NCBI GenBank assembly: GCA_016213105.1
Contig: JACRBN010000026.1
Span: 620,001-684,000, forward strand
DNA: 64,000 bases
Direction: 5' to 3'
Source: Chloroflexota bacterium
GTDB lineage: Bacteria; Chloroflexota; Anaerolineae; Anaerolineales; Villigracilaceae
Positions 1 to 64,000 of the stretch are shown piece by piece; within the stretch, counting starts at the first letter, position 1, and each line of letters opens with the position of its first letter. Position numbers and translations under genes: made by a program. Under the pieces are notes generated by a model, which ran no database searches, was not told where the DNA came from, and was given only the letters and a program-made list of their open reading frames with translations.

Positions 1-783
1 GGAGGCCAGTCCCTCGTTCAGCCAAACGGGCATGCGCGCGTACCCGTCTCCCAGCGAGCGGTAGAGCATCACGTGCGCCAGCTCATGCGGGATCTCGGTA
101 TCCATTTCGATGCCCTGCCCGGGGCTGGGGGCGATGACCACCATCGCCACACCCAGTTTGGGGTTGGCGTGCCCGCCCATCCAGTCGCTGCCGCCGAGAT
201 ACAGCGTATCTTGCAGCGCCTGCGCATCGGCATAGATGTACACGTTGAGTGGGTCATCCACGTTGATGGGCGTCAACTGGCCGATGCTCCCCAGGCTGGC
301 GTGCGCCGAATCGAGCGCGGCCTGGCCGAAGGCATCATCGCCCGCATACCAGTGGACAGTGATCGGACCCTGCGCGCTTTGGCGCCAGTCGAAGCGGTTG
401 TCATCATAGCGGAAGTTGTACACGGAACTGGTGGCCGTATCCCCGTTGGCGAACGTGACCTGGAACCAGAAAATAACGATGGAAAAAGGGGGAAGGATAT
501 TTTGCGCAGCGTTGTATTGGAAACTGGCGCTGCCGTCGGCGGCCAGCGTCAGCGGTTCGACGCGGGTGATTGGTTCGTGCTCCTCGCGGAAAAGGACCGA
601 AGCCTGCGAAATCCCCAACGGGGATTGGATGCGCGCCTGGAAGGTGATCTGCTCCCCAAAGTTGTATATCACCTGAACATCGCTGACCTCAAATCCGCCC
701 TGCGCCCCAGCCTGCTTCGGCGACCCGAAGAGGAGAGCGGCCAGCATGATGATGACCCAACCCGCACGTAAAAGAGGTTTCAT
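1..783 (-). CDS. Secreted gluzincin (peptidase MA-like) metalloprotease, C-terminus beyond window
   Basis: The frame runs open from an ATG at 783 to base 1 (261 codons, no stop), so the gene continues past the window. Residues 1-28 form a signal peptide with a hydrophobic core ending near GAQG. A beta-rich region follows, and near the visible end is a zinc motif HELAH followed about 20 residues later by NEGLA, the glutamate ligand arrangement of gluzincins (peptidase MA family). It probably hydrolyses peptides outside the membrane; the substrate is unknown. It is co-directional with the HEAT and M50 genes upstream, so it may be the last member of a proteolysis-related operon. Family call is confident; function is not. 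Confidence 0.8.
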   Translation of the reverse strand, partial: MKPLLRAGWVIIMLAALLFGSPKQAGAQGGFEVSDVQVIYNFGEQITFQARIQSPLGISQASVLFREEHEPITRVEPLTLAADGSASFQYNAAQNILPPFSIVIFWFQVTFANGDTATSSVYNFRYDDNRFDWRQSAQGPITVHWYAGDDAFGQAALDSAHASLGSIGQLTPINVDDPLNVYIYADAQALQDTLYLGGSDWMGGHANPKLGVAMVVIAPSPGQGIEMDTEIPHELAHVMLYRSLGDGYARMPVWLNEGLAS

Positions 784-926
784 GGCGCGCACCGAGGTTT
801 TCCTTTGCTGGTATTCCGTACGTCCCGCGGGCTGCCCGGACATGTCCGTATGTGGGAACCCTGCGGGACGCTTTGTGCAAGTCGGGTTGTGAGAAACGAA
901 AGCCGCCTGGCGGGAGCCTTCAGGGA

Positions 927-1892
927 TCAGTCAGCTTCCTCGTCTTCAGGGTCGAAGGCCAGCAGGTCGAAGCGTTCGAGGTCTTCGGTGAAATCCAGGT
1001 TTTCGAGAGCCTCTTCGAGGAAATCGATCTGGTCTTCATCTTCGGTGATGTCGAGCAGGCTTTCGATATAGGTGCGCGCATCCTCGCCGCCGATCTGGGA
1101 CAGCGCCCAGATGGCCGCGGTGGTGATGTCATCGTCCTCCTCTTCCTCCAGCAGGCGCAGGATGAGCGGACGGGCCAGGGCCAGTCCCAGTTCGCCCGCC
1201 GCCTGGGCGGCCGCCAGGCGCTCGCGCGGATTCTCGCTCATGAGCATGCTGATAACCTGTTCCTGCCAGCGGTCGTCGCTGGAGCGTCCCATCGCGACCA
1301 GGGCGCTCGCGCGCCATTCGTGGTCGGCGCGGCGGAAGGCAGACTCGATCAGGGTGGTCACCTCGGGCCGCGAGGAAAATCCCAGCGCCTCGACGGCGTG
1401 GCGGCAGACCTGCGCATCCGTCTGGCTGTTGGCCGCGCGCAGCAGGGCCTCCTCGGCCTGGCGGTGCGCCTTGGACGGGATCTCCTCCAGTTCGCCGAGC
1501 ATGACGAAATGCCCGAGCGCGGTGGCGGCCTCGGCGCGGGTGGTCGGGTCCTCGTCGGTTTCGAGCATCCTGACGTAGGCGGGCACCAGCTTGGGGTCGT
1601 CACAGTCGACCAGCAGGCGGATGGCGCTCCTGCGGGTGGACGACTCCGGGTCTTCGAGCAGGGCGCGGGCAAAGTCGTCGTAGGAGACCAGGGTATCCTC
1701 CACAAGGGTGGTTTCCAGGTGTTTCAACAGGGCGCGTTTGCGGGTCGGTTTGACCTTGGGCCAGGCCTCCATCAGGAGGGCCAGCGAGGCGGGATCGATA
1801 TCGGAAAAATATTGCAGGTAGCGGCGGGGGAAATCCTGGCTGTCAAGCAGGGCCTCCACCACGCTTTGGAAGGGGACGTGATGTTCGGTCAT
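927..1892 (-). CDS. HEAT-repeat protein
   Basis: 321 aa, soluble, no signal peptide. From about residue 85 to 290 it shows repeated paired helices with the HEAT/PBS-lyase-like pattern (for example RSAIRLLVD, RAEAATALGH, RLAAAQAAGELG, AAIWALSQIGG). The C-terminus is very acidic, with a run of Glu/Asp after residue 255. Such proteins are scaffolds; no catalytic residues are visible. Its ATG lies one base after the stop of the M50 protease, so the two are almost certainly co-transcribed and translationally coupled. A role as partner of the protease is inference from this spacing. Confidence 0.85.
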   Translation of the reverse strand: MTEHHVPFQSVVEALLDSQDFPRRYLQYFSDIDPASLALLMEAWPKVKPTRKRALLKHLETTLVEDTLVSYDDFARALLEDPESSTRRSAIRLLVDCDDPKLVPAYVRMLETDEDPTTRAEAATALGHFVMLGELEEIPSKAHRQAEEALLRAANSQTDAQVCRHAVEALGFSSRPEVTTLIESAFRRADHEWRASALVAMGRSSDDRWQEQVISMLMSENPRERLAAAQAAGELGLALARPLILRLLEEEEDDDITTAAIWALSQIGGEDARTYIESLLDITEDEDQIDFLEEALENLDFTEDLERFDLLAFDPEDEEAD

Positions 1893-1893
1893 G

Positions 1894-3312
1894 TTATTTG
1901 GTGATCAGAGCGATGACTTCCTTGCCATTGATGATGAGCATCAGGGCGATCAGCAGCAGCATGGCCACGGCATTGACCCAGTTTTCCTTGTCGCTGGGGA
2001 TGCGGCGGCGAAAGAGCAGTTCGGGCAAGGTGAATAGGATGCGCCCGCCGTCCAGGGCGGGGATGGGGAACAGGTTGAGCACGCCGAGCGAGACGCTCAA
2101 CGTGGCGATAATCAACAGGGTTTCGTAACTCGGCCTCGGCGCGGAGGCTCCACTGGAGACGGGCGCCTGCCGCGACTCCACATCGTTTTCCACGGCGCCG
2201 CTGAGAATCTCGAAGATGCCGACCATGCCGACCAGCTGGGCTTCCTTGGGTTTGATGACACCCTGGATCAGGGCGATTGGCAGGTAGACCAGGGAAGCCG
2301 CCTGTATGCCCGTGATGACCACGCCATTGGTGGCGATCTCGGCCAGCGTGGCGGGACGGGAGGGCGGGGCCGCCATCAGGATTCCCAACGGGCCTTCTCC
2401 GCCTTCGATGCGGCTGGAAAGCGGCGTGGCGGTGATGGTCAGCTGTTGTCCGCCGCGGTCGATCACCAGGGTCAGCGGCTTGTCGAGGTTGGAGTAGATA
2501 ACCTCCGAAACATCGTTGGTTTCATCCACAGACTGGCCGTTGACCGAGACGATGACATCGTTGACTTGCAGTCCCGCTTCCAGGGCGGGCGAGGCGGGGG
2601 AGATCTCCTCGAGGCGTATCGCGCCCTTGGTGGGCATCCCTTGCAGCGCCGTGACCAGGCTGTAGACCAGTATGGCCGTGATCAGGTTCATCAGCGGGCC
2701 GCCCATGTACACGACGATGCGCTTCCACGGGCTGGCGGCTCCCAACCCGCCGGGAATGCTCGGATCAGTCTCGCCCTTGGGACGCACGAAGCCGCCCAGC
2801 GGCAGCCAGTTCAGGCTGACCAGGGTGCCAGGGTGCGCTTCGCTGATCTCGCCCTGCCACTCGATGGCGCCGCGTTCCGCGCCCAGCTTGACCGTCTGCG
2901 TTTTCGGGGAGGCTTCCTGAGGTTCGGAAACAACCTGCCCGTTGGCATCCAGGAGCAACTCCGCCTTGTTCGGGTTGGACGGCTTGGCCTCGCGGTCCTC
3001 GAAGGTGATGCTCATGGAACGCAAAATGTATTTGTCGTCCACCTGGTCCACGGTGGCAACTGCGGGTCGATAATAGACATCCAGCCAGTCGTACAGGCGC
3101 TCGAAATTATGCGGGATCTCCACGCGCTTTCCGTTGAAGATGAGATAGCCCCTGCCGCGCCACAATCCCAGCGCGCGCGGAGGCAGGCCGAAGCCAAACT
3201 CTTCGACGTCGATTTTTGCCCAACGTGAGGTGAGATAATGTCCTAGTTCATGGAGGAAGATCATTCCCCCCAACGCCAGGAAGAACACCAAAATTTTAGT
3301 TGCCAGGTCCAT
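1894..3312 (-). CDS. M50 site-2 (intramembrane) metalloprotease with PDZ domain, RseP-like
   Basis: 472 aa from the ATG at 3312; a TTG one codon upstream is possible. The first membrane helix carries HELGH at residues 21-25 (zinc ligands and catalytic Glu). A PDZ domain lies near residues 230-300 (GLQVNDVIVSVNGQ). The second M50 signature, NLFPIPALDGG, lies near 415 and supplies the Asp ligand. The soluble region between helix 1 and the PDZ is longer than in E. coli RseP. Such enzymes cut membrane-bound regulators. A TATAAT at 3354-3359 (minus strand) about 40 bases upstream is the probable -10. Downstream, the HEAT gene starts one base after the stop. Confidence 0.9.
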   Translation of the reverse strand: MDLATKILVFFLALGGMIFLHELGHYLTSRWAKIDVEEFGFGLPPRALGLWRGRGYLIFNGKRVEIPHNFERLYDWLDVYYRPAVATVDQVDDKYILRSMSITFEDREAKPSNPNKAELLLDANGQVVSEPQEASPKTQTVKLGAERGAIEWQGEISEAHPGTLVSLNWLPLGGFVRPKGETDPSIPGGLGAASPWKRIVVYMGGPLMNLITAILVYSLVTALQGMPTKGAIRLEEISPASPALEAGLQVNDVIVSVNGQSVDETNDVSEVIYSNLDKPLTLVIDRGGQQLTITATPLSSRIEGGEGPLGILMAAPPSRPATLAEIATNGVVITGIQAASLVYLPIALIQGVIKPKEAQLVGMVGIFEILSGAVENDVESRQAPVSSGASAPRPSYETLLIIATLSVSLGVLNLFPIPALDGGRILFTLPELLFRRRIPSDKENWVNAVAMLLLIALMLIINGKEVIALITK

Positions 3313-3438
3313 CAAACAATAATCCTTTCCCGCGCTTTACGCGTGGTGGACAGATTATATCCCGGTTTAAATTGAGTAACTTAGGATTGGATGAGATTGT
3401 AAAGTCCGAAGCCGGATTCTCTACCGTACAAAACCTGC

Positions 3439-3517
3439 ATGGGACGCAGATTAACGCGGATGTACGCGGATTTTCAGGGTGTTTTCTCCGCGTTTTCGGC
3501 GCTCGTCCGCGTCCCAT
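3439..3517. repeat. Imperfect inverted repeat
   Basis: ATGGGACGC at 3439-3447 pairs with GCGTCCCAT at 3509-3517. The inner part repeats ACGCGGAT and CCGCG words. Similar word usage recurs at 13421-13491, so this looks like a dispersed repeat family rather than a terminator. It occupies most of the 257-base gap between the M50 and decarboxylase genes. Confidence 0.6.
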
Positions 3518-3572
3518 TTCCAAAATGCACGGTAGAAAAAAGCCGGAAGACTTTGGACTTTAGGATGTCGAT

Positions 3573-4547
3573 TCAGACGATGCGCGCCGGGCCGCCGACC
3601 CGCGCGACCAGCACATCCCGCACCCCGGGCAGTTCGCGCAGCTTTTTTTCCACTGCCCCGGCCTGGTCCCGTGGGCAAATGACGTGGACGTTCGCCCCGG
3701 CGTCCACCGTGTAGGCGCAGGGCAGCCCGTCCGCGCGCCATTCGCGCACCGCATGGAAGATGTCCACGGTCGCGGCCTGCCAGTACATCAGCGGCGGGTT
3801 GGAGGTCATCATGACCGCGTGCATCATGTCCGAGTCGAGTTCGAGGATGTCGGCAAAGCTCTTGAAATCCTTCTGGAGGATGGCCTCGCGGCAGATCTCC
3901 AGCCGGCGGGATGCATCGGCCACGCGCCCGGCTTGCAGCGGACTGGTCCATGCCAGGGCGTGCCCTTCGGTGGAGCCGGTCTTCTTATGGCTGGCATTGA
4001 TGATGGCCACGCAGTCGGCCAGGTCCCAGTGATCGGGCGGCGCAATCGAAACCGCGACACAATCCCCGTCGCCGCTGCCCATGTGCCATTCGACAAAGCC
4101 TGTCGGGATCGAGCGCGAGGCCGAGCCCGAGCCGCGCCTGGCCAGGCGAGATAATTCCGCTTCGCTCAACTCCAGCCCGGCCGCCTTGGAGGAAGCCAGC
4201 GCCAGGGCCGCGAAGGCCGCCGCCGAGGACGCAATCCCCGCGCCGGCGGGAAAATTATTCTCGCTCATTACCTCCGCGTTCATTTTGATGCCCGCCTGTT
4301 CGCGCACGAGATCGAGAATATAGGACACACGCTCCAGACCCTTGCCCATCACCGCATGGCCGTTGATGATCAACTCATCGAACGGCAGCGACGGCTGGAA
4401 ACTGACCGTCGTGCGCGTGAACAATCCTTCCAGGTTCATCGAGATCGAACCGTTGGATGGCAGACGCAGGGCGTTGTCACGATTGCCCCAGTATTTGATG
4501 AAGGCGATGTTCGGGTGAGCTTGGGCGGTGGCAGAATATGAGTGCAT
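3573..4547 (-). CDS. mvaD: Diphosphomevalonate (or phosphomevalonate) decarboxylase, GHMP family
   Basis: 324 aa from ATG 4547; a longer frame to 4619 exists, but conserved sequence begins here. The N-terminus has the family signature NIAFIKYWGNRD (residues 13-24). The GHMP ATP loop PAGAGIASSAA is at 100-110 and the catalytic Asp is D282 in VDAGANVHV. The enzyme makes isopentenyl diphosphate from mevalonate diphosphate with ATP. In Roseiflexus (Chloroflexota) a homologue instead decarboxylates mevalonate phosphate, which then needs isopentenyl phosphate kinase; I cannot tell the two apart from sequence alone. No other mevalonate gene is adjacent. The region 4548-4777 upstream shows nothing recognisable. 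Confidence 0.85.
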   Translation of the reverse strand: MHSYSATAQAHPNIAFIKYWGNRDNALRLPSNGSISMNLEGLFTRTTVSFQPSLPFDELIINGHAVMGKGLERVSYILDLVREQAGIKMNAEVMSENNFPAGAGIASSAAAFAALALASSKAAGLELSEAELSRLARRGSGSASRSIPTGFVEWHMGSGDGDCVAVSIAPPDHWDLADCVAIINASHKKTGSTEGHALAWTSPLQAGRVADASRRLEICREAILQKDFKSFADILELDSDMMHAVMMTSNPPLMYWQAATVDIFHAVREWRADGLPCAYTVDAGANVHVICPRDQAGAVEKKLRELPGVRDVLVARVGGPARIV

Positions 4548-4777
4548 GAGCAGACCTCTATGTGGATAGTCTACCATGACGTGCGGTATTTTCAACTCCG
4601 CTCCCCATTCATGCGGCACGATCTTCTACTTTGAAAATTGACAATGGAAAATTCGGGGATTAGAATGAAACTGCTTTCCAGCGCTCCATCTGCGCGCGGG
4701 AAGCTGCCCTGTCCCCGGTTCGCGGCCCGAGGATGTCATGCCGTGAGCCAGGAGTCCAACATCACAATCGAGGTAAC

Positions 4778-5668
4778 ATGAGCAAACTCTATGGCGGTAT
4801 CGAAGGCGGCGGGACGAAATTCGTTTGCGCCGTTGGCACAGGTCCTGACGATATTCGGGCGGAGATCCGTTTCCCAACCACGACCCCAAAGGAGACGCTC
4901 GCCCAGGCTGTGGACTTCTTTAAGGGATACGGCGACCTGGCCGCGATTGGGATCGCCTGCTTCGGCCCGCTTGACCCGAATCCTGATTCCGTCACCTTCG
5001 GCCAGATCCTGCCGACGCCCAAACCCGGCTGGACGGGCGCGGACCTGGTGGGGGCGATGCGCTCGGCCTTCGACCTGCCCGTCGGCTTCGACACGGATGT
5101 CAACGGCGCGGCGCTGGGCGAGTATCGCTGGGGCGCGGCGCAGGGCCTGGACACCTTTATCTACCTGACCATCGGCACGGGCATCGGCGGCGGCGCATAC
5201 GTCAACGGACGGCTGCTGCACGGGCTGCTGCACCCCGAGATGGGACACATTCCCCTGCCGCACGACCTCGCGCGCGACCCCTACGAGGGCAACTGCCCCT
5301 TCCACAAGGATTGCTTTGAAGGCCTGGCCTCCGGCGTGGCAATGGAAAAACGCTGGGGCCAGCCCGCGGGCACCTTGCCGGCCGACCATCCCGCCTGGGA
5401 ACTGGAAGCCCACTACATCGCGCATGCGCTCGCCAGTTATGTCTATACCCTGTCGCCGCAGCGTATCATCATCGGCGGCGGTGTGGGACAGAATGAGAGC
5501 ATTTTGAAAATGGTCCAGCAAAAAGTGCTGGTTCTGCTGAACGGCTACGTCCAATCCCCCGCCATTCTCGAAAACATCCGCACCTACATCGTCAACCCCG
5601 GGTTGGGGAACCGCTCAGGCGTGGCAGGCGCCATTGCGCTGGCGCAGCTCGTCGATGAAGAGAAATAA
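4778..5668 (+). CDS. ROK-family sugar kinase, probable fructokinase
   Basis: 296 aa. The start ATG at 4778 has GAGG 6 bases upstream and places the phosphate-binding motif [12 protein letters not shown] at residues 7-18; an upstream in-frame start would add non-conserved residues. The ROK zinc motif appears as [14 protein letters not shown], and the catalytic Asp lies in [11 protein letters not shown]. It phosphorylates a hexose with ATP in the cytoplasm. The HxnCxxHxxC spacing is that of bacterial ROK fructokinases (YdhR/GmuE type), so fructose is the likely substrate. It stands alone and converges with modB. Confidence 0.85.
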
Positions 5669-5684
5669 GAAGTAAATGTACCAC

Positions 5685-5725
5685 GCTCACCCCTCTCCCT
5701 CTGGGAGAGGGGCAGGGGTGAGGGG
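5685..5725. repeat. Palindromic element of the CCCTCTCCC/GGGAGAGGG type
   Basis: CCCTCTCCC at 5691-5699 and GGGAGAGGG at 5703-5711 form a 9-bp stem with a 3-base loop, flanked by CTCACC and GGTGAG. Two related copies lie at 21445-21462 and 21540-21559. It lies between two convergent genes and could act as a transcription stop, although no long T-run follows. Confidence 0.75.
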
Positions 5726-5735
5726 AAATGAACCT

Positions 5736-6551
5736 TTATTCCTCGCGCTTTTCCAGTTTACGCGTGACCATCAACAGGACGACCGACACGAAGATCAGCA
5801 CAACCGACAGCGCCAGCGCCACCCCCAGGTTGCGTTCGAAACCGAGGTAGATCGCCATCGGCATGGTTTGCGTCACGCCCTCCAGGTTGCCCGCGAAGAG
5901 GATGGTCGCGCCGAATTCCCCCAGGGCGCGCGTCCAGGTCAGGATGGCTCCGCTGGCCAGCGCGCGTCCCGCCAGCGGAATCATGACCTCGTAGAAGAGC
6001 TGCCACTGGTTCGCACCCTCCACGTGGGCGGATTCTTCGAGCTGCACATCCACCTGCGCAAAGCCGATGCGCGCCGAGCGCACATACAACGGCGCGGCGA
6101 CGAAGATCTGCGCCAGTACGACCGCCGCGGTGGTGAAGGGGATGCTGATTCCCAGCAGGCCCAGCGCGGGGCCGAACAGTCCTTTCCGTCCGAAGGCGAT
6201 CAACAGAGCCAGGCCCGCCACCGAGGGCGGTAGGACGATGGGCAGGTCGAGGAGCACTTCCACCCAACTCTTATGTTTGAAATTCCAGCGCGCCAGCAGG
6301 TAGGCCAGTGGCGTTCCCAGCAGCCCGGCGATGATGGTGGTGATCGTGCTGGTGACCAGACTCAAGCTGAGCGCATGGAAGGCCTGCTGCGAAAAGGCGT
6401 TCTCGAAAAAATCCGCATTGACCGACCGCAGGATCAGCGCAACCAGGGGGATTGCAAACAGGGCCAGCAGGATCGCGCTGGGGAGGATGAACACCCATTT
6501 TGAGTGGCCGGCATTCAGAAATCGATGGGTAAATTCTCGGAGTTTGCTCAT
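5736..6551 (-). CDS. modB: Molybdate/tungstate-type ABC transporter permease
   Basis: 271 aa from ATG 6551. There are five to six membrane segments. The cytoplasmic loop ESAHVEGANQWQLFYEVMIP is the EAA-like motif that contacts the ATPase, and LGEFGATILFAGN is the ModB/CysT C-terminal signature. It moves an oxyanion across the membrane with a binding protein (ModA) and ATPase (ModC). Neither partner lies beside it: the neighbours are a convergent ROK kinase and a PadR regulator. An intrinsic terminator sits directly before the start codon and there is no Shine-Dalgarno, which is odd. Molybdate is favoured over sulfate by the single short permease. Confidence 0.8.
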   Translation of the reverse strand: MSKLREFTHRFLNAGHSKWVFILPSAILLALFAIPLVALILRSVNADFFENAFSQQAFHALSLSLVTSTITTIIAGLLGTPLAYLLARWNFKHKSWVEVLLDLPIVLPPSVAGLALLIAFGRKGLFGPALGLLGISIPFTTAAVVLAQIFVAAPLYVRSARIGFAQVDVQLEESAHVEGANQWQLFYEVMIPLAGRALASGAILTWTRALGEFGATILFAGNLEGVTQTMPMAIYLGFERNLGVALALSVVLIFVSVVLLMVTRKLEKREE

Positions 6552-6558
6552 GTGAGTC

Positions 6559-6583
6559 AAAAATCGCGGGAGGGTCCCGCGAT
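6559..6583 (-). terminator. Intrinsic terminator hairpin abutting the modB start
   Basis: Reading the minus strand, ATCGCGGGA and TCCCGCGAT form a perfect 9-bp stem with a CCC loop (6583-6563), followed by a T-run. It ends only about 8 bases before the modB ATG. It may stop transcription from the PadR gene upstream or attenuate modB. Confidence 0.75.
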
Positions 6584-6606
6584 CTGTATTTTAACGTGAA
6601 TTATGC

Positions 6607-6643
6607 GACAGGCCCAAAACCTCGTTTGCCGAGGATGCCTGTC
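6607..6643. repeat. Nested hairpin downstream of the PadR gene
   Basis: GACAGGC (6607-6613) pairs with GCCTGTC (6637-6643), enclosing CCTCG/CGAGG (6620-6624 and 6630-6634). It lies between PadR and modB with no T-run of its own. Confidence 0.5.
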
Positions 6644-6707
6644 CCTCTGCAGAAAGGGCATGGTTCCAGCCGACATCTTCGACGGTGGAAAAAACGCCCG
6701 ATGGCCT

Positions 6708-7256
6708 TCACGGGAAATACTGGCGGCACTCGTCCAGCCAGTCCAGGATCAGCCGCAGTTGTCTCAGGCGCATGTCCAGGCTCATGTGATTGTAGACCTG
6801 TTCTTCGGGCAGGCCGGCCAGCATCCTTTCCAGACGCTGGATGTGGCCCTGCGCCTCCGCGCGTTGACGGTCGAAGGCCTGCGCCAGCCGCCCGGGGAAA
6901 TACAGGTTCAGGAAGTACAGGCGGGTGACGAACTCCATGCGGATGGCGCGCGTGCTGCCGCCGCTGGGCGCATCCAGCCAGGCCAGGAATTTTTCCCGCC
7001 CCTGCGCGGTCGTGTGCAGCAACTGGCGGGAGGGCAGCTTCTCCTGCGGGATTTCCTCCGCGGAAATATCCCCGCGCGCTTCGAGGCGTTTCAGGATCGC
7101 GTAGGCCTGGCTTTGGCTGAGGTGCCAGACCTGGCCCAGATCGGCCACAACCTTGCGGTGCAGATCATAGCCGTGCCCGGCTTCGCCGTACAGCAGGCCG
7201 AGCAGCGCCATTTCTGGGGAGAGCGTTCCAATGTGATGTGGTTTTTGATTTGTCAT
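6708..7256 (-). CDS. PadR-family transcriptional regulator
   Basis: 182 aa from ATG 7256, which has GGTGAG 4 bases upstream; a TTG four codons earlier is less likely. Residues 12-85 are the winged helix typical of PadR (MALLGLLYGEAGHGYDLH, then LSQSQAYAILKRLEARG). The C-terminal half (about 90-180) is the helical dimerisation domain of the longer PadR/AphA subclass. These proteins repress genes in response to phenolic acids or other toxic compounds. No obvious target gene is adjacent, and the ligand is unknown. Confidence 0.88.
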   Translation of the reverse strand: MTNQKPHHIGTLSPEMALLGLLYGEAGHGYDLHRKVVADLGQVWHLSQSQAYAILKRLEARGDISAEEIPQEKLPSRQLLHTTAQGREKFLAWLDAPSGGSTRAIRMEFVTRLYFLNLYFPGRLAQAFDRQRAEAQGHIQRLERMLAGLPEEQVYNHMSLDMRLRQLRLILDWLDECRQYFP

Positions 7257-7413
7257 GGTACTCACCAAGGGAGTAAATTTGCATGGTCAGTATATCGCAA
7301 AAGTCCAGCCCTCCATCCATCATTCCTCCTCCAGACTGACCGATAATCCTTCCTAGGGCGGAGCCGCAAAACGGGCGAGTCTCCTATACTTCGGGACGTT
7401 CAAGGAGAAAGCC
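7257..7413. other. Intergenic leader, PadR to small ORF
   Basis: The stretch between PadR and the histidine kinase contains only the short ORF at 7414-7518. I see no tRNA, riboswitch or repeat in 7257-7413 or 7519-7619. A GATAATAT word lies about 35 bases before the kinase start and is a possible -10. Confidence 0.4.
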
Positions 7414-7518
7414 ATGACACTCATCATCATCACACTCACCGCGATCTTCGTTCTCGGCGGCATCAGCCCGCTGTTGGTGACCGAGGGCCTGCAAGACGAA
7501 ATGGTTGTGGGACATTAA
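7414..7518 (+). CDS. Possible 34-aa small membrane protein
   Basis: ATG at 7414 is preceded by AAGGAG with ideal spacing. The 34 codons encode a hydrophobic first half (residues 2-22, rich in Ile/Leu/Thr) and a short polar tail ending at TAA 7516-7518. One membrane helix is predicted by eye. No family is recognised. Support is the strong ribosome site plus the coherent helix; it could still be a chance frame or the remnant of a longer gene. Confidence 0.4.
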   Translation: MTLIIITLTAIFVLGGISPLLVTEGLQDEMVVGH

Positions 7519-7619
7519 CTCATGTTCCTGCGCCAGGTCGATATCGAACTGCGCCATTCGCCCTCCCGCGCTTGCAAGCGTGATAATATCCACATTACCC
7601 TGAAAGTTGGAACACCGAC

Positions 7620-9116
7620 ATGAAACGAATCATCAACTACTTCCGCCGCCTGCAATGGAAATTGACCCTGTCCTACGCCATCGTCACGGTCGGGACGGTC
7701 GTGGTGCTGGCCGCCCTGCTGGTGGGCATCGCCATGTACACCGAGAACCAAGTGACCACGCGCGTGTTCGACAGCTTCTACTGGTCGAAGACCGCCTTCC
7801 AGGACAACATCCCCTATCTGATCGAAGAGCCTGCCGAATTGCAGCCCTGGCTGGAACGGGTTCAAGAGCAGGGCTTCGCGTGGACGGATTTCCAGTCCTA
7901 CACCGTGCGCGAATCGCTGGATTATGCCAATACGCTGGTGACGGGTACCCAGTCCATCTACGTACTCGAACCCGATCTGACCCTGATCGCCGCCGCCCCG
8001 CTGAACGATCCCAAGGCGATTGGCAAACCCTTCAAGGCCCGCCGCCCGAACGGACTCGGACTCGAGACCATCCTCGACGCGGCCCTGGTCGGCGACAAGA
8101 ATTACACCGCCCAAAGCTACACCCTGCCCGACGGCACCTACATCGTGGCCTTCCCCCTGCGCAAAACGGATGATGACCCCGTGGTGGCCATTGTCGTGTA
8201 CACGCTCAAGCCGATCCAGTTTGCCACGCCCATCAACCTCTCCATCTACACCACCTTCTTTATCATCATCACCCTCATCATGCTGATGGCGACCCTGCCT
8301 GTCGGCGCGGTCTTCGGTTGGCTCGCCTCGCGCGGACTGCGCAAACGCCTCGGCAACCTGTCCACATCTGCGAAGGCCTGGAGCAGGGGCGACTTCTCCG
8401 CCGCGCCGCGCGACGGCTCTGCAGACGAGATCGGTGAACTGACCCGCAACCTGAACAACATGGCCGGGCAGTTGCAGACCCTGCTGCACACCCGCGATGA
8501 GCTGGCCCGCGTGGAGGAGCGCAATCGCCTGGCGCGCGACCTGCACGACACGGTCAAACAGCAGACCTACGCCGCGCGCATGCAGCTCTCCGCCGCGAGG
8601 AATTTGCTCGAGTCCGACCCGAAGATGGCCGCGGAGCATCTCGAAGCCGCCTTGCAGCTCAACCGCGAGACGCAGCAGGAACTCAAACTCATCATCGACG
8701 AACTGCGTCCCGCCGCGCTGGAAGGCAAGGGACTGGCCCAGGCGCTGGCCGAATACGCCGCGCGCTGGCAGGAACACACAGGCATCCAGGTCACGGCCAC
8801 GGTCAGCGGCGAACGTTCCCTTCCGTTGGATGTGGAACAGGCGCTCTACCGCGTCTTGCAGGAATCGCTCTCGAACATCGCCCGCCACGCCGAAGCGGAC
8901 ACGGTCGGACTCAGCCTCGGCATGACCCCCGAACGAGTGACCCTGGTCATCGCGGACAACGGCCGCGGCTTCGAGCCAAACTCGGTATCGTCCAACTCGC
9001 TCGGCCTGGCAGGCATGAAACAGCGCCTGGCCGAAGTGGGCGGGACGCTCAAAGTCGAGTCCACCCTGGCGGTCGGGACGACGGTCACAGCCGAAGTACA
9101 ATTAAACGCAAAATAA
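7620..9116 (+). CDS. NarL-type sensor histidine kinase
   Basis: 498 aa. A membrane helix at about 20-42 is followed by an extracytoplasmic sensor region and a second helix near 208-235 (IIITLIMLMATLPVG). A HAMP linker comes next, then the HisKA_3 box ARDLHDTVKQQ with phospho-acceptor H309. The C-terminal HATPase has the N-box LSNIARHAEA and the G-box ADNGRGFEP and GLAGM. It autophosphorylates on His and passes phosphate to the response regulator encoded next. The sensor ligand is unknown. Confidence 0.92.
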   Translation: MKRIINYFRRLQWKLTLSYAIVTVGTVVVLAALLVGIAMYTENQVTTRVFDSFYWSKTAFQDNIPYLIEEPAELQPWLERVQEQGFAWTDFQSYTVRESLDYANTLVTGTQSIYVLEPDLTLIAAAPLNDPKAIGKPFKARRPNGLGLETILDAALVGDKNYTAQSYTLPDGTYIVAFPLRKTDDDPVVAIVVYTLKPIQFATPINLSIYTTFFIIITLIMLMATLPVGAVFGWLASRGLRKRLGNLSTSAKAWSRGDFSAAPRDGSADEIGELTRNLNNMAGQLQTLLHTRDELARVEERNRLARDLHDTVKQQTYAARMQLSAARNLLESDPKMAAEHLEAALQLNRETQQELKLIIDELRPAALEGKGLAQALAEYAARWQEHTGIQVTATVSGERSLPLDVEQALYRVLQESLSNIARHAEADTVGLSLGMTPERVTLVIADNGRGFEPNSVSSNSLGLAGMKQRLAEVGGTLKVESTLAVGTTVTAEVQLNAK

Positions 9117-9117
9117 C

Positions 9118-9224
9118 GTCATTGCGAGGGCTGGTGGTTGAGTAGCGCTCTTTGCATATCGAAACCACCAGCCCGAAGCAATCTCATGAGATTGCTTCGC
9201 TCACTGCCGCTCGCTCGCAATGAC
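9118..9224. repeat. Composite palindromic repeat between kinase and regulator
   Basis: The outer arms are GTCATTGCGAG (9118-9128) and CTCGCAATGAC (9214-9224). Inside are GGGCTGGTGGTT (9128-9139) with AACCACCAGCCC (9163-9174), and a perfect 24-base palindrome at 9175-9198 with arms GAAGCAATCTCA. A sister copy lies at 38591-38668. The element begins two bases after the kinase stop. Confidence 0.85.
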
Positions 9225-9240
9225 GAAACGAAAGGTCTCT

Positions 9241-9897
9241 ATGCCCATCAAAGTTCTTCTCGTGGACGATCACAAAATTGTGCGCCAGGGCGTGCGCGCC
9301 TACCTGCACACGCTGGCCGACATTCAGGTCATCGCCGAAGCGGAATCAGGCCTGGCGGCGGTCAGCGCCGTCGAGCAGAATCAGCCCGACGTCGTGTTGA
9401 TGGATCTCGAAATGCCAGGTGAGTTGGACGGCATTACTGCCACGCGTCAGATCCGCAAATTGCGGCCCGAGACGCAGGTCATCGTGGTCACGTCGCACCA
9501 CCAGGATGAGTACATCTTCCCCGCCGTGCGCGCGGGTGCCATCTCGTACCTGCTCAAGGACATCGAACCCGACGAACTGGCGGCCGCCATCCGCAAGGCC
9601 GCCCACGGCGAGGCTGTGCTCGACTCGCGCGTGGCCTCGCGCATCGTGAGGGAACTGCAGGGCCTGCGCAGGGACGAGGTCAACCCGTTCACCGAACTCT
9701 CCGAGCGCGAATTCGACGTGCTGCGCCTGATCGCCGCGGGCAGGTCCAATGCCGAGATCGCCGAGACGCTGGTCATCGGCGAAAGCACGGTCAAGACGCA
9801 CATCGGCAACATCCTCAAAAAACTGCATCTCGATGACCGCACCCAAGCCGCCGTCTATGCCTGGCAGGAGGGCATCGTCAGAAGAAAGGCAGGCTGA
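9241..9897 (+). CDS. NarL/FixJ-type response regulator
   Basis: 218 aa from ATG 9241. An upstream ATG at 9220 lies inside the palindromic repeat, and the residues it adds are repeat-derived, so 9241 (AAAGG upstream) is preferred. The receiver has D9/D10, phospho-acceptor D55 (VVLMDLEM), the switch Thr in VIVVTSH and Lys in LLKD. The C-terminal LuxR helix-turn-helix (LSEREFDVLRLIAAGRSN to TVKTHIGNILKKL) binds DNA. It is the cognate partner of the kinase just upstream. The target genes are unknown. Confidence 0.93.
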   Translation: MPIKVLLVDDHKIVRQGVRAYLHTLADIQVIAEAESGLAAVSAVEQNQPDVVLMDLEMPGELDGITATRQIRKLRPETQVIVVTSHHQDEYIFPAVRAGAISYLLKDIEPDELAAAIRKAAHGEAVLDSRVASRIVRELQGLRRDEVNPFTELSEREFDVLRLIAAGRSNAEIAETLVIGESTVKTHIGNILKKLHLDDRTQAAVYAWQEGIVRRKAG

Positions 9898-9939
9898 AAA
9901 CAGGCCGCAGCGCCGCCATGTAAAAAGAGCGGCGCTGGG

Positions 9940-9945
9940 TATAAT
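9940..9945 (+). promoter_or_regulatory. Candidate -10 for leaderless SNF2 transcript
   Basis: TATAAT at 9940-9945 ends 7 bases before the ATG at 9953, and there is no Shine-Dalgarno between them. A transcript from this box would start at or next to the ATG. No good -35 is visible. Confidence 0.45.
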
Positions 9946-9952
9946 CAGCCCC

Positions 9953-12900
9953 ATGCCCAGCATCACCCCCCAATTGCTCGACAACTTCCCCTATTCCCAA
10001 TACGCCGACTCAGGCTCCATCCAGCGCGGACGCGCCTATTACAAGGACGGCCGCGTCTGGGACGTGTCCCTCTTCAAGAACAACAGCCGCGCGGTGTGCG
10101 AGGTGAACGGCGATTCGGGCGATTACACCGTCGAGATCGAGATCGACCCAAAGTCGGGCCGCCTGCATTTCGATTGCGATTGTCCCTACGCCGAAGAGCA
10201 TTTCTGCAAGCACATGATCGCCGCCGCGCTGGAGTTGAGCGAGTATCTCAAGGGTGGTCGTGACGATGACGGGGACGATTATGATGATGAGTACGACGAG
10301 GACGAGGTGGATGTCATCACCCCGTTTTCTCCCTCCAAACCGCAGCCCGTCAATAACTGGCAGAACAAACTCGAACAGACCCTCGCCAACCTGCCGCGTT
10401 CCTCCTCCAGCGCCAGCCCCAACCTCACGCGTTACGCGGCCGTCATTCTGCTTGCAAAGGAAGGCTATTATTCCTACGGTTCGTTCAGTTTTACGCCCCT
10501 GATCATCAAAGCCAGGGAATGGTATGCGCTGCAATCCATCCCCCGCGGCGATAGCGGGACGATCGATACCCTGCTCGATCAAAACCACGAGTGGATCAAA
10601 CATGCCGAGGAATTGTATTCGCAGGCCAACCCCGCGGGCTGTCTCAACCTGCCGCCCGAGGCGATGAACTTCCTGAATTTCCTCCAGCAATATGCGCGCT
10701 TTGGCGGGGCCGCCTCGGTGGCCTCCTATCTTCCCATGATTGCGCAACTCCAGATTCCCCTTTTTATCGGCAGCCGCTACCAGCGCAGGGTCGAGACCCG
10801 CATGCAGATCATCCCAGAGCCGGTCGATGTCCAGGTCGTCTTCACGCGCCAGGGGGATGCGCTCACGTTAAAGGCCGCCATGGTATCCGAGGCCTTCACC
10901 CCCATGGAAGTGAAGACCGAGGTTATCTCCTACAATCCGCCCTGGCTGCTGGCGGGGAAGCTGCTCTTCTCGCTCAACAATTCCAATGACCTGGCCCTGC
11001 TCTCGTCGTTCCCGATCAGCATCCCCAATCAGCAGGCCGACCTGTTCCGCGAAAAATACCTGCGCCGCGTAGCCGAGGCCTTTCCCATCCAGAGCGACCT
11101 GATCCACTGGCAGGACATCCACGCCGAGCCTGTCCCGCGCCTGTACCTGCACGAAGACAAGGAACGCACCCTGCGCGCCGACCTGCGCTTCGGCTACGCC
11201 GACCAGGAACTGGAGGCCACCAAAGCCGAGGAGGCCTTTGCCGTTGAGACCGTGCCCGACTCCTGGGAGTTGATCCGCATTCACCGCCAGCGTGAGCGCG
11301 AGCAGTATTTCTACCAATTGCTCACCGATCCCGTCTACCGCCTCAAGCGCGCGGGCGCTGCCCAGCCCTTTGGCACGCTCGAACTGCGCGCCCGCGCCCA
11401 TCCCTTCGATTTCCTCATGCACTCCATCCCGCTGCTCACCCAGGCGGGCTTCGAGATCTACGGGCAGGATGACCTCAAACTCGGCCGCATCAACCGCGCC
11501 GCGCCGACCCTGCGCGTCAGTATTTCCTCGGGCATCGACTGGTTCGATCTCAAGACCGTCGTCGAGTACGGCGACCAGCAGATCTCCCTGCACGACGTGC
11601 GCAAGGCGCTCAAACGCGGCGAGCATTACATCAAACTGGCGGATGGCTCCATCGGTCAAATCCCGCAGGAATGGCTGGAGAAGTACAAACACCTGTGGAA
11701 TCTGGCGGAGGAGACCGGGGACGGATTCCGCGTCAGCGACTTCCACCTGCCCCTGATCGACTCCCTGCTCGAAGAGGACGCCGCCCTGCAGCTGCCCTCG
11801 GACCTGATCCAGCGCCGCGAGCGTCTGCGCGCCTTCGAGCGGATCGCGCCGCAGCCGCTGCCCCGGGGTTTCACGGGCGAACTGCGTCCCTACCAGCAGC
11901 ACGGATTCGACTGGCTGCACTTCCTCAGGGAATACAAGTTCGGCGGCGTGCTGGCCGACGACATGGGCCTGGGCAAAACCGTCCAGGTGCTGGTCTATCT
12001 CCAGTCGCTCAAGGAACTTCGCGCTGAGCGGAGCGACCCGACCGGGGAGCGCAGTCGAAGCGCTGATAACAGTCGAAGCACCACCCTGCTGATCGTCCCG
12101 AAGAGTCTCATCGCCAACTGGCAGCGCGAATCCGAGAAGTTCACGCCCGGGCTGCGCTTCCTCGAATACATGGGCAACTTCCGCAACAAGGACACCGCCG
12201 TCTTCGACGATTACGATGTGGTGCTCACCACCTACGGCACCATGCTGCGCGACGTCGAGTTGCTGCGCAAGTATCAATTCCACTACGTCATCCTGGACGA
12301 GTCGCAGGCCATCAAGAATCCGCTGGCCAAGAGCGCCAAGGCCGCGCGCCTGCTCAAGGCCGAGCACCGCCTGGTGATGACCGGCACGCCGGTGGAGAAC
12401 AACACCTTCGAGTTGTGGTCGCAGTTCGCGTTTTTGAATCCCGGCCTGCTCGGCAGCATGGACTACTTCAAGCATGAGTTCGCCAATCCCATCGAAAGCG
12501 GCGCGGACGAGAAGGCCGCCGAAATGCTGCGCAGGCTGGTCTATCCCTTCATCCTGCGCCGCACCAAGGAACAGGTCGCGCCCGAACTGCCGCCGCGCAC
12601 CGAGCGCATCGTCTACACCGACATGGATTCCGCGCAGAAGAAACTGTACGCGCAAACCCGCGAGAAGTACCGCGCCGAACTGCTCGGCCTGATCGAGACC
12701 GAGGGCATGAACGACGCGCGCTTCAAGATCCTGGAGGGTCTGCTGCGCCTGCGGCAGATCGCCATCCATCCCGCGCTGGTGGACAAAAAATACAAGGGCG
12801 AGGCGCCCAAGTTCGAGTTCCTGCTCGAAACCCTGGAGACGCTGCAATCCGAAAATCACAAGGCGTTGATCTTCTCGCAATTCGTCGAGACGCTGCGCCT

Positions 12901-13309
12901 GATCAAACGCGAACTGGACGAACGCGGGATCAAGTACGTCTACCTCGACGGGCAGACGCCCAAGCGCCAGTCGCGCGTCGACCTGTTCCAGAACGACCCG
13001 TCCTATCCGTTCTTCCTGATCAGCCTCAAGGCGGGCGGGGTGGGACTGAACCTGACCGCCGCCGACTACGTCATCCACCTCGACCCGTGGTGGAATCCCG
13101 CCGTGGAGATGCAGGCCAGCGACCGCGCCCACCGCATCGGCCAGGACAAGCCCGTCTTCGTCTACAAGATCATCGCCCGCGACACGGTCGAGGAGAAAAT
13201 TTTACAGTTGCAGGAAAAGAAACGCGCCCTGGTCAAGAGCATCATCTCCAGCGAAGCGGGCTTCTTCAAGTCGCTCTCGAAGGACGACGTCAAGGCGCTG
13301 TTCAGTTAA
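9953..13309 (+). CDS. SWIM zinc-finger and SNF2-family DNA-dependent ATPase
   Basis: 1118 aa from ATG 9953. Near residue 75 is a SWIM finger (CDCPYAEEHFCKHM). A long bacterial SNF2-associated region follows. The helicase core starts with motif I DDMGLGKTVQV (about 665-677), then the DESQ box (LDESQAIKNP) and the C-terminal helicase lobe ending LDPWWNPAVEMQASDRAHR. Such proteins remodel DNA-protein complexes, often in repair. Residues about 689-711, just after motif I, are a low-complexity Arg/Ser stretch encoded by repeat-like DNA (12023-12080). It is absent from the usual family pattern and appears to be an in-frame insertion. Confidence 0.92.
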   Translation: MPSITPQLLDNFPYSQYADSGSIQRGRAYYKDGRVWDVSLFKNNSRAVCEVNGDSGDYTVEIEIDPKSGRLHFDCDCPYAEEHFCKHMIAAALELSEYLKGGRDDDGDDYDDEYDEDEVDVITPFSPSKPQPVNNWQNKLEQTLANLPRSSSSASPNLTRYAAVILLAKEGYYSYGSFSFTPLIIKAREWYALQSIPRGDSGTIDTLLDQNHEWIKHAEELYSQANPAGCLNLPPEAMNFLNFLQQYARFGGAASVASYLPMIAQLQIPLFIGSRYQRRVETRMQIIPEPVDVQVVFTRQGDALTLKAAMVSEAFTPMEVKTEVISYNPPWLLAGKLLFSLNNSNDLALLSSFPISIPNQQADLFREKYLRRVAEAFPIQSDLIHWQDIHAEPVPRLYLHEDKERTLRADLRFGYADQELEATKAEEAFAVETVPDSWELIRIHRQREREQYFYQLLTDPVYRLKRAGAAQPFGTLELRARAHPFDFLMHSIPLLTQAGFEIYGQDDLKLGRINRAAPTLRVSISSGIDWFDLKTVVEYGDQQISLHDVRKALKRGEHYIKLADGSIGQIPQEWLEKYKHLWNLAEETGDGFRVSDFHLPLIDSLLEEDAALQLPSDLIQRRERLRAFERIAPQPLPRGFTGELRPYQQHGFDWLHFLREYKFGGVLADDMGLGKTVQVLVYLQSLKELRAERSDPTGERSRSADNSRSTTLLIVPKSLIANWQRESEKFTPGLRFLEYMGNFRNKDTAVFDDYDVVLTTYGTMLRDVELLRKYQFHYVILDESQAIKNPLAKSAKAARLLKAEHRLVMTGTPVENNTFELWSQFAFLNPGLLGSMDYFKHEFANPIESGADEKAAEMLRRLVYPFILRRTKEQVAPELPPRTERIVYTDMDSAQKKLYAQTREKYRAELLGLIETEGMNDARFKILEGLLRLRQIAIHPALVDKKYKGEAPKFEFLLETLETLQSENHKALIFSQFVETLRLIKRELDERGIKYVYLDGQTPKRQSRVDLFQNDPSYPFFLISLKAGGVGLNLTAADYVIHLDPWWNPAVEMQASDRAHRIGQDKPVFVYKIIARDTVEEKILQLQEKKRALVKSIISSEAGFFKSLSKDDVKALFS
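12023..12080. repeat. Repeat-like insertion inside the SNF2 gene
   Basis: The stretch carries GCTGAGCGGAGCG, then CAGTCGAAGC at 12052-12061 and again at 12070-12079. It keeps the reading frame and codes an Arg/Ser-rich loop between helicase motif I and the LLIVPKSL strand. Confidence 0.55.
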
Positions 13310-13363
13310 ATCCCGGTCGCCGGGAGTTGCGGCGGGAACTCTTTTGCAAGTGTTCCATTGAAT

Positions 13364-13410
13364 AAACATGACACATCCCGAAATTAATCTTTTGAGGATG
13401 TGTCATGTTT
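13364..13410. terminator. Long perfect hairpin after SNF2 gene
   Basis: AAACATGACACATCC (13364-13378) pairs perfectly with GGATGTGTCATGTTT (13396-13410): 15 bp with a 17-base loop. A short T-run follows on the plus strand, so it can end the SNF2 transcript; its symmetry suits both convergent genes. Confidence 0.7.
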
Positions 13411-13420
13411 TAAGGCATTT

Positions 13421-13491
13421 GGACGCTGATTCACGCTGAAAAACGCTGATTTTTCTTTGCCCCATCAGCGAAATCAGCGTTTTTCAGCGTC
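13421..13491. repeat. 20-bp-arm inverted repeat
   Basis: The 20 bases at 13433-13452 (beginning ACGCTGAAAA) are the exact reverse complement of 13471-13490. The arms contain the word ACGCTGA in tandem. It resembles the repeat at 3439-3517 in style and lies between two convergent genes. Confidence 0.8.
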
Positions 13492-13542
13492 CAGATTAAA
13501 TTTGGGGTTTGTCATGTTTCCGTCTGTCGCAAAGGTGCGGTT

Positions 13543-16500
13543 TTACCCGCAGGGTATGGTGACGGGACGCATCTCCCGCACCTCCTGCCAGGCGGCCTCC
13601 AGCCGCTGGTGCGAGGTCTGCGCCTCGGCGGTCCCGTTCAGGGCGGGCAGACTCTGCATGGCCTGTTCGAGGTCATCCAGGGCGATGAAGAGCAGGCCCC
13701 TGCGTTTGAGCGCGGGCAGGGGAGCCAGCTTCTCCAGGCTTTCGCGGTAGGTTGCTTCGGCCAGGGCGTGTTCGCCGTTGCACATCTGCGCCAGGGCCAG
13801 GTCGAAGGATGAGGAGAACTGTTTGGGATCGAGGTTCAGACATTCCCGCAGGACGCGGGCTGCGGCTTCGTATTCTCCCACGCGGTAATAACACCAGCCG
13901 ATCAGGGACTTGTCGTCCGCGCCGGCCAGACCGCGCTTCTCCGATTCAGTGATGACCTGGCGGTATTTTTCGCGGGCCGCTTCGGTCTGCCCCAGCGCTT
14001 CGAGCGCGTTGGCCAGACCCTTGAGCGCCCACAGGTGGTCACTCTTGAGTTTCAGGGTCATCTCGTAGGTCTGACGGGCCTCGTCTGCGCGGCTGGGACC
14101 CAGGTTCTCATAACACCAGCCCAGCGAGGCGTAGCTATCTGCTGCGTTGGGATCGAACGAAAGCGCCCGCAGAAAACAACAACTGGCCTGCTCGTACCAG
14201 GCGAACTCGGACAGCAAATCTGCCTTGAGATTAAGCGCCCAGACATTGTCGTGATCCAGGGCCAGCAGTGCGTCCAGGGTGGCAAAGGAGCCGTTGAACT
14301 CGTCCAGGAAGTAGGCGCTCAGGGCCTGTCCGCCCAGGGCGGTGATCTCCTGCTCGCGGTCCTTCGTCTTGCGGGCCAGGGCCGCGGCGCGGGCGTAATC
14401 TGTCCCGGCTGGCGCATAGCGTTTGAGATCGTAGTACATCTGCGCGCGGGCGTTGAAGCCCTGCGCAGACTTCGGCCTCAACGCCACCACGTGGTTCAAT
14501 TCCTCGATGGCCTCGTCGTAGGCCTCCTGCGCGTCATAGACCTGCGCCCGCCCCCAATACCCGTCGACCTCTCCGGGCGCCAGCGCCACCACGCGGTCGT
14601 AATCCAACAGGGCCGGCCCGAAACGCTGCAGCGAGAAGTTGACCTCGGCGCGCGTCAGGTAGACCGTCGGGTTGTCCTTGAGGAGCGCGGCGGCGCTGTC
14701 CAGGCATTTCAGGGCCTCCTCGAAACTCTGGCGCTTGATGTGAACCTGCGCCATGTTGAAATACGCGTCGACATCCTTCGGATCGCGTTTGAGGGCGCTG
14801 TGGTACATCTTCAGGGCGCGGGCCGGGTCGCCCAGCGCGGCGTACACATCCCCGCTGCGGCGGTAGCCGATGCTGGCGCGCGGCATCAACTGCCTGGCGC
14901 GCTCGAAATCCTGCAGGGCCAGTTCATATTCCCCCAGATCGAAATAGGCGTCGCCGCGGCTGCCGTAGCCGGTCGGGCTTTCGGGCGCGGCCGCAATGGC
15001 CTGCCCGTATCTCCTGAAGGCCTGTTTGAGGTCGCCCGCTTCCCTGAGAATGTTGCCCATGCTGCACAGCGCGTCGACATCCGCGGGGTTGCGCTGGAGT
15101 GCCTTGCGGTACATCTTCAGGGCCTGTTCGCGCTTTCCCTGCGCCAGGTATGCGTCCCCGCTGCGCCGATAGCCGAGGCTCTCCGCGGGGACCAGCTCGG
15201 TCACGCGCGCGAAGGCCTTCTGGGCCTGCCCGTATTTTTCCAGGATGAAGCAGGTCTCACCCAGGTTGAGGTGGCCGGTTGGGTTATCGGGCAGGAGCTT
15301 CACCACGCGCTGATATTGCCTGAGGGCCTGTTCGTACTCCCCCCGGCCTTCGTACAGTACCCCCAGGTTGAAGAAGGCTTCCGCATCGCGCGGGTCCTGC
15401 TCCACCGCGCGGCGGTACCACTCCAGCGCCTTTTCGGTCTCTCCGCGCGCGGCATACACGTTTGCCTTCTGGCGGAAGCCCTGGCCTGCCAGCTCGATGG
15501 CCTTGTCGTAGGCTTGCAGCGCCTCGGCGTGTTTGCCCAGGGCGAACCAGGCATCGCCGCTGTTGATGTGACCGGTTGGGCTGGCGGGGGCGAGTTCCAC
15601 CACCCGCCGGTATTGCTTCAAAGCCTGGCGGTACCTGCCCTGGTCTTCCAGCAGCACGCCCAGGCCGTTGCAGGTTTCCGCGTCGGATGGATCGTGTTGG
15701 AGCGCTTTGTGATACATCTCCAGTGCCCGCTCGAAATCATCCTGCGCGGCGTACACGTTCGCGCTCTGGCGGTAACCCAGGCTCAGGGTGGGCGCCACTT
15801 CGATCACCCGGGTGTAGGCTTGCAGCGCCTCGGTGGGTTTGCCCAGGGCGAACCAGGCGTCCCCGCTGTAGGCGTAGCCCGAAGGGTTGTCGGGCAGCAG
15901 CTCGATCACCCGCTGATATTGTTTCAAGGCCCGGCGATGCTCGCCCTGCGCGGCGTATACCATTCCCATGCTGAAATGGGACTCGGCATCCTGCGGGTCG
16001 CGTTTGACGGCCTGCCGGTACATCTCCAGCGCCTGTTCGTACTCTCCGCGCGCCGAGAGGGCGTTTCCGCTCAGGCGATAGCCGGCCGCCTCGCGCGGCG
16101 CGACTTCGATCACGCGGGCATAGGCCTGGAGGGCCTGCTCGGGTTTTCCCCGGGCCAGCAGGGCATCGCCGTAATTTGCCTGCGCAACCGGGTTGTCGGG
16201 CAGCAAGTCGATCACCCGCCGGTACGCCTTCAGGGCCGCCTCGTGTTCCTCCTGCGCCGTGAGGACCCGGCCGATGTTGAACCAGGCCTCGACATCCGCG
16301 CGGTCGCGTTTGACGGCCAGGCGATACATCTCCAGTGCCTGCTCCAGTTTTCCCTGCTCTGCATATACGTTCCCGCTCTGACGCGGGCCGAGACTATCTT
16401 TTGGCGTCAGTTCGGTCAGGCGGGCGTAGGCTTGCAGGGCCTGCTCGTATTTGCCCAGGAGGGAATACGCATCCCCGCTGCCGGCATACCCGGCCGGATC

Positions 16501-16728
16501 GTCCGGCGCAAGTTCGACCACCCGTTGGAATTGTGCCAGGGCCGGTTCGCAGCGCCCCTGCGCCAGGCGGACCTGGCCCAGCCCGAGGAGCGCCTGGATG
16601 TTGCGCGGGTCGGAGCGCAGCACCTTTTTGAAAAGACCGGCGGCCTTGTCCGTCTCTCCCTGTTGCAGGGCGGAATAGCCGTCCTCCAGCAGTTCCTCAT
16701 TCGGGATTTTGCGGTTGGGTTTTGACAT
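13543..16728 (-). CDS. Large TPR protein, third gene of the CHAT operon
   Basis: 1061 aa, almost entirely tetratricopeptide repeats (about 30), no signal peptide. From about residue 77 to 690 three TPRs of about 34 residues form a unit that is repeated six times in tandem. The first TPR carries SGDAWFALGK..EALQAY, the second GYRxSGNVYA..ALEMYRxAVKRDP, the third GxVYxxQGEYxxALKQY. The remainder (about 690-1061) is less regular TPR. TPR arrays bind peptides or partner proteins. The start lies 15 bases after the stop of the CHAT protease, so partnership with it is a strong inference. The long frame on the opposite strand is a codon-bias shadow. Confidence 0.9.
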   Translation of the reverse strand: MSKPNRKIPNEELLEDGYSALQQGETDKAAGLFKKVLRSDPRNIQALLGLGQVRLAQGRCEPALAQFQRVVELAPDDPAGYAGSGDAYSLLGKYEQALQAYARLTELTPKDSLGPRQSGNVYAEQGKLEQALEMYRLAVKRDRADVEAWFNIGRVLTAQEEHEAALKAYRRVIDLLPDNPVAQANYGDALLARGKPEQALQAYARVIEVAPREAAGYRLSGNALSARGEYEQALEMYRQAVKRDPQDAESHFSMGMVYAAQGEHRRALKQYQRVIELLPDNPSGYAYSGDAWFALGKPTEALQAYTRVIEVAPTLSLGYRQSANVYAAQDDFERALEMYHKALQHDPSDAETCNGLGVLLEDQGRYRQALKQYRRVVELAPASPTGHINSGDAWFALGKHAEALQAYDKAIELAGQGFRQKANVYAARGETEKALEWYRRAVEQDPRDAEAFFNLGVLYEGRGEYEQALRQYQRVVKLLPDNPTGHLNLGETCFILEKYGQAQKAFARVTELVPAESLGYRRSGDAYLAQGKREQALKMYRKALQRNPADVDALCSMGNILREAGDLKQAFRRYGQAIAAAPESPTGYGSRGDAYFDLGEYELALQDFERARQLMPRASIGYRRSGDVYAALGDPARALKMYHSALKRDPKDVDAYFNMAQVHIKRQSFEEALKCLDSAAALLKDNPTVYLTRAEVNFSLQRFGPALLDYDRVVALAPGEVDGYWGRAQVYDAQEAYDEAIEELNHVVALRPKSAQGFNARAQMYYDLKRYAPAGTDYARAAALARKTKDREQEITALGGQALSAYFLDEFNGSFATLDALLALDHDNVWALNLKADLLSEFAWYEQASCCFLRALSFDPNAADSYASLGWCYENLGPSRADEARQTYEMTLKLKSDHLWALKGLANALEALGQTEAAREKYRQVITESEKRGLAGADDKSLIGWCYYRVGEYEAAARVLRECLNLDPKQFSSSFDLALAQMCNGEHALAEATYRESLEKLAPLPALKRRGLLFIALDDLEQAMQSLPALNGTAEAQTSHQRLEAAWQEVREMRPVTIPCG

Positions 16729-16743
16729 GTTGGCGCTCCCTTT

Positions 16744-18324
16744 CTACAGCCGTCCCGTGAGGGAGGAGCGGTCGGCCAGGCTCTTGGTCTGGAGTCGCGG
16801 CTGTTCCTGTCCGCTTTCGAAGCCCTTGACCTGTTTGGCCTCGACTGCCGGGGATTTGAGGTCGGAGGAATTCAGGGCCTCCCGCAGGCGTTTGACGGCG
16901 CCCGGTTCGTCCCCCATGTCCAGGCATTCGCGGGCGTCGCTGATCCTGTTCTTCACCTTGACCAGCGCCTCCTCCTTCAGCTCGATGATGTCGTCCATCC
17001 AGCCCCGCGCGCGTTCCGCGTCCACCTCGCCGCCGCCGTCCCCGAGGCATTTCAGGGCATTCTGGATTTTGCGCGTCACGCGCTGAACGGCCGTCATGTA
17101 GGTGGAGTTCTTATCCATCACGGCGGATTGCGTAACGCGGGTCGAGCGGGAGGGCAGGGGCTGCATGATGGCGTCCGGGCGGTAGGTGAAGAGCACCGGC
17201 GCGCCGAAGTCGCGATTGGTCCAGCGCACCTTGGCGGTGATCTTCGAGCGCCCGATCTGGACCGCGGCATCCACATCCTTGCCGTCGCGCAGCGCCTCGT
17301 AGAAGCCCTGCGCGAAGATGGTGGCGAAATCGTTGGTGATGGTGAACTGCATGGCCACCACGGCGGGGATGTTGCGCTTGAAGATGCGGTCGGCCAGGCT
17401 CATGAAGCCCGGCTCGGTGCCCGATTGCGCGCTCTGACAGGCCTGGAGCAGTACCAGGCGCGGTTTCCAATCCGAGAACAACTGCGAGATGTGGTCGGCG
17501 CTGATCCAGTCCACCAGGCCCTCCTCGTCGCTCTTCATCAGGCCCAGGAAGCCCTCGTTTTGTTCGAACTTGCCGTGACCGATGAAGTGCAGCACGTGCG
17601 GCTGCCACTCCTCCTTGATCAGGTCCATGATGTTTTCGTAGCTGGCCGGCTGGTCGAGATAGTCGATGCCGGGGATGTCCTGCTGGTAGCTCTTGAGGCG
17701 GCCGAGCACCTTGACATCCATGTTCTTTTCCTCGCCGCTCCCGCCGGGCGTGGCCAGCCTGCCGATCTCCTCCAGGACCTTGGTGCTGATCACGCCGCCC
17801 AGTTTGTCCGGGTCGCTGATGACGACCAGGGTGCGCAGGGGCGGCTCCTGGAGGCGCAGGTCGAGCGTGCCGCCCAGGGTCAGGTGGCGCGAGAGGGTCA
17901 GGAAGGAGCGCTCGGTGGCCAGCCACAACTCCATCCTGGGGCAGAACAGGAATTCCATCGGCCAGGCAAACACCGTGGATTTGGGATGCACGTCGATGAT
18001 GACCCGCAGCCAGCGGTTTGTTTTCCTATCCTGCCGTTCGTTCAGGATGCCTTGCAGGGTCTGTTCGAAGAAGACGCCCACCTGGCCCGGGAAGATCGCG
18101 TTGTACAGGTTGCGTCCCAGGCGCTGGATGTCGCCCCCGTCCAGGGTGCTCATGCCGAGTTTGACCAGGTAGTCGCGGATGTCATCCCGCAGGGAAGGGT
18201 CGTCGGAGACCTTCGCCTCGGGGCCGGGATGTTCCTGGTTGGTGGTGTCGAAATGCGAGACCTCGATGGAGTCGTTGGCATTGATTTTCAGGCGGAACTG
18301 ATCGTAATCCCTTCTTTCCTCCAT
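16744..18324 (-). CDS. CHAT-domain (caspase-like) cysteine protease
   Basis: 526 aa from ATG 18324, which has GGAGG 6 bases upstream; the longer frame to 18894 overlaps the preceding gene and is rejected. Residues about 160-385 are the CHAT domain: LHFIGHGKF with catalytic H250, then LVLLQACQSAQSG with catalytic C296, and the family end motif GAPVLFTY. Residues 1-150 are an unassigned N-terminal domain (Leu/Trp-rich, possibly recognition). Residues 400-526 are helical. CHAT proteases act in programmed death and defence, often next to TPR proteins as here. No CRISPR gRAMP gene is near, so this is not type III-E. The substrate is unknown; the 306-aa neighbour is a candidate. Confidence 0.88.
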   Translation of the reverse strand: MEERRDYDQFRLKINANDSIEVSHFDTTNQEHPGPEAKVSDDPSLRDDIRDYLVKLGMSTLDGGDIQRLGRNLYNAIFPGQVGVFFEQTLQGILNERQDRKTNRWLRVIIDVHPKSTVFAWPMEFLFCPRMELWLATERSFLTLSRHLTLGGTLDLRLQEPPLRTLVVISDPDKLGGVISTKVLEEIGRLATPGGSGEEKNMDVKVLGRLKSYQQDIPGIDYLDQPASYENIMDLIKEEWQPHVLHFIGHGKFEQNEGFLGLMKSDEEGLVDWISADHISQLFSDWKPRLVLLQACQSAQSGTEPGFMSLADRIFKRNIPAVVAMQFTITNDFATIFAQGFYEALRDGKDVDAAVQIGRSKITAKVRWTNRDFGAPVLFTYRPDAIMQPLPSRSTRVTQSAVMDKNSTYMTAVQRVTRKIQNALKCLGDGGGEVDAERARGWMDDIIELKEEALVKVKNRISDARECLDMGDEPGAVKRLREALNSSDLKSPAVEAKQVKGFESGQEQPRLQTKSLADRSSLTGRL

Positions 18325-18326
18325 GC

Positions 18327-19247
18327 TCAACCTCCATCCAGGCCGGCGGTGATGTCGTCCCAGGGCATGTCGTGGGTGACGGGCGCGCCCTTCCTGAAGA
18401 AATTGCCGGCCAGGCTCGACATTAACCCGGCCACGTTGTGAATGTCGGCGGTGAAGAGGTGGAGGGTCGGCAGCGCCTTCAACACACCGTTCACGTCCAC
18501 GCGGGTCACGTTCTTGGGGACCTGCAGCACGACCCCCAGGTGGGGCCGCTCGTACAGCACCTCCGACTCGCTTTCCATGCGCCAGTAGACCTTCACGCCG
18601 CCCTGTCCGCTGCTGAGGATGCGCGGGCGTTTGATGTCGTATTCGAAGGGGCCGAAGATCAACCCGGCCCGCCCGGCGGCCTTGAGTTTGATGGCCGCCT
18701 CGGCGGGCAGGTCGAGTTTCTTCAACTGCGGGGCCGCCTGCAGCGGGTCGACGTCGAATTCGAAGTTCTCGTTCAAGCCGACCTTCAGACCCTGCCAGGC
18801 GTGGAGGATGGGCTGCCAATCCTCCTTGGGGAAGATCTGGTAGGCCACGGGGCGCTCTGCCGCGGGCTGGTCGGGGTTGAATTCGAGGATGCATTCCAGT
18901 TGGACAAAGCCCCCGCCGGGCCTGGGAACGACCGTGATCGGGAAGTTCACCAGGTAGAAATTGTATTGCCGCAGCAGTTCAGCGATGTAGGGGGGGATTT
19001 CCAGGCCGAGTTTGCCGAACAGCCTTTTGTTGAGGGCCAGGGCGGTCAGTTTGGGCGAGAATTCCACCACATCCTTGCCGAGTTCCGCCGCCAGTTCCTG
19101 GAGCTGGGTTTTACGCACCGCATTCTCCTGCGGCCCCAAATGAACCTTATAGTCGCGGACCACGTCCGCAAATTCCTGTAGATACTGATTGCGATCGCCT
19201 GGTTTGAAATTGACCCCCAATTCGGCATACAAATCATCCATACTCAT
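18327..19247 (-). CDS. Uncharacterised 306-aa protein, first gene of the CHAT operon
   Basis: 306 aa from ATG 19247 with GGAGG 5 bases upstream. The protein is soluble and mostly beta, with a helical N-terminal 75 residues. Visible segments include NFPITVVPRPGGGFVQLE, LIFGPFEYDIKRP and a C-terminal stretch GLMSSLAGNFFRKG. No family is recognised. The stop is two bases before the CHAT start, so the two are coupled. It could be the protease substrate, an effector released by cleavage, or a sensor. This rests only on gene order. Confidence 0.8.
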   Translation of the reverse strand: MSMDDLYAELGVNFKPGDRNQYLQEFADVVRDYKVHLGPQENAVRKTQLQELAAELGKDVVEFSPKLTALALNKRLFGKLGLEIPPYIAELLRQYNFYLVNFPITVVPRPGGGFVQLECILEFNPDQPAAERPVAYQIFPKEDWQPILHAWQGLKVGLNENFEFDVDPLQAAPQLKKLDLPAEAAIKLKAAGRAGLIFGPFEYDIKRPRILSSGQGGVKVYWRMESESEVLYERPHLGVVLQVPKNVTRVDVNGVLKALPTLHLFTADIHNVAGLMSSLAGNFFRKGAPVTHDMPWDDITAGLDGG

Positions 19248-19332
19248 ACCGACCTCCTTGTGAAAGACGCGGTCCCGAATGGCTGGGCCCCGCCCCCGTC
19301 GGGGCGCGATGTGTGCTGGAATGTCTCTCATC

Positions 19333-19360
19333 AGTATAGCACCAACCCGAAACGATTCAA
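19333..19360 (-). promoter_or_regulatory. Predicted promoter of the CHAT operon
   Basis: Minus strand: -35 TTGAAT (19360-19355), 16-base spacer, -10 TATACT (19338-19333). It gives a leader of about 80 bases before the ATG at 19247, which includes a GC-rich hairpin (GCCCCG/CGGGGC region near 19295-19310). Confidence 0.6.
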
Positions 19361-19480
19361 GCGGCGTTGGCACAATCAGCCTGGACTTGTGCAATCCATT
19401 CAATCCGTGCTGTAAAACGGGACAGTCTTCCTCTGCTCACGCCATTCTCTGCTTTCCTCATTCCATGAGAAGGTTTGTCA

Positions 19481-20397
19481 TTACTTCCACCCGCTATTTC
19501 GTGCCCATCGCATTCCTGGCAGATGTTTGTCCGTCAATACCTCTCGCAAGGGATATTCCAGAAATTGCCATATCCTTTTGGCAACTGACGGAAAATCCCT
19601 TGCCATCGTGTTGAAAAGTTTCGATTTTTGCAGGAACGTTTCCCACTCATCCTGCCTGGAGGTCGCAAACGCATCCCCAAGCCCATAAGGAACCTGATCT
19701 GTCAGTTTGGCAGGGCGATTGGCGAACGTGGATCGAATGGCATTTGCCACAGCCTGACTTTCAAACTCGAATGTTTCAGTAAACAGGTAAATGTCGTAAT
19801 AGTCTTTCCAACGGCTGTTGGTCTCGGCAAAGCGGATCATGGCATGGAATTTTCAGAAATAATCGACTCGATTGGATACCCCTTGATATGCGGCTTTTCC
19901 ATCCCTGAAAGAAGCACGGGATAATCCATACTCACCGCTTCTGACGCCAGTTCGTCCGAAAAGCCGACATCCACCTGAATGGGCAGTTTCATCTTTCCCA
20001 GGTTGCCAACAAATGTAATTTTGACTCCGCCCTGATCTGCTTCCGCCTGGGTCGAGGAAAACCGCAACGAATTGACATCGAAGATAACGCCATCCTCAGG
20101 GCAGGATATTGAAAACGCCTCGCGAAAAACGGACAAAATATCCTGCCGTGCATTACCGGAGATGCCCAGAAAATCCATATCGCGCGTGGTCCGACGCATG
20201 GGTATCTCCAGCCCATAGAACATCAAACCGCCTTTGAGAATCAAGTCATTGACGTGCGGCGTTTTGGACAGGCGATACAGGAATCGTTCCATTCCATAGT
20301 ACTGAAGAAGTTCGTTGAATGATTGTCCGCTCTCATTCGCCTTGTTTTGCAACTTCGCCTGAATGGATGCGGGGATGTTCGAAATTTCACGTTTCAT
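19481..20397 (-). pseudogene. abiEii: AbiEii-type nucleotidyltransferase toxin, interrupted by a frameshift
   Basis: The first frame (20397-19837) encodes 186 aa with KGGLMFYGLEIP and RRTTRDMDFLG, the nucleotide-binding and metal-binding (DxD) motifs of AbiEii/AbiGii. It ends early at NSMP. The second frame (19840-19481) continues the family with RWKDYYDIYLF. Adding one base to the A-run at 19850-19853 (minus strand) joins them as SEKFHAMIRFAET, the expected sequence, giving about 305 aa. So a single-base deletion separates two otherwise intact halves. It may be a true inactivation or a homopolymer sequencing error. The start overlaps the antitoxin stop (ATGA). Intact relatives transfer nucleotides to tRNA and halt growth. 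Confidence 0.82.
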
Positions 20398-20996
20398 AGC
20401 AGACTCTTCAGGTAGGGCATCATCAGCTTGTCGACGCGATCGATCCTGGCGTATTCCAGGAGGGTATGCACATCCAGGTTGGGCTGGCGGATGTAATCCT
20501 TCAGCGCTTCGAGGGCCACATCCTCCCCGACACGGTTTCTGAATTTGAAACAATCCGCAACCGTCTTTTCGCGGTTGTAGATTTTTACCTTGACCCCATC
20601 CAGCACGTGGACATCCACCCCGACAGAATGCAGGGAGGTTTTCACCCAGAACACTTCCAGCGGCGGATATTGGACACGCGGCCTCGGCGTGTTTTGCGGC
20701 AGGGCAACGTATATGCTGTGGGGGATTTGGGTGGTCAGTTCGTAAAAATACAGCGCCGAGATCAGGCAGATGACCGCCTTCGGCACAAGCAGGCTGACTT
20801 GAACGAGATCGGGGTCTGACGGCATTTCGCTGTCCGCGAGGCGATATATACCGCGCGCCTCTCGAAGCAGTTCCCCCTTTTCAACCATCTCATAGATGAC
20901 ATGCTCAGGCACGCCCAGCCGTATCGCCTCGGCGGCGCGTAGAATACCCTCGTGTTTCTCGAAGATGGTTTTGAAGGGGGTGAATTTGTCTGGCAT
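20394..20996 (-). CDS. abiEi: AbiEi-type antitoxin / transcriptional autorepressor
   Basis: 200 aa from ATG 20996; a longer frame to 21032 would run into the operator and is not preferred. The N-terminal winged helix (residues about 10-60: GILRAAEAIRLGVPEHVIYEM, then GELLREARGIYRL) is the AbiEi_4-type DNA-binding domain. The rest (VQVSLLVPKAVICLISALYF, then VKVKIYNREKTVADCFKFRN) matches the AbiEi C-terminal domain. In the known AbiE system this protein represses its own operon and neutralises the toxin. A strong palindrome lies over the promoter just upstream. The toxin start overlaps this stop by four bases. Confidence 0.9.
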   Translation of the reverse strand: MPDKFTPFKTIFEKHEGILRAAEAIRLGVPEHVIYEMVEKGELLREARGIYRLADSEMPSDPDLVQVSLLVPKAVICLISALYFYELTTQIPHSIYVALPQNTPRPRVQYPPLEVFWVKTSLHSVGVDVHVLDGVKVKIYNREKTVADCFKFRNRVGEDVALEALKDYIRQPNLDVHTLLEYARIDRVDKLMMPYLKSLL

Positions 20997-21003
20997 GGAA
21001 TAT

Positions 21004-21052
21004 ATTATACAAGAAAATCTATGTACTTTCAATAATGTACATAGATTTTCTT
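21004..21052 (-). promoter_or_regulatory. abiE promoter with 16-bp-arm operator palindrome
   Basis: AAGAAAATCTATGTAC (21011-21026) and GTACATAGATTTTCTT (21037-21052) are perfect inverted arms around a 10-base loop. On the minus strand the loop holds -35 TTGAAA (21032-21027), a 17-base spacer follows, and -10 TATAAT is at 21009-21004. The ATG lies 7 bases past the -10, so the transcript is probably leaderless. The layout fits autorepression by AbiEi. Confidence 0.8.
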
Positions 21053-21421
21053 TTAGAGCGAAATCATTTCTTTTACCTTCCCCATCACAGTGGACAAGTT
21101 CATCATGACCTCATCATTCCTGAAACGGATGATCTTCAACCCCAACGCGGACAATACCTTTTCCCGCCTCTCGTCCTCTTCTTTCTGCAAATCGTGGATA
21201 TCCCCATCCACTTCGATGACCAGCGCGGACTTGTGACAATAAAAATCGACAATGAATCCCTGAATGACCTGTTGTCTCCTAAAATGGACTCCCAACTTGT
21301 TCGCCCGAAGTTCGTCCCACAAGATTGTCTCGGCGGGAGTCATGTCGCGACGCAGTTCTTTTGCACGTTGAAGTTTTTCTTTGGTGACGTGTTGACCTGG
21401 GATGATGTTCTTGACTGGCAT
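21053..21421 (-). CDS. DUF559 endonuclease-like protein
   Basis: 122 aa. It contains the DUF559 core: RDMTPAETILWDELR, then GVHFRRQQVIQGFIVDFYC, and the putative catalytic IEVDGDIHD in a PD-(D/E)xK/Vsr-like fold. Such proteins are small and of unproven activity, and are often found near mobile or repair genes. A TAAAAT lies 6 bases before the ATG, with no Shine-Dalgarno. The stop codon abuts the abiE operator palindrome. It is co-directional with abiE but has separate regulation. Confidence 0.85.
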   Translation of the reverse strand: MPVKNIIPGQHVTKEKLQRAKELRRDMTPAETILWDELRANKLGVHFRRQQVIQGFIVDFYCHKSALVIEVDGDIHDLQKEEDERREKVLSALGLKIIRFRNDEVMMNLSTVMGKVKEMISL

Positions 21422-21444
21422 AATGAGATTTTACCTCTCTCCCG

Positions 21445-21559
21445 TCTCCCCCAAGGGGGAGAGGCTAAAACCATCCTCATTCCAAGCCTTGCTCGGGAAA
21501 CCTAATCCGCTCTCGGTCAGAAAAGAAGTCAATCCCATACCCTCTCCCTTGGGAGAGGG
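21445..21559. repeat. Two palindromic CTCTCCC-type elements
   Basis: TCTCCCCC/GGGGGAGA (21445-21452 and 21455-21462) and CCCTCTCCC/GGGAGAGGG (21540-21548 and 21551-21559). The second is the same 9-bp stem as at 5691-5711. They lie in the 497-base gap between DUF559 and the methyltransferase, which also holds a Vsr-like remnant and a promoter. Confidence 0.75.
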
Positions 21560-21610
21560 GCAAACGGACACGCCGATCAATCATGCCAATCAGGGAGAGG
21601 TTCCTTCAAC

Positions 21611-21683
21611 TCACGAAGTCCCACACGCGGACGACGACCCAGCCCAGTTTGCGCAATTCCCGATTGACAAAACGGTACTCCCT
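21611..21683 (-). pseudogene. Remnant of a Vsr/DUF559-type endonuclease C-terminus
   Basis: Minus strand: 24 codons between an in-frame stop (21686-21684) and TGA at 21613-21611. The peptide includes FVNRELRKLGWVVVRVWDF, very like the C-terminal NRxLRKxGWxVxRIWE signature of Vsr mismatch endonucleases. No upstream part of such a gene remains in frame. Probably a decayed gene beside the present methyltransferase. Confidence 0.55.
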
Positions 21684-21861
21684 TTATCCCGCCTTTGCAT
21701 TGACCTGATTTGTCCATAATTTGACGCGCCGATCGCCGAATCCGCAAATAAAATTTACATCATCGTATTAGGGGAGATATCCGCAGGATTGAGGGAGTAT
21801 CTATCTTTGCCCTCCGTTTTTTCCCGTCTGTTCGGATTACCTAAATCATATCATTACTAAC

Positions 21862-21890
21862 TGAACTTCTGTTCTTATTTTAGGTATAAT
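21862..21890 (+). promoter_or_regulatory. Candidate promoter of the methyltransferase cassette
   Basis: TATAAT at 21885-21890 lies 28 bases before the ATG at 21919, with a weak TGAACT 17 bases upstream of it. AAAGG precedes the start codon. Only this gene of the four has a visible promoter. Confidence 0.5.
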
Positions 21891-21918
21891 AAGCTCAGGA
21901 TAAACAAAGGCATAACTT

Positions 21919-23598
21919 ATGGCGCGCCAAATTTCAGAGAAAAAACAATATGGAGTTTTTTACACGCCAAAACGTGTTGCTGATGTGCTTTGCAAGTGGG
22001 CAATCAGAGCAAAAACTGATAAGGTTTTGGAACCCAGCTTTGGCGGGTGTGATTTCTTAGAATCTTCGCGTTCCAGATTTATTGAACTGGGCTTGCAAAA
22101 GATAGTTGCTGAAAGTAGATTGTATGGCGCTGATATTGACCCATTCGCATTTAGTACTCTTTCCACATTTCTGGTAAATCCTAACGGGCATTTTAAACAA
22201 CAAGATTTTCTCAGTCTCTCTTTAAAATCATTCTCTGCTGATGACAATGGATTTGATGCTGTTGTCGGAAATCCGCCTTATGTTTCACACCATAACATGT
22301 CCGACGAACAAAAAAAAACGGCCTTAAATGCCATAAGCAATAATGATTATGATCTTGGTGGACGGGCAAGTTTATGGGCATATTTTGTATTGCACAGCTT
22401 GAGTTTTCTCAAACTGGGGGGTCGAATGGCTTGGGTCTTACCAAGCAGTTTTTTGTATTCTGATTATGCGAGACAAGTACGTGAAGTCTTAGTAAATCGG
22501 TTTGAAAAGTGTTTGCTCATTAATCTTCACGAGAGATTGTTTATTAGCGATGGAACAGAAGAAATTAGTGTAATAACACTTTGCGAAGGGTTAGTTGACT
22601 CTAACCCAACTCCTAACATACAGATAATATCTGCCTCCAATGCAAGCGAAATTGAGAAAGTGCTTGAGCGATGGGAAAGCAACAAATCAAAAGGTAAATC
22701 AAGTTTTCAGGCTGGCAATAGGCTGTCAAGCGCCGAGTCAAGAAAACTCTTTGAGCAATTGTCTGCTGACGGTTTCACTAAACAGATTGGCGATTTGTTT
22801 GACATCCAAATCGGAATTGTTTCAGGGGCTAATTCGTTCTTTATTCTGAATTCTGAAAATTGGAAAAAGCACAAACTTCCAGACAAAATCGCAAGTCGTG
22901 TTTTGACCAAATTCAGGTTTGCCAAAGGTGCGACTTTAGAGCAAGAGGATGTTGAAACAATTCTCCAAACAGGAGAAAATTGCTTGTTGGTTGACACAAC
23001 CAAGATTGAAAAAATTGACGAGAAAGTGCAAGAGTATTTGGATTCGTTTCCAAAAGACAAGATTGAAACCATAACCACATTTACAAGAAGAAAACGCTCA
23101 GGTATCTGGCATCGTTTCAACGACAATCGCATTCCAGATGCCTTTTTCCCATATATGCAGAACATAGGAACGTGGATTGTTATTAATAAAGCATGTATAA
23201 ATGCTACAAACTCGATCCATAGGCTTTATCATAGAAGCAATGTCACCGAAAAGGAATTGAAGCTTGCCACAATTTCGATCTTGAGCACCTTCAGCCAATT
23301 ATCTGCTGAAATCGAAGGACGTACTTACGGCGCTGGCGTTTTGAAACACGAACCATCGGAAGCCGCAAAAATCAAAATACTTATGCCTGAAGTTGAAACG
23401 AAAAGGGTTGATAGCGCAATCAAGAAAATTGACAGACTTCTTCGGCAGGGTTTACACCAACAAGCTCGTAAAATGGCTGATGAATTCCTACTCGAACAAT
23501 ATTCTGGCGAAATACAGTATTCTTATTCATTCTTTGACGATGAACTGTCTGCCTTGCAAAGTAGAAGAATGCCTTTGAAAAAACAATCAAGGAAATAA
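21919..23598 (+). CDS. N6-adenine DNA methyltransferase, Eco57I/TaqI-like
   Basis: 559 aa. The N-terminus GVFYTPKRVADVL is typical of gamma-type adenine methyltransferases. Motif I (SAM binding) is VLEPSFGGCDFLE and motif IV is NPPY at residues 118-121. The C-terminal half (about 270-520) resembles a target-recognition region (FDIQIGIVSGANSFF). It would methylate adenine in a specific site. No nuclease motif is seen in it, and there is no restriction gene beside it. It is much more AT-rich than the flanks, pointing to horizontal transfer. It leads a tight four-gene cassette: the next gene starts 4 bases after its stop. Confidence 0.88.
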   Translation: MARQISEKKQYGVFYTPKRVADVLCKWAIRAKTDKVLEPSFGGCDFLESSRSRFIELGLQKIVAESRLYGADIDPFAFSTLSTFLVNPNGHFKQQDFLSLSLKSFSADDNGFDAVVGNPPYVSHHNMSDEQKKTALNAISNNDYDLGGRASLWAYFVLHSLSFLKLGGRMAWVLPSSFLYSDYARQVREVLVNRFEKCLLINLHERLFISDGTEEISVITLCEGLVDSNPTPNIQIISASNASEIEKVLERWESNKSKGKSSFQAGNRLSSAESRKLFEQLSADGFTKQIGDLFDIQIGIVSGANSFFILNSENWKKHKLPDKIASRVLTKFRFAKGATLEQEDVETILQTGENCLLVDTTKIEKIDEKVQEYLDSFPKDKIETITTFTRRKRSGIWHRFNDNRIPDAFFPYMQNIGTWIVINKACINATNSIHRLYHRSNVTEKELKLATISILSTFSQLSAEIEGRTYGAGVLKHEPSEAAKIKILMPEVETKRVDSAIKKIDRLLRQGLHQQARKMADEFLLEQYSGEIQYSYSFFDDELSALQSRRMPLKKQSRK

Positions 23599-23602
23599 CA
23601 TC

Positions 23603-25927
23603 ATGGCAAAAGACGCTAATGTTGACAAAATCCGAAAACAGCTCCTCAAGCAATTAGAAAGCGGGGAGGATATTGATTATGGGCGTATTTTAGAATTGTC
23701 TTTGGAATTATCAGAACTTGACGAGGATAATGTTCGATTTTCAGTAGATGCAAGCCACATTAGCCGTTTAGGACGTGAATTGGTCGTCAAAAAAGAAACA
23801 GCTGTATCAGAACTTGTAAAGAATGCTTATGATGCCGATGCAACCGAAGTTACACTTACTTTTGAAGATGCAGATTTAGCGGGTGGGCGTTTGATCATTG
23901 AAGATAATGGGCATGGTATGACCCGCGAACAGTTGATCGCGGGATTCATGAGAATTTCCACAACCGATAAAGTCCATGAACAATATTCTCCAAAATATAA
24001 ACGTCTTAGAGCAGGCAGAAAAGGGATTGGACGATTTGCTGCACATCGTTTAGGCAAAAAATTGAAAGTAGTTACGCAAAATAAACAGAGCACTTTCGCT
24101 TTACAAATAGATATTGATTGGTCGCACTTTGAAGCGGATCAAGATCTTATTATTATTTCCAATCATATTAATGAAATCCCAAAAACGCGCGAAAACGGCA
24201 CAATCATCATTATTGATGATTTAGAAGACGGTTGGACTGTTGCATCTCTTAAGAGCGTTTATAGATACTTGGCAGATTTACTACAACCATTCCCCATTTC
24301 AAAAACACTGGAGACGGATACAAAAGATCCTGGGTTTGCAGTAAAAATACTTCGTAGTCTTAATAATGAAAGTGAAGAAGTTGCCAGCACAGAGAAATTA
24401 GTATTCGAATACGCATTAGCAGAGATAATGGGAAGTGTCGATAAAAAAGGCGAGATAAGATGGTCGATCCAAAGCCAACAATTGGATATTAATGAAAGCA
24501 AAAAGCTAAAAGGAAATAATTTAGAATTGGAATCTAATGGTTTCCAGTTTTTGAAAAACGTTAACTTAAAAGCTTTTTACTACATTTACAACGGCAGGGA
24601 CTCTAACTATCTCCCTGGTCACATTAATACTCTTATTGCTACATTAGCACGAGACAGAGGAGGAATCCGAGTTTACAGAAATGGATTTAGAGTTCTTCCC
24701 TATGGAGAGCGAGAAGATGATTGGCTTAGACTTGATGAAGAATCTGCACGAAGAAGTCTTCTTCCTCCTTATAAGAATCAAAACTTTTTTGGGTTTGTAG
24801 AACTAGTGGACCCCAACGGTGAGGTGTTTGAAGAAACGGCAAGTCGAGAATATTTAATAAATAATCAAGGCTTTCAAGAATTAATAAAGTTTTGCAAAAT
24901 CATCTTAACAGCAGCTATAACTCGCGTAGCAGAAGCTCGTGGTAAAAAAATAAAGCCAACCAAAAGCAATATAACTCCATCTGAACGATTAAGAACTGCT
25001 GTTGACACCATTCGTCGCATAACAGATGAAATAGAGCACTCCTCGAGCAATAAAACCCCAGAGCAAATTACCACACGACAAGTAGAAACAACCAAAGCAA
25101 TTCAAAGTGCAATTCAGGTACTTGAGGAAAGCGTTGGCGCGCAGCAAGATAAAGAAGAAGAATTACTCAATGAAATTTCAATGCTTAGAGTGCTGGCAAG
25201 TTTAGGGCTCTCAATTGGACAATTCAATCACGAAATCCGCAATATGTTTCCAGCATTATTAGCTGATACATATTCGCTTATCCAAGTGACTTCAGGTGAC
25301 TCACATGAAAAGGCTCTACGATTAAAAAAAAATATTCAAAGTTTCAGAACATATACGTCATACTTTGATAAATCTGTGTCTGCAAATGCAAGAAGAGAAA
25401 CTGTTATTCAAGATATAGGGAAAATCTTGCGCTCTTTTTGGGAAGTTGTCACTCCTGCCTGCCAAAGACGAGACATTGAATTTCCCGAACCAACGATTCG
25501 CGAATACGATCTCTTTACTATTCCTATGCACTCATCAGAATGGACATCTATACTTTTCAACCTGTTCACGAATTCACGGAAAGCTATTGCACGGGCGGGG
25601 CATGAAACTGGTAAAATTTTGGTAACCGCAGGACGAGAAAAGGGAAAGATCATTGTCGACTTTGTGGATAATGGCGACGGTATTCTTCCCGAAAATCGTG
25701 AGCGGATTTTTGATGCATTTTTTACAACGTCTTATACAAGCTCGACAGAAGCAGAAGATGAAGATGATGATCTTCTAGGAACAGGTCTTGGGTTAAAGAT
25801 TTTAAAGGACATTGTTACATCATACAACGGAGAAATCAATCTCGTGGGTGCTCCGCGTGGATATGTAACTTGTTTTCGTATCGAAATTCCTGAAGCCAGC
25901 AAGGAACAATTGGAGGCATATGATTAA
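23603..25927 (+). CDS. Dual GHKL ATPase with histidine-kinase H-box
   Basis: 774 aa, no membrane segment. The N-terminal ATPase resembles HSP90/MORC-type GHKL proteins: ELVKNAYDADA with N74, EDNGHGM and GRKGIGRFAAHRLG. A middle region (about 200-450) is unassigned. A coiled stretch leads to FNHEIRNMF, an H-box with candidate phospho-acceptor H543. The C-terminal HATPase has FNLFTNSRKAI (N653/N657), VDNGDGI and GTGLGLKI. It looks like a cytoplasmic kinase whose input is a second ATPase domain. Its stop overlaps the receiver gene by eight bases, so that protein is the obvious phosphate acceptor. Kinase activity is inferred. Confidence 0.85.
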   Translation: MAKDANVDKIRKQLLKQLESGEDIDYGRILELSLELSELDEDNVRFSVDASHISRLGRELVVKKETAVSELVKNAYDADATEVTLTFEDADLAGGRLIIEDNGHGMTREQLIAGFMRISTTDKVHEQYSPKYKRLRAGRKGIGRFAAHRLGKKLKVVTQNKQSTFALQIDIDWSHFEADQDLIIISNHINEIPKTRENGTIIIIDDLEDGWTVASLKSVYRYLADLLQPFPISKTLETDTKDPGFAVKILRSLNNESEEVASTEKLVFEYALAEIMGSVDKKGEIRWSIQSQQLDINESKKLKGNNLELESNGFQFLKNVNLKAFYYIYNGRDSNYLPGHINTLIATLARDRGGIRVYRNGFRVLPYGEREDDWLRLDEESARRSLLPPYKNQNFFGFVELVDPNGEVFEETASREYLINNQGFQELIKFCKIILTAAITRVAEARGKKIKPTKSNITPSERLRTAVDTIRRITDEIEHSSSNKTPEQITTRQVETTKAIQSAIQVLEESVGAQQDKEEELLNEISMLRVLASLGLSIGQFNHEIRNMFPALLADTYSLIQVTSGDSHEKALRLKKNIQSFRTYTSYFDKSVSANARRETVIQDIGKILRSFWEVVTPACQRRDIEFPEPTIREYDLFTIPMHSSEWTSILFNLFTNSRKAIARAGHETGKILVTAGREKGKIIVDFVDNGDGILPENRERIFDAFFTTSYTSSTEAEDEDDDLLGTGLGLKILKDIVTSYNGEINLVGAPRGYVTCFRIEIPEASKEQLEAYD

Positions 25928-27029
25928 GTATCTTTATCTCGATGATGAAGAAGCAACAACTATTAAGCCGTATAGAGACATGGTTGTTGAACATTCTAAA
26001 AATTTGAAAATTGACATTGAGCATCCTGCAACTTTTCAAAATTACTCAGCATTAATAAAGAGATTACAAGAATATCAAGGACTTATTCTTGATTGGCGGC
26101 TGGATGAAATTTCTAGCAAGATTGATAAGAAGAAGGCAGACTTTCGTGCGGCTACACTTGCTCAAGAAATTCGAACTAGAGAGACAGAAAATAAGATTCA
26201 ACCTATGCCTATTGTGGTGTGGTCACAGGAGAATAGGTTAAAAAGATCATATCAAGGCGATTTCACATCTCATGACCTTTTCAATGTGGTCTACAAAAAA
26301 GAGGATGTTGTAGACGAACCCGATGTTGTTCATGACCAATTAATCGCGTTGGCTTTAGGGTATCAATATATTGATAAATTTAAAAGCGCAAAGAGAAAGT
26401 TTGATCTAAGCGAGCTATTGAAAGCAAAAGAACATTATTATGTAGATATAAGAGTGCAAGAATATTTTAGTTCAACTGCTCGTACCGTACATGAAATTGC
26501 TCGTTTTATTCTCCAAGACCTATTACGTAGACCAGGATTGTTGATTGACGAACTTCGTTTGGCTTCGCGGCTTGGTATCAATCAAGACGCATCGAAAGAT
26601 TGGTCTAAAATACTTGGTTTGATTAAAGAATATAAATATTCGGGACCATTTGGCGAAGCCTGGGAAAGATGGTGGGCGTTTGGAGTGGAAAAGGAATGGT
26701 GGATTCCAACAAGCGGTCAAAATTCCCCAATCAGCTTATTGAATGCGAAGGAAAGAGTGGAAATCATAAAGAAGAAAACTGGATTTAGGAATCTGATGGT
26801 GGCTGAGCCGATTTATCCAAAATACCATACTCGTTTCTACACGATATGCGAATATACCAAAAAGCCATTAGACCCGATTGATGGAGTGATTATTGCAGAA
26901 AAAGAGCCTCAGCCTTGGCAGGAAAGAAGGTATATTTCTTTGGACACAGCACTTGAGAGACGTGAAGGATTTGATCCGCATCCGACAGAGCTGGAAAGGC
27001 TCAGAAACTTAAGACGTACAAAGGGGTAA
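25920..27029 (+). CDS. Atypical response regulator with unknown output domain
   Basis: 369 aa. Residues 1-130 form a receiver with the key residues present: D8/D9, phospho-acceptor D58 (LILDWRL), switch S102 (VVWSQ) and K126 (VVYKK). The loop after D58 is longer than usual. Residues about 150-369 have no recognised DNA-binding or enzyme motif; a Trp-rich segment (EAWERWWAF, EKEWW) and a Lys/Glu-rich C-terminus stand out. Co-translated with the GHKL kinase by overlap. The output is probably protein-protein control of the methyltransferase or of the last gene; this is speculation. Confidence 0.78.
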   Translation: MIKYLYLDDEEATTIKPYRDMVVEHSKNLKIDIEHPATFQNYSALIKRLQEYQGLILDWRLDEISSKIDKKKADFRAATLAQEIRTRETENKIQPMPIVVWSQENRLKRSYQGDFTSHDLFNVVYKKEDVVDEPDVVHDQLIALALGYQYIDKFKSAKRKFDLSELLKAKEHYYVDIRVQEYFSSTARTVHEIARFILQDLLRRPGLLIDELRLASRLGINQDASKDWSKILGLIKEYKYSGPFGEAWERWWAFGVEKEWWIPTSGQNSPISLLNAKERVEIIKKKTGFRNLMVAEPIYPKYHTRFYTICEYTKKPLDPIDGVIIAEKEPQPWQERRYISLDTALERREGFDPHPTELERLRNLRRTKG

Positions 27030-27033
27030 ATTT

Positions 27034-27792
27034 ATGCCACCTAGGAAAGATAACTCACCTGTAATTCGGGCAAAAATAGCATCAGGTCTTGGTAATCTTG
27101 CACAGTTACTTGATAAAGAAAAGGTTTTGCGAGATGTAAGACCACTTTACAAAGCGGCTGAAATGTGCAGGAGAAATGATGCCACAAAAGGAATATGGGG
27201 CTATGATGTTGAACCTCTTATATTTCGCGACCTCGGTAAAATAAAAGTCTTTCAAAATGAATTCGATATCAGCAATGCAACAATAACCTTCTCGATGACC
27301 GTAAAAGGAAAGTGTGAGCCAAGTGAAGATGAAGATCCACTAACTGCGCTTGGTTTGCAGATTGTCTTGGAGGGTGCCTATATGGGTGACGATGATGTGA
27401 AGCTTGCATTCAGCGCATGGCATTTAGATCGCCATAACTCGGAAAGCGATTCAGCATTTTTACATCCGCTTTATCATTTATCTTTTGGCGGGATGCATCT
27501 TGAGAGTCAACTAGATAAAAAGAACACAAGTGTCATGTTGGCGGATACCCCTCGTATTGTGCATTTACCGATGGATGCCATTCTGGGTATTGATTTTGTG
27601 CTGACAAACTTTTGGCAAACTTCTGCGTTAGGTTTTCGCAATGAAGGAGCCTATGTAAATTTATTAGCTGAGTCACAAAGAAATCTTTGGAAACCATACT
27701 TCGATACATTGCATGGTTTTTGGCAGCCAAATTCGCGTCAATTAATATGGTCACCCCTCGAAATTATTCCGGAATTAGTGAACAATCGATAA
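27034..27792 (+). CDS. Uncharacterised 252-aa protein, last gene of the cassette
   Basis: 252 aa, starting 4 bases after the receiver stop with AAGGGG upstream. Soluble, mixed alpha/beta. Visible segments: FDISNATITFSMTVKG, LGLQIVLEGAYMGDD, FLHPLYHLSFGGMHLES, then MDAILGIDFVLTNFW. There is no nuclease, protease or membrane motif I can name. AT-rich like its neighbours. Being last in a methyltransferase, kinase and receiver cassette, it is a possible effector or regulator. Confidence 0.75.
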   Translation: MPPRKDNSPVIRAKIASGLGNLAQLLDKEKVLRDVRPLYKAAEMCRRNDATKGIWGYDVEPLIFRDLGKIKVFQNEFDISNATITFSMTVKGKCEPSEDEDPLTALGLQIVLEGAYMGDDDVKLAFSAWHLDRHNSESDSAFLHPLYHLSFGGMHLESQLDKKNTSVMLADTPRIVHLPMDAILGIDFVLTNFWQTSALGFRNEGAYVNLLAESQRNLWKPYFDTLHGFWQPNSRQLIWSPLEIIPELVNNR

Positions 27793-28250
27793 AGATACTC
27801 TGCTCGTGATAGCTAACTTTGATGGAATGGATTTTACTTGTATAACTTTCTATACCATGTAACTATGCTTGAAGTAGATGTCTTAATCATTGGTGCAGGA
27901 AGTGATGACGTGACTGGCGCGTTACGTTTAGTGGAGAATCCGAAGTAACGCGTCACGCTCAATAAACGTATATCTGATCCAACCGACTCAAACGCGGAGC
28001 ACACACAAGACGGAATTATTCATCGCTGTCCCGATGACTGTGTCATTTACTTGTCAAAGACATTCTCTATATGGCCACAGGATTCCGGCGCACGCCTACT
28101 TCACGATCCGAGGCAAAAAAACCTTCGCCCAAACGCCTGCCTGGTTTTTTCTCTGCTGTCAATTTCCCAATCCCTTCTTCTGATACAATACGCCCCGTCT
28201 GGCACGAATAACCACTCTCCAATCTCTACTCCCTACTCTCTGGAACCCCA
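27793..28250. other. Gene-free 3' boundary of the AT-rich island
   Basis: 458 bases with a shift back to GC-rich sequence. A 28-codon frame (27865-27948) encodes VDVLIIGAG, the start of an FAD/NAD-binding Rossmann protein, then stops; it may be a gene scrap. A broken inverted repeat (GCGTTACG near 27919-27926, GTAACGCGTCAC near 27945-27956) lies next to it. TACAAT near 28186 may be the -10 for ettA. Confidence 0.4.
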
Positions 28251-29921
<1,671 letters not shown>

Positions 29922-29928
29922 ATTGTTG

Positions 29929-29954
29929 GGCGGGCCTGGGCGGCCCGCCTTTTT
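29929..29954 (+). terminator. Intrinsic terminator of ettA
   Basis: GGCGGGCC (29929-29936) and GGCCCGCC (29942-29949) with a 5-base loop, then TTTTT. Confidence 0.9.
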
Positions 29955-30065
29955 ATTTCTCCGCGGCGCGAAATCCATTCTGTAGAAGGGTATGTTCTCA
30001 TTCCCCACTGGGTATACTGATGGGCAAAGATCATCGAATTCCCCTGCCAGGAACGGAGGCGCTAC

Positions 30066-31238
30066 ATGAAGCAATTCCTAATCGCAGCGGTCGCGGCAAT
30101 CTTCGTGCTTTCCTCGTGCGGAGGTGCAGCGCCCGTCCCGCCGACGGCGGCGCCGACGGTTACAGTCATCCCGACGGCAGCGGCCAGCCTCCCCCAGCCG
30201 CGCAGCGACTGTGCCAGTCGTTACACCTCCGTCCCTGAAGAGCGGGAAGCCTGGCCGACCGACGGATGGACCATCTCCACTTTGGAGGAGCATTGCCTGG
30301 ATCGCGCCAAGGTGGAAAAGGCCGTCTGGTATTTCGAGCAGGATTACGCCACCAGCAGTCTGTTGATCGTCCGCCACGGGGAACTGGTCTACGAGAAATA
30401 TTTCTTCCCCTTCAACAAGCCCGAACGCCGCGTGGAGATCTATTCGATCACGAAGAGTATTCTCTCCGCCCTGACCGGCATCGCCCTGGATCAGGGCCAG
30501 CTTGATGCGCTCGACCACAAGGTGAGCGAATACTTCCCTGAATATTTTTATCCCACCACCGACCCGCGCATGGAGCAGGTCACGCTGCGTGACCTCCTGA
30601 CCATGTCAGCGGGGTTCGTCTGGCTGGAGGATGGGGAGATCGAAGCACGCTGGATGGAAAGCGGGAACCTGGTGGAGGCGTCCATCAATCTCAAATTTCA
30701 GGATACCCCCGGGCAGGCCTTCAACTACAGCAGCGCCCACACCCAGCTCCTGTCCGCGATCCTGACGGAGAGCGTGGGCGAGTCCCTGCGCGATTATGCC
30801 CAGCGCAATCTGTTTTCGCCGCTCGGCATTCCGTCAAAGGATTGGAATTGGGGCATCGACGACCAGGGATATTATCTCGGCGGCTGGGGCATGAATCTGC
30901 GTCCCCGCGACCTGGCCCGCTTCGGGTATCTCTACCTGAACGAGGGCTATTGGGATGGGGAGCAGGTGGTTTCCAGGGACTGGGTTCGGCAATCCACAAG
31001 CTCACAGATTGCGGTTGCGCCCGGGCTGGAGTACGGTTTTCTGTGGTGGGTTCATCCAGCGGACGGCCTGTCTGTTTTCGAAGGCCGGGGATATGGCGGG
31101 CAAAGCCTGTACGTTGTTCCAGAACTGGACCTGGTCGTGGTGGTCACGGCCAACGTCAGCGGGGAGAATCTGCCCGGTGCGCCCGACCCGGCTCCCATCA
31201 TTTACGAGTGGATCGTCAAGGCGGTAACGGATGAGTGA
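30066..31238 (+). CDS. Serine hydrolase lipoprotein, class C beta-lactamase fold
   Basis: 390 aa with GGAGG before the ATG. Lipobox LSSC, with lipidated C18, follows a hydrophobic leader; a Pro/Thr/Ala linker spans residues 21-45. The catalytic S127-I-T-K130 motif (YSITKSI) and a second motif FNYSSAHT are those of the beta-lactamase/DD-peptidase superfamily, and RGYGGQSLYVVPELDLVVVV is the typical C-terminal strand region. It is anchored outside the membrane. It is more likely an esterase or peptidase than a true beta-lactamase. TATACT about 50 bases upstream is a possible -10. Confidence 0.88.
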   Translation: MKQFLIAAVAAIFVLSSCGGAAPVPPTAAPTVTVIPTAAASLPQPRSDCASRYTSVPEEREAWPTDGWTISTLEEHCLDRAKVEKAVWYFEQDYATSSLLIVRHGELVYEKYFFPFNKPERRVEIYSITKSILSALTGIALDQGQLDALDHKVSEYFPEYFYPTTDPRMEQVTLRDLLTMSAGFVWLEDGEIEARWMESGNLVEASINLKFQDTPGQAFNYSSAHTQLLSAILTESVGESLRDYAQRNLFSPLGIPSKDWNWGIDDQGYYLGGWGMNLRPRDLARFGYLYLNEGYWDGEQVVSRDWVRQSTSSQIAVAPGLEYGFLWWVHPADGLSVFEGRGYGGQSLYVVPELDLVVVVTANVSGENLPGAPDPAPIIYEWIVKAVTDE

Positions 31239-31364
31239 GGATGCGGGAGAAGGTTATCTTTCAGTTCCTATTTAGCAGCGTCTTGCATCAGATTGAGCTT
31301 GCAGGCAGTATAATTCGGGGCGTTTCCACTGGTCACTGAACCGACCATTGAACACTGATCCCTT

Positions 31365-33368
<2,004 letters not shown>

Positions 33369-33443
33369 AACTGCGTTCCTGTGGTACCCCATTTCAGCGG
33401 GTGAAAAGCTGAATATTCTGTAATCATCCCAACGGAGGCCTGA

Positions 33444-33584
33444 ATGGATGTTGCCAGGGTATGTCCCAAATGCAGCGGCTTGAGCCTCCGCATTACAATT
33501 CCCTTACTTTGCCCTTTGTCGCCTGAAAACCGGGCGGAGACGGTTAAAATAGCCCTGTTCTCAATTTTCAAGGAGTTGCTATGA
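33444..33584 (+). CDS. Possible 46-aa protein with CPKC motif
   Basis: ATG 33444 is preceded by GGAGG at 5 bases. The 46 codons end at a TGA that overlaps the next gene start (ATGA), which suggests coupling. The N-terminus has RVCPKCSG, half of a zinc ribbon, and a later lone Cys. The same DNA carries a TAAAAT that could be the -10 of the next gene, so this may be leader sequence. Confidence 0.3.
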   Translation: MDVARVCPKCSGLSLRITIPLLCPLSPENRAETVKIALFSIFKELL

Positions 33585-33988
33585 CCTCGCGGACCACAAA
33601 ACTTTTGGGGATGTATCTTGTCCTGGCCGTCCTGATCGGGTTGTCGGTGGCGCATATCATTCCCTCGATTCTGGCCGTGCCGCTGTTCCTGGTGGTGCTG
33701 ATCGTCATGATGGGATTCATCGTCACGCCCTACGTCCCGCCGCTGTGGGCCAGGCGCGTGGCCAGGGACGGAAAAAAAGCCAGGGCTACCGTCCTGGCGA
33801 ACGAGTTCACCCGCGCAGGCGGCACAGACATGTGGGTGGCCATCCCGGTGGAGGTCAAACCCATCGACGCGCCCGCCTTCAAAACCGATATGCGCTGCAA
33901 GGTCTCTCAGGCGAAAAAATTGGCGGTGGGCAGTTCGGTGCCTGTGCGCTGTGACCCCGGCAGGAAACTGGCGCTGCTGGCTGAATAA
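33581..33988 (+). CDS. Small membrane protein, unknown function
   Basis: 135 aa with AAGGAG upstream. Two adjacent membrane helices (residues about 9-28 and 31-52) are followed by a soluble C-terminal domain of about 75 residues (KARATVLANEF, then VGSSVPVRCDPG) that looks like a small beta barrel as in DUF3592-like proteins. The C-terminal domain probably faces the cytoplasm or the outside depending on topology, which I cannot fix. A terminator follows directly. Confidence 0.75.
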   Translation: MTSRTTKLLGMYLVLAVLIGLSVAHIIPSILAVPLFLVVLIVMMGFIVTPYVPPLWARRVARDGKKARATVLANEFTRAGGTDMWVAIPVEVKPIDAPAFKTDMRCKVSQAKKLAVGSSVPVRCDPGRKLALLAE

Positions 33989-34003
33989 GTCCCCGTGAAA
34001 TCG

Positions 34004-34037
34004 AACGGGCGGTCCATCCTGGATCGCCCGTTTTTTT
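34004..34037 (+). terminator. Intrinsic terminator
   Basis: AACGGGCGGTCC (34004-34015) pairs with GGATCGCCCGTT (34021-34032, one wobble), then a T-run of seven. Confidence 0.9.
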
Positions 34038-34106
34038 ATTTGGGATCTTGCGATCCTGGCGGATTTGCAATCCGCCAGCCGGCAGGGGGCCGCGCCACGC
34101 ACTGGC

Positions 34107-35039
34107 CTATTTGTCGTAAACGTCGTGCATCGAGATCTCGTCGTCGCTGGGTTCGAGGTGCGTGTAGATAATCGTTTCGGGCAGGATCTTGCGGATATCG
34201 CCCTCGAAGTCTTCGGCGACGTGATGCGCGTCATGCACCGTCCACTCGCCGGGCACCAGCACGTGCACCGAGACGAAGCGCCGCGCCGCCGACTGGCGGG
34301 TGCGCAGGGCGTGGAATTCCACGCCGCGCGGGCGGTACTGGGCCATGACGCTCTCGATCTGTTTCTGCTCTTCGGCGGGCAGGGACGCGTCCATCAATCC
34401 CTCCACCGAGCGGCGAATGAGTTGATACGCGGTCCAGATGATGTTCAAGCCGACGGCGATGGCGATCAGCGGGTCGAGCACCAGCCAGCCTGTCAGCGCC
34501 ACCACGCCGATGCCCCCCACCACCCCCACCGAAGTCCACACGTCGGTCATCAGGTGATGGGAGTCGGCTTCGAGCGTGATCGAGTTATTCTTCCTCCCCG
34601 CCCGCAGCAGGATTTGCGCCACTGCCAGGTTGATTAGCGAGGCCCCCACCGACACCGCCAGGCCAAGCCCCACCTGATCCAGTTCCTTCGGGTGGAGCAG
34701 CCGCCCGGCCGCCGTCCAGATGATGCTGCCTGCCGCGACGAGAATCAAAATCCCCTCGACCACGCTGGCGAAATATTCCGCCTTGCTGTGGCCGTACATG
34801 TGACTCTCGTCCGCGGGGCGCGCGGCAACGGTCAGCATGGCCAGCGCCATGATTGCCGCCGCGAGGTTCACGCCCGACTCGATGGCATCCGAAAGCAGGC
34901 CGACCGAGCCGGTCAGCAGGTACGCGCCCGATTTAAGTCCAATCGTCAATATTGCCGCGCCGATGGACAGCCACGCGAAGCGCGTCAACGAGGCGCGGTT
35001 GGTGACGATGTCGAGATTCATTTCCTGTTTATGAGACAT
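34107..35039 (-). CDS. Cation diffusion facilitator (CDF) metal transporter
   Basis: 310 aa. Six membrane helices; helix 2 has LLSDAIES and helix 5 HHLMTDVWTS, the paired metal site of CDF proteins (D/H with HxxxD). The C-terminal cytoplasmic domain (about 215-310) is the ferredoxin-like metal-sensing dimerisation domain with His/Asp-rich VHDAHHVAEDFEGD. It exports Zn, Fe or Mn using the proton gradient. The Ser-Asp in helix 2 does not by itself settle the metal. Confidence 0.9.
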   Translation of the reverse strand: MSHKQEMNLDIVTNRASLTRFAWLSIGAAILTIGLKSGAYLLTGSVGLLSDAIESGVNLAAAIMALAMLTVAARPADESHMYGHSKAEYFASVVEGILILVAAGSIIWTAAGRLLHPKELDQVGLGLAVSVGASLINLAVAQILLRAGRKNNSITLEADSHHLMTDVWTSVGVVGGIGVVALTGWLVLDPLIAIAVGLNIIWTAYQLIRRSVEGLMDASLPAEEQKQIESVMAQYRPRGVEFHALRTRQSAARRFVSVHVLVPGEWTVHDAHHVAEDFEGDIRKILPETIIYTHLEPSDDEISMHDVYDK

Positions 35040-35090
35040 GGGCTGGATGATACATCCGCGCGCCCGATTTGCACAGGGACGGCCGGCCTG

Positions 35091-35426
35091 TTAGCGTATC
35101 CCCGCTGCGATGGTGCCGACGATGAGAGCCAGGAAGGAGAGGCCCCCGCCGGCCACGGTCCCAGCCGTCACGGCCAGCGCGACCGACAGGAACTTGTTCC
35201 AATTGAGCTTGGCGATGAACAAGCCGGTCAGCCGCCAGGCCAGGATCGCGGCCAGGATCAGCCCCGTTCCCTGGCAGACCAGCGAGATGCCCAGGGCCGA
35301 CATCCCCTGGCGTTCGCTGGCGCCGTTAAGCAGGAGCATTTGTGTAAACGTTAAAACCAGGGCGGTGATCCCCAGCAGGACAACGGTCAGGACGGTGGCA
35401 ATGACGGCGGGTGTTTTGTTGGACAT
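35091..35426 (-). CDS. Small membrane protein, unknown function
   Basis: 111 aa with three hydrophobic helices (about 8-34, 43-66 and 80-108). No conserved motif that I recognise. It is 51 bases upstream of the CDF gene on the same strand and could share its transcript. Confidence 0.65.
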   Translation of the reverse strand: MSNKTPAVIATVLTVVLLGITALVLTFTQMLLLNGASERQGMSALGISLVCQGTGLILAAILAWRLTGLFIAKLNWNKFLSVALAVTAGTVAGGGLSFLALIVGTIAAGIR

Positions 35427-35582
35427 GCTGCTTCTCCGACAGTAAATTTGTCCCCGCAGTATATCAAAGTGGGAACCTGTTTGCGACCCTTCCCACCTGC
35501 GGTATCCGACGATGCGATGAACTCGCTATTCTCTCTACCAACTTTCAGCGTTGCCGACAGGAATGATCTCCCAATTCCCCCT

Positions 35583-35660
35583 GGGCAGGGAGCGCGAGAC
35601 GATCACTGACAAAGCGTAATCGAGGTGCGCCTGCTGCGTCTCGCAGTCGATGTCTGTTTT
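35583..35660 (-). pseudogene. Short fragment resembling gyrase A / ParC N-terminus
   Basis: The minus-strand peptide AHLDYALSVIVSRSLP matches the highly conserved YLDYAMSVIVxRALPD region that starts GyrA/ParC proteins, preceded by DIDCETQQ as in that family. The match stops at LP, where GyrA would continue DxRDGLKPV. It is about 26 codons in a gene-free stretch rich in repeats, so it is a scrap, not a gene. Confidence 0.5.
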
Positions 35661-35689
35661 GCAGATCGAGAGGGGGATCATACAACTCC

Positions 35690-36068
35690 AGATTCTTAAC
35701 CACGAAGGGCACAAGAAAAAACGGGTCTCCCGTAATAAACGGGAAACCTTTTTAAAACACAAAGGACACAACGGTCACAAAGGAAAAACACAAGCCATCA
35801 AGGCTTTTTACCCCTTTGTGTACTCCCTGGCACCGCCCGCCAGGGCAGGTGTTGTGCCCTTTGTGGTGAGGCTCTTTCCCGTTAAAAACGGTAGAGCCGA
35901 AAAAACTTTGCGAATGAACGTTCCACGTTGCGGGGCAATCTTACGGGGAAAAGCGGGGCGTCAAGTGCGCTTTGGGTTGAGGGAAAAAATAACCACGAAG
36001 AAACGACCCTGGCACCGCCCGCCAGGGCAGGTGAGAGCGCGAAGACTCTTAAAAAATCTTCGCGCTCT
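35690..36068. repeat. Repeat-packed intergenic region
   Basis: The region 35427-36082 has no gene. It holds CCACGAAGG and CACAAAGG words with their inverted forms CCTTTGTG. Two identical 27-base direct copies (35825-35851 and 36007-36033) begin CCCTGGCACCGCCCGCCAGG. A perfect hairpin is formed by AGAGCGCGAAGA (36034-36045) with TCTTCGCGCTCT (36057-36068). Confidence 0.8.
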
Positions 36069-36082
36069 TAGTGGTCGAATCA

Positions 36083-37162
36083 TTACCTGCTTATCTCTGT
36101 TTCTGTCAAATAGATCTGGACTCTTTTATCTGTGTTTTGAATGATCCTGATAAAAAATGCCCAGTACTCGTCATGGGGAAGGTTCGCCGCATCAAACAAA
36201 AGACTGGAAACCACAGGGCTACGAACAATGATCACCTGACAAAAGGTGCTATCCCTGTCCTTGTCATAGCCCAGACAGCGTACTTTCATTAAATCAGGTG
36301 GTGGATCGATGTTGATGGCTGGAACATGAATGGGGGAATTTGTCGCCAAATCAATACTGTCTGGCATCTGCTCATAAACAGACAGACTTGCCAGATCAGT
36401 CTCCACCCAAACATGATGATCGATATCAGAGTTAGCAGTTACTCCGCTTTCATGATTGAAATACCGAGAGAAAATCGTTCTGGAATAACCGTCAGAGGCT
36501 GTAGGGTTATCCGGCCCCGAGACTCCTTGTTCAGAGGACTGAAACTCAAACGACCAGCCGCAGCCAAAATCCTCCGGGCGAAGGATGATTTTTTGTACAC
36601 CTTCTCCCCGTTCATCAAACCAGCGTTGGGATATATCTGGCAGGGTCGGAAGATAACAATATCCCAGGGCCTTTGCGATTTGATTCCCGGAAACTTGCAA
36701 GACAAAACTCAGGCCGATCACGAAAAGGAAAAGAGACGGCCCATACCAGGATGATATCTTATCCGGAAAATTGTTTTGCTGGCTGAATTTGGAAATTTCC
36801 TGGTCGGTTGTCCGCCAAAAATAGACCCCAAGAGCCAGACATAAAAATGAGGCAACGACATAGCCTCCCCAGGAATTGTTTAAAAAGTTACTCCAGGACA
36901 GATCCTCGGAATGTCCATGAGAGACCCAAAACACAAAGAAAACGATCAATGCCAAAAGAATGGCTGAAAACATGATCCTGGAAATGGTCTTTTGCCCCAT
37001 CCTGCGGCGGTTGAGCAGGAACAACACACCGCCCATGGTTATGACCAGCAACGGGGAAAAGAACGTTACGATTCCGACAGCGAGCAGGGACATCATAATG
37101 AAAAAAATAAGGGAACCTGTCCAAAATTCCTTTTGGGATTGTATTAAGGTGGGATCTTCCAT
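36083..37162 (-). CDS. Membrane protein of unknown function
   Basis: 359 aa from ATG 37162 with AGAGGG upstream. Four hydrophobic helices in the first 170 residues (two near 18-50, one near 65-85, one near 105-125, and one near 150-165 that may be the last). A soluble domain of about 190 residues follows, containing LRPEDFGCGWSFEF and several Cys. No family is recognised. Lower GC than its neighbours, and bordered by repeats on its 3' side. Confidence 0.7.
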   Translation of the reverse strand: MEDPTLIQSQKEFWTGSLIFFIMMSLLAVGIVTFFSPLLVITMGGVLFLLNRRRMGQKTISRIMFSAILLALIVFFVFWVSHGHSEDLSWSNFLNNSWGGYVVASFLCLALGVYFWRTTDQEISKFSQQNNFPDKISSWYGPSLFLFVIGLSFVLQVSGNQIAKALGYCYLPTLPDISQRWFDERGEGVQKIILRPEDFGCGWSFEFQSSEQGVSGPDNPTASDGYSRTIFSRYFNHESGVTANSDIDHHVWVETDLASLSVYEQMPDSIDLATNSPIHVPAINIDPPPDLMKVRCLGYDKDRDSTFCQVIIVRSPVVSSLLFDAANLPHDEYWAFFIRIIQNTDKRVQIYLTETEISR

Positions 37163-37225
37163 AGGGCCCTCTTTGATTTGGGTGAAATATGTAATAGTAT
37201 ACCTATTTTTCAGCCTGCCCATCAA

Positions 37226-37258
37226 AACAAAAAGGCGGCGCTCCCCCACAACGCCGCC
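37226..37258 (-). terminator. Intrinsic terminator of kbl
   Basis: Minus strand: GGCGGCG (37258-37252) and CGCCGCC (37240-37234), then TTTTTG and further T residues. Confidence 0.85.
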
Positions 37259-37286
37259 AAACTACTTGATTATGGATCACCCATGC

Positions 37287-37307
37287 AAGGGCGCGGGGAC
37301 CGCGCCC

Positions 37308-37310
<3 letters not shown>
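37287..37310. repeat. Palindrome overlapping the kbl stop codon
   Basis: GGGCGCGG (37289-37296) and CCGCGCCC (37300-37307). The kbl stop (TAG, 37310-37308) is formed by the edge of the element. Confidence 0.7.
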
Positions 37311-38492
<1,182 letters not shown>

Positions 38493-38541
38493 GGGGTCTC
38501 CTGATGGAAGAATTGACAAAATGATTATAGCCAAATGCACA

Positions 38542-38578
38542 AAGGCGACTGTCACCACTTGCCCGTGACAATCGCCTT
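38542..38578. terminator. Hairpin between the XPB-like gene and kbl
   Basis: AAGGCGACTGTCAC (38542-38555) pairs with GTGACAATCGCCTT (38565-38578) with one mismatch. The T-run lies on the plus side, so its effect on the minus-strand genes is unclear. Confidence 0.55.
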
Positions 38579-38590
38579 AAGTTTTTGCAT

Positions 38591-38668
38591 GTCATTGCGA
38601 GGAGGCCGTAGGCCGACGAAGCAATCCCCTCGTCATGTTGGAGATTGCTTCGCTCCGCTCACAATGAC
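38591..38668. repeat. Second copy of the CATTGCGAG composite palindrome
   Basis: Arms GTCATTGCGAG (38591-38601) and CTCACAATGAC (38658-38668); inner CGAAGCAATC (38617-38626) with GATTGCTTCG (38643-38652). The stop codon of the XPB-like gene (38661-38659) lies inside it. Confidence 0.85.
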
Positions 38669-40263
38669 ATATTCGTGGTTTCATCCTCCGCCAGCAGCCC
38701 CAATTCGGTCAGCGCCGCCAGCACCTTGGATTGCGCTCCGCTTTTGACCACCACCGTGGTGGGCCCCAGGCTCTCGCCCAGGAAGCGGACCGCCCGGGTC
38801 TTGCGCAGTTCCTCCAGAAGTTCGGGGCGGCTGACCCTTAAAACGACCTGGCTCTGCATGCGCGCCTCGGTGCCGTTGGCCTCCCAGCGTTTGAGGGTCT
38901 TCACCAACTGTGGCGGGACTCCCGCTTCCGAGTACTTCACCAGCAACGACAGCAGGTGCTCCACCTTGAGTCCCTGCTCCCCGGCCCGGGTCAGCGACGA
39001 GGCCGTGATGCGATAGGGATATTCATCGGGCTTTTCGTCCTCCCACTCGCAGAAGCGCGCGATCTGGTAACGCGCCGCCCGCGAGAAGGTGCGCGGCACC
39101 AGCAGGCGGCCATTCGAGGAGATGCCGATCTTTCCCTTTTCCTCTTTCCGTTCCCCCAACGTCGCCAGCCGAAAGGCCGTGACCGGGCCGCCGCTTTCCG
39201 TGCCTGCCAGGTCGGCCAGGCCCAGCCAGTGCAGCACGTCGATGAAGTAGCGGATGAGCGCGCCATCCACCTCGTCCCAGTGGCTGAAGCCGCGCAGATA
39301 GGCGCCGTCCGCTTTGCGTTTGATGAACCACGAGTCATAGTCCCCGGCGGGACGCTGGAAATCGGGATATTTTTCCTTCACCGCGCGCACGAAAGCGGAC
39401 AAGCTCCACCACTTGCCCGCAGGCGCGGCCTCGATCAGGTTCATCAGGAACTCGCGGGTTTCCTGCGGCGGATTGCTCCACTCGCCCTCGCAGGCCAGGC
39501 TGGGAACCTGGCGCAATTCATTGAAGGAGTCGCTTGTGAGCCAGGCATCGGTCAGCTTCTTGAAGGCCTCGGCGCGCGGGGCTTCGAGGAATTTCCGCAC
39601 CGACTCAGCCTGTGGCGCATTGCCCTTGACGAGTCCCGCGGCGGACAACAGTTCGCGCAAACGCTGAGACTGGACGTCCGAAGGCTCATCCTTGCGTCCC
39701 ATGCGCAGGGCGGCCAGCAGGCTGGTGGCATCGTCGAGGATGCGGTCGGAGGCGGGGATTTCGATTCCGCGCTCCCCGGGCGAGGCGGGACGCCCCAACG
39801 GTTCAGCGGCGGCAATCGGGGCAGCCTGGAGCGTGTCCAGGATCAGGGGCAGCAGGTCTTCGGGGATGTAGGCAAATTCCAGGGGGCCCTTGTCGGTGTC
39901 GAAGAAGGCGCGCGCCAGCAGGGCGCGGTAGAACAGACTCTCGGCCGGGGAGGCGGGTTTGAGGTGCGGCTTCTCGCGGTCGCGGCGGCCGGGTCCCATG
40001 TCGCGGATGTCGCCAAATCGGCGGGAGAACTCGGCCCAGGGCAGGCGCCCGGCGTTCGCGGTCATGGCCGTGAGCGCGGCGCGCGATTCAGCGGAGAGCG
40101 AGTCGAGGACTTCGGCGACCAGCTGCGGGTCCAGCAGTGAAGCGGCCAGTTCCTCCGCGGCGGGGTCGGCTTCGTTCGAATCCAGTTCGAGTCCCCACAG
40201 CCCCGCGACGATGCGCAGGTGGCCGAGGTCATGTTTTTGAAGGGAGGCGAGGAGGTCAGGCAT
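38659..40263 (-). CDS. XPB/Ssl2 helicase N-terminal-like protein without helicase core
   Basis: 534 aa from ATG 40263. The N-terminal 80 residues are helical (LLASLQKHDLGHLRIVAGLW). The C-terminal third (ISSNGRLLVPRTFSRAARYQIARFCEW, read as separate strands) matches the Helicase_C_3 / XPB N-terminal region found in bacterial and archaeal XPB loci. No Walker motifs, so not itself a helicase; no XPB helicase is adjacent. It probably recognises damaged DNA or acts as an accessory factor. The last residues TNMSL are encoded by a palindromic repeat, so the native C-terminus may have been altered. Confidence 0.75.
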   Translation of the reverse strand: MPDLLASLQKHDLGHLRIVAGLWGLELDSNEADPAAEELAASLLDPQLVAEVLDSLSAESRAALTAMTANAGRLPWAEFSRRFGDIRDMGPGRRDREKPHLKPASPAESLFYRALLARAFFDTDKGPLEFAYIPEDLLPLILDTLQAAPIAAAEPLGRPASPGERGIEIPASDRILDDATSLLAALRMGRKDEPSDVQSQRLRELLSAAGLVKGNAPQAESVRKFLEAPRAEAFKKLTDAWLTSDSFNELRQVPSLACEGEWSNPPQETREFLMNLIEAAPAGKWWSLSAFVRAVKEKYPDFQRPAGDYDSWFIKRKADGAYLRGFSHWDEVDGALIRYFIDVLHWLGLADLAGTESGGPVTAFRLATLGERKEEKGKIGISSNGRLLVPRTFSRAARYQIARFCEWEDEKPDEYPYRITASSLTRAGEQGLKVEHLLSLLVKYSEAGVPPQLVKTLKRWEANGTEARMQSQVVLRVSRPELLEELRKTRAVRFLGESLGPTTVVVKSGAQSKVLAALTELGLLAEDETTNMSL

Positions 40264-40330
40264 GGCGGAATCAAAAAGGTTGGTCGGTCGAATTGTAACC
40301 GTCCAACCTTCAATCTGCAACTTTCGATCC

Positions 40331-41251
40331 TTATCCCTTGACGACCTTGAGCGCGTTGGGCATCACTTCGAAGCCGACCTGGCGCAGGTTGCTGCCGAAG
40401 CTGGTCAGGATCTCGCCGTCGGCGTGGATGTACAGCGGGCGGTCGGAGGTCAGGCTGAATTTTTGGCAGGCGCCCATGCGGATGTCGTTTGTGAAGCGGC
40501 GGTGGGTGCCGTTCATGAATTCGGGGATCAGGCGGAACATCTTGAGGCGCGAGACTTTTCGGACGGTGAGGAATTCGAGCAGGCCGTCGGTCATGCTCGA
40601 ATCGGGGGAAAGCATAAAGCCGCCGCCTTCGCGCCCGCCGTTGCACAGGGTGGTCATCAGGACTTCATCCTCCCATTTTTCCTGGTCGGTTTCGATCTGC
40701 ACATGCGCGGGATCGTGATTCAGAAGGATGGTCTGGATGACGGCGGTCAGGTACATCAGGAAGCCGCGCACGATGGGCAGTTTGTGCGAGCGAATGGTGA
40801 CCACGGCATCGAAACCCATGCCGAGCGTGTTGTCGAAATATTCCCGTCGGCCGTGTTCGTCGGTCAGCAGCCCCAGGTCGACCGTGGAGGCTTCCCCGCG
40901 CAGGGCGTGGGCCAGGGCATGGTCGGCTTTTTGAGGCACGCGGATGGCGTGGGCGAAGTCGTTGCCCGAGCCGACGGGCACCACACCCAGGACGGGCCGA
41001 CGCTCCGGGGGAATCTGCATCAAGCCGTTGACGACCTCGTGGACGGTGCCATCGCCGCCCATGGCGATCACCAGGTCATAGCCCTGTTCGCCCGCCTGCC
41101 TGGCCAGTTCGACGGCGTGGCCCGGATAGACCGTTCCGCTCCAGTCTGTGTTGCCGTGCTCGACGGCGATGGTGCGCAGGTCGCGCGCCACCTGCCAGGC
41201 ATGGCCCATATCGGCCATGGGATTCAAAATGATCTTGACTCGGTTGGACAT
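40331..41251 (-). CDS. Diacylglycerol/lipid kinase family protein
   Basis: 306 aa. N-terminal nucleotide-binding domain with NPMADMG and the signature AMGGDGTVHEVVNGL, then VGSGNDFAHAI, typical of the DagK/YegS/sphingosine-kinase family. The C-terminal half is the beta-sandwich lipid-binding domain (LYIHADGEIL near the end). It phosphorylates a lipid such as diacylglycerol at the membrane face. It precedes the XPB-like gene on the same strand by 67 bases, which is probably not functionally significant. Confidence 0.9.
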   Translation of the reverse strand: MSNRVKIILNPMADMGHAWQVARDLRTIAVEHGNTDWSGTVYPGHAVELARQAGEQGYDLVIAMGGDGTVHEVVNGLMQIPPERRPVLGVVPVGSGNDFAHAIRVPQKADHALAHALRGEASTVDLGLLTDEHGRREYFDNTLGMGFDAVVTIRSHKLPIVRGFLMYLTAVIQTILLNHDPAHVQIETDQEKWEDEVLMTTLCNGGREGGGFMLSPDSSMTDGLLEFLTVRKVSRLKMFRLIPEFMNGTHRRFTNDIRMGACQKFSLTSDRPLYIHADGEILTSFGSNLRQVGFEVMPNALKVVKG

Positions 41252-41319
41252 GGGACAACTCCTCGGTGGTTTGAAACGTTATAACCCCCAAACCGGGAAT
41301 GCGTGTCTGTCGGGCGGGC

Positions 41320-42570
41320 TTATTTTATTTTTGGCGCGGACAGCGGGCCGGTGAATCCGTGCGCGACCAGGAAGGAGCCGCGTTCGTGTTTCTTGGCGCG
41401 GTACAGGGCCTCGTCGGCGGCGCGCAGCAGGTCGGCTCCGCTCATGGCGTGGATGGGGTACATGGCGATCCCGCCCGAGACGCCCAGCTTGATTTTGCGG
41501 TCGTCGGGCATGCGGTGTTGGAACTGGTTGATCCTCTCCAGGATTTTTTCCGTGACGAGGCGCGCGGCGGGCAGGTCGGTATGCACGAGGATGAGGGTCA
41601 ATTCGTCGCCGCCGTAGCGGGCCAGAAAATCGGTGGAGCGCATCCCCGTGGCCAGGTAGTTGAAAATGGCGCGCAGCACCTGGTCGCCGATGGTATGCCC
41701 GTAGGTGTCGTTGACTTCCTTGAAGCCGTCTAGGTCCATCATGATGACCGAGAAGGGATAGCCATCGCGGCGCGCGGCCAGCACTTCCTTCTCCAGGCGC
41801 TCGTCCAGCGCGCGGCGGTTGGGCAGGCCCGTCACCGTGTCGCTGTAGGCCTGCCTGCTGACGATTTGGTGCAGGCTGGCGTTCGAGATGGCCACCGCGG
41901 CCTGGTCGGCCAGCAGCCCCAGCAGGCGCAGTTCGGACGGGGAGAATTTTCCCTCCACGCTGCGCGAGAGGTTCATCACGCCCACCACGTTGCGGTCGAT
42001 CATCAAGGGGATGCCAATGATCGAGCCTGCTTTTTTATACTGTACTTCGCTGAAAAAAATGTGGTTGAGCATGTCATCGATCTGGATGATCTCGCCGCTG
42101 TGCGCCACCGTGTTGGTGAGACCATTCCTGCGCGGGGGCATGTATGGAGTATTGCGCGCGCCATCCTGGTCGAGCGCCGCCCCAAATTCGAGCTTGCCAT
42201 CGTTGTAGAGGAAGATGTTGACGGTCAGCGCATACCGCACCAGGCGGATGGCCTCCGATGCGACGGCGGCCAGGACGGTTTGCAGGTCGAGGCTGGAGGT
42301 CAGGTTCAGGCTGAGCTTCTTCAGCGCATCCAGTTCGTCGGCCTGCTGCTTGAGCAACGCCAATAAGGCGTGACTGGCGGAATAGCCGTCCGCCTTGATC
42401 ACGCCTGTATTTTTATGCAGTGCGTTGATGGGCAAAGGCTGGGATGCCTCTGACATGGTGTTGATCAATGCAAGCAATTCCTGCCGCTCCGCCGGGGAGA
42501 GACGTCCATCCTCCATCACGATGCGGCGGGCTTGCGCCAATACCTCTGCCCGATGATTTGTTGTTTCCAT
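41320..42570 (-). CDS. GAF-GGDEF diguanylate cyclase
   Basis: 416 aa, no membrane segment. A short N-terminal helical region (1-75) precedes a GAF sensor domain (about 90-235, LQTVLAAVASEAIRLV to LLADQAAVAISNA). The GGDEF domain follows: DTVTGLPNRRALDE, MMDLDGFKEVNDTYGH, and the active site RYGGDEL. The last residue of GGDEF is Leu here; GGDEL is a mild variant that usually stays active. The inhibitory RxxD site (RSTD) five residues upstream is intact. It makes cyclic di-GMP in response to a small ligand or redox signal. Confidence 0.88.
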   Translation of the reverse strand: METTNHRAEVLAQARRIVMEDGRLSPAERQELLALINTMSEASQPLPINALHKNTGVIKADGYSASHALLALLKQQADELDALKKLSLNLTSSLDLQTVLAAVASEAIRLVRYALTVNIFLYNDGKLEFGAALDQDGARNTPYMPPRRNGLTNTVAHSGEIIQIDDMLNHIFFSEVQYKKAGSIIGIPLMIDRNVVGVMNLSRSVEGKFSPSELRLLGLLADQAAVAISNASLHQIVSRQAYSDTVTGLPNRRALDERLEKEVLAARRDGYPFSVIMMDLDGFKEVNDTYGHTIGDQVLRAIFNYLATGMRSTDFLARYGGDELTLILVHTDLPAARLVTEKILERINQFQHRMPDDRKIKLGVSGGIAMYPIHAMSGADLLRAADEALYRAKKHERGSFLVAHGFTGPLSAPKIK

Positions 42571-42742
42571 GCTGTTTCCAGAATCAGTTCACTTGGTGGG
42601 TAGAGAATAGTGAATAAATGCATACAGCGCAATCGCTCGGTAGTCTCAATTAGATAAACTTGGTAGACAATGCTATTATAAATCCGATGAGAAAAAAAGG
42701 ATTGTGTTAAAATGAACATATTCCATTTCAACGGAGTACCTC

Positions 42743-43528
42743 GTGTCTGACTCACCAAAGCCTGCCCCCGCCACCCCGCTCCAACCCCGCCGACGGGCGA
42801 TTCTGATTGGCGCATCCCAGGGGGTTGGCGCGGCTCTTGCTCGAAAACTGGCCAGGGAGGGCTATGTGCTGGCCCTGCTCGACCGCAACGCGGAACTATT
42901 GAACAAAGTGTGTGTGGGGATCAGCGCGGATGGCCTGAGCGCCACCCCATACCCTCATGACGTAACAGACTACGAAGCGGTTCCTGCGCTCCTGCGCCGC
43001 ATCGTGGCCGATCTGGGCGGCCTGGACCTGTTCGTGTACGTGGCGGGCGTGATCCATTTCCCCGCCCTGGATGAGTATAACTTCGAACAGGACCGCAAGA
43101 TGGTCGAGGTCAACCTGCTGGGCGCGATGGCCTGGATGAGCCAGATCGCCCCGATGTTCCAGAACGCGAAGAGCGGACAGATCGTGGGCATCTCGTCGGT
43201 GGCGGGCGACCGCGGCCGCATCGGCAACCCGGGTTACAACACCTCCAAGGCGGGACTCAGCACCTACCTCGAAGCGCTGCGCAACCGCCTGTCGCGCCAC
43301 GGGGTCAACGTTATCACCATCAAGCCAGGCATGGTCAAGACGGGGATGCTGTCCCTGCCCGGCGCGCCGCGTCCCATGTTTGCCGTCACGCCCGAGCGGG
43401 CCGCGGACGAGATCGCGCATGCCATTCGCAGGCGCAGCCAGGTCGTGTATGTCTCAGGTTTATGGCGGCTGATCATGCTGGTCATACGCCACATCCCATC
43501 GGTGATCTTCCGCCGCATGAAATTCTAA
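42743..43528 (+). CDS. dprE2: DprE2-like short-chain dehydrogenase
   Basis: 261 aa from GTG 42743, which has GGAG 7 bases upstream. SDR signatures are GASQGVG (23-29) for NAD(P), the catalytic Ser in GISSVAGDRG, and YNTSK. The C-terminus LVIRHIPSVIFRRMKF closely matches the RHIPRSIFRK ending of mycobacterial DprE2, and the length fits (254 aa). DprE2 reduces the 2-keto sugar made by DprE1 to yield decaprenylphosphoryl-arabinose. The next gene is a DprE1 homologue, which supports the call. The lipid carrier here need not be decaprenyl. Confidence 0.75.
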   Translation: MSDSPKPAPATPLQPRRRAILIGASQGVGAALARKLAREGYVLALLDRNAELLNKVCVGISADGLSATPYPHDVTDYEAVPALLRRIVADLGGLDLFVYVAGVIHFPALDEYNFEQDRKMVEVNLLGAMAWMSQIAPMFQNAKSGQIVGISSVAGDRGRIGNPGYNTSKAGLSTYLEALRNRLSRHGVNVITIKPGMVKTGMLSLPGAPRPMFAVTPERAADEIAHAIRRRSQVVYVSGLWRLIMLVIRHIPSVIFRRMKF

Positions 43529-43532
43529 AAAT

Positions 43533-43571
43533 AGACCCTAAGGGTTTCCAAAACCCTTAGGGTCTTATTTA
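43533..43571 (+). terminator. Intrinsic terminator after the DprE2-like gene
   Basis: AGACCCTAAGGGTTT (43533-43547) pairs perfectly with AAACCCTTAGGGTCT (43551-43565), loop CCA, then T-rich sequence. It separates the two Dpr-like genes and may reduce read-through. Confidence 0.85.
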
Positions 43572-43599
43572 AAAAAAGCAAAGAAGAAAAAAATTTAAA

Positions 43600-44982
43600 A
43601 TGAACAACACATTCACCCAGCTCGAAAACTTTGGGCATTCGCTCAAGACTGCCTGCTATCGCCTCCAACCCAGGAGCGTCGACGAAATCCACGAAGCGTT
43701 CCAACTTGCCAAGCAGCAGGGACTGACCGTCACTGCACGCGGCGCGGGACGCAGTTACAACGATGCCTCGCTCAACGGCGGCGGGATCGTGCTCGACCTG
43801 ACCGGGATGAACCAGATCCTCGAATGGGAGCCCGCCACGGGCATCGTCCGCGGCGAGCCAGGGGTCACGCTCAGCCAGTTGTGGCAGAAGGTCCTGCCCG
43901 ACGGCTGGTGGCCGCCCGTCGTCTCGGGCACCATGACCACCACCCTGGGCGGCTGCCTGGGGGCCAACATCCACGGCAAGAATAATTTCAAAATGGGCAC
44001 CATCGGCGAACACGTGATCGAGTTCACCGCGCTGCTGCCCACGGGCGCGGAAGTGACCTGCTCGCCGCAAAAGAACGCCGACCTGTTCTACTCGATGATT
44101 GGCGGCTATGGCATGCTGGGCATCTTCACCTCGGTCACGATGAAGATGAAAAAGATCGAGTCGGGCCTGCTCGAAGTCCACGCCTGGCCGACGCGCACGC
44201 TCAAGGAGCAATTGCAATCCCTGGAAGACGGCGCGCCCAATTACGATTACATCGTGGGCTGGCTGGATACGATCACCATCGGCCACGGCCAGATCCATGC
44301 CGCCAATTACCTGCACGGCAAGGAAGATCCCGAGCCGCAGAAGACCATCCAGCTTGCCTATCAGAACCTGCCCAGCCGCCTGTTCGGTGTCATGCCCAAA
44401 TCGATGCTGCATTATTTCATGACACCCTTCATGAACAACCTGGGCGCCTGGGGCATCAACACGGGCAAGTACATCACCAGTTTGCGCAAACACACCTTCC
44501 GCCAACCTCACGCGGCCTTCCACTTTTTGCTGGATTACGTTCCGCTGTGGGAATTGTCCTACGGGCGCAGTGGTCTCATCCAATACCAGTCCTTCCTGCC
44601 GAAGGAGACCGCCCTGCAAGCGTGGACCGAGATCCTGTCCATTGCCAAGCGGCAGGGCCTGCCCTCGTACCTCGGCGTGACCAAACGTCACCGCCCCGAC
44701 AAGTTCCTGCTGACCCACGCCGTGGACGGGTTCTCGCTGGCGATGGATTTCAAGGTCACGGACGGCAGCCGCGCGCGCATGTCCGCGATGCTGCAGGAGT
44801 TCGATCAGATCGTGCTGGCTAACGGCGGACGCTTCTACTTCGCCAAGAACAGCGAAACCTCCGCGGCCACCGCGCGGCAATTCTATGGCGAAGAGACCGT
44901 GGAGAAGTTCAGGAAATTGAAGAAGCGCTGCGACCCGAACGGGTTGTTGGAATCCGATCTGTATCGCAGGATTTTCGAATAA
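43600..44982 (+). CDS. dprE1: DprE1-like FAD-linked oxidase
   Basis: 460 aa (mycobacterial DprE1: 461). VAO-type FAD domain: TARGAGRSYNDASLN binds the cofactor, and GANIHGKNNF with H125 corresponds to the IHGKNHH region (H132) of DprE1. The C-terminal end (RFYFAKNSE, then CDPNGLLESDLYRRIF) also follows DprE1. It would oxidise the 2'-OH of a polyprenyl-phosphoryl ribose. No UbiA-type phosphoribosyltransferase is seen in the window. Alternatives are other FAD sugar oxidases such as alditol oxidase. Confidence 0.8.
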   Translation: MNNTFTQLENFGHSLKTACYRLQPRSVDEIHEAFQLAKQQGLTVTARGAGRSYNDASLNGGGIVLDLTGMNQILEWEPATGIVRGEPGVTLSQLWQKVLPDGWWPPVVSGTMTTTLGGCLGANIHGKNNFKMGTIGEHVIEFTALLPTGAEVTCSPQKNADLFYSMIGGYGMLGIFTSVTMKMKKIESGLLEVHAWPTRTLKEQLQSLEDGAPNYDYIVGWLDTITIGHGQIHAANYLHGKEDPEPQKTIQLAYQNLPSRLFGVMPKSMLHYFMTPFMNNLGAWGINTGKYITSLRKHTFRQPHAAFHFLLDYVPLWELSYGRSGLIQYQSFLPKETALQAWTEILSIAKRQGLPSYLGVTKRHRPDKFLLTHAVDGFSLAMDFKVTDGSRARMSAMLQEFDQIVLANGGRFYFAKNSETSAATARQFYGEETVEKFRKLKKRCDPNGLLESDLYRRIFE

Positions 44983-45035
44983 CAAACGTCGGGGCGGGGT
45001 CATCCCGCCCCGACAATTTATATGGATTTATCGGT

Positions 45036-45782
45036 ATGAAATTGGACGTCATCGACCTGGGCTTGATCGAATACGAAACTGCCTGGAAATTGCAGGATGA
45101 ATACGCGGCGGACATTGCCCTCGGCAATCGTCCGCCGACGTTGCTGCTGCTGGAGCATCCGCACACGTTCACGTTTGGACGCAGGGGCCAGGCGGAGAAT
45201 CTGCTGTGGGATGAAGAGGAATTGAAGCGGCGCGGCGTATCCGTCCACTGGGTGGATCGCGGCGGCGACGTGACCTATCACGGGCCAGGGCAGTTGGTGG
45301 GATATCCGCTGATTCCGCTGGGCTCGATCAGACCTGACAGGTCTCCCGCGGAGTCTTCAAGCCTTGAAGAGGATTCCGAAAAACCTGTCAGGTCTGTGGA
45401 CTATGTCGGTTACGTGCGCAAACTGGAGGGGACGCTCATCGCGGCGCTGGCGCGTCTGGGCGTGGGAGCAGGCCAACGTCCAGGCAAGACGGGGGTGTGG
45501 ATCCAGGCGGATGCGTATTCACGTTGTCCACGCTGTCGACCTGAGGATCGTGAGAAACCCGCCAAGCTGGCGGCTATCGGCGTCAAGGTGGATGCGCGCG
45601 GCGTGACCCGCCACGGCTTCGCGCTGAGTGTCAATCCCGACATGACCTATTGGGACGGCATCATCGCCTGCGGGCTGGCGGGCGAGCCCGTCGTCTCACT
45701 GGAGGATTTGCTTTCTCCGCTGCCCTCGATGGAGCGTGTGAAGCAGGAAGTCATCCACGCGTTTATGGAAGTGTTCACATAA
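45036..45782 (+). CDS. lipB: Lipoyl(octanoyl) transferase LipB with an in-frame repeat insertion
   Basis: 248 aa. LipB motifs: LLLLEHPHTFTFGRRG, the acyl pocket RGGDVTYHGPGQLVGYP, catalytic K177 (AKLAAIGVKV) and C212 (IIACGLAGE). It moves octanoate from acyl-carrier protein to lipoyl domains. Residues about 99-120 between GYPLIPL and VDYVGYVRKLE are a Ser/Glu-rich insert coded exactly by a palindromic repeat (45330-45395). A second small insert near 161-174 holds CPRC. Both fall in variable loops, so activity is probably kept. A bidirectional terminator follows. Confidence 0.92.
   Translation: MKLDVIDLGLIEYETAWKLQDEYAADIALGNRPPTLLLLEHPHTFTFGRRGQAENLLWDEEELKRRGVSVHWVDRGGDVTYHGPGQLVGYPLIPLGSIRPDRSPAESSSLEEDSEKPVRSVDYVGYVRKLEGTLIAALARLGVGAGQRPGKTGVWIQADAYSRCPRCRPEDREKPAKLAAIGVKVDARGVTRHGFALSVNPDMTYWDGIIACGLAGEPVVSLEDLLSPLPSMERVKQEVIHAFMEVFT
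45330..45395. repeat. Palindromic repeat inside lipB
   Basis: AGACCTGACAGGT (45330-45342) and ACCTGTCAGGTCT (45383-45395) are perfect inverted arms. Inside, TCTTCAAG (45354-45361) and CTTGAAGA (45363-45370) form a second hairpin. The element is 66 bases, a multiple of three, so the frame is kept. Confidence 0.85.
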
Positions 45783-45817
45783 AAAGAAGGTCGCGTTGCA
45801 AGCGCGACCTTCTTTTT
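45781..45817. terminator. Bidirectional terminator
   Basis: AAAAAGAAGGTCGCG (45781-45795) pairs perfectly with CGCGACCTTCTTTTT (45803-45817), with A and T runs on either side. It serves lipB and the convergent operon end. Confidence 0.92.
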
Positions 45818-45824
45818 ATGGTGT

Positions 45825-46757
45825 CTATTTGCTTTCCCTGATCCAGGCGACAGTTTCCTTCATGGCCTGTCGCAGAGGTGTTCCCTGGAAGCCAAAGGCT
45901 TTCTGCGCCTTGCTCGAGTCCATGATGAAGGGCTTGTCCCATTCGTAGAGCATTTCCACCGATTCGCGCAACGTGGGGGCGAACAGGCCGAGCAGGCTCA
46001 GCATCAGCTTGCCCGCCGCCATGAATTTGACCTTGTGCCCCAGCTCCTCTTCCATGATCCTGACCAATTCCATCTGGGTGATCGGCGCGGGGGATGGGGT
46101 AAACCAGATCTGCCCGAGAGATTCCTCGCGAGTGCCGAGCGTGGCCAGTAATTTTCCGAAATCGGCCACATAGGAAAAAGTGTGCGGCTGATCCGTCCGC
46201 CCGAGCAGGTTGATGGATTTCCCTTCCAGCGCGGGACGAATGGCATAGGAAGTGACCGCTGTATCATCGGGGCCGAAGAAGTTGGAGGCGCGTCCGATCG
46301 CCGCACGGATCTTGCCAGAGCGATGCGCTTCCATGATGGTGGTCGACATCTCGCCGCGCACCCTGCCCTTTTTGGTGTGGGGCTGATACGGCAGGTCTTC
46401 GCGGATGGGCTGTCCGTTGGTGTCACCGTACATGTATAGGTTGTCGCCGACGATGAATTTTGCGCCGTTGGCTGCGACTGCGTCGAGGATGGCTTTCTGC
46501 ATGGAAGGGAATTTTTCGGCCCACTCATGGTAAAGCGGCTGCGCGCATTGATATACAGCCGTCGCGCCTTTCGTCACTTCGATGTTGTGCTGCGTGTCAT
46601 AGGCGTCGCCCTGGACGATCTCGACTCCCTCAGGCAGCCGCGGATCGGCCTTGCCCGAGTGGCTGATGACGCGCACCCGTTTGCCCATGTTGACCAACTC
46701 GCGGGTTGTCCATTTGCCGAGAGCGCCTGTGCCGAATACTACGTGAAGTTCAGACAT
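45825..46757 (-). CDS. NAD(P)-dependent epimerase/dehydratase-like protein
   Basis: 310 aa, extended-SDR (NmrA/epimerase) fold. N-terminal VVFGTGALGKWTTREL binds NAD(P). The usual YxxxK is not clear; GDNLYMYG is the probable Ser/Tyr strand region. The substrate is unknown. Last gene of the TetR-led minus-strand operon. It overlaps in theme with the oxidoreductases upstream (quinone reductase-like, flavodoxin-like). Confidence 0.82.
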   Translation of the reverse strand: MSELHVVFGTGALGKWTTRELVNMGKRVRVISHSGKADPRLPEGVEIVQGDAYDTQHNIEVTKGATAVYQCAQPLYHEWAEKFPSMQKAILDAVAANGAKFIVGDNLYMYGDTNGQPIREDLPYQPHTKKGRVRGEMSTTIMEAHRSGKIRAAIGRASNFFGPDDTAVTSYAIRPALEGKSINLLGRTDQPHTFSYVADFGKLLATLGTREESLGQIWFTPSPAPITQMELVRIMEEELGHKVKFMAAGKLMLSLLGLFAPTLRESVEMLYEWDKPFIMDSSKAQKAFGFQGTPLRQAMKETVAWIRESK

Positions 46758-46819
46758 GATGATTTTCTCCTTGTGGTTTGTCTTTTATGATTTCAAAAAT
46801 GGATCCTGGCCGATGAGGT

Positions 46820-47842
46820 TTAGACGGTGAAGTTTTCTGTCACCAATACGATCTTTCCCTTCACGCCGCGCGCTTCCAAAATTCGGTGAGCTTCTGCGGC
46901 TTCGGTCAGGAATAATTTTTTGGAAATAACAGGCTTGATTTTTCTCTGCTCCAGCAAATGGAAGAGTTCGGTAAGATCCTCGCGGAACCAATCGGGGTGC
47001 TTTTCCTTGAACGGCGCAATGCTATAGATCGAAGCAGATTTGCCAACGGTCAACGAACTGCGGATCATCAGGTCGGTGTAGCTCCACATCCCGCCGCCTT
47101 CCCTGCCGATGGCTGAATTGTAGGAACCGTAGGCCACGACAGTCCCGCCTTTTCTCAAACATTGGAAGGAGCGCTTGAAATTGCTGCCTCCGATAGCGTC
47201 GAAGACCACGTCCACGCCTCTGGGGGTGAGGGTATCAATGCACCCCAAAAAATCCTCTTTTTGATAATCGATGGGAGTTGCTCCCAGGCTGGATACTAGG
47301 TCACGGTACGTTTCAGATACGGTTCCGTACATTTCCAGGCCTTGCAGCGCGCCCAGTTGCAGCAGCGCCGTCCCGACCGCGCCGCTTGCCCCGTGGACAA
47401 GAACGCGGGCGCCCTTCTTCACGTTTGCCACGCGATGCATCATTTGATAGGCCGTGATATAGGTCAGCACCAAACTGACTGCTTCGGTGGAATCAACGCC
47501 ATCTGGCACGGGCACGCAATGGACGGCGGGCAGGCAGAGGTATTCGGAATACGCGCCTGTTACCGTCAGTTCGGCCACGCGCTGTCCCTTGCGAAGATGG
47601 GCGACCCCTTCGCCGAGTTCGTCCACGATACCCACCACGTCATAGCCAGGGGCAAACGGAGGTTTCTGTTTGACGCCGAAATAAATGCCTTTGCGAACCA
47701 TCGTATCGGTGAAACAGGCGCTGGTGGCCAGGGTCTTGATCCGCACCTCGCCTTTTTGGGGCGCAGGCAGCTGGTTCTCGTCCACCACTTTGAGGACTTC
47801 GGGGCCGCCGAATTTTGTAATGACCACTTTTTTGTAACTCAT
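46820..47842 (-). CDS. Medium-chain dehydrogenase/reductase, quinone oxidoreductase-like
   Basis: 340 aa. GroES-like N-terminal domain (KFGGPEVLKVVD, then PFAPGYDVVGIVDELG), then the Rossmann domain VLVHGASGAVGTALLQL. No zinc-binding cluster of alcohol dehydrogenases, so it belongs to the zinc-free quinone/enone reductase group. It uses NADPH to reduce quinones or alpha,beta-unsaturated carbonyls. Lies between the DUF2269-like gene (13 bases away) and the epimerase-like gene in the operon. Confidence 0.88.
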   Translation of the reverse strand: MSYKKVVITKFGGPEVLKVVDENQLPAPQKGEVRIKTLATSACFTDTMVRKGIYFGVKQKPPFAPGYDVVGIVDELGEGVAHLRKGQRVAELTVTGAYSEYLCLPAVHCVPVPDGVDSTEAVSLVLTYITAYQMMHRVANVKKGARVLVHGASGAVGTALLQLGALQGLEMYGTVSETYRDLVSSLGATPIDYQKEDFLGCIDTLTPRGVDVVFDAIGGSNFKRSFQCLRKGGTVVAYGSYNSAIGREGGGMWSYTDLMIRSSLTVGKSASIYSIAPFKEKHPDWFREDLTELFHLLEQRKIKPVISKKLFLTEAAEAHRILEARGVKGKIVLVTENFTV

Positions 47843-47855
47843 GGATCATTTCCTT

Positions 47856-48314
47856 TTAGTTGGCTGCCACCAGGAACAGGGAGAAAACCACCAGAAAGGC
47901 CGCCAGGTAGCCCCAGTTTCTCCACCGCGCAGCGAGTTGAAAATACTGTTCGGGAAGCTCCCTACCTTCGCCAAGGTCGGCGCATAGTTTCAGTTGTTTC
48001 TTCTGGGTTGGGATCAGGAAAAGACTCCATACGATGCCTGAGAGAATAAAGGAGCCCATGGCAATGCTCAACGCGGGAGTGGCGTAAATATTCAGGCCAA
48101 GCCTGGGAGCGAGAAGGTTTCCACTGAGCGCCGTCAGCATGGCGGCAGGCCCCAGGAGCAGGTTATCGGTCAGCATGACGGTCTTGTTGGCGAACAGCAT
48201 AACTTTGGGCTCCCTGGTGCGCTCTGCGCCAAGTTTCCAGAACAGCATCAAAATGATGTCGCCCACAAAGAGGGTCGCGGTCAGGACAAAAAGTACTTTC
48301 AACGGTGTAATCAT
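47856..48314 (-). CDS. DUF2269-like small membrane protein
   Basis: 152 aa from ATG 48314 with AAGGGA upstream; the longer frame overlaps the gene upstream. Four membrane helices (about 5-25, 45-65, 75-95, 130-150). The pattern (LFWKLGAERTREP, then MLTDNLLLGPAAM) resembles DUF2269 integral membrane proteins. Function unknown. Confidence 0.75.
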   Translation of the reverse strand: MITPLKVLFVLTATLFVGDIILMLFWKLGAERTREPKVMLFANKTVMLTDNLLLGPAAMLTALSGNLLAPRLGLNIYATPALSIAMGSFILSGIVWSLFLIPTQKKQLKLCADLGEGRELPEQYFQLAARWRNWGYLAAFLVVFSLFLVAAN

Positions 48315-48352
48315 GATATTCCCTTTCCTTTTACGAATTGCTCCGACGTAAT

Positions 48353-49057
48353 CTATGCCTGGAATGGATTCAGGCTTTTGCGGACAGCCGCTTGCGGAGC
48401 GCGTCGGCGCTGGACGATCCATTCGGCGATGATCAGGTTGGGAACCCAGCACAGCCACATGACCACGCGATAGGCTTCCACGAACAGGGCGTCGAAGTTG
48501 CCTGCGTATTTCGTTGCAAGGAAGGGCACCTGCGTGCCGATCAGGATGCCCAGCCACAGGCGCAGGGTGACGGCGGCGAAGGTCAGCCCGAAGCTGCGGA
48601 TCATCCACTCGCGGTGCGCGATGACGTTCCCCGCGCGGATGCTGGCGTAGGCCTTCCAGCCCGTCACCAGCCAGAGCACGGCCAGCGACATCAGGCCGAT
48701 TTCGCCGACCAGCCCCGAGATCATGCCTGGGGCGATGAGGAAAGCCGACAGCCCGCCGAGCAGAATTCCGACCAGATAGATGCGTCCCATCCAGCGGTGG
48801 AGAGTCGGTTTGCGTTGGCGAAGTCTGTTCAGAAATTGGAACGGGCCGAGGATCAGCGCGATGCCTGCCGCGAAGGCGTGCGTGTAGAGTCCCGCCTGCC
48901 GCAGGGGTGTCTCAGTGGCGTAGCGCGCGGTGGCGTTGTTGAAATTGGCAGGATTGAACGTGACATATGGCGCGACCGCGACGATGGCCACGCCGAGGGC
49001 GAGGAAGGCCATCACGATCCAGGGAAGTTGTCTTTTGAAGAAATTGGTTTTGTTCAT
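48353..49057 (-). CDS. DUF2306 family membrane protein
   Basis: 234 aa from ATG 49057 with GAGAGA upstream; a GTG at 49075 overlaps the upstream stop and is an alternative. Six to seven helices. The core AFAAGIALILGPFQFL, PTLHRWMGRIYL and NVIAHREWMIRSFGLTFAAV is the DUF2306 signature with conserved His and Arg at the membrane face. Possibly a haem-linked electron carrier, but unproven. Confidence 0.85.
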   Translation of the reverse strand: MNKTNFFKRQLPWIVMAFLALGVAIVAVAPYVTFNPANFNNATARYATETPLRQAGLYTHAFAAGIALILGPFQFLNRLRQRKPTLHRWMGRIYLVGILLGGLSAFLIAPGMISGLVGEIGLMSLAVLWLVTGWKAYASIRAGNVIAHREWMIRSFGLTFAAVTLRLWLGILIGTQVPFLATKYAGNFDALFVEAYRVVMWLCWVPNLIIAEWIVQRRRAPQAAVRKSLNPFQA

Positions 49058-49071
49058 GATTCTCTCGTGTT

Positions 49072-50355
49072 TCACTTGATGATCTTGTACGGCTGTGCTC
49101 TGATGGATTTCTGTACGCCGTATCCTTTGGCCTGCTGCCTCCAGCCGAATCCGCCCATGAACCTATACAGCCAGTTGGGGACGGAGGGCCTGGCGAGCAG
49201 GTCGCGCGCGGATTGTGGGACGGGTTGTCCATTTGCGAGAGCTTCAGCGGCCAGGTCGAGACTCTGGCGGATCGGGATGGCGCGCCCGTCCATTTCCTTC
49301 AACGCTGCGCCACGGACGAGTCCCTCCCCGCCGCCGAGGGCCAGCGAACCGAGCCAGGTCATGCCCGTCTGACGGGCGAACTGGGCGCAGATGGCCAGGG
49401 CCGTGTCGTTGTGGTGCGCTTCGGGAAATCCGCAGTTGGCTATGGCGGTGAAACGCTGTTCGATTTTTACAGTGGCGCGGTGTGCGGCGATCTTCTCCAG
49501 CGCGGAGATGACGGGGGCGGGCAGGCTGTCCACGTAGAGAGGGAAGGCCAGCACGACCAGGTCAGCCTGATCCAATTTCTCCAGTGCGAGCCGAGTCCGC
49601 TCGGCGGAGTTGAACGAAGTGTAGATCTGGAGCGTCTCGGTCTCGACTCCGCACGCGGAAAGTTGCTCCATCAGGTAGCCGCCCAGCGAGGCGGAGGTGC
49701 TCTTCTTCGTGCGCGGACTGCCGACCAGCAGGATGGCGCGTTTGACGGGAGCGGCCCCAGCGGAGGAAACTTCCATCGTCGGCAGGGCAGGTGTGGGAGC
49801 GGAGGTTTTGCGCTGTGCGTCCGCCAGCCAGCCGCTGACCTGTTCCGCCAAATCCATTTCAGGATTCACAACTCCGCTCACCGAAGTGGATGCGTACATG
49901 TTGATCGCGTTGCGATGAGCCAGATGATGGAAGATGGCCTCAGCCTGCGCATCGGGCGAATCCATCCAGCCGATGGTGAGGGTGTTGGGATAACGCTTGT
50001 AGCGTCGCTGGTGATGAATCTCGCCGTGGATGCTGGTGAAGAAAGGCGCGATGTTTTGGATTTGGTGGTCGACCATGCGTTTGAGCGCGGAGGAAACGCC
50101 GCCGAAGGTGACGGGCGTGAGGTAGACGATCAGGTCGCTGTACATGATTTTCTCGGCGATGACGCGGTTGTCGTCGTTGGTGTTGCATAGGCCAGGGCTG
50201 CGCACCCAGCAGAAGAAGTCGCCTGCGCAGTTGCCAATCTTTTGCTCGCGCAGGATGAGGGTTTCCGCATCGGGGAGTTGGGCGCGCAAGGCGGCGTTGA
50301 GGTTGGCGGCGGTGGCGTCGCCAGGATGCGAGCCGTCGAGGATGAGAGTCTTCAT
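49072..50355 (-). CDS. Tandem flavodoxin-like (FMN reductase) fusion
   Basis: 427 aa from ATG 50355; a longer upstream frame shows no homology. The first flavodoxin fold (1-195) has LILDGSHPGD for FMN phosphate, CAGDFFCWVRSPGLC and VTFGGVSSALKRMVDH. A linker rich in Pro/Ala (about 190-220) joins the second fold (221-427): AILLVGSPRTKKSTSASLGG, VLAFPLYVDSLP. Both are of the NADPH-dependent FMN reductase type. Two such domains in one chain are unusual; they may act as an intramolecular dimer. The DUF2306 gene starts near its stop. Confidence 0.82.
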   Translation of the reverse strand: MKTLILDGSHPGDATAANLNAALRAQLPDAETLILREQKIGNCAGDFFCWVRSPGLCNTNDDNRVIAEKIMYSDLIVYLTPVTFGGVSSALKRMVDHQIQNIAPFFTSIHGEIHHQRRYKRYPNTLTIGWMDSPDAQAEAIFHHLAHRNAINMYASTSVSGVVNPEMDLAEQVSGWLADAQRKTSAPTPALPTMEVSSAGAAPVKRAILLVGSPRTKKSTSASLGGYLMEQLSACGVETETLQIYTSFNSAERTRLALEKLDQADLVVLAFPLYVDSLPAPVISALEKIAAHRATVKIEQRFTAIANCGFPEAHHNDTALAICAQFARQTGMTWLGSLALGGGEGLVRGAALKEMDGRAIPIRQSLDLAAEALANGQPVPQSARDLLARPSVPNWLYRFMGGFGWRQQAKGYGVQKSIRAQPYKIIK

Positions 50356-50360
50356 CAGTT

Positions 50361-51053
50361 TTATCCTTTGTGGGTCAGCAGGCGCACGCCGAGCAGGATG
50401 ACCCACAGTGCCCAGACGATGTACGCCATCGCGTTGATAAGTCCCACGAAGGGCACGCCTGCGGGTTCGAGAATGCCGACCAAAATCCCAATCGCGGAGA
50501 GGATTCCCATCCAGCCCAGCCAGGCGGAGAAGATCTTCGATTTGGGCATGGCCAGCGAGATCAGGATGCTCCACAGCGCGGTGAACAGGTAGCCGAGGTG
50601 CTCGCCGACGCCCACGCCCGCATATTGGTTGAAGGCGGTGAAGGTCACTTCAATGGCGGCGCGGGTCGCCTCGCTGGAGGCGGGGTCGAGATAGGTCGAG
50701 GCCAGCGTCGGCACGAGAAAGGGCCAGCGGATGAATCCCAGCATCTGCACCACGCCCGCGATCACGCCGAAGGCCGTGGCGATGACCATGTACGGCGTAT
50801 CTTCGCGCGTCAAGTAGGGATGCAGCAGGAGCGCAATCGGGATGAACAGGATGGACGAGACGACCATCGCGTACCAGTTGGCGATCAGCCCCGCGCCGCC
50901 TGCGGAGAATTTTTCCATGACGGTGACGGCGGGCTGGCGCAGGATGTCGGGATATTCAAAGTTGATTTGCAGCAGGGTGAAGGCCGCCATGAAAAGTATG
51001 GGAGTGGCGATCAACAGCAGGGCGGTCAACGTGCGGTGGGTTTTCTGGTTCAT
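50361..51053 (-). CDS. DUF4386-like membrane protein
   Basis: 230 aa from ATG 51053 with GGAAA upstream. Six helices (first at about 8-28). The middle motif FNQYAGVGVGEHLGYLFTALW resembles DUF4386 proteins. Function unknown. Five bases separate its stop from the flavodoxin-fusion start, so they are co-translated. Confidence 0.75.
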   Translation of the reverse strand: MNQKTHRTLTALLLIATPILFMAAFTLLQINFEYPDILRQPAVTVMEKFSAGGAGLIANWYAMVVSSILFIPIALLLHPYLTREDTPYMVIATAFGVIAGVVQMLGFIRWPFLVPTLASTYLDPASSEATRAAIEVTFTAFNQYAGVGVGEHLGYLFTALWSILISLAMPKSKIFSAWLGWMGILSAIGILVGILEPAGVPFVGLINAMAYIVWALWVILLGVRLLTHKG

Positions 51054-51155
51054 GTGATTTTCCTTTCCGTCCGAATTTTGGCAACATTTAAGCACCGCAG
51101 CGTCGGTGAAATCGCGCGGGAAAATTGGTTTGTTGAAGAAAATTCGATTGTGGTT

Positions 51156-51839
51156 TTACAAGTATTGAAGCAGCATGCTTACGATCTCGCGGCGGAAGAT
51201 CTCGCCAGGGTCGGTAATGACCGATGGAACGTGGTGACCGATTTCCAGCATGGACATTCCATGCACGCGGCTCCAAACGATCATCGTCAGGTACAGCACT
51301 TCGAGGTCGGCGCCCAGTTCCATCTTTTGCCAATTTTCGAGCATGGACTTCAACTCGGGCGTCATTGGCGCCAGGCGTTCTGGGTGCAGTTGGCCTGTCG
51401 CGTATAAAGCTTGTAATGTGGTGGCCAGCGGCACGATGGCATGGGCGGCGGCAGGGAAGGTGATGTCGTCAGGTGCCACGTAATTCGGGATGGGCGTGCC
51501 GAAGATGAGCTGGTAGCGCTGGGGATAGGTGACAGCCCATTCGCGGTAGGCCAGGCCGAGCGCCACGAAACGCGCCTTGAGGTCTTCCTCGGACATTTCG
51601 CTGATGGAGGCCATCTGCGATTCGCCCAGTGAGGTGTAGGCATCCACGATCAACGCGGTGACCAGCGCGTCGCGGTCGGAAAAGTAGTTGTAGATGGCGG
51701 GGGCGGTGATGCCCAGCTCGCGGGCAATGGCGCGCAGGGACAGGGTGGCCGCGCCCGTCTCGGCGATCTGATTCCAGGCTGTGTCCTTGATGGCTTCCTG
51801 GAGGTGGGGGATTTGTTGTCTGCGGGTGGGTCTGACCAT
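51156..51839 (-). CDS. TetR-family repressor with WHG-type C-terminal domain
   Basis: 227 aa. N-terminal helix-turn-helix at about 30-55 (TLSLRAIARELGITAPAIYNYF). C-terminal ligand domain of the TetR_C_33/WHG type (LGLAYREWAVTYPQRYQLIFG). It is the first gene of the seven-gene minus-strand operon, and a palindrome lies over its own promoter, so autorepression and control of the operon are likely. The inducer is unknown, perhaps an electrophile or quinone given the enzymes. Confidence 0.9.
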   Translation of the reverse strand: MVRPTRRQQIPHLQEAIKDTAWNQIAETGAATLSLRAIARELGITAPAIYNYFSDRDALVTALIVDAYTSLGESQMASISEMSEEDLKARFVALGLAYREWAVTYPQRYQLIFGTPIPNYVAPDDITFPAAAHAIVPLATTLQALYATGQLHPERLAPMTPELKSMLENWQKMELGADLEVLYLTMIVWSRVHGMSMLEIGHHVPSVITDPGEIFRREIVSMLLQYL

Positions 51840-51859
51840 GTGAACTCCTTATTTACTTT

Positions 51860-51896
51860 ACGCTGTAAATATACAGCGTTTATTTCATCTTGTCAA
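51860..51896 (-). promoter_or_regulatory. TetR operon promoter and operator
   Basis: Minus strand: -35 TTGACA (51896-51891), 17-base spacer, -10 TATATT (51873-51868). The palindrome ACGCTGTA (51860-51867) / TACAGCGT (51872-51879) spans the -10. A Shine-Dalgarno AAGGAG precedes the ATG at 51839. Confidence 0.88.
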
Positions 51897-51906
51897 GAGG
51901 GGAAAA

Positions 51907-51970
51907 AGAATTCGGAAGTCTGTCAGAAGGCTTTCTGATCGGGGAGTCTACCCGCAGACTTCCGAATTCT
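51907..51970. repeat. Large hairpin between divergent genes
   Basis: AGAATTCGGAAGTCTG (51907-51922) and CAGACTTCCGAATTCT (51955-51970) are perfect 16-base arms. TCAGAA/TTCTGA lie inside. No T-run, so it is a repeat element rather than a plain terminator. Confidence 0.8.
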
Positions 51971-52049
51971 GCTCGCCCTCTTCATCCATTTTGGTGATTG
52001 AAGATGGGATACCTCCATGATATATTCCTTCCCAGCCAAGGAGCGCCTC

Positions 52050-53783
52050 ATGAGTCAAACTCTGCACCGTCGTGACTTTCTAAAACTGGCGGGGACGCTG
52101 GCCGCCGCCAGCCTGGCCGCCTCGTGTGCGCCGAATCAGCCCGCGCCTGACCCCACCTCCACGCTTGCGCCTGATTCCCCCACCCAGGTGCCGCCCACCT
52201 TCCCGCCGCTGGAGCCGCCCATCGCCTCCGCTCCGTTGGCGGTCATCGCCCTCAACCGCATGGGATTCGGCCTGCGGCCTGGCGACCTCGAAGCCTTCGA
52301 GGCGCTTGGTTCCACTGACGACGAACGCCTGCGCGCCTACGTGTCCCAGCAGTTGAATCCCGATTCCGTCGATGACAGCGAATTCGAGTCGCGCTACGCC
52401 GCGGCGGGCTTCGAGACCCTACACAAATCCGCCGACGAGTTATACGCCGACCACATCGTCAGCAATCCCTACGACTCCAACGACGATGCGTATTGGGAAT
52501 GGTACAGCAAACCCGCCTACGAATTGGTCGAGGCCAGTTTCCTGCGCGCGGTCTACAGCCGCAAACAACTGGTCGAGGTGCTGGCCGATTTCTGGCATAA
52601 TCATTTCAACGTCTACTTCTGGCAGGATGACGCCGTACCGATGCTGGTCTCGTACAACCGCGATGTGCTGCGCGCGCACATGCTCGGCAACTTCCGCCAG
52701 ATGCTGGAGGCGGTCGCCCAGCACCCGTCCATGCTGTATTACTTGAATCAAAACAACAGCTCCGATGCAGGCCCCAACGAGAACTACGCCCGCGAATTGT
52801 TCGAACTGCATACCCTCGGCGCGGAGAATTATCTCGGTGTGCTCGACCCCAACACCATTCAGAAGGATGCAAACGGGATCGCCATCGGCTACGTCGACAA
52901 CGACATCTACGAAGCCGCGCGCTGTCTGACAGGCTGGCGCGTCGACGACGACCTCGGCGACTGGGAGGACGGCGTCGAGAAGACGGGCCGCTTCCTGTAC
53001 TACAAGCCCTGGCATGACCGCTTCAACAAACTGGTGCTTGGGAAATACATTCCCGCCGACCAGCCCGATATGCAGGATGGACGCGACGTGCTGGATCTGC
53101 TGGCCCGCCACCCTGGGACGGCCCGACACATCGCCCGAAAGCTGGCCCGCCGTTTAATCAGCGATACCCCGTCTGAGGCCGTTGTCCAGGCCGCCGCGGA
53201 CGTGTTCCTCGCCAACGTGGACGCGCCCGACCAGCTCAAACGCGTGGTCGAGACCATCCTGCTCTCCGACGATTTCCGCCTGACCTGGGGACAGAAGATC
53301 AAGCGTCCGCTCGAAGCCACCGTCGCCATGCTGCGCGCTGTCAATGCGGAGTTCACCCGCCTGCCTGGCGCGATCTCGTGGATGACCTCACTGATGGGAC
53401 AACAGCTTTTCGAGCGCCGTCCGCCCGACGGTTATCCCGACACGATGGAAGCCTGGGCCAACAGCATGTCCGTGCTCTACCGCTGGAACTTCGCCGTCGG
53501 CCTGGTGGACAACTGGCTTAACGATGACGATCAGCAGCGCCCGCTGCAGACTGACCTCCGCGCGCAGACCCCGCCCGAGATCCGCACCCCCGCCGCCCTG
53601 GCCGATTTCTGGATTCTGCGCCTGCTGGGTCGTCCCATGTCGGACGAGAATCGCCAGGCCGTGATCGACTTCGTCCGCCAGGGCTACGGCGCGGACGATG
53701 AAATGTCCGATGATGACCTCGATTACTGGGGCCGCAGCATGGCCACGTTGATCCTGATGAGTCCCGATTTTTCGATGCGCTGA
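52050..53783 (+). CDS. DUF1800 family Tat-secreted protein
   Basis: 577 aa from ATG 52050 with GGAG upstream; the in-frame ATG at 52017 lacks a ribosome site. Tat motif HRRDFLKLAG is followed by a lipobox-like LAASC, so it may be a Tat lipoprotein. DUF1800 features: LNRMGFGLRPGDLEAF near the start, NHFNVYFWQDD, NYARELFELHTLG, and CLTGW. The partner DUF1501 gene follows, the usual pair. The pair is extracellular; the activity is not established. Confidence 0.92.
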   Translation: MSQTLHRRDFLKLAGTLAAASLAASCAPNQPAPDPTSTLAPDSPTQVPPTFPPLEPPIASAPLAVIALNRMGFGLRPGDLEAFEALGSTDDERLRAYVSQQLNPDSVDDSEFESRYAAAGFETLHKSADELYADHIVSNPYDSNDDAYWEWYSKPAYELVEASFLRAVYSRKQLVEVLADFWHNHFNVYFWQDDAVPMLVSYNRDVLRAHMLGNFRQMLEAVAQHPSMLYYLNQNNSSDAGPNENYARELFELHTLGAENYLGVLDPNTIQKDANGIAIGYVDNDIYEAARCLTGWRVDDDLGDWEDGVEKTGRFLYYKPWHDRFNKLVLGKYIPADQPDMQDGRDVLDLLARHPGTARHIARKLARRLISDTPSEAVVQAAADVFLANVDAPDQLKRVVETILLSDDFRLTWGQKIKRPLEATVAMLRAVNAEFTRLPGAISWMTSLMGQQLFERRPPDGYPDTMEAWANSMSVLYRWNFAVGLVDNWLNDDDQQRPLQTDLRAQTPPEIRTPAALADFWILRLLGRPMSDENRQAVIDFVRQGYGADDEMSDDDLDYWGRSMATLILMSPDFSMR

Positions 53784-53789
53784 TTATTT

Positions 53790-53815
53790 GTAGTGCCGAC
53801 TTAAGTCGGCACTAC
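53790..53815. repeat. 26-base perfect palindrome
   Basis: Arms GTAGTGCCGACTT (53790-53802) and AAGTCGGCACTAC (53803-53815) with no loop. It starts six bases after the DUF1800 stop and before the DUF1501 ribosome site. Confidence 0.9.
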
Positions 53816-53834
53816 GCCGTACTACGAGGTGATT

Positions 53835-55067
53835 ATGCCCCCCAAATATTCCCGCCGAAACTTTTTACAGGGCTGTTCCTACGCCATCGCATCGATGGCA
53901 GGCGCGCGCCTGAGCAACCTGGCCTTCTCTGCGAATAACGATACCGATACGCTGGTGGTCGTCTTCCTGCGCGGCGCCTGGGACTCGTTGAACGTTGTCC
54001 CGCCCATCGACGGGGACGACCGCGGACTGTACGAGAAGGCGCGCCCGAATATCAAAATCCCCGCCGACGCCTTGCTGCGCCTCAACGACCAGTTCGGCCT
54101 GCATCCCGCGCTCTCGCCGCTGTATGATTTGTACCAGCAAGGGAAGATGGCCGTCGTCCACGCCACAGGCTTGAACGTGGACACGCGCAGCCACTTCGAC
54201 GCGCAGGAGTTCATCGAGCTGGGCACGCCAGGCGTCAAGAACACGTCCACGGGCTGGATCACCCGTCATCTTCAGTCCACGCCCAGCGGCTCGACGGGAC
54301 TCGTCCCCGCCGTCTCGACCAACGGCCTGCCGACCGCGCTCCTGAACTATACGCCCACCCTCAGCATGAACACGCCCTCCGACTTCTCGCAATGGGACAA
54401 CGGCACGGTCGTTCAGCAACAGGAAGCCCTGCGCAAAATGTACGGCGGCAACACCCTGCTCGAACAGGTCGGCCGCCGCACCCTCGATGCGCTCGACCTC
54501 GTCCAGCCGCTGGTGGAGCAGGAATATTCTCCCTCCAACGGCGCAGCCTATAACGATGATGATTTTGGCCGCCAATTCAAGACCGTGGCGCAGATGATCA
54601 AGCTCGAGCAGGGATTGCAAGTCGCCACCGTGGATTTCGGCGGCTGGGATACGCACGAGTACCAGAATGACGGCGCGGATGGCTACATGGCCGACCTGCT
54701 TTCCTCGCTTGGCAATGGATTGGCCAACTTTCACCTCGACCTCGACTCGGGCTACGCCGAGCGTCTCTCTGTGGTGGTGGTCAGCGAGTTCGGACGCCGC
54801 CTGGTGCAGAACGAATCCAACGGCACCGACCACGGTCACGGCTCGGTCATGCTGGCCCTGGGCGGCGGCGTCAACGGCGGACAGGTCTTCGGCCCCTGGC
54901 CAGGCTTGAACAACGAGCAGTTGTATGATCACGCCGACCTGGCTGTCACCACCGACTTCCGCCAGGTGCTGGGGGAATTGCTCTCGACCCGCCTGGGCAA
55001 CCCGAATCTCGAGACCGTCTTCCCAGGCTTTGGCGGATATAATCCGCTGGGCATCTTCCGCGGCTGA
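53835..55067 (+). CDS. DUF1501 family Tat-secreted protein
   Basis: 410 aa from ATG 53835 with GAGG upstream. Tat motif YSRRNFLQG and a short hydrophobic stretch. The family shares the alkaline-phosphatase/sulfatase-like core: FLRGAWDSLNVVPP, ATGLNVDTRSHFDAQEF, DFGGWDTHE and SEFGRR with TDHGHGS. These supply metal ligands (Asp, His). Substrate unknown. Co-transcribed with DUF1800. Confidence 0.92.
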   Translation: MPPKYSRRNFLQGCSYAIASMAGARLSNLAFSANNDTDTLVVVFLRGAWDSLNVVPPIDGDDRGLYEKARPNIKIPADALLRLNDQFGLHPALSPLYDLYQQGKMAVVHATGLNVDTRSHFDAQEFIELGTPGVKNTSTGWITRHLQSTPSGSTGLVPAVSTNGLPTALLNYTPTLSMNTPSDFSQWDNGTVVQQQEALRKMYGGNTLLEQVGRRTLDALDLVQPLVEQEYSPSNGAAYNDDDFGRQFKTVAQMIKLEQGLQVATVDFGGWDTHEYQNDGADGYMADLLSSLGNGLANFHLDLDSGYAERLSVVVVSEFGRRLVQNESNGTDHGHGSVMLALGGGVNGGQVFGPWPGLNNEQLYDHADLAVTTDFRQVLGELLSTRLGNPNLETVFPGFGGYNPLGIFRG

Positions 55068-55095
55068 ACGCGGCAGAAACCCATTCAACTAAATC

Positions 55096-55135
55096 AAAAC
55101 GTCCCGCAGGCCTGTCATAGTCTGTGGGACGTTTT
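55096..55135. terminator. Bidirectional terminator
   Basis: AAAACGTCCCGCAG (55096-55109) pairs with CTGTGGGACGTTTT (55122-55135, one wobble), ending in T-run, between convergent genes. Confidence 0.85.
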
Positions 55136-55155
55136 CGGTCTGAAGTGGAGGTTTT

Positions 55156-55860
55156 CTACGGCCCCGGCGGAACCGAGGTCGAAATGGATATGGGCGTGGC
55201 GGTCGGTGTGCTGGTCACGGAGATGGTGCCATTCGAGACCACGATCTGAACGTAGACCATATCGCCGAAGGTATATCCGTAATCGTCCCGCAATTTCCAG
55301 TAGCCTGTGTACGCGCCCTCCTTGTAGGGAGCGGTCAGCACGACGGATATGTCCATGTTCTTATTGACCTTGACGGTTTGTTCGAGGGTGACGTCCGCGC
55401 CATCCATGTTGGATCCCTTGACGAAGACCAGGGAATAGTCCCCGTTCCAGGCGCAGCTGCCGGTATTCCTGAATCGCCAGGTCTTGACGAAGGTCTCGCC
55501 CGGGGCCAGGACCGTCCCGTCGGGGATGGTCACATCCTTGACAAAGGCCGCGTCCGCGCAGGTGTAGTAGGGGGAATAGTCGCGCAACCAGATCGAGGTG
55601 GCCGTGGCTGGATTCTTGGTGGGCGTACGGGAGGGGGTGGGGGTAACCGTCGGCGACGGGGTGAGGGTCGGTGTGGCGCTGGGAACGACCCGCGCCGTTA
55701 CACTGGCGGCGACCGAGGTATTGACAATCGACCTCACGTCTTTGGTGGGTGGCAGGGGAGCGGCATTTCCACAGGCGCTCAAAATAAGCGCCAGGAGAAA
55801 ACCGACCCAACACAGCCTGCGGAGAGAGCGGGATTTGCACATGAAAACTTGCCTGTTCAT
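55156..55860 (-). CDS. Lipoprotein with NBR1-Ig-like domain
   Basis: 234 aa from ATG 55860. A basic-hydrophobic leader ends in the lipobox LSAC. A Thr/Pro-rich linker (about 55-85, PSPTVTPTPSRTPT) leads to an NBR1-type Ig-like domain (about 95-215: VLAPGETFVKTWRFRNTGSC, then DYSLVFVKGSNMDGAD) and a Thr/Ser-rich tail. Such domains are common in Chloroflexota surface proteins, probably for binding polymers or partners. No enzyme domain. Confidence 0.88.
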   Translation of the reverse strand: MNRQVFMCKSRSLRRLCWVGFLLALILSACGNAAPLPPTKDVRSIVNTSVAASVTARVVPSATPTLTPSPTVTPTPSRTPTKNPATATSIWLRDYSPYYTCADAAFVKDVTIPDGTVLAPGETFVKTWRFRNTGSCAWNGDYSLVFVKGSNMDGADVTLEQTVKVNKNMDISVVLTAPYKEGAYTGYWKLRDDYGYTFGDMVYVQIVVSNGTISVTSTPTATPISISTSVPPGP

Positions 55861-56114
55861 AGCACGCCTCTTTGACTGAACTTGCATGCCTATCATATCA
55901 GGCAGGCGTATAAATTATGTCCGAAAATGATGAGAAAATTATGGAGATTTCCTCCCGCCGATTCACGGGTCAACCTCCTTTTGTGGGGGTGATATTTTGT
56001 TTTGAGCAGTCACTTTGCTTTTCAGCAAACCGCTTGTTCAGTATAATAGGTATGGAGGCAGTTTCATTCAATTTTGATCGAGAATCCGTCTATTGGCCCT
56101 GATGGAGGAGCGTG

Positions 56115-56222
56115 ATGAAGCTGTATTTCATCTTTATACTGATAGACCTGCTGGTCTTACTGGCGTACCCGGTCGTTTTCGTGATCTATCAGGCGCGCAA
56201 ACTGTTCCAGATAAAAAGATAG
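56115..56222 (+). CDS. 35-aa single-helix membrane peptide
   Basis: ATG 56115 has GGAGGAG 4 bases upstream, a very strong site. The peptide has one hydrophobic helix (residues about 3-26) and a basic tail ARKLFQIKR. TATAAT at 56042-56047 lies about 70 bases before it. It ends 45 bases before glgC. No family is recognised. Confidence 0.6.
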   Translation: MKLYFIFILIDLLVLLAYPVVFVIYQARKLFQIKR

Positions 56223-56267
56223 CCTGGTTGTCATACAAATACATCGAACCTATTTCGGGAGGCTTTC

Positions 56268-57536
56268 ATGCCAACACTGAACGATATTCTGGCCGTTATC
56301 CTGGGCGGGGGACGCGGCGCACGCCTGTATCCGCTCACCCAACAGCGCTCCAAGCCTGCGGTGCCCATCGCAGGCAAGTACCGCCTGATCGATATCCCGA
56401 TCAGCAACTGCATCAACTCGCAGATCTACCGCATCGCCCTGTTGACGCAGTTCAACTCGGTCTCGCTGCATCGGCACATCTCCCGCAGCTACCAGTTCGA
56501 TGCGTTCCATACGGGCTGGGTGCAGATCTGGGCCGCCGAGCAGACCATCGACAGCGCGGACTGGTACCAGGGCACGGCGGACGCCGTCCGCAAGCAATTG
56601 TTCGAGATCCAGGCCACAGGCGCGAAGTACGTGTTGATCCTGGCGGGCGATCACCTCTACCGCATGGATTACGCCTCCATGGCCCAATATCACTGGGAAA
56701 AGGACGCCGACATCACCGTGGCGGTCCAGCCGGTGGCGTTGGATGAGGCCCACCGCCTGGGCATCCTCAAACGCGAATCGGATGGGCGCATCTCATCGTT
56801 CGTGGAAAAGCCCAAGGATCCCGACATCCAGAAACGCTTCTTCAGCCGCGACGACCCCGAACGCCCCCTGCTTGGCTCGATGGGTATCTACATGTTCAAC
56901 ACGCAGGTGCTGATCGACATGCTGACCAGCAATCCCAAGCATGATGACTTTGGCGGCGACATCATCCCGCAGGCCATCGGCTCGCTCAAGGTCTTCGGCT
57001 TCGACTTCGACGGCTTCTGGCAGGACATCGGGACGATCCGCTCGTTCTACGAAACCAACCTGCTGCTGGCCTCCGCCAACTCGCCCTTCAATTTCTACGA
57101 CCCGAAACTGCCCATCTACACCCGCGCGCTGTTCCTGCCCGGTTCCACCGTGGAAGACAGCCAGTTGGAGGATGTGCTGGTCTCCGAGGGTTGCCGCATC
57201 CAAAAGGCGGAGATCAAGCATTCGATCATCGGCACCCGCAGCCAGATCGGGGCAGGCTCGATCATCAAGGACAGCATCCTCATGGGCTCGGACTATTACG
57301 ACAGCGAAGCCCGCAAGCGCAGCGTCCCGATCGGCATCGGCGCGAACTGTCACATCGAGGGCGCCATCCTGGACAAGAACGCCCGCATCGGTGACGGGGT
57401 GGTTATCCGCCCGTTCCCGCGCGACAAGGACATCGACCACGATACCTGGTACGTGCGCGACGGCATCGTAGTGGTCCCCAAGGATGCTGAAATTCCTGCG
57501 GGCACGCGCATCGAACCTGACGATTCAGGTATTTAA
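56268..57536 (+). CDS. glgC: Glucose-1-phosphate adenylyltransferase
   Basis: 422 aa with GGGAGG before the ATG. Nucleotidyltransferase signature AVILGGGRGARLYPLT with KPAVPIAGKYRLIDIPISN, and the catalytic GDHLYRMDY. The C-terminal left-handed beta helix (about 300-420) shows imperfect hexapeptides. It makes ADP-glucose for glycogen. No glycogen synthase is adjacent. The protein shows the plant/cyanobacterial-like AFHTGWVQI and AAEQT segments typical of GlgC. Confidence 0.94.
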   Translation: MPTLNDILAVILGGGRGARLYPLTQQRSKPAVPIAGKYRLIDIPISNCINSQIYRIALLTQFNSVSLHRHISRSYQFDAFHTGWVQIWAAEQTIDSADWYQGTADAVRKQLFEIQATGAKYVLILAGDHLYRMDYASMAQYHWEKDADITVAVQPVALDEAHRLGILKRESDGRISSFVEKPKDPDIQKRFFSRDDPERPLLGSMGIYMFNTQVLIDMLTSNPKHDDFGGDIIPQAIGSLKVFGFDFDGFWQDIGTIRSFYETNLLLASANSPFNFYDPKLPIYTRALFLPGSTVEDSQLEDVLVSEGCRIQKAEIKHSIIGTRSQIGAGSIIKDSILMGSDYYDSEARKRSVPIGIGANCHIEGAILDKNARIGDGVVIRPFPRDKDIDHDTWYVRDGIVVVPKDAEIPAGTRIEPDDSGI

Positions 57537-57542
57537 GTCACA

Positions 57543-57571
57543 TTGACATACCCTTGGGCCGGGCGTACACT
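57543..57571 (+). promoter_or_regulatory. Candidate terC-family promoter
   Basis: -35 TTGACA (57543-57548), 17-base spacer, -10 TACACT (57566-57571). A transcript would start near 57578. Confidence 0.6.
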
Positions 57572-57594
57572 CGCCTGCGCCTGGAGGAAAAATA

Positions 57595-57633
57595 AGACCG
57601 TCACGGAGGTGGTCCGCGGCGGTCTATTTTTTT
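57595..57633 (+). terminator. Hairpin with T-run in the leader of the TerC gene
   Basis: AGACCGTC (57595-57602) pairs with GGCGGTCT (57618-57625, one G-T), enclosing CGGA/TCCG, then a run of seven T. It may end glgC or attenuate the next gene. Confidence 0.75.
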
Positions 57634-57660
57634 GCCTGAATCCCTGGCATGGAGAATAAA

Positions 57661-58533
57661 ATGAACGAAGTCTGGCCGATCGTTGTAATTATTTTGCAGT
57701 TGATCTTCCTGGAAGGCATCCTGTCCATCGACAATGCGGCGGTGATCGGCGCATTGGTTTCCCCCCTTCCATCGGATAAACGCATACCCTGGCCGCCGGC
57801 CCTGAAAAAAATCGGCGACTGGCTGCATCCCATGCTGGGCGATCAGCGCATGGCCGCCCTGCGCGTGGGCCTGCTGGGCGCGTACCTGGGCCGCGGGTTG
57901 ATGCTGTTGATGACAAGTTTCCTCATTCACAACTCGTGGATCAAACTGATCGGCGCGGCCTACCTCATTCACCTGGCCCTCGACAATTTGCAGGACCGCT
58001 CGGGCGGCGGCGGCGAGGACGATGACGACGTCAAGCCCATCAAGGTGCAGACCTTCTGGGCCACGGTGCTGACGGTCGAGACGATGGACCTGATCTTCAG
58101 CATCGACAACGTGGTGGCGGCGGTCTCGCTTTCCGAGAAGCTTTGGGTGGTGATGCTGGGCGTGGCCATCGGCATCCTGACCATGCGCTACGCCGCAGGC
58201 ATTTTCAGCTATGCGGTCGAGCGCGAACCCATCCTCCAGCAGGCGGCCTACGTGCTTGTCCTGAACATCGGCATCGAACTGGTGCTGGCCCAGGTCTGGC
58301 ACATCGAGATCTCGGACCTGCTGCGCTTTGGAATTTCGATTGCCACCATCCTGCTGGCCATCGCCTATGCCCACAGTCCCTTCCTGCAAAAATTCAATTT
58401 TGCGCTGGTCTGGCTGGCCAGGGGCTTTGGCATCGTGGTCGAATTTGTGGACTGGGCGCTGGCCCCATTCCGTGGCATACTCAACCTTGTTTTCGGCCTG
58501 TTCCGACGCAAGTCCGAACCGACTCCCGCCTGA
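57661..58533 (+). CDS. TerC-family membrane protein
   Basis: 290 aa from ATG 57661 (GGAG 6 bases upstream); an in-frame ATG at 57649 has no ribosome site. About seven helices. The two TerC signatures LEGILSIDNAAVIGAL and ETMDLIFSIDNVVAAVSL carry the membrane-embedded acidic residues. Related proteins export Mn2+ or protect metalloproteins during secretion. A manganese-type riboswitch lies 0.6 kb downstream at a P-type ATPase, which supports a metal role. Confidence 0.88.
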   Translation: MNEVWPIVVIILQLIFLEGILSIDNAAVIGALVSPLPSDKRIPWPPALKKIGDWLHPMLGDQRMAALRVGLLGAYLGRGLMLLMTSFLIHNSWIKLIGAAYLIHLALDNLQDRSGGGGEDDDDVKPIKVQTFWATVLTVETMDLIFSIDNVVAAVSLSEKLWVVMLGVAIGILTMRYAAGIFSYAVEREPILQQAAYVLVLNIGIELVLAQVWHIEISDLLRFGISIATILLAIAYAHSPFLQKFNFALVWLARGFGIVVEFVDWALAPFRGILNLVFGLFRRKSEPTPA

Positions 58534-58550
58534 CGTGGAAGTGAGACAGC

Positions 58551-58988
58551 ATGATTACGATCAAAACCCCGACCACCCGTGACGATTTCAAGGCCTATTA
58601 TGCCCTGCGTTACAAAGTTCTGCGTGAACCCTGGGGGCACCCCAAAGGCACGGAGAAGGACGATTATGAACCCATCAGCGAACACTTCATGGCCGTGAAC
58701 GAAAAAGGCGAGGTGGTGGGCGTTGCCAAGCTGTATGAAAAGTCGGCGGGCGTGGGTCACATCTCCCACCTGGCCGTCTCTGGTGAGCACCATCATCAGG
58801 GCATCGGCCACCTGCTGGTCAGGACGGTGGAGGCGCGCGCGAAGGAACGCGGATTCCACTCGATTGGCTCGATGGCGCGCGTCACCGCCACAAAATTTTT
58901 CGAGAAATACGGATACCGCGTGACGGGCATCCCCTCCCTGCACTTTGGAACCACCCACCTGGTCTGGATGGAAAAAGAGTTGACCTAG
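58551..58988 (+). CDS. GNAT-family acetyltransferase
   Basis: 145 aa. The acetyl-CoA site reads HISHLAVSGEHHHQGIGHLL, followed by ERGFHSIGSMARVTATKFFEKYGY, the standard GNAT beta4-beta5 and end helix. The N-terminus (YYALRYKVLREPWG) is like the ElaA/YjcF type. Substrate unknown. It is 17 bases after the TerC stop, probably co-transcribed. A terminator follows. Confidence 0.9.
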   Translation: MITIKTPTTRDDFKAYYALRYKVLREPWGHPKGTEKDDYEPISEHFMAVNEKGEVVGVAKLYEKSAGVGHISHLAVSGEHHHQGIGHLLVRTVEARAKERGFHSIGSMARVTATKFFEKYGYRVTGIPSLHFGTTHLVWMEKELT

Positions 58989-58994
58989 TAAAAG

Positions 58995-59029
58995 AAGTGA
59001 CAATCGCACAATCGGCGGCTGTCACTTTT
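58995..59029 (+). terminator. Intrinsic terminator after GNAT gene
   Basis: AAGTGACA (58995-59002) pairs with TGTCACTT (59020-59027), then TT and T-rich sequence. Confidence 0.75.
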
Positions 59030-59061
59030 GTTCACCAAACAATATTGTCTGCCTGCATGGC

Positions 59062-59091
59062 TTGACATTGTTTTTTATCATGGAGTAAACT
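59062..59091 (+). promoter_or_regulatory. Promoter of the riboswitch transcript
   Basis: -35 TTGACA (59062-59067), 18-base spacer, -10 TAAACT (59086-59091). The expected start is near 59098, just before the riboswitch. Confidence 0.65.
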
Positions 59092-59097
59092 CTTTTG

Positions 59098-59220
59098 TGG
59101 ATGGGGAGTAGCCGCCTGTTCCCCACAGGATGGACGTCGTCATATCATTGGCCGAAAGGTCATCGGCGATCCATGCGCTTGACTGCGTTGGCAAGACCAC
59201 CACGAAGGTGTGGTGGTCTT
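59098..59220 (+). promoter_or_regulatory. yybP-ykoY manganese riboswitch with expression-platform terminator
   Basis: GGGGAGTAG (59103-59111), GTCGTCAT, GGCCGAAAGGTC (59150-59161) and GGCAAGACC (59190-59198) are the conserved parts of the yybP-ykoY aptamer in the right order. The last overlaps a terminator: AAGACCACCAC (59193-59203) pairs perfectly with GTGGTGGTCTT (59210-59220). Aptamer closure and terminator compete, so Mn2+ binding should allow read-through. It precedes a P-type ATPase, a known partner of this class. Confidence 0.85.
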
Positions 59221-59263
59221 TTAATTGACCTGATTGCACTTATCTTTTTGAGGAGTAACTTAT

Positions 59264-62179
<2,916 letters not shown>

Positions 62180-62197
62180 ATCCCATACCAAAAGTTT

Positions 62198-62227
62198 AGG
62201 CGGCAGTGTGCAACTGCCGCCTTTTTT
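62198..62227 (+). terminator. Intrinsic terminator of the ATPase gene
   Basis: AGGCGGCAGT (62198-62207) pairs with ACTGCCGCCT (62213-62222), then TTTTT. Confidence 0.92.
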
Positions 62228-62301
62228 ATTTCTTGATTTGCAACGCCAACGATGGGAGTCATTGACTCCACATGCTACAATTGCCTTACTACGGAGGTCG
62301 C

Positions 62302-63075
62302 ATGGATTTACAGTTATCAGGAAAAGTAGCCATCGTCACAGGCGCAAGCCGCGGAATTGGACGCGCCCTCGCTGAGACGCTCTCCGCCGAGGGCATGCGT
62401 CTCGTCCTTGCCGCGCGCTCACGCGAAGCATTGGAATCCCTCTCCGCTGCGCTGCCGACCGAGAGCCTGGTCCAGGCCATCGACCTGCGCCTGCCCGAGT
62501 CGGCGGGACTCGTCGTCCAGGCGGCGCTCGAACGCTTTGGTCAGATCGACCTGCTGGTCAATAACGCAGGCGCCACCCAGCGCGGCGACTTCCTCACGCT
62601 GACCGACGATCAATGGGCCGAGGGCTATGCCCTGAAATTCTTCGGCGCCATGAGATTGTGCCGCGCCGCGTGGACTCACCTGCAAGTCCGCCGCGGGAGC
62701 ATCGTCAACATCATCGGCATCGGCGGGCGGACAGGCAGCGCCGAGTTCGCCATCGGCGGCACGGTCAACGCCGCGCTGATGAACCTGACCAAGGTCCTCG
62801 CCGACCGCGGCATCCAGGACGGCGTGCGCGTCAACGCGGTCAACCCCGGCTCGATCGCCACCGAAAGACTGCAAGTCCGCATCCGCGCGTTGATGCAGGA
62901 AAAGAACCTCAGCGAAGAGCAATCCACACGCCAGATGGCATCCAAACTGGGTATCGCCCGCTTCGGCCAGCCTGCGGAAATCGCCCGCGCCGTGGCCTAC
63001 CTCGCCTCCCCACAGGCGGAGTACATTCAAGGCGCGATTCTGGATGTGGATGGCGGGGCGACAAGGACGTTGTGA
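62302..63075 (+). CDS. Short-chain dehydrogenase lacking the catalytic Tyr/Lys
   Basis: 257 aa from ATG 62302 with GGAGG upstream; a start at 62272 is unlikely. Cofactor motif TGASRGIGRALA and NNAG are intact, as is the C-terminal PAEIARAVAYLASPQAEYIQG (read in parts). In the active-site region the expected YSASKAAL is GTVNAALM: Tyr is Gly and Lys is Asn, and the Ser is also changed (IIGIGG). Divergent SDRs of this kind exist, so it may bind cofactor without classical catalysis, or use other residues. TACAAT lies 20 bases upstream. Confidence 0.88.
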   Translation: MDLQLSGKVAIVTGASRGIGRALAETLSAEGMRLVLAARSREALESLSAALPTESLVQAIDLRLPESAGLVVQAALERFGQIDLLVNNAGATQRGDFLTLTDDQWAEGYALKFFGAMRLCRAAWTHLQVRRGSIVNIIGIGGRTGSAEFAIGGTVNAALMNLTKVLADRGIQDGVRVNAVNPGSIATERLQVRIRALMQEKNLSEEQSTRQMASKLGIARFGQPAEIARAVAYLASPQAEYIQGAILDVDGGATRTL

Positions 63076-63157
63076 AACCGCCTCACGAAGTCGGCGAAAG
63101 GTTTATACTTGGGAAGATCGATCACTCCTCAATACATATCACCTCTGGGAGGAATTA

Positions 63158-64000
63158 ATGAAGATATTTTACGTTTCTCGAAGTATCAAAATCAATCACC
63201 TGTTTTATTTTCTTGTTGTTGCGGTGCCAGCAGGTTGGTTCATTTTTTTTGCTTTCAACTGGTTTTCCATATCTGAGCCTCCTTTTGCCGATATCTTCAT
63301 GGGGGGCTTCTTTCTTTTCGTGGGTTTGATCTTTTTGTCCATGACAAGTTGGTTGGGCTTGATGTTATATGCCGTTCAAAAGGCGAGGCTGACATTGGAT
63401 CAAGAATCGATGCAGTTTATGTCTGTTTCTCCCAGACTGAATGGTATCCTGCCATCCTGGCTTCATTCTTTTTCCATTCGTTATGGATACATCAAATGGG
63501 TGGAACGCGGCACGCTGCCGGGATCGCTATTTATTACAGGCACAAACGGCAAAACAATGCGATTCTTCACTTCCCTATTTGGCAAAAATTACGGCGAAGA
63601 AATCCTGGTTGAATTGAAAAGCCACCTGTCTGCCGAATGTCTGGACAAGAATATCGAACTTCGATTCAAGTGGACGAAAGCTGAAGTAGTCCACCAAATT
63701 GTCCAATTATCCATTTCGCTTGTTTTGCTCATAACCCTGGTTTTTGATCCCACCATTCCCTATATCGGTGGTTGGTACCTCAAAGACTGGCATATGGAGA
63801 ACCGTTTCTCCTGGCTGGAAAATGCGGATGTGTATTCAGTACCGGCAGCCGATGAGTACTGGGTTGTAACCGAAACCTTCGTGCCCAAACGCATCCTGCA
63901 TGGCAATCATGGAAAAGTACAAGAGTGGGACGTGCCCGAACTGTCAGCAGATGAGCGGATTAGTTTTATCAGCGGGGACTCAAATCAAAATCCCATCCTC
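63158..64000 (+). CDS. Membrane protein of unknown function, C-terminus beyond window
   Basis: Open from ATG 63158 (GGGAGG 6 bases upstream) to the last base, 281 codons, no stop. Two helices near 16-38 and 46-70, a soluble section (about 75-180) with GSLFITGTNGKTMRFF resembling a PH-like bacterial domain, and a third helix near 187-203. After it comes an extracytoplasmic segment. Lower GC than its neighbours. No family assigned. Confidence 0.7.
   Translation, partial: MKIFYVSRSIKINHLFYFLVVAVPAGWFIFFAFNWFSISEPPFADIFMGGFFLFVGLIFLSMTSWLGLMLYAVQKARLTLDQESMQFMSVSPRLNGILPSWLHSFSIRYGYIKWVERGTLPGSLFITGTNGKTMRFFTSLFGKNYGEEILVELKSHLSAECLDKNIELRFKWTKAEVVHQIVQLSISLVLLITLVFDPTIPYIGGWYLKDWHMENRFSWLENADVYSVPAADEYWVVTETFVPKRILHGNHGKVQEWDVPELSADERISFISGDSNQNPIL

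Follow-up and report, generated by a model that had tools for sequence, protein, structure and literature searches.

The arabinofuranose donors that DprE1 and DprE2 make are known chiefly as a target for drugs against tuberculosis, and in bacteria of the tuberculosis type this enzyme pair turns lipid-linked ribose into the arabinose of the cell wall. DprE1/DprE2 pairs outside Actinobacteria are already known and come as no surprise. Plasmids from Paracoccus, Rhizobium, Agrobacterium, Sinorhizobium and Azospirillum carry oxidase/SDR pairs beside UbiA-family or prenyltransferase genes, and the rhizobial arabinosylation locus of Sinorhizobium alkalisoli YIC4027 is ordered UbiA-GtrA-oxidase-SDR-hypothetical, in a strain for which arabinosylated Nod factors have been predicted (PMC6689892). 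Kelly et al. 2024 (PNAS) placed DprE1/E2 homologs in candidate Araf-glycan systems, within a scheme of three-component pentofuranose systems made up of a PPPRS, a flippase and a GT-C, where the Ribf precursor can also be converted to Xylf by a further epimerase (PMC11127046). The pair analysed here was originally put forward as a DprE1/DprE2-like pair outside Actinobacteria, in an apparent Chloroflexota genome. The host does belong to the Chloroflexota and the occurrence is real, but it is not novel, being preceded by the alphaproteobacterial plasmid pairs and by both publications. The new part seems to be a deep Chloroflexota clade. No paper treating Chloroflexota and DprE1 together was found in the open-licence literature, where DprE1 phylogeny, Proteobacteria and UbiA yielded nothing on point in titles and the opening parts of abstracts.

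In the window, the whole stretch of 64,000 nucleotides that was analysed, both open reading frames of the adjacent pair at 42743-44982 were confirmed on the same strand, with the SDR gene followed by the oxidase gene after a spacer of 71 bp (Table 1). As in the DprE1/DprE2 of Mycobacteriales (Rv3790/Rv3791), oxidase and SDR stand in tandem with similar lengths, and the predicted length match was borne out by the chains of the PDB 21gq complex (DprE2 254 aa, DprE1 461 aa, compared with 261 and 460 aa). Unlike the mycobacterial pair, this one lacks a surrounding cell-wall cluster and has its genes in the reverse order of the examined actinobacterial loci. The stem-loop in the spacer has a single further copy in the genome (G000:C2:29938-29968). 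Among the 80 best-matching related loci, the lipB, GAF-GGDEF and YegS/DAGK-type neighbours are kept in 59, 63 and 60 respectively. The neighbour clusters from which synteny in the family was read are lower bounds, as they come from a greedy gene caller that in places picked antisense ORFs, at this locus preferring one of 492 aa to the oxidase, and that elsewhere missed the SDR of a second pair. The lipB gene is a conserved neighbour, probably outside the pathway, and neither a flippase nor a GT-C was recognised among the eight scanned proteins around the pair.

Table 1. Features at and around the oxidase/SDR pair, in window coordinates
Feature	Position	Strand	Remarks
YegS/DAGK-type lipid kinase	40331..41251	-	conserved neighbour
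GAF-GGDEF diguanylate cyclase	41320..42570	-	divergent from SDR/oxidase pair
DprE2-like SDR reductase	42743..43528	+	GTG start, 261 aa (ORF call)
Palindrome/stem-loop in SDR-oxidase spacer	43533..43565		
DprE1-like FAD oxidase	43600..44982	+	ATG start, 460 aa (ORF call)
lipB, lipoyl(octanoyl) transferase	45036..45782	+	53 bp 3' of oxidase

The oxidase scored 285.6 bits on the NCBIfam DprE1 model (NF053785), with the next family at 64.2, and stayed below the equivalog cut-off of 500 bits. Two actinobacterial calibration rows reached 754 and 809 bits, whereas the cut-off was also missed by four alphaproteobacterial rows (401-470), a cyanobacterial (468), a class II (400) and an acidobacterial one (335); the window oxidase scores under all nine scanned rows from outside class III, the clade described below, and a class III row (L054) reached 273 bits. 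A phmmer comparison with PDB chains returned DprE1 4aut at E 1.7e-56 and the best other chain at 2.8e-15, so that, judged by sequence, DprE1 enzymes are by a wide margin its nearest relatives of known function. Identity amounts to 27-31% with other DprE1-type rows, 30-31% with three actinobacterial rows and 24% with the genome's own second copy. In a Foldseek search the 48 best rows were DprE1 entries, four of them under titles lacking a protein name; the model, of moderate confidence (mean pLDDT 65), aligned with 4aut over 387 residues (Z 25.8, 3.7 A) and with the best non-DprE1 row over 386 (Z 21.1, 4.6 A). This modelled fold supports the sequence evidence and adds little weight to it.

A list of 14 inhibitor-contact residues is available for DprE1, where Cys387 is a benzothiazinone-reactive mycobacterial trait dispensable for activity (PMC6128881). 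As in the mycobacterial enzyme, 11 of the 14 are found in the window oxidase (G117, H132, G133, K134, W230, L317, Q336, L363, V365, K367 and K418). A pocket set comprising Y60, H132, G133, K134, W230, Q334, Q336, K367 and K418 is complete (9/9), Y60 and Q334 being residues that we take to be pocket members, with the Mtb numbers presumably mapped correctly onto the motifs; across the 21 class III rows Q334 occurs in 20 and the other eight are identical in all. At eight pocket positions, six other oxidases have a single residue in common with the set, His at 132 in one row. The FAD-site IHGKN motif of the original prediction is present, HGKN being constant in 63/63 DprE1-type rows and the preceding Ile varying (Val/Ala). 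Unlike mycobacterial DprE1, the window oxidase carries His for F369 and Ser for N385 (each in 21/21 class III rows), Val for S228 (20/21, and also usual among other non-actinobacterial rows) and Ala for Cys387. The cysteine is absent from the 21 class III rows (Ala 17, Ser 3, Glu 1) and from 39 other non-actinobacterial rows, and Y314 is replaced by His in 16/21 class III rows. Pocket positions are thus changed, and the substrate may therefore differ.

The SDR has YNTSK as its catalytic YxxxK motif and terminates in RHIPSVIFRRMKF, with the RHIP..IFRR ending that had been read as DprE2-type (RHIPSVIFRR) and the IPxxIFRR shared with the mycobacterial enzyme. A loose C-terminal pattern, written post hoc after inspection of the ends, occurs in 18/20 class III and 42/42 other DprE2-type proteins and in 0/12 other SDRs of the same genome. 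The best family was PRK07102 (NF005489), at 193 bits for the window SDR and 228 for the class III L054 SDR (cut-off 267), and this was also the top model (336-373 bits) for the 3/3 scanned alphaproteobacterial SDRs from loci with UbiA and oxidase genes. On the DprE2 model (NF053786, cut-off 250) the window SDR reached 127 bits; three alphaproteobacterial SDRs missed the cut-off too (178-193), and two actinobacterial ones scored 380 and 423. When all SDRs of the genome were ranked on PRK07102, the window SDR (192.8) and that of the second pair (132.4) preceded the next (85.9), these top two being the ones that adjoin DprE1-like oxidases. Structure comparisons were uninformative because any SDR matches: among PDB chains compared by sequence DprE2 came only 21st, and it was absent from the 50 rows of the fold search, which returned a generic SDR fold.

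In the oxidase tree, DprE1-type rows split from six outgroup oxidase rows with support of 97/97, and in the SDR tree 13 other SDRs from this genome are set apart from the DprE2-type rows with 100/98. In both trees, which include 3 actinobacterial rows, class III falls outside the actinobacterial, alphaproteobacterial, cyanobacterial, acidobacterial and class II rows, with supports of 93/92 for class III and 93/87 for the other DprE1 group in the oxidase tree, and of 100/99 and 91/92 for their SDR counterparts. From these sequences the window pair looks like its own deep clade ("class III") of the DprE1/DprE2 superfamily, an old separate branch. The description as DprE1/DprE2-like thus holds for the grouping in trees, and has to be qualified by the position outside the actinobacterial rows in both trees, with an AU test on the oxidases compatible with a joint clade, and by the scores below both equivalog cut-offs, the activity being a prediction. 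Within the host's family, matches by BLAST or profile place a class III oxidase in 86/100 genomes, and synteny around it is conserved in the family; among the 80 best-matching named Chloroflexota loci the SDR gene lies 5' of the oxidase gene on the same strand in 80/80, at a distance of at most 178 bp in 76.

The genes expected elsewhere in the genome were recovered in part. A DPPR-synthase-type UbiA protein, of the kind that accompanies the mycobacterial pair, is encoded at L063:7810-8682(-) and scored 280.9 bits on NF008977 (cut-off 234); among the other UbiA matches scanned, L067 is a haem O synthase, L064 is MenA and L065 fits no assigned type, and tandem UbiA genes on contig C17 were ruled out as synthase, their best models being MenA-type and weak. 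Across 400 Chloroflexota genomes, and ignoring kinship, a synthase (E<=1e-30) occurs in 81/84 genomes with a DprE1-like protein of at least 199 bits versus 162/316 others. In family f2, of the same order, 9/9 sampled genomes have the synthase without a DprE1-like protein of at least 199 bits, and within at most 6 kb of the pair it was found in 0/80 related loci. The arabinosyltransferases also anticipated did not appear as Emb homologues (PF04602, 0 matches in the genome, with a positive C. glutamicum control), in which the genome differs from Mycobacteriales, and its 1 GtrA, 11 GT87 and 26 PMT_2 matches could not be assigned to the pair. A second, divergent oxidase/SDR pair is located in a polysaccharide cluster, and the arabinose-making pair of the genome could be that one rather than the window's. 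The suggestion of lipid-linked arabinose in the envelope is accordingly an extrapolation, with neither an Emb homologue in the genome nor a flippase or transferase recognised beside the pair.

The rhizobial locus shares a non-actinobacterial pair and a PRK07102-type SDR, the scan having been made on a near-identical Agrobacterium copy, but there the synthase and GtrA genes adjoin the pair, the oxidase precedes the SDR and the clade is a separate one. With the three-component systems the locus would share the proposed logic, a PRPP-derived polyprenyl-phosphoryl-ribose and auxiliary epimerases, whereas in the window the components are unclustered and no flippase or GT-C is tied to the pair. Class II pairs (family f30 and others) are oxidase/SDR pairs of the same phylum; they have the oxidase before the SDR and are nearer to alphaproteobacterial and acidobacterial pairs than to class III. 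In G340 the pair shares a single cassette with genes for a PMT_2-type GT-C and a synthase-type protein.

The trees, the kept residues, the conserved gene arrangement and the ranking of SDRs across the genome lead us to reject chance neighbours, or a generic oxidase beside a generic SDR. A related reading, in which an unrelated VAO-type sugar oxidase and a generic SDR resemble the epimerase at superfamily level, could appeal to the sub-cut-off scores, to the generic nature of the SDR fold and to the oxidase split, which drops to 75/36 in a thinner set with four outgroup rows. It is nonetheless largely refuted by the trees, which do not place the pair with unrelated oxidases and SDRs, and by the pocket residues; the constant co-orientation in the 80 best loci and the SDR ranking also speak against it, and hardly any credence is left to it. 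Recent transfer from Actinobacteria is disfavoured by the identity of 30-31%, the own deep clade and the family synteny, with some room left by the AU test for a joint clade. An ancient transfer of a functional DprE1/DprE2 from an actinobacterium, followed by divergence, draws on that same test, where grouping the class III oxidases with the class I and actinobacterial ones as one clade was not rejected (p 0.211), but is very improbable given best trees that place class III outside for oxidase and SDR alike, a reversed gene order and the synteny conserved in the family.

A more serious alternative, still rather unlikely, is a redox epimerase of the same kind acting on another lipid-linked sugar or giving another pentofuranose, such as a C3 epimer. 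The replacements of F369, N385 and Y314 characteristic of class III, the lack of linkage to a synthase or glycan cluster, the second pair in its polysaccharide cluster and the Xylf route from the same Ribf precursor (PMC11127046) all point in that direction, whereas the intact Tyr/His/Lys/Trp/Gln pocket set and the presence of the ribose-lipid synthase in 44/47 genomes assigned to class III only point away from it.

We thus consider it probable, from sequence evidence, that the pair is a two-step redox 2'-epimerase of polyprenyl-phosphoryl-ribofuranose, an old clade of the superfamily present in most of the family, because its top relatives are DprE1 enzymes, the pocket is kept, the SDR is of the PRK07102 kind, and trees, synteny and synthase co-occurrence agree. 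In the pathway that we infer for its substrate, product and glycan, the UbiA-family phosphoribosyltransferase encoded elsewhere would transfer the ribose-5-phosphate of PRPP to polyprenyl phosphate, and a phosphatase would strip the 5-phosphate. The FAD oxidase, as its family and kept pocket residues suggest, would then convert the 2'-hydroxyl into a ketone that the SDR would reduce with the opposite stereochemistry, giving polyprenyl-phosphoryl-arabinofuranose. Finally, the lipid would be flipped and a GT-C enzyme, for which the genome holds candidates, none of them tied to the pair, would pass the pentofuranose to a surface glycan.

A broader proposal, which we hold tentatively and with somewhat more doubt than belief, is that class III represents a third deep clade of two-enzyme polyprenyl-phosphoryl-pentose epimerases, at least as old as the actinobacterial one and shared as a core feature across a large Anaerolineales family, which together with the widespread ribose-lipid synthase may supply an unrecognised envelope pentofuranose (arabinofuranose) through a DprE1-like enzyme naturally devoid of Cys387. 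If this is true, the deep sister clade would move the origin of the two-enzyme epimerase well outside Actinobacteria, and divergent natural enzymes would be gained for structure-function comparison. Moreover, an unexamined sugar, a directly testable prediction, would be expected in the surface glycans of these abundant and barely cultured bacteria.

Both reading frames of the original prediction are present in the window, separated by a spacer of 71 bp, within an assembly of 28 contigs and 5.39 Mb with a completeness of 97.55%. A near-perfect palindrome lies between the two genes (window 43533-43565) and has exactly one further copy in the genome (contig C2, C2:29938-29968). Among related loci, 6 of 72 (8 of 80 having been dropped, and without a control) show inverted repeats with CCCTAAAG arms 5' of the oxidase. 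A GC-rich stem-loop is also found at 44988-45014, between the oxidase and lipB.

Features of the studied locus and of the second pair of the same genome (L062, locus on contig C17)
Feature	Position	Strand	Remarks
SDR, DprE2-like, 261 aa	42743-43528	+	GTG start, ORF
FAD oxidase, DprE1-like, 460 aa	43600-44982	+	ATG start, ORF
lipB	53 bp 3' of oxidase	+	same strand as pair
GAF-GGDEF gene, YegS-type lipid kinase, helicase-domain gene	5' of pair	opposite to pair	
Putative KBL gene	beyond helicase-domain gene		named by eye
Second pair including preceding membrane protein	L062:7114-10600 = C17 92114-95600		
Second oxidase, more divergent	L062:8526-9869		204.6 bits
Second SDR	L062:9866-10600		4-bp overlap with oxidase

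The NCBIfam DprE1 model gives the window oxidase 285.6 bits (next family 64.2), under its cut-off of 500, which two actinobacterial oxidases exceeded (754 and 809 bits) among the ten rows scanned. Alphaproteobacterial (401-470, n=4), cyanobacterial (468), class II (400) and acidobacterial (335) rows miss this cut-off too, so that the miss alone does not rule out an enzyme of the DprE1 kind; the window oxidase scores under all nine of these rows from outside class III, the clade of Chloroflexota pairs to which it belongs, and another class III protein (L054) reaches 273. Moreover, DprE1 accounts for each of the top nine distinct PDB sequences (E 1.7e-56 to 1.4e-50; best other 2.8e-15), and the AlphaFold model (mean pLDDT 65) also finds DprE1 as its best match (Z 25.8, 387 residues, 3.7 A). 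For the SDR, PDB sequence and fold searches did not discriminate among SDR kinds. It scores highest against PRK07102 (193 bits, cut-off 267), with DprE2 sixth in the list (127 bits, cut-off 250); PRK07102 is likewise the best model for the three alphaproteobacterial SDRs scanned (336-373 bits), and genome-wide it ranks the window SDR (192.8) ahead of the SDR of the second pair (132.4) and a third one (85.9). The C-terminal end singled out in the original prediction is common to 18/20 class III and 42/42 other DprE2-type SDRs and to 0/12 other SDRs of the genome, by a pattern composed post hoc, after inspecting the ends.

Phylogeny, which the original prediction had proposed as its check, groups the pair with DprE1 and DprE2. 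In the oxidase tree (53 rows, only three of them actinobacterial), DprE1-type rows split from six other oxidases used as outgroup with support 97/97, and in the SDR tree (59 rows) the branch between DprE2-type rows and 13 further SDRs encoded in this genome has 100/98. Class III forms one group in both, comprising the window and 20 rows among the oxidases (93/92) and 20 rows among the SDRs (100/99). It faces (93/87) a group of the genome's own second copy, Actinobacteria with class I, alphaproteobacterial, cyanobacterial, acidobacterial and class II oxidases, and the same groups in the SDR tree (91/92), except that the second copy, a long branch in both trees, there falls outside both groups (81/33). 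Given the few actinobacterial rows, an outgroup split that drops to 75/36 with four outgroup rows, and an AU test that does not reject one clade of class III, class I and Actinobacteria (p 0.211), a deep clade of its own is what these alignments best support for class III, and a non-actinobacterial placement is not proven.

A close view of the active site was obtained from 63 aligned rows, 21 of them class III, using the 14 inhibitor contacts of M. tuberculosis DprE1 listed in PMC6128881. Eleven of these are retained in the window oxidase: G117, H132, G133, K134, W230, L317, Q336, L363, V365, K367 and K418. Seven of them (H132, G133, K134, W230, Q336, K367, K418) together with Y60 are identical in all 21 class III rows, followed by Q334, V365 and G117 (20/21 each), L363 (19/21) and L317 (17/21); at eight positions compared in a distant alignment, the only one of these residues present in the six outgroup oxidases is His132, in a single row. 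Class III departs by F369 to His and N385 to Ser (each 21/21), Y314 to His (16/21) and S228 to Val (20/21), the last also found in 33/38 other non-actinobacterial rows, second copy excluded. Position C387 is occupied by Ala (17), Ser (3) or Glu (1), with Ala also in class I (3/3) and alphaproteobacterial rows (6/6). Since Cys387, which is not essential, anchors benzothiazinones according to PMC6128881, and the window oxidase carries Ala there, it would be expected to escape covalent benzothiazinones.

Named genomes yielded 430 oxidase relatives, of which the best 80 (67-85% identity) bear titles of Chloroflexi/Chloroflexota bacteria, Anaerolineae, Anaerolineales (an order of Chloroflexota), Anaerolineaceae, Anaerolinea or Brevefilum. 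In all 80 loci an SDR lies 5' of the oxidase on the same strand, the tblastn matches being at most 178 bp apart in 76 loci and 876-1904 bp apart in the other four; the same holds for 19 of 20 further class III loci (one about 3 kb away), the remaining genome, G358, having no such SDR there. The best 80 loci, several of them short, also contain GGDEF (63/80), yegS (60/80), lipB (59/80) and KBL (32/80), taken as inherited neighbours rather than pathway genes. Among 400 Chloroflexota genomes, with classes set by score and matched part of the model (21 class III rows tree-checked), class I (about 665 bits) occurs in 3, class II (mostly 365-400) in 34 and class III (200-302) in 52, II and III together in five. 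Three assemblies of family f33 (G235, G345, G399; L009, L010, L011) carry an actinobacterial-type DprE1 above the NCBIfam cut-off, sister to the actinobacterial rows and with a UbiA-type gene alongside in G235 and G399, either by transfer or by contamination.

UbiA and arabinosyltransferases elsewhere in the genome had also been proposed as indicators. Of seven UbiA matches in the genome, one stays below the cut-off, and another, on contig C24 (L063:7810-8682, minus strand), is a polyprenyl-phosphate phosphoribosyltransferase, the upstream enzyme, that exceeds the decaprenyl-phosphate phosphoribosyltransferase cut-off (280.9 vs 234 bits). No Emb match exists in the genome, and its GT87 (11), PMT_2 (26) and GtrA (1) matches do not adjoin the pair. 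Across the 400 genomes, the synthase (E<=1e-30; weak in some families, 1e-35 to 1e-50) occurs in 81/84 genomes whose DprE1-like protein scores 199 bits or higher vs 162/316 others, the latter including three with fragments only (G100, G140, G228; Fisher p 7e-17, uncorrected for relatedness). In the window's family it reaches at least 226 bits in 94/100 genomes, 84/86 with class III and 7/10 without its trace. In nine genomes chosen by eye, without a control, both lie on one contig 8, 16, 26, 29, 41, 47, 172, 313 and 2639 kb apart, and in G269 the two are found within 9 kb of sequence belonging to the same syntenic block. A tight link is counted against, because none of the best 80 of 430 loci has a synthase within up to 6 kb, and because all nine genomes sampled from family f2, which belongs to the same order, keep the synthase and have no DprE1-like protein reaching 199 bits. 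The f2 pattern would be consistent with lipid-linked ribose being used as such, which PMC11127046 describes for Citrobacter. In the window's family (f1; e.g. L077, L063) a mevalonate-kinase-like gene, named by eye, is seen beside the synthase, in 12/30 synthase loci. In G340 a compact cassette (L116:3473-9824) has a synthase-type gene and a divergently oriented PMT_2-type GT-C, followed by one DprE1-like and one DprE2-like gene, which makes it a candidate complete pentofuranose system in Chloroflexota.

That the window pair works on a different substrate is judged unlikely, at a probability still appreciable mainly because the same genome encodes a second, divergent epimerase-like pair, and two such pairs in one cell may differ in substrate. 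This second pair runs oxidase to SDR and is preceded by a GT-C-like membrane protein whose PMT_2 match is below the cut-off. Its surroundings resemble a polysaccharide cluster, with an O-antigen-ligase domain (scanned), an ABC transporter and glycosyltransferases (by eye). The oxidase of this pair retains Y60, H132, K134, Q336, K367 and K418, and lacks W230 and Q334.

The DprE1/DprE2-like pair of the original prediction is real, its family-level reading correct and its upstream enzyme encoded in the genome; its novelty outside Actinobacteria does not stand. PMC11127046 (Kelly et al. 2024) describes systems of polyprenyl-phosphoryl-ribose synthase, flippase and GT-C, and reports that candidate systems for glycans containing Araf include homologs of DprE1/E2. 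In PMC6689892, strain YIC4027 is predicted on the basis of noeCHOP to make arabinosylated Nod factors. A plasmid of this strain carries UbiA-GtrA-oxidase-SDR-hypothetical genes, presumably the noe genes, which lie beside acyl-carrier-protein and ketosynthase genes. In a plasmid collection, oxidase relatives (E<=1e-20) occur on 62 records, 34 from Rhizobium; among 11 hand-picked records, a UbiA-family/prenyltransferase gene is nearby in 6/6 alphaproteobacterial ones, and none is annotated in the examined stretch of an acidobacterial one. No paper on DprE1 in Chloroflexota was found among open-licence papers and, as far as these searches go, the deep Chloroflexota clade of putative epimerase pairs is new. 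Within the window's family, the oxidase match reaches at least 600 bits in 86/100 genomes, with a fragment only in 3, a 36% homologue in 1 and no class III trace in 10, seven of these in genus g229. Three g229 genomes (G435, G449, G466; 90-96% complete) keep the synthase and have no class III oxidase, an apparent loss that makes this genus useful for envelope comparison.
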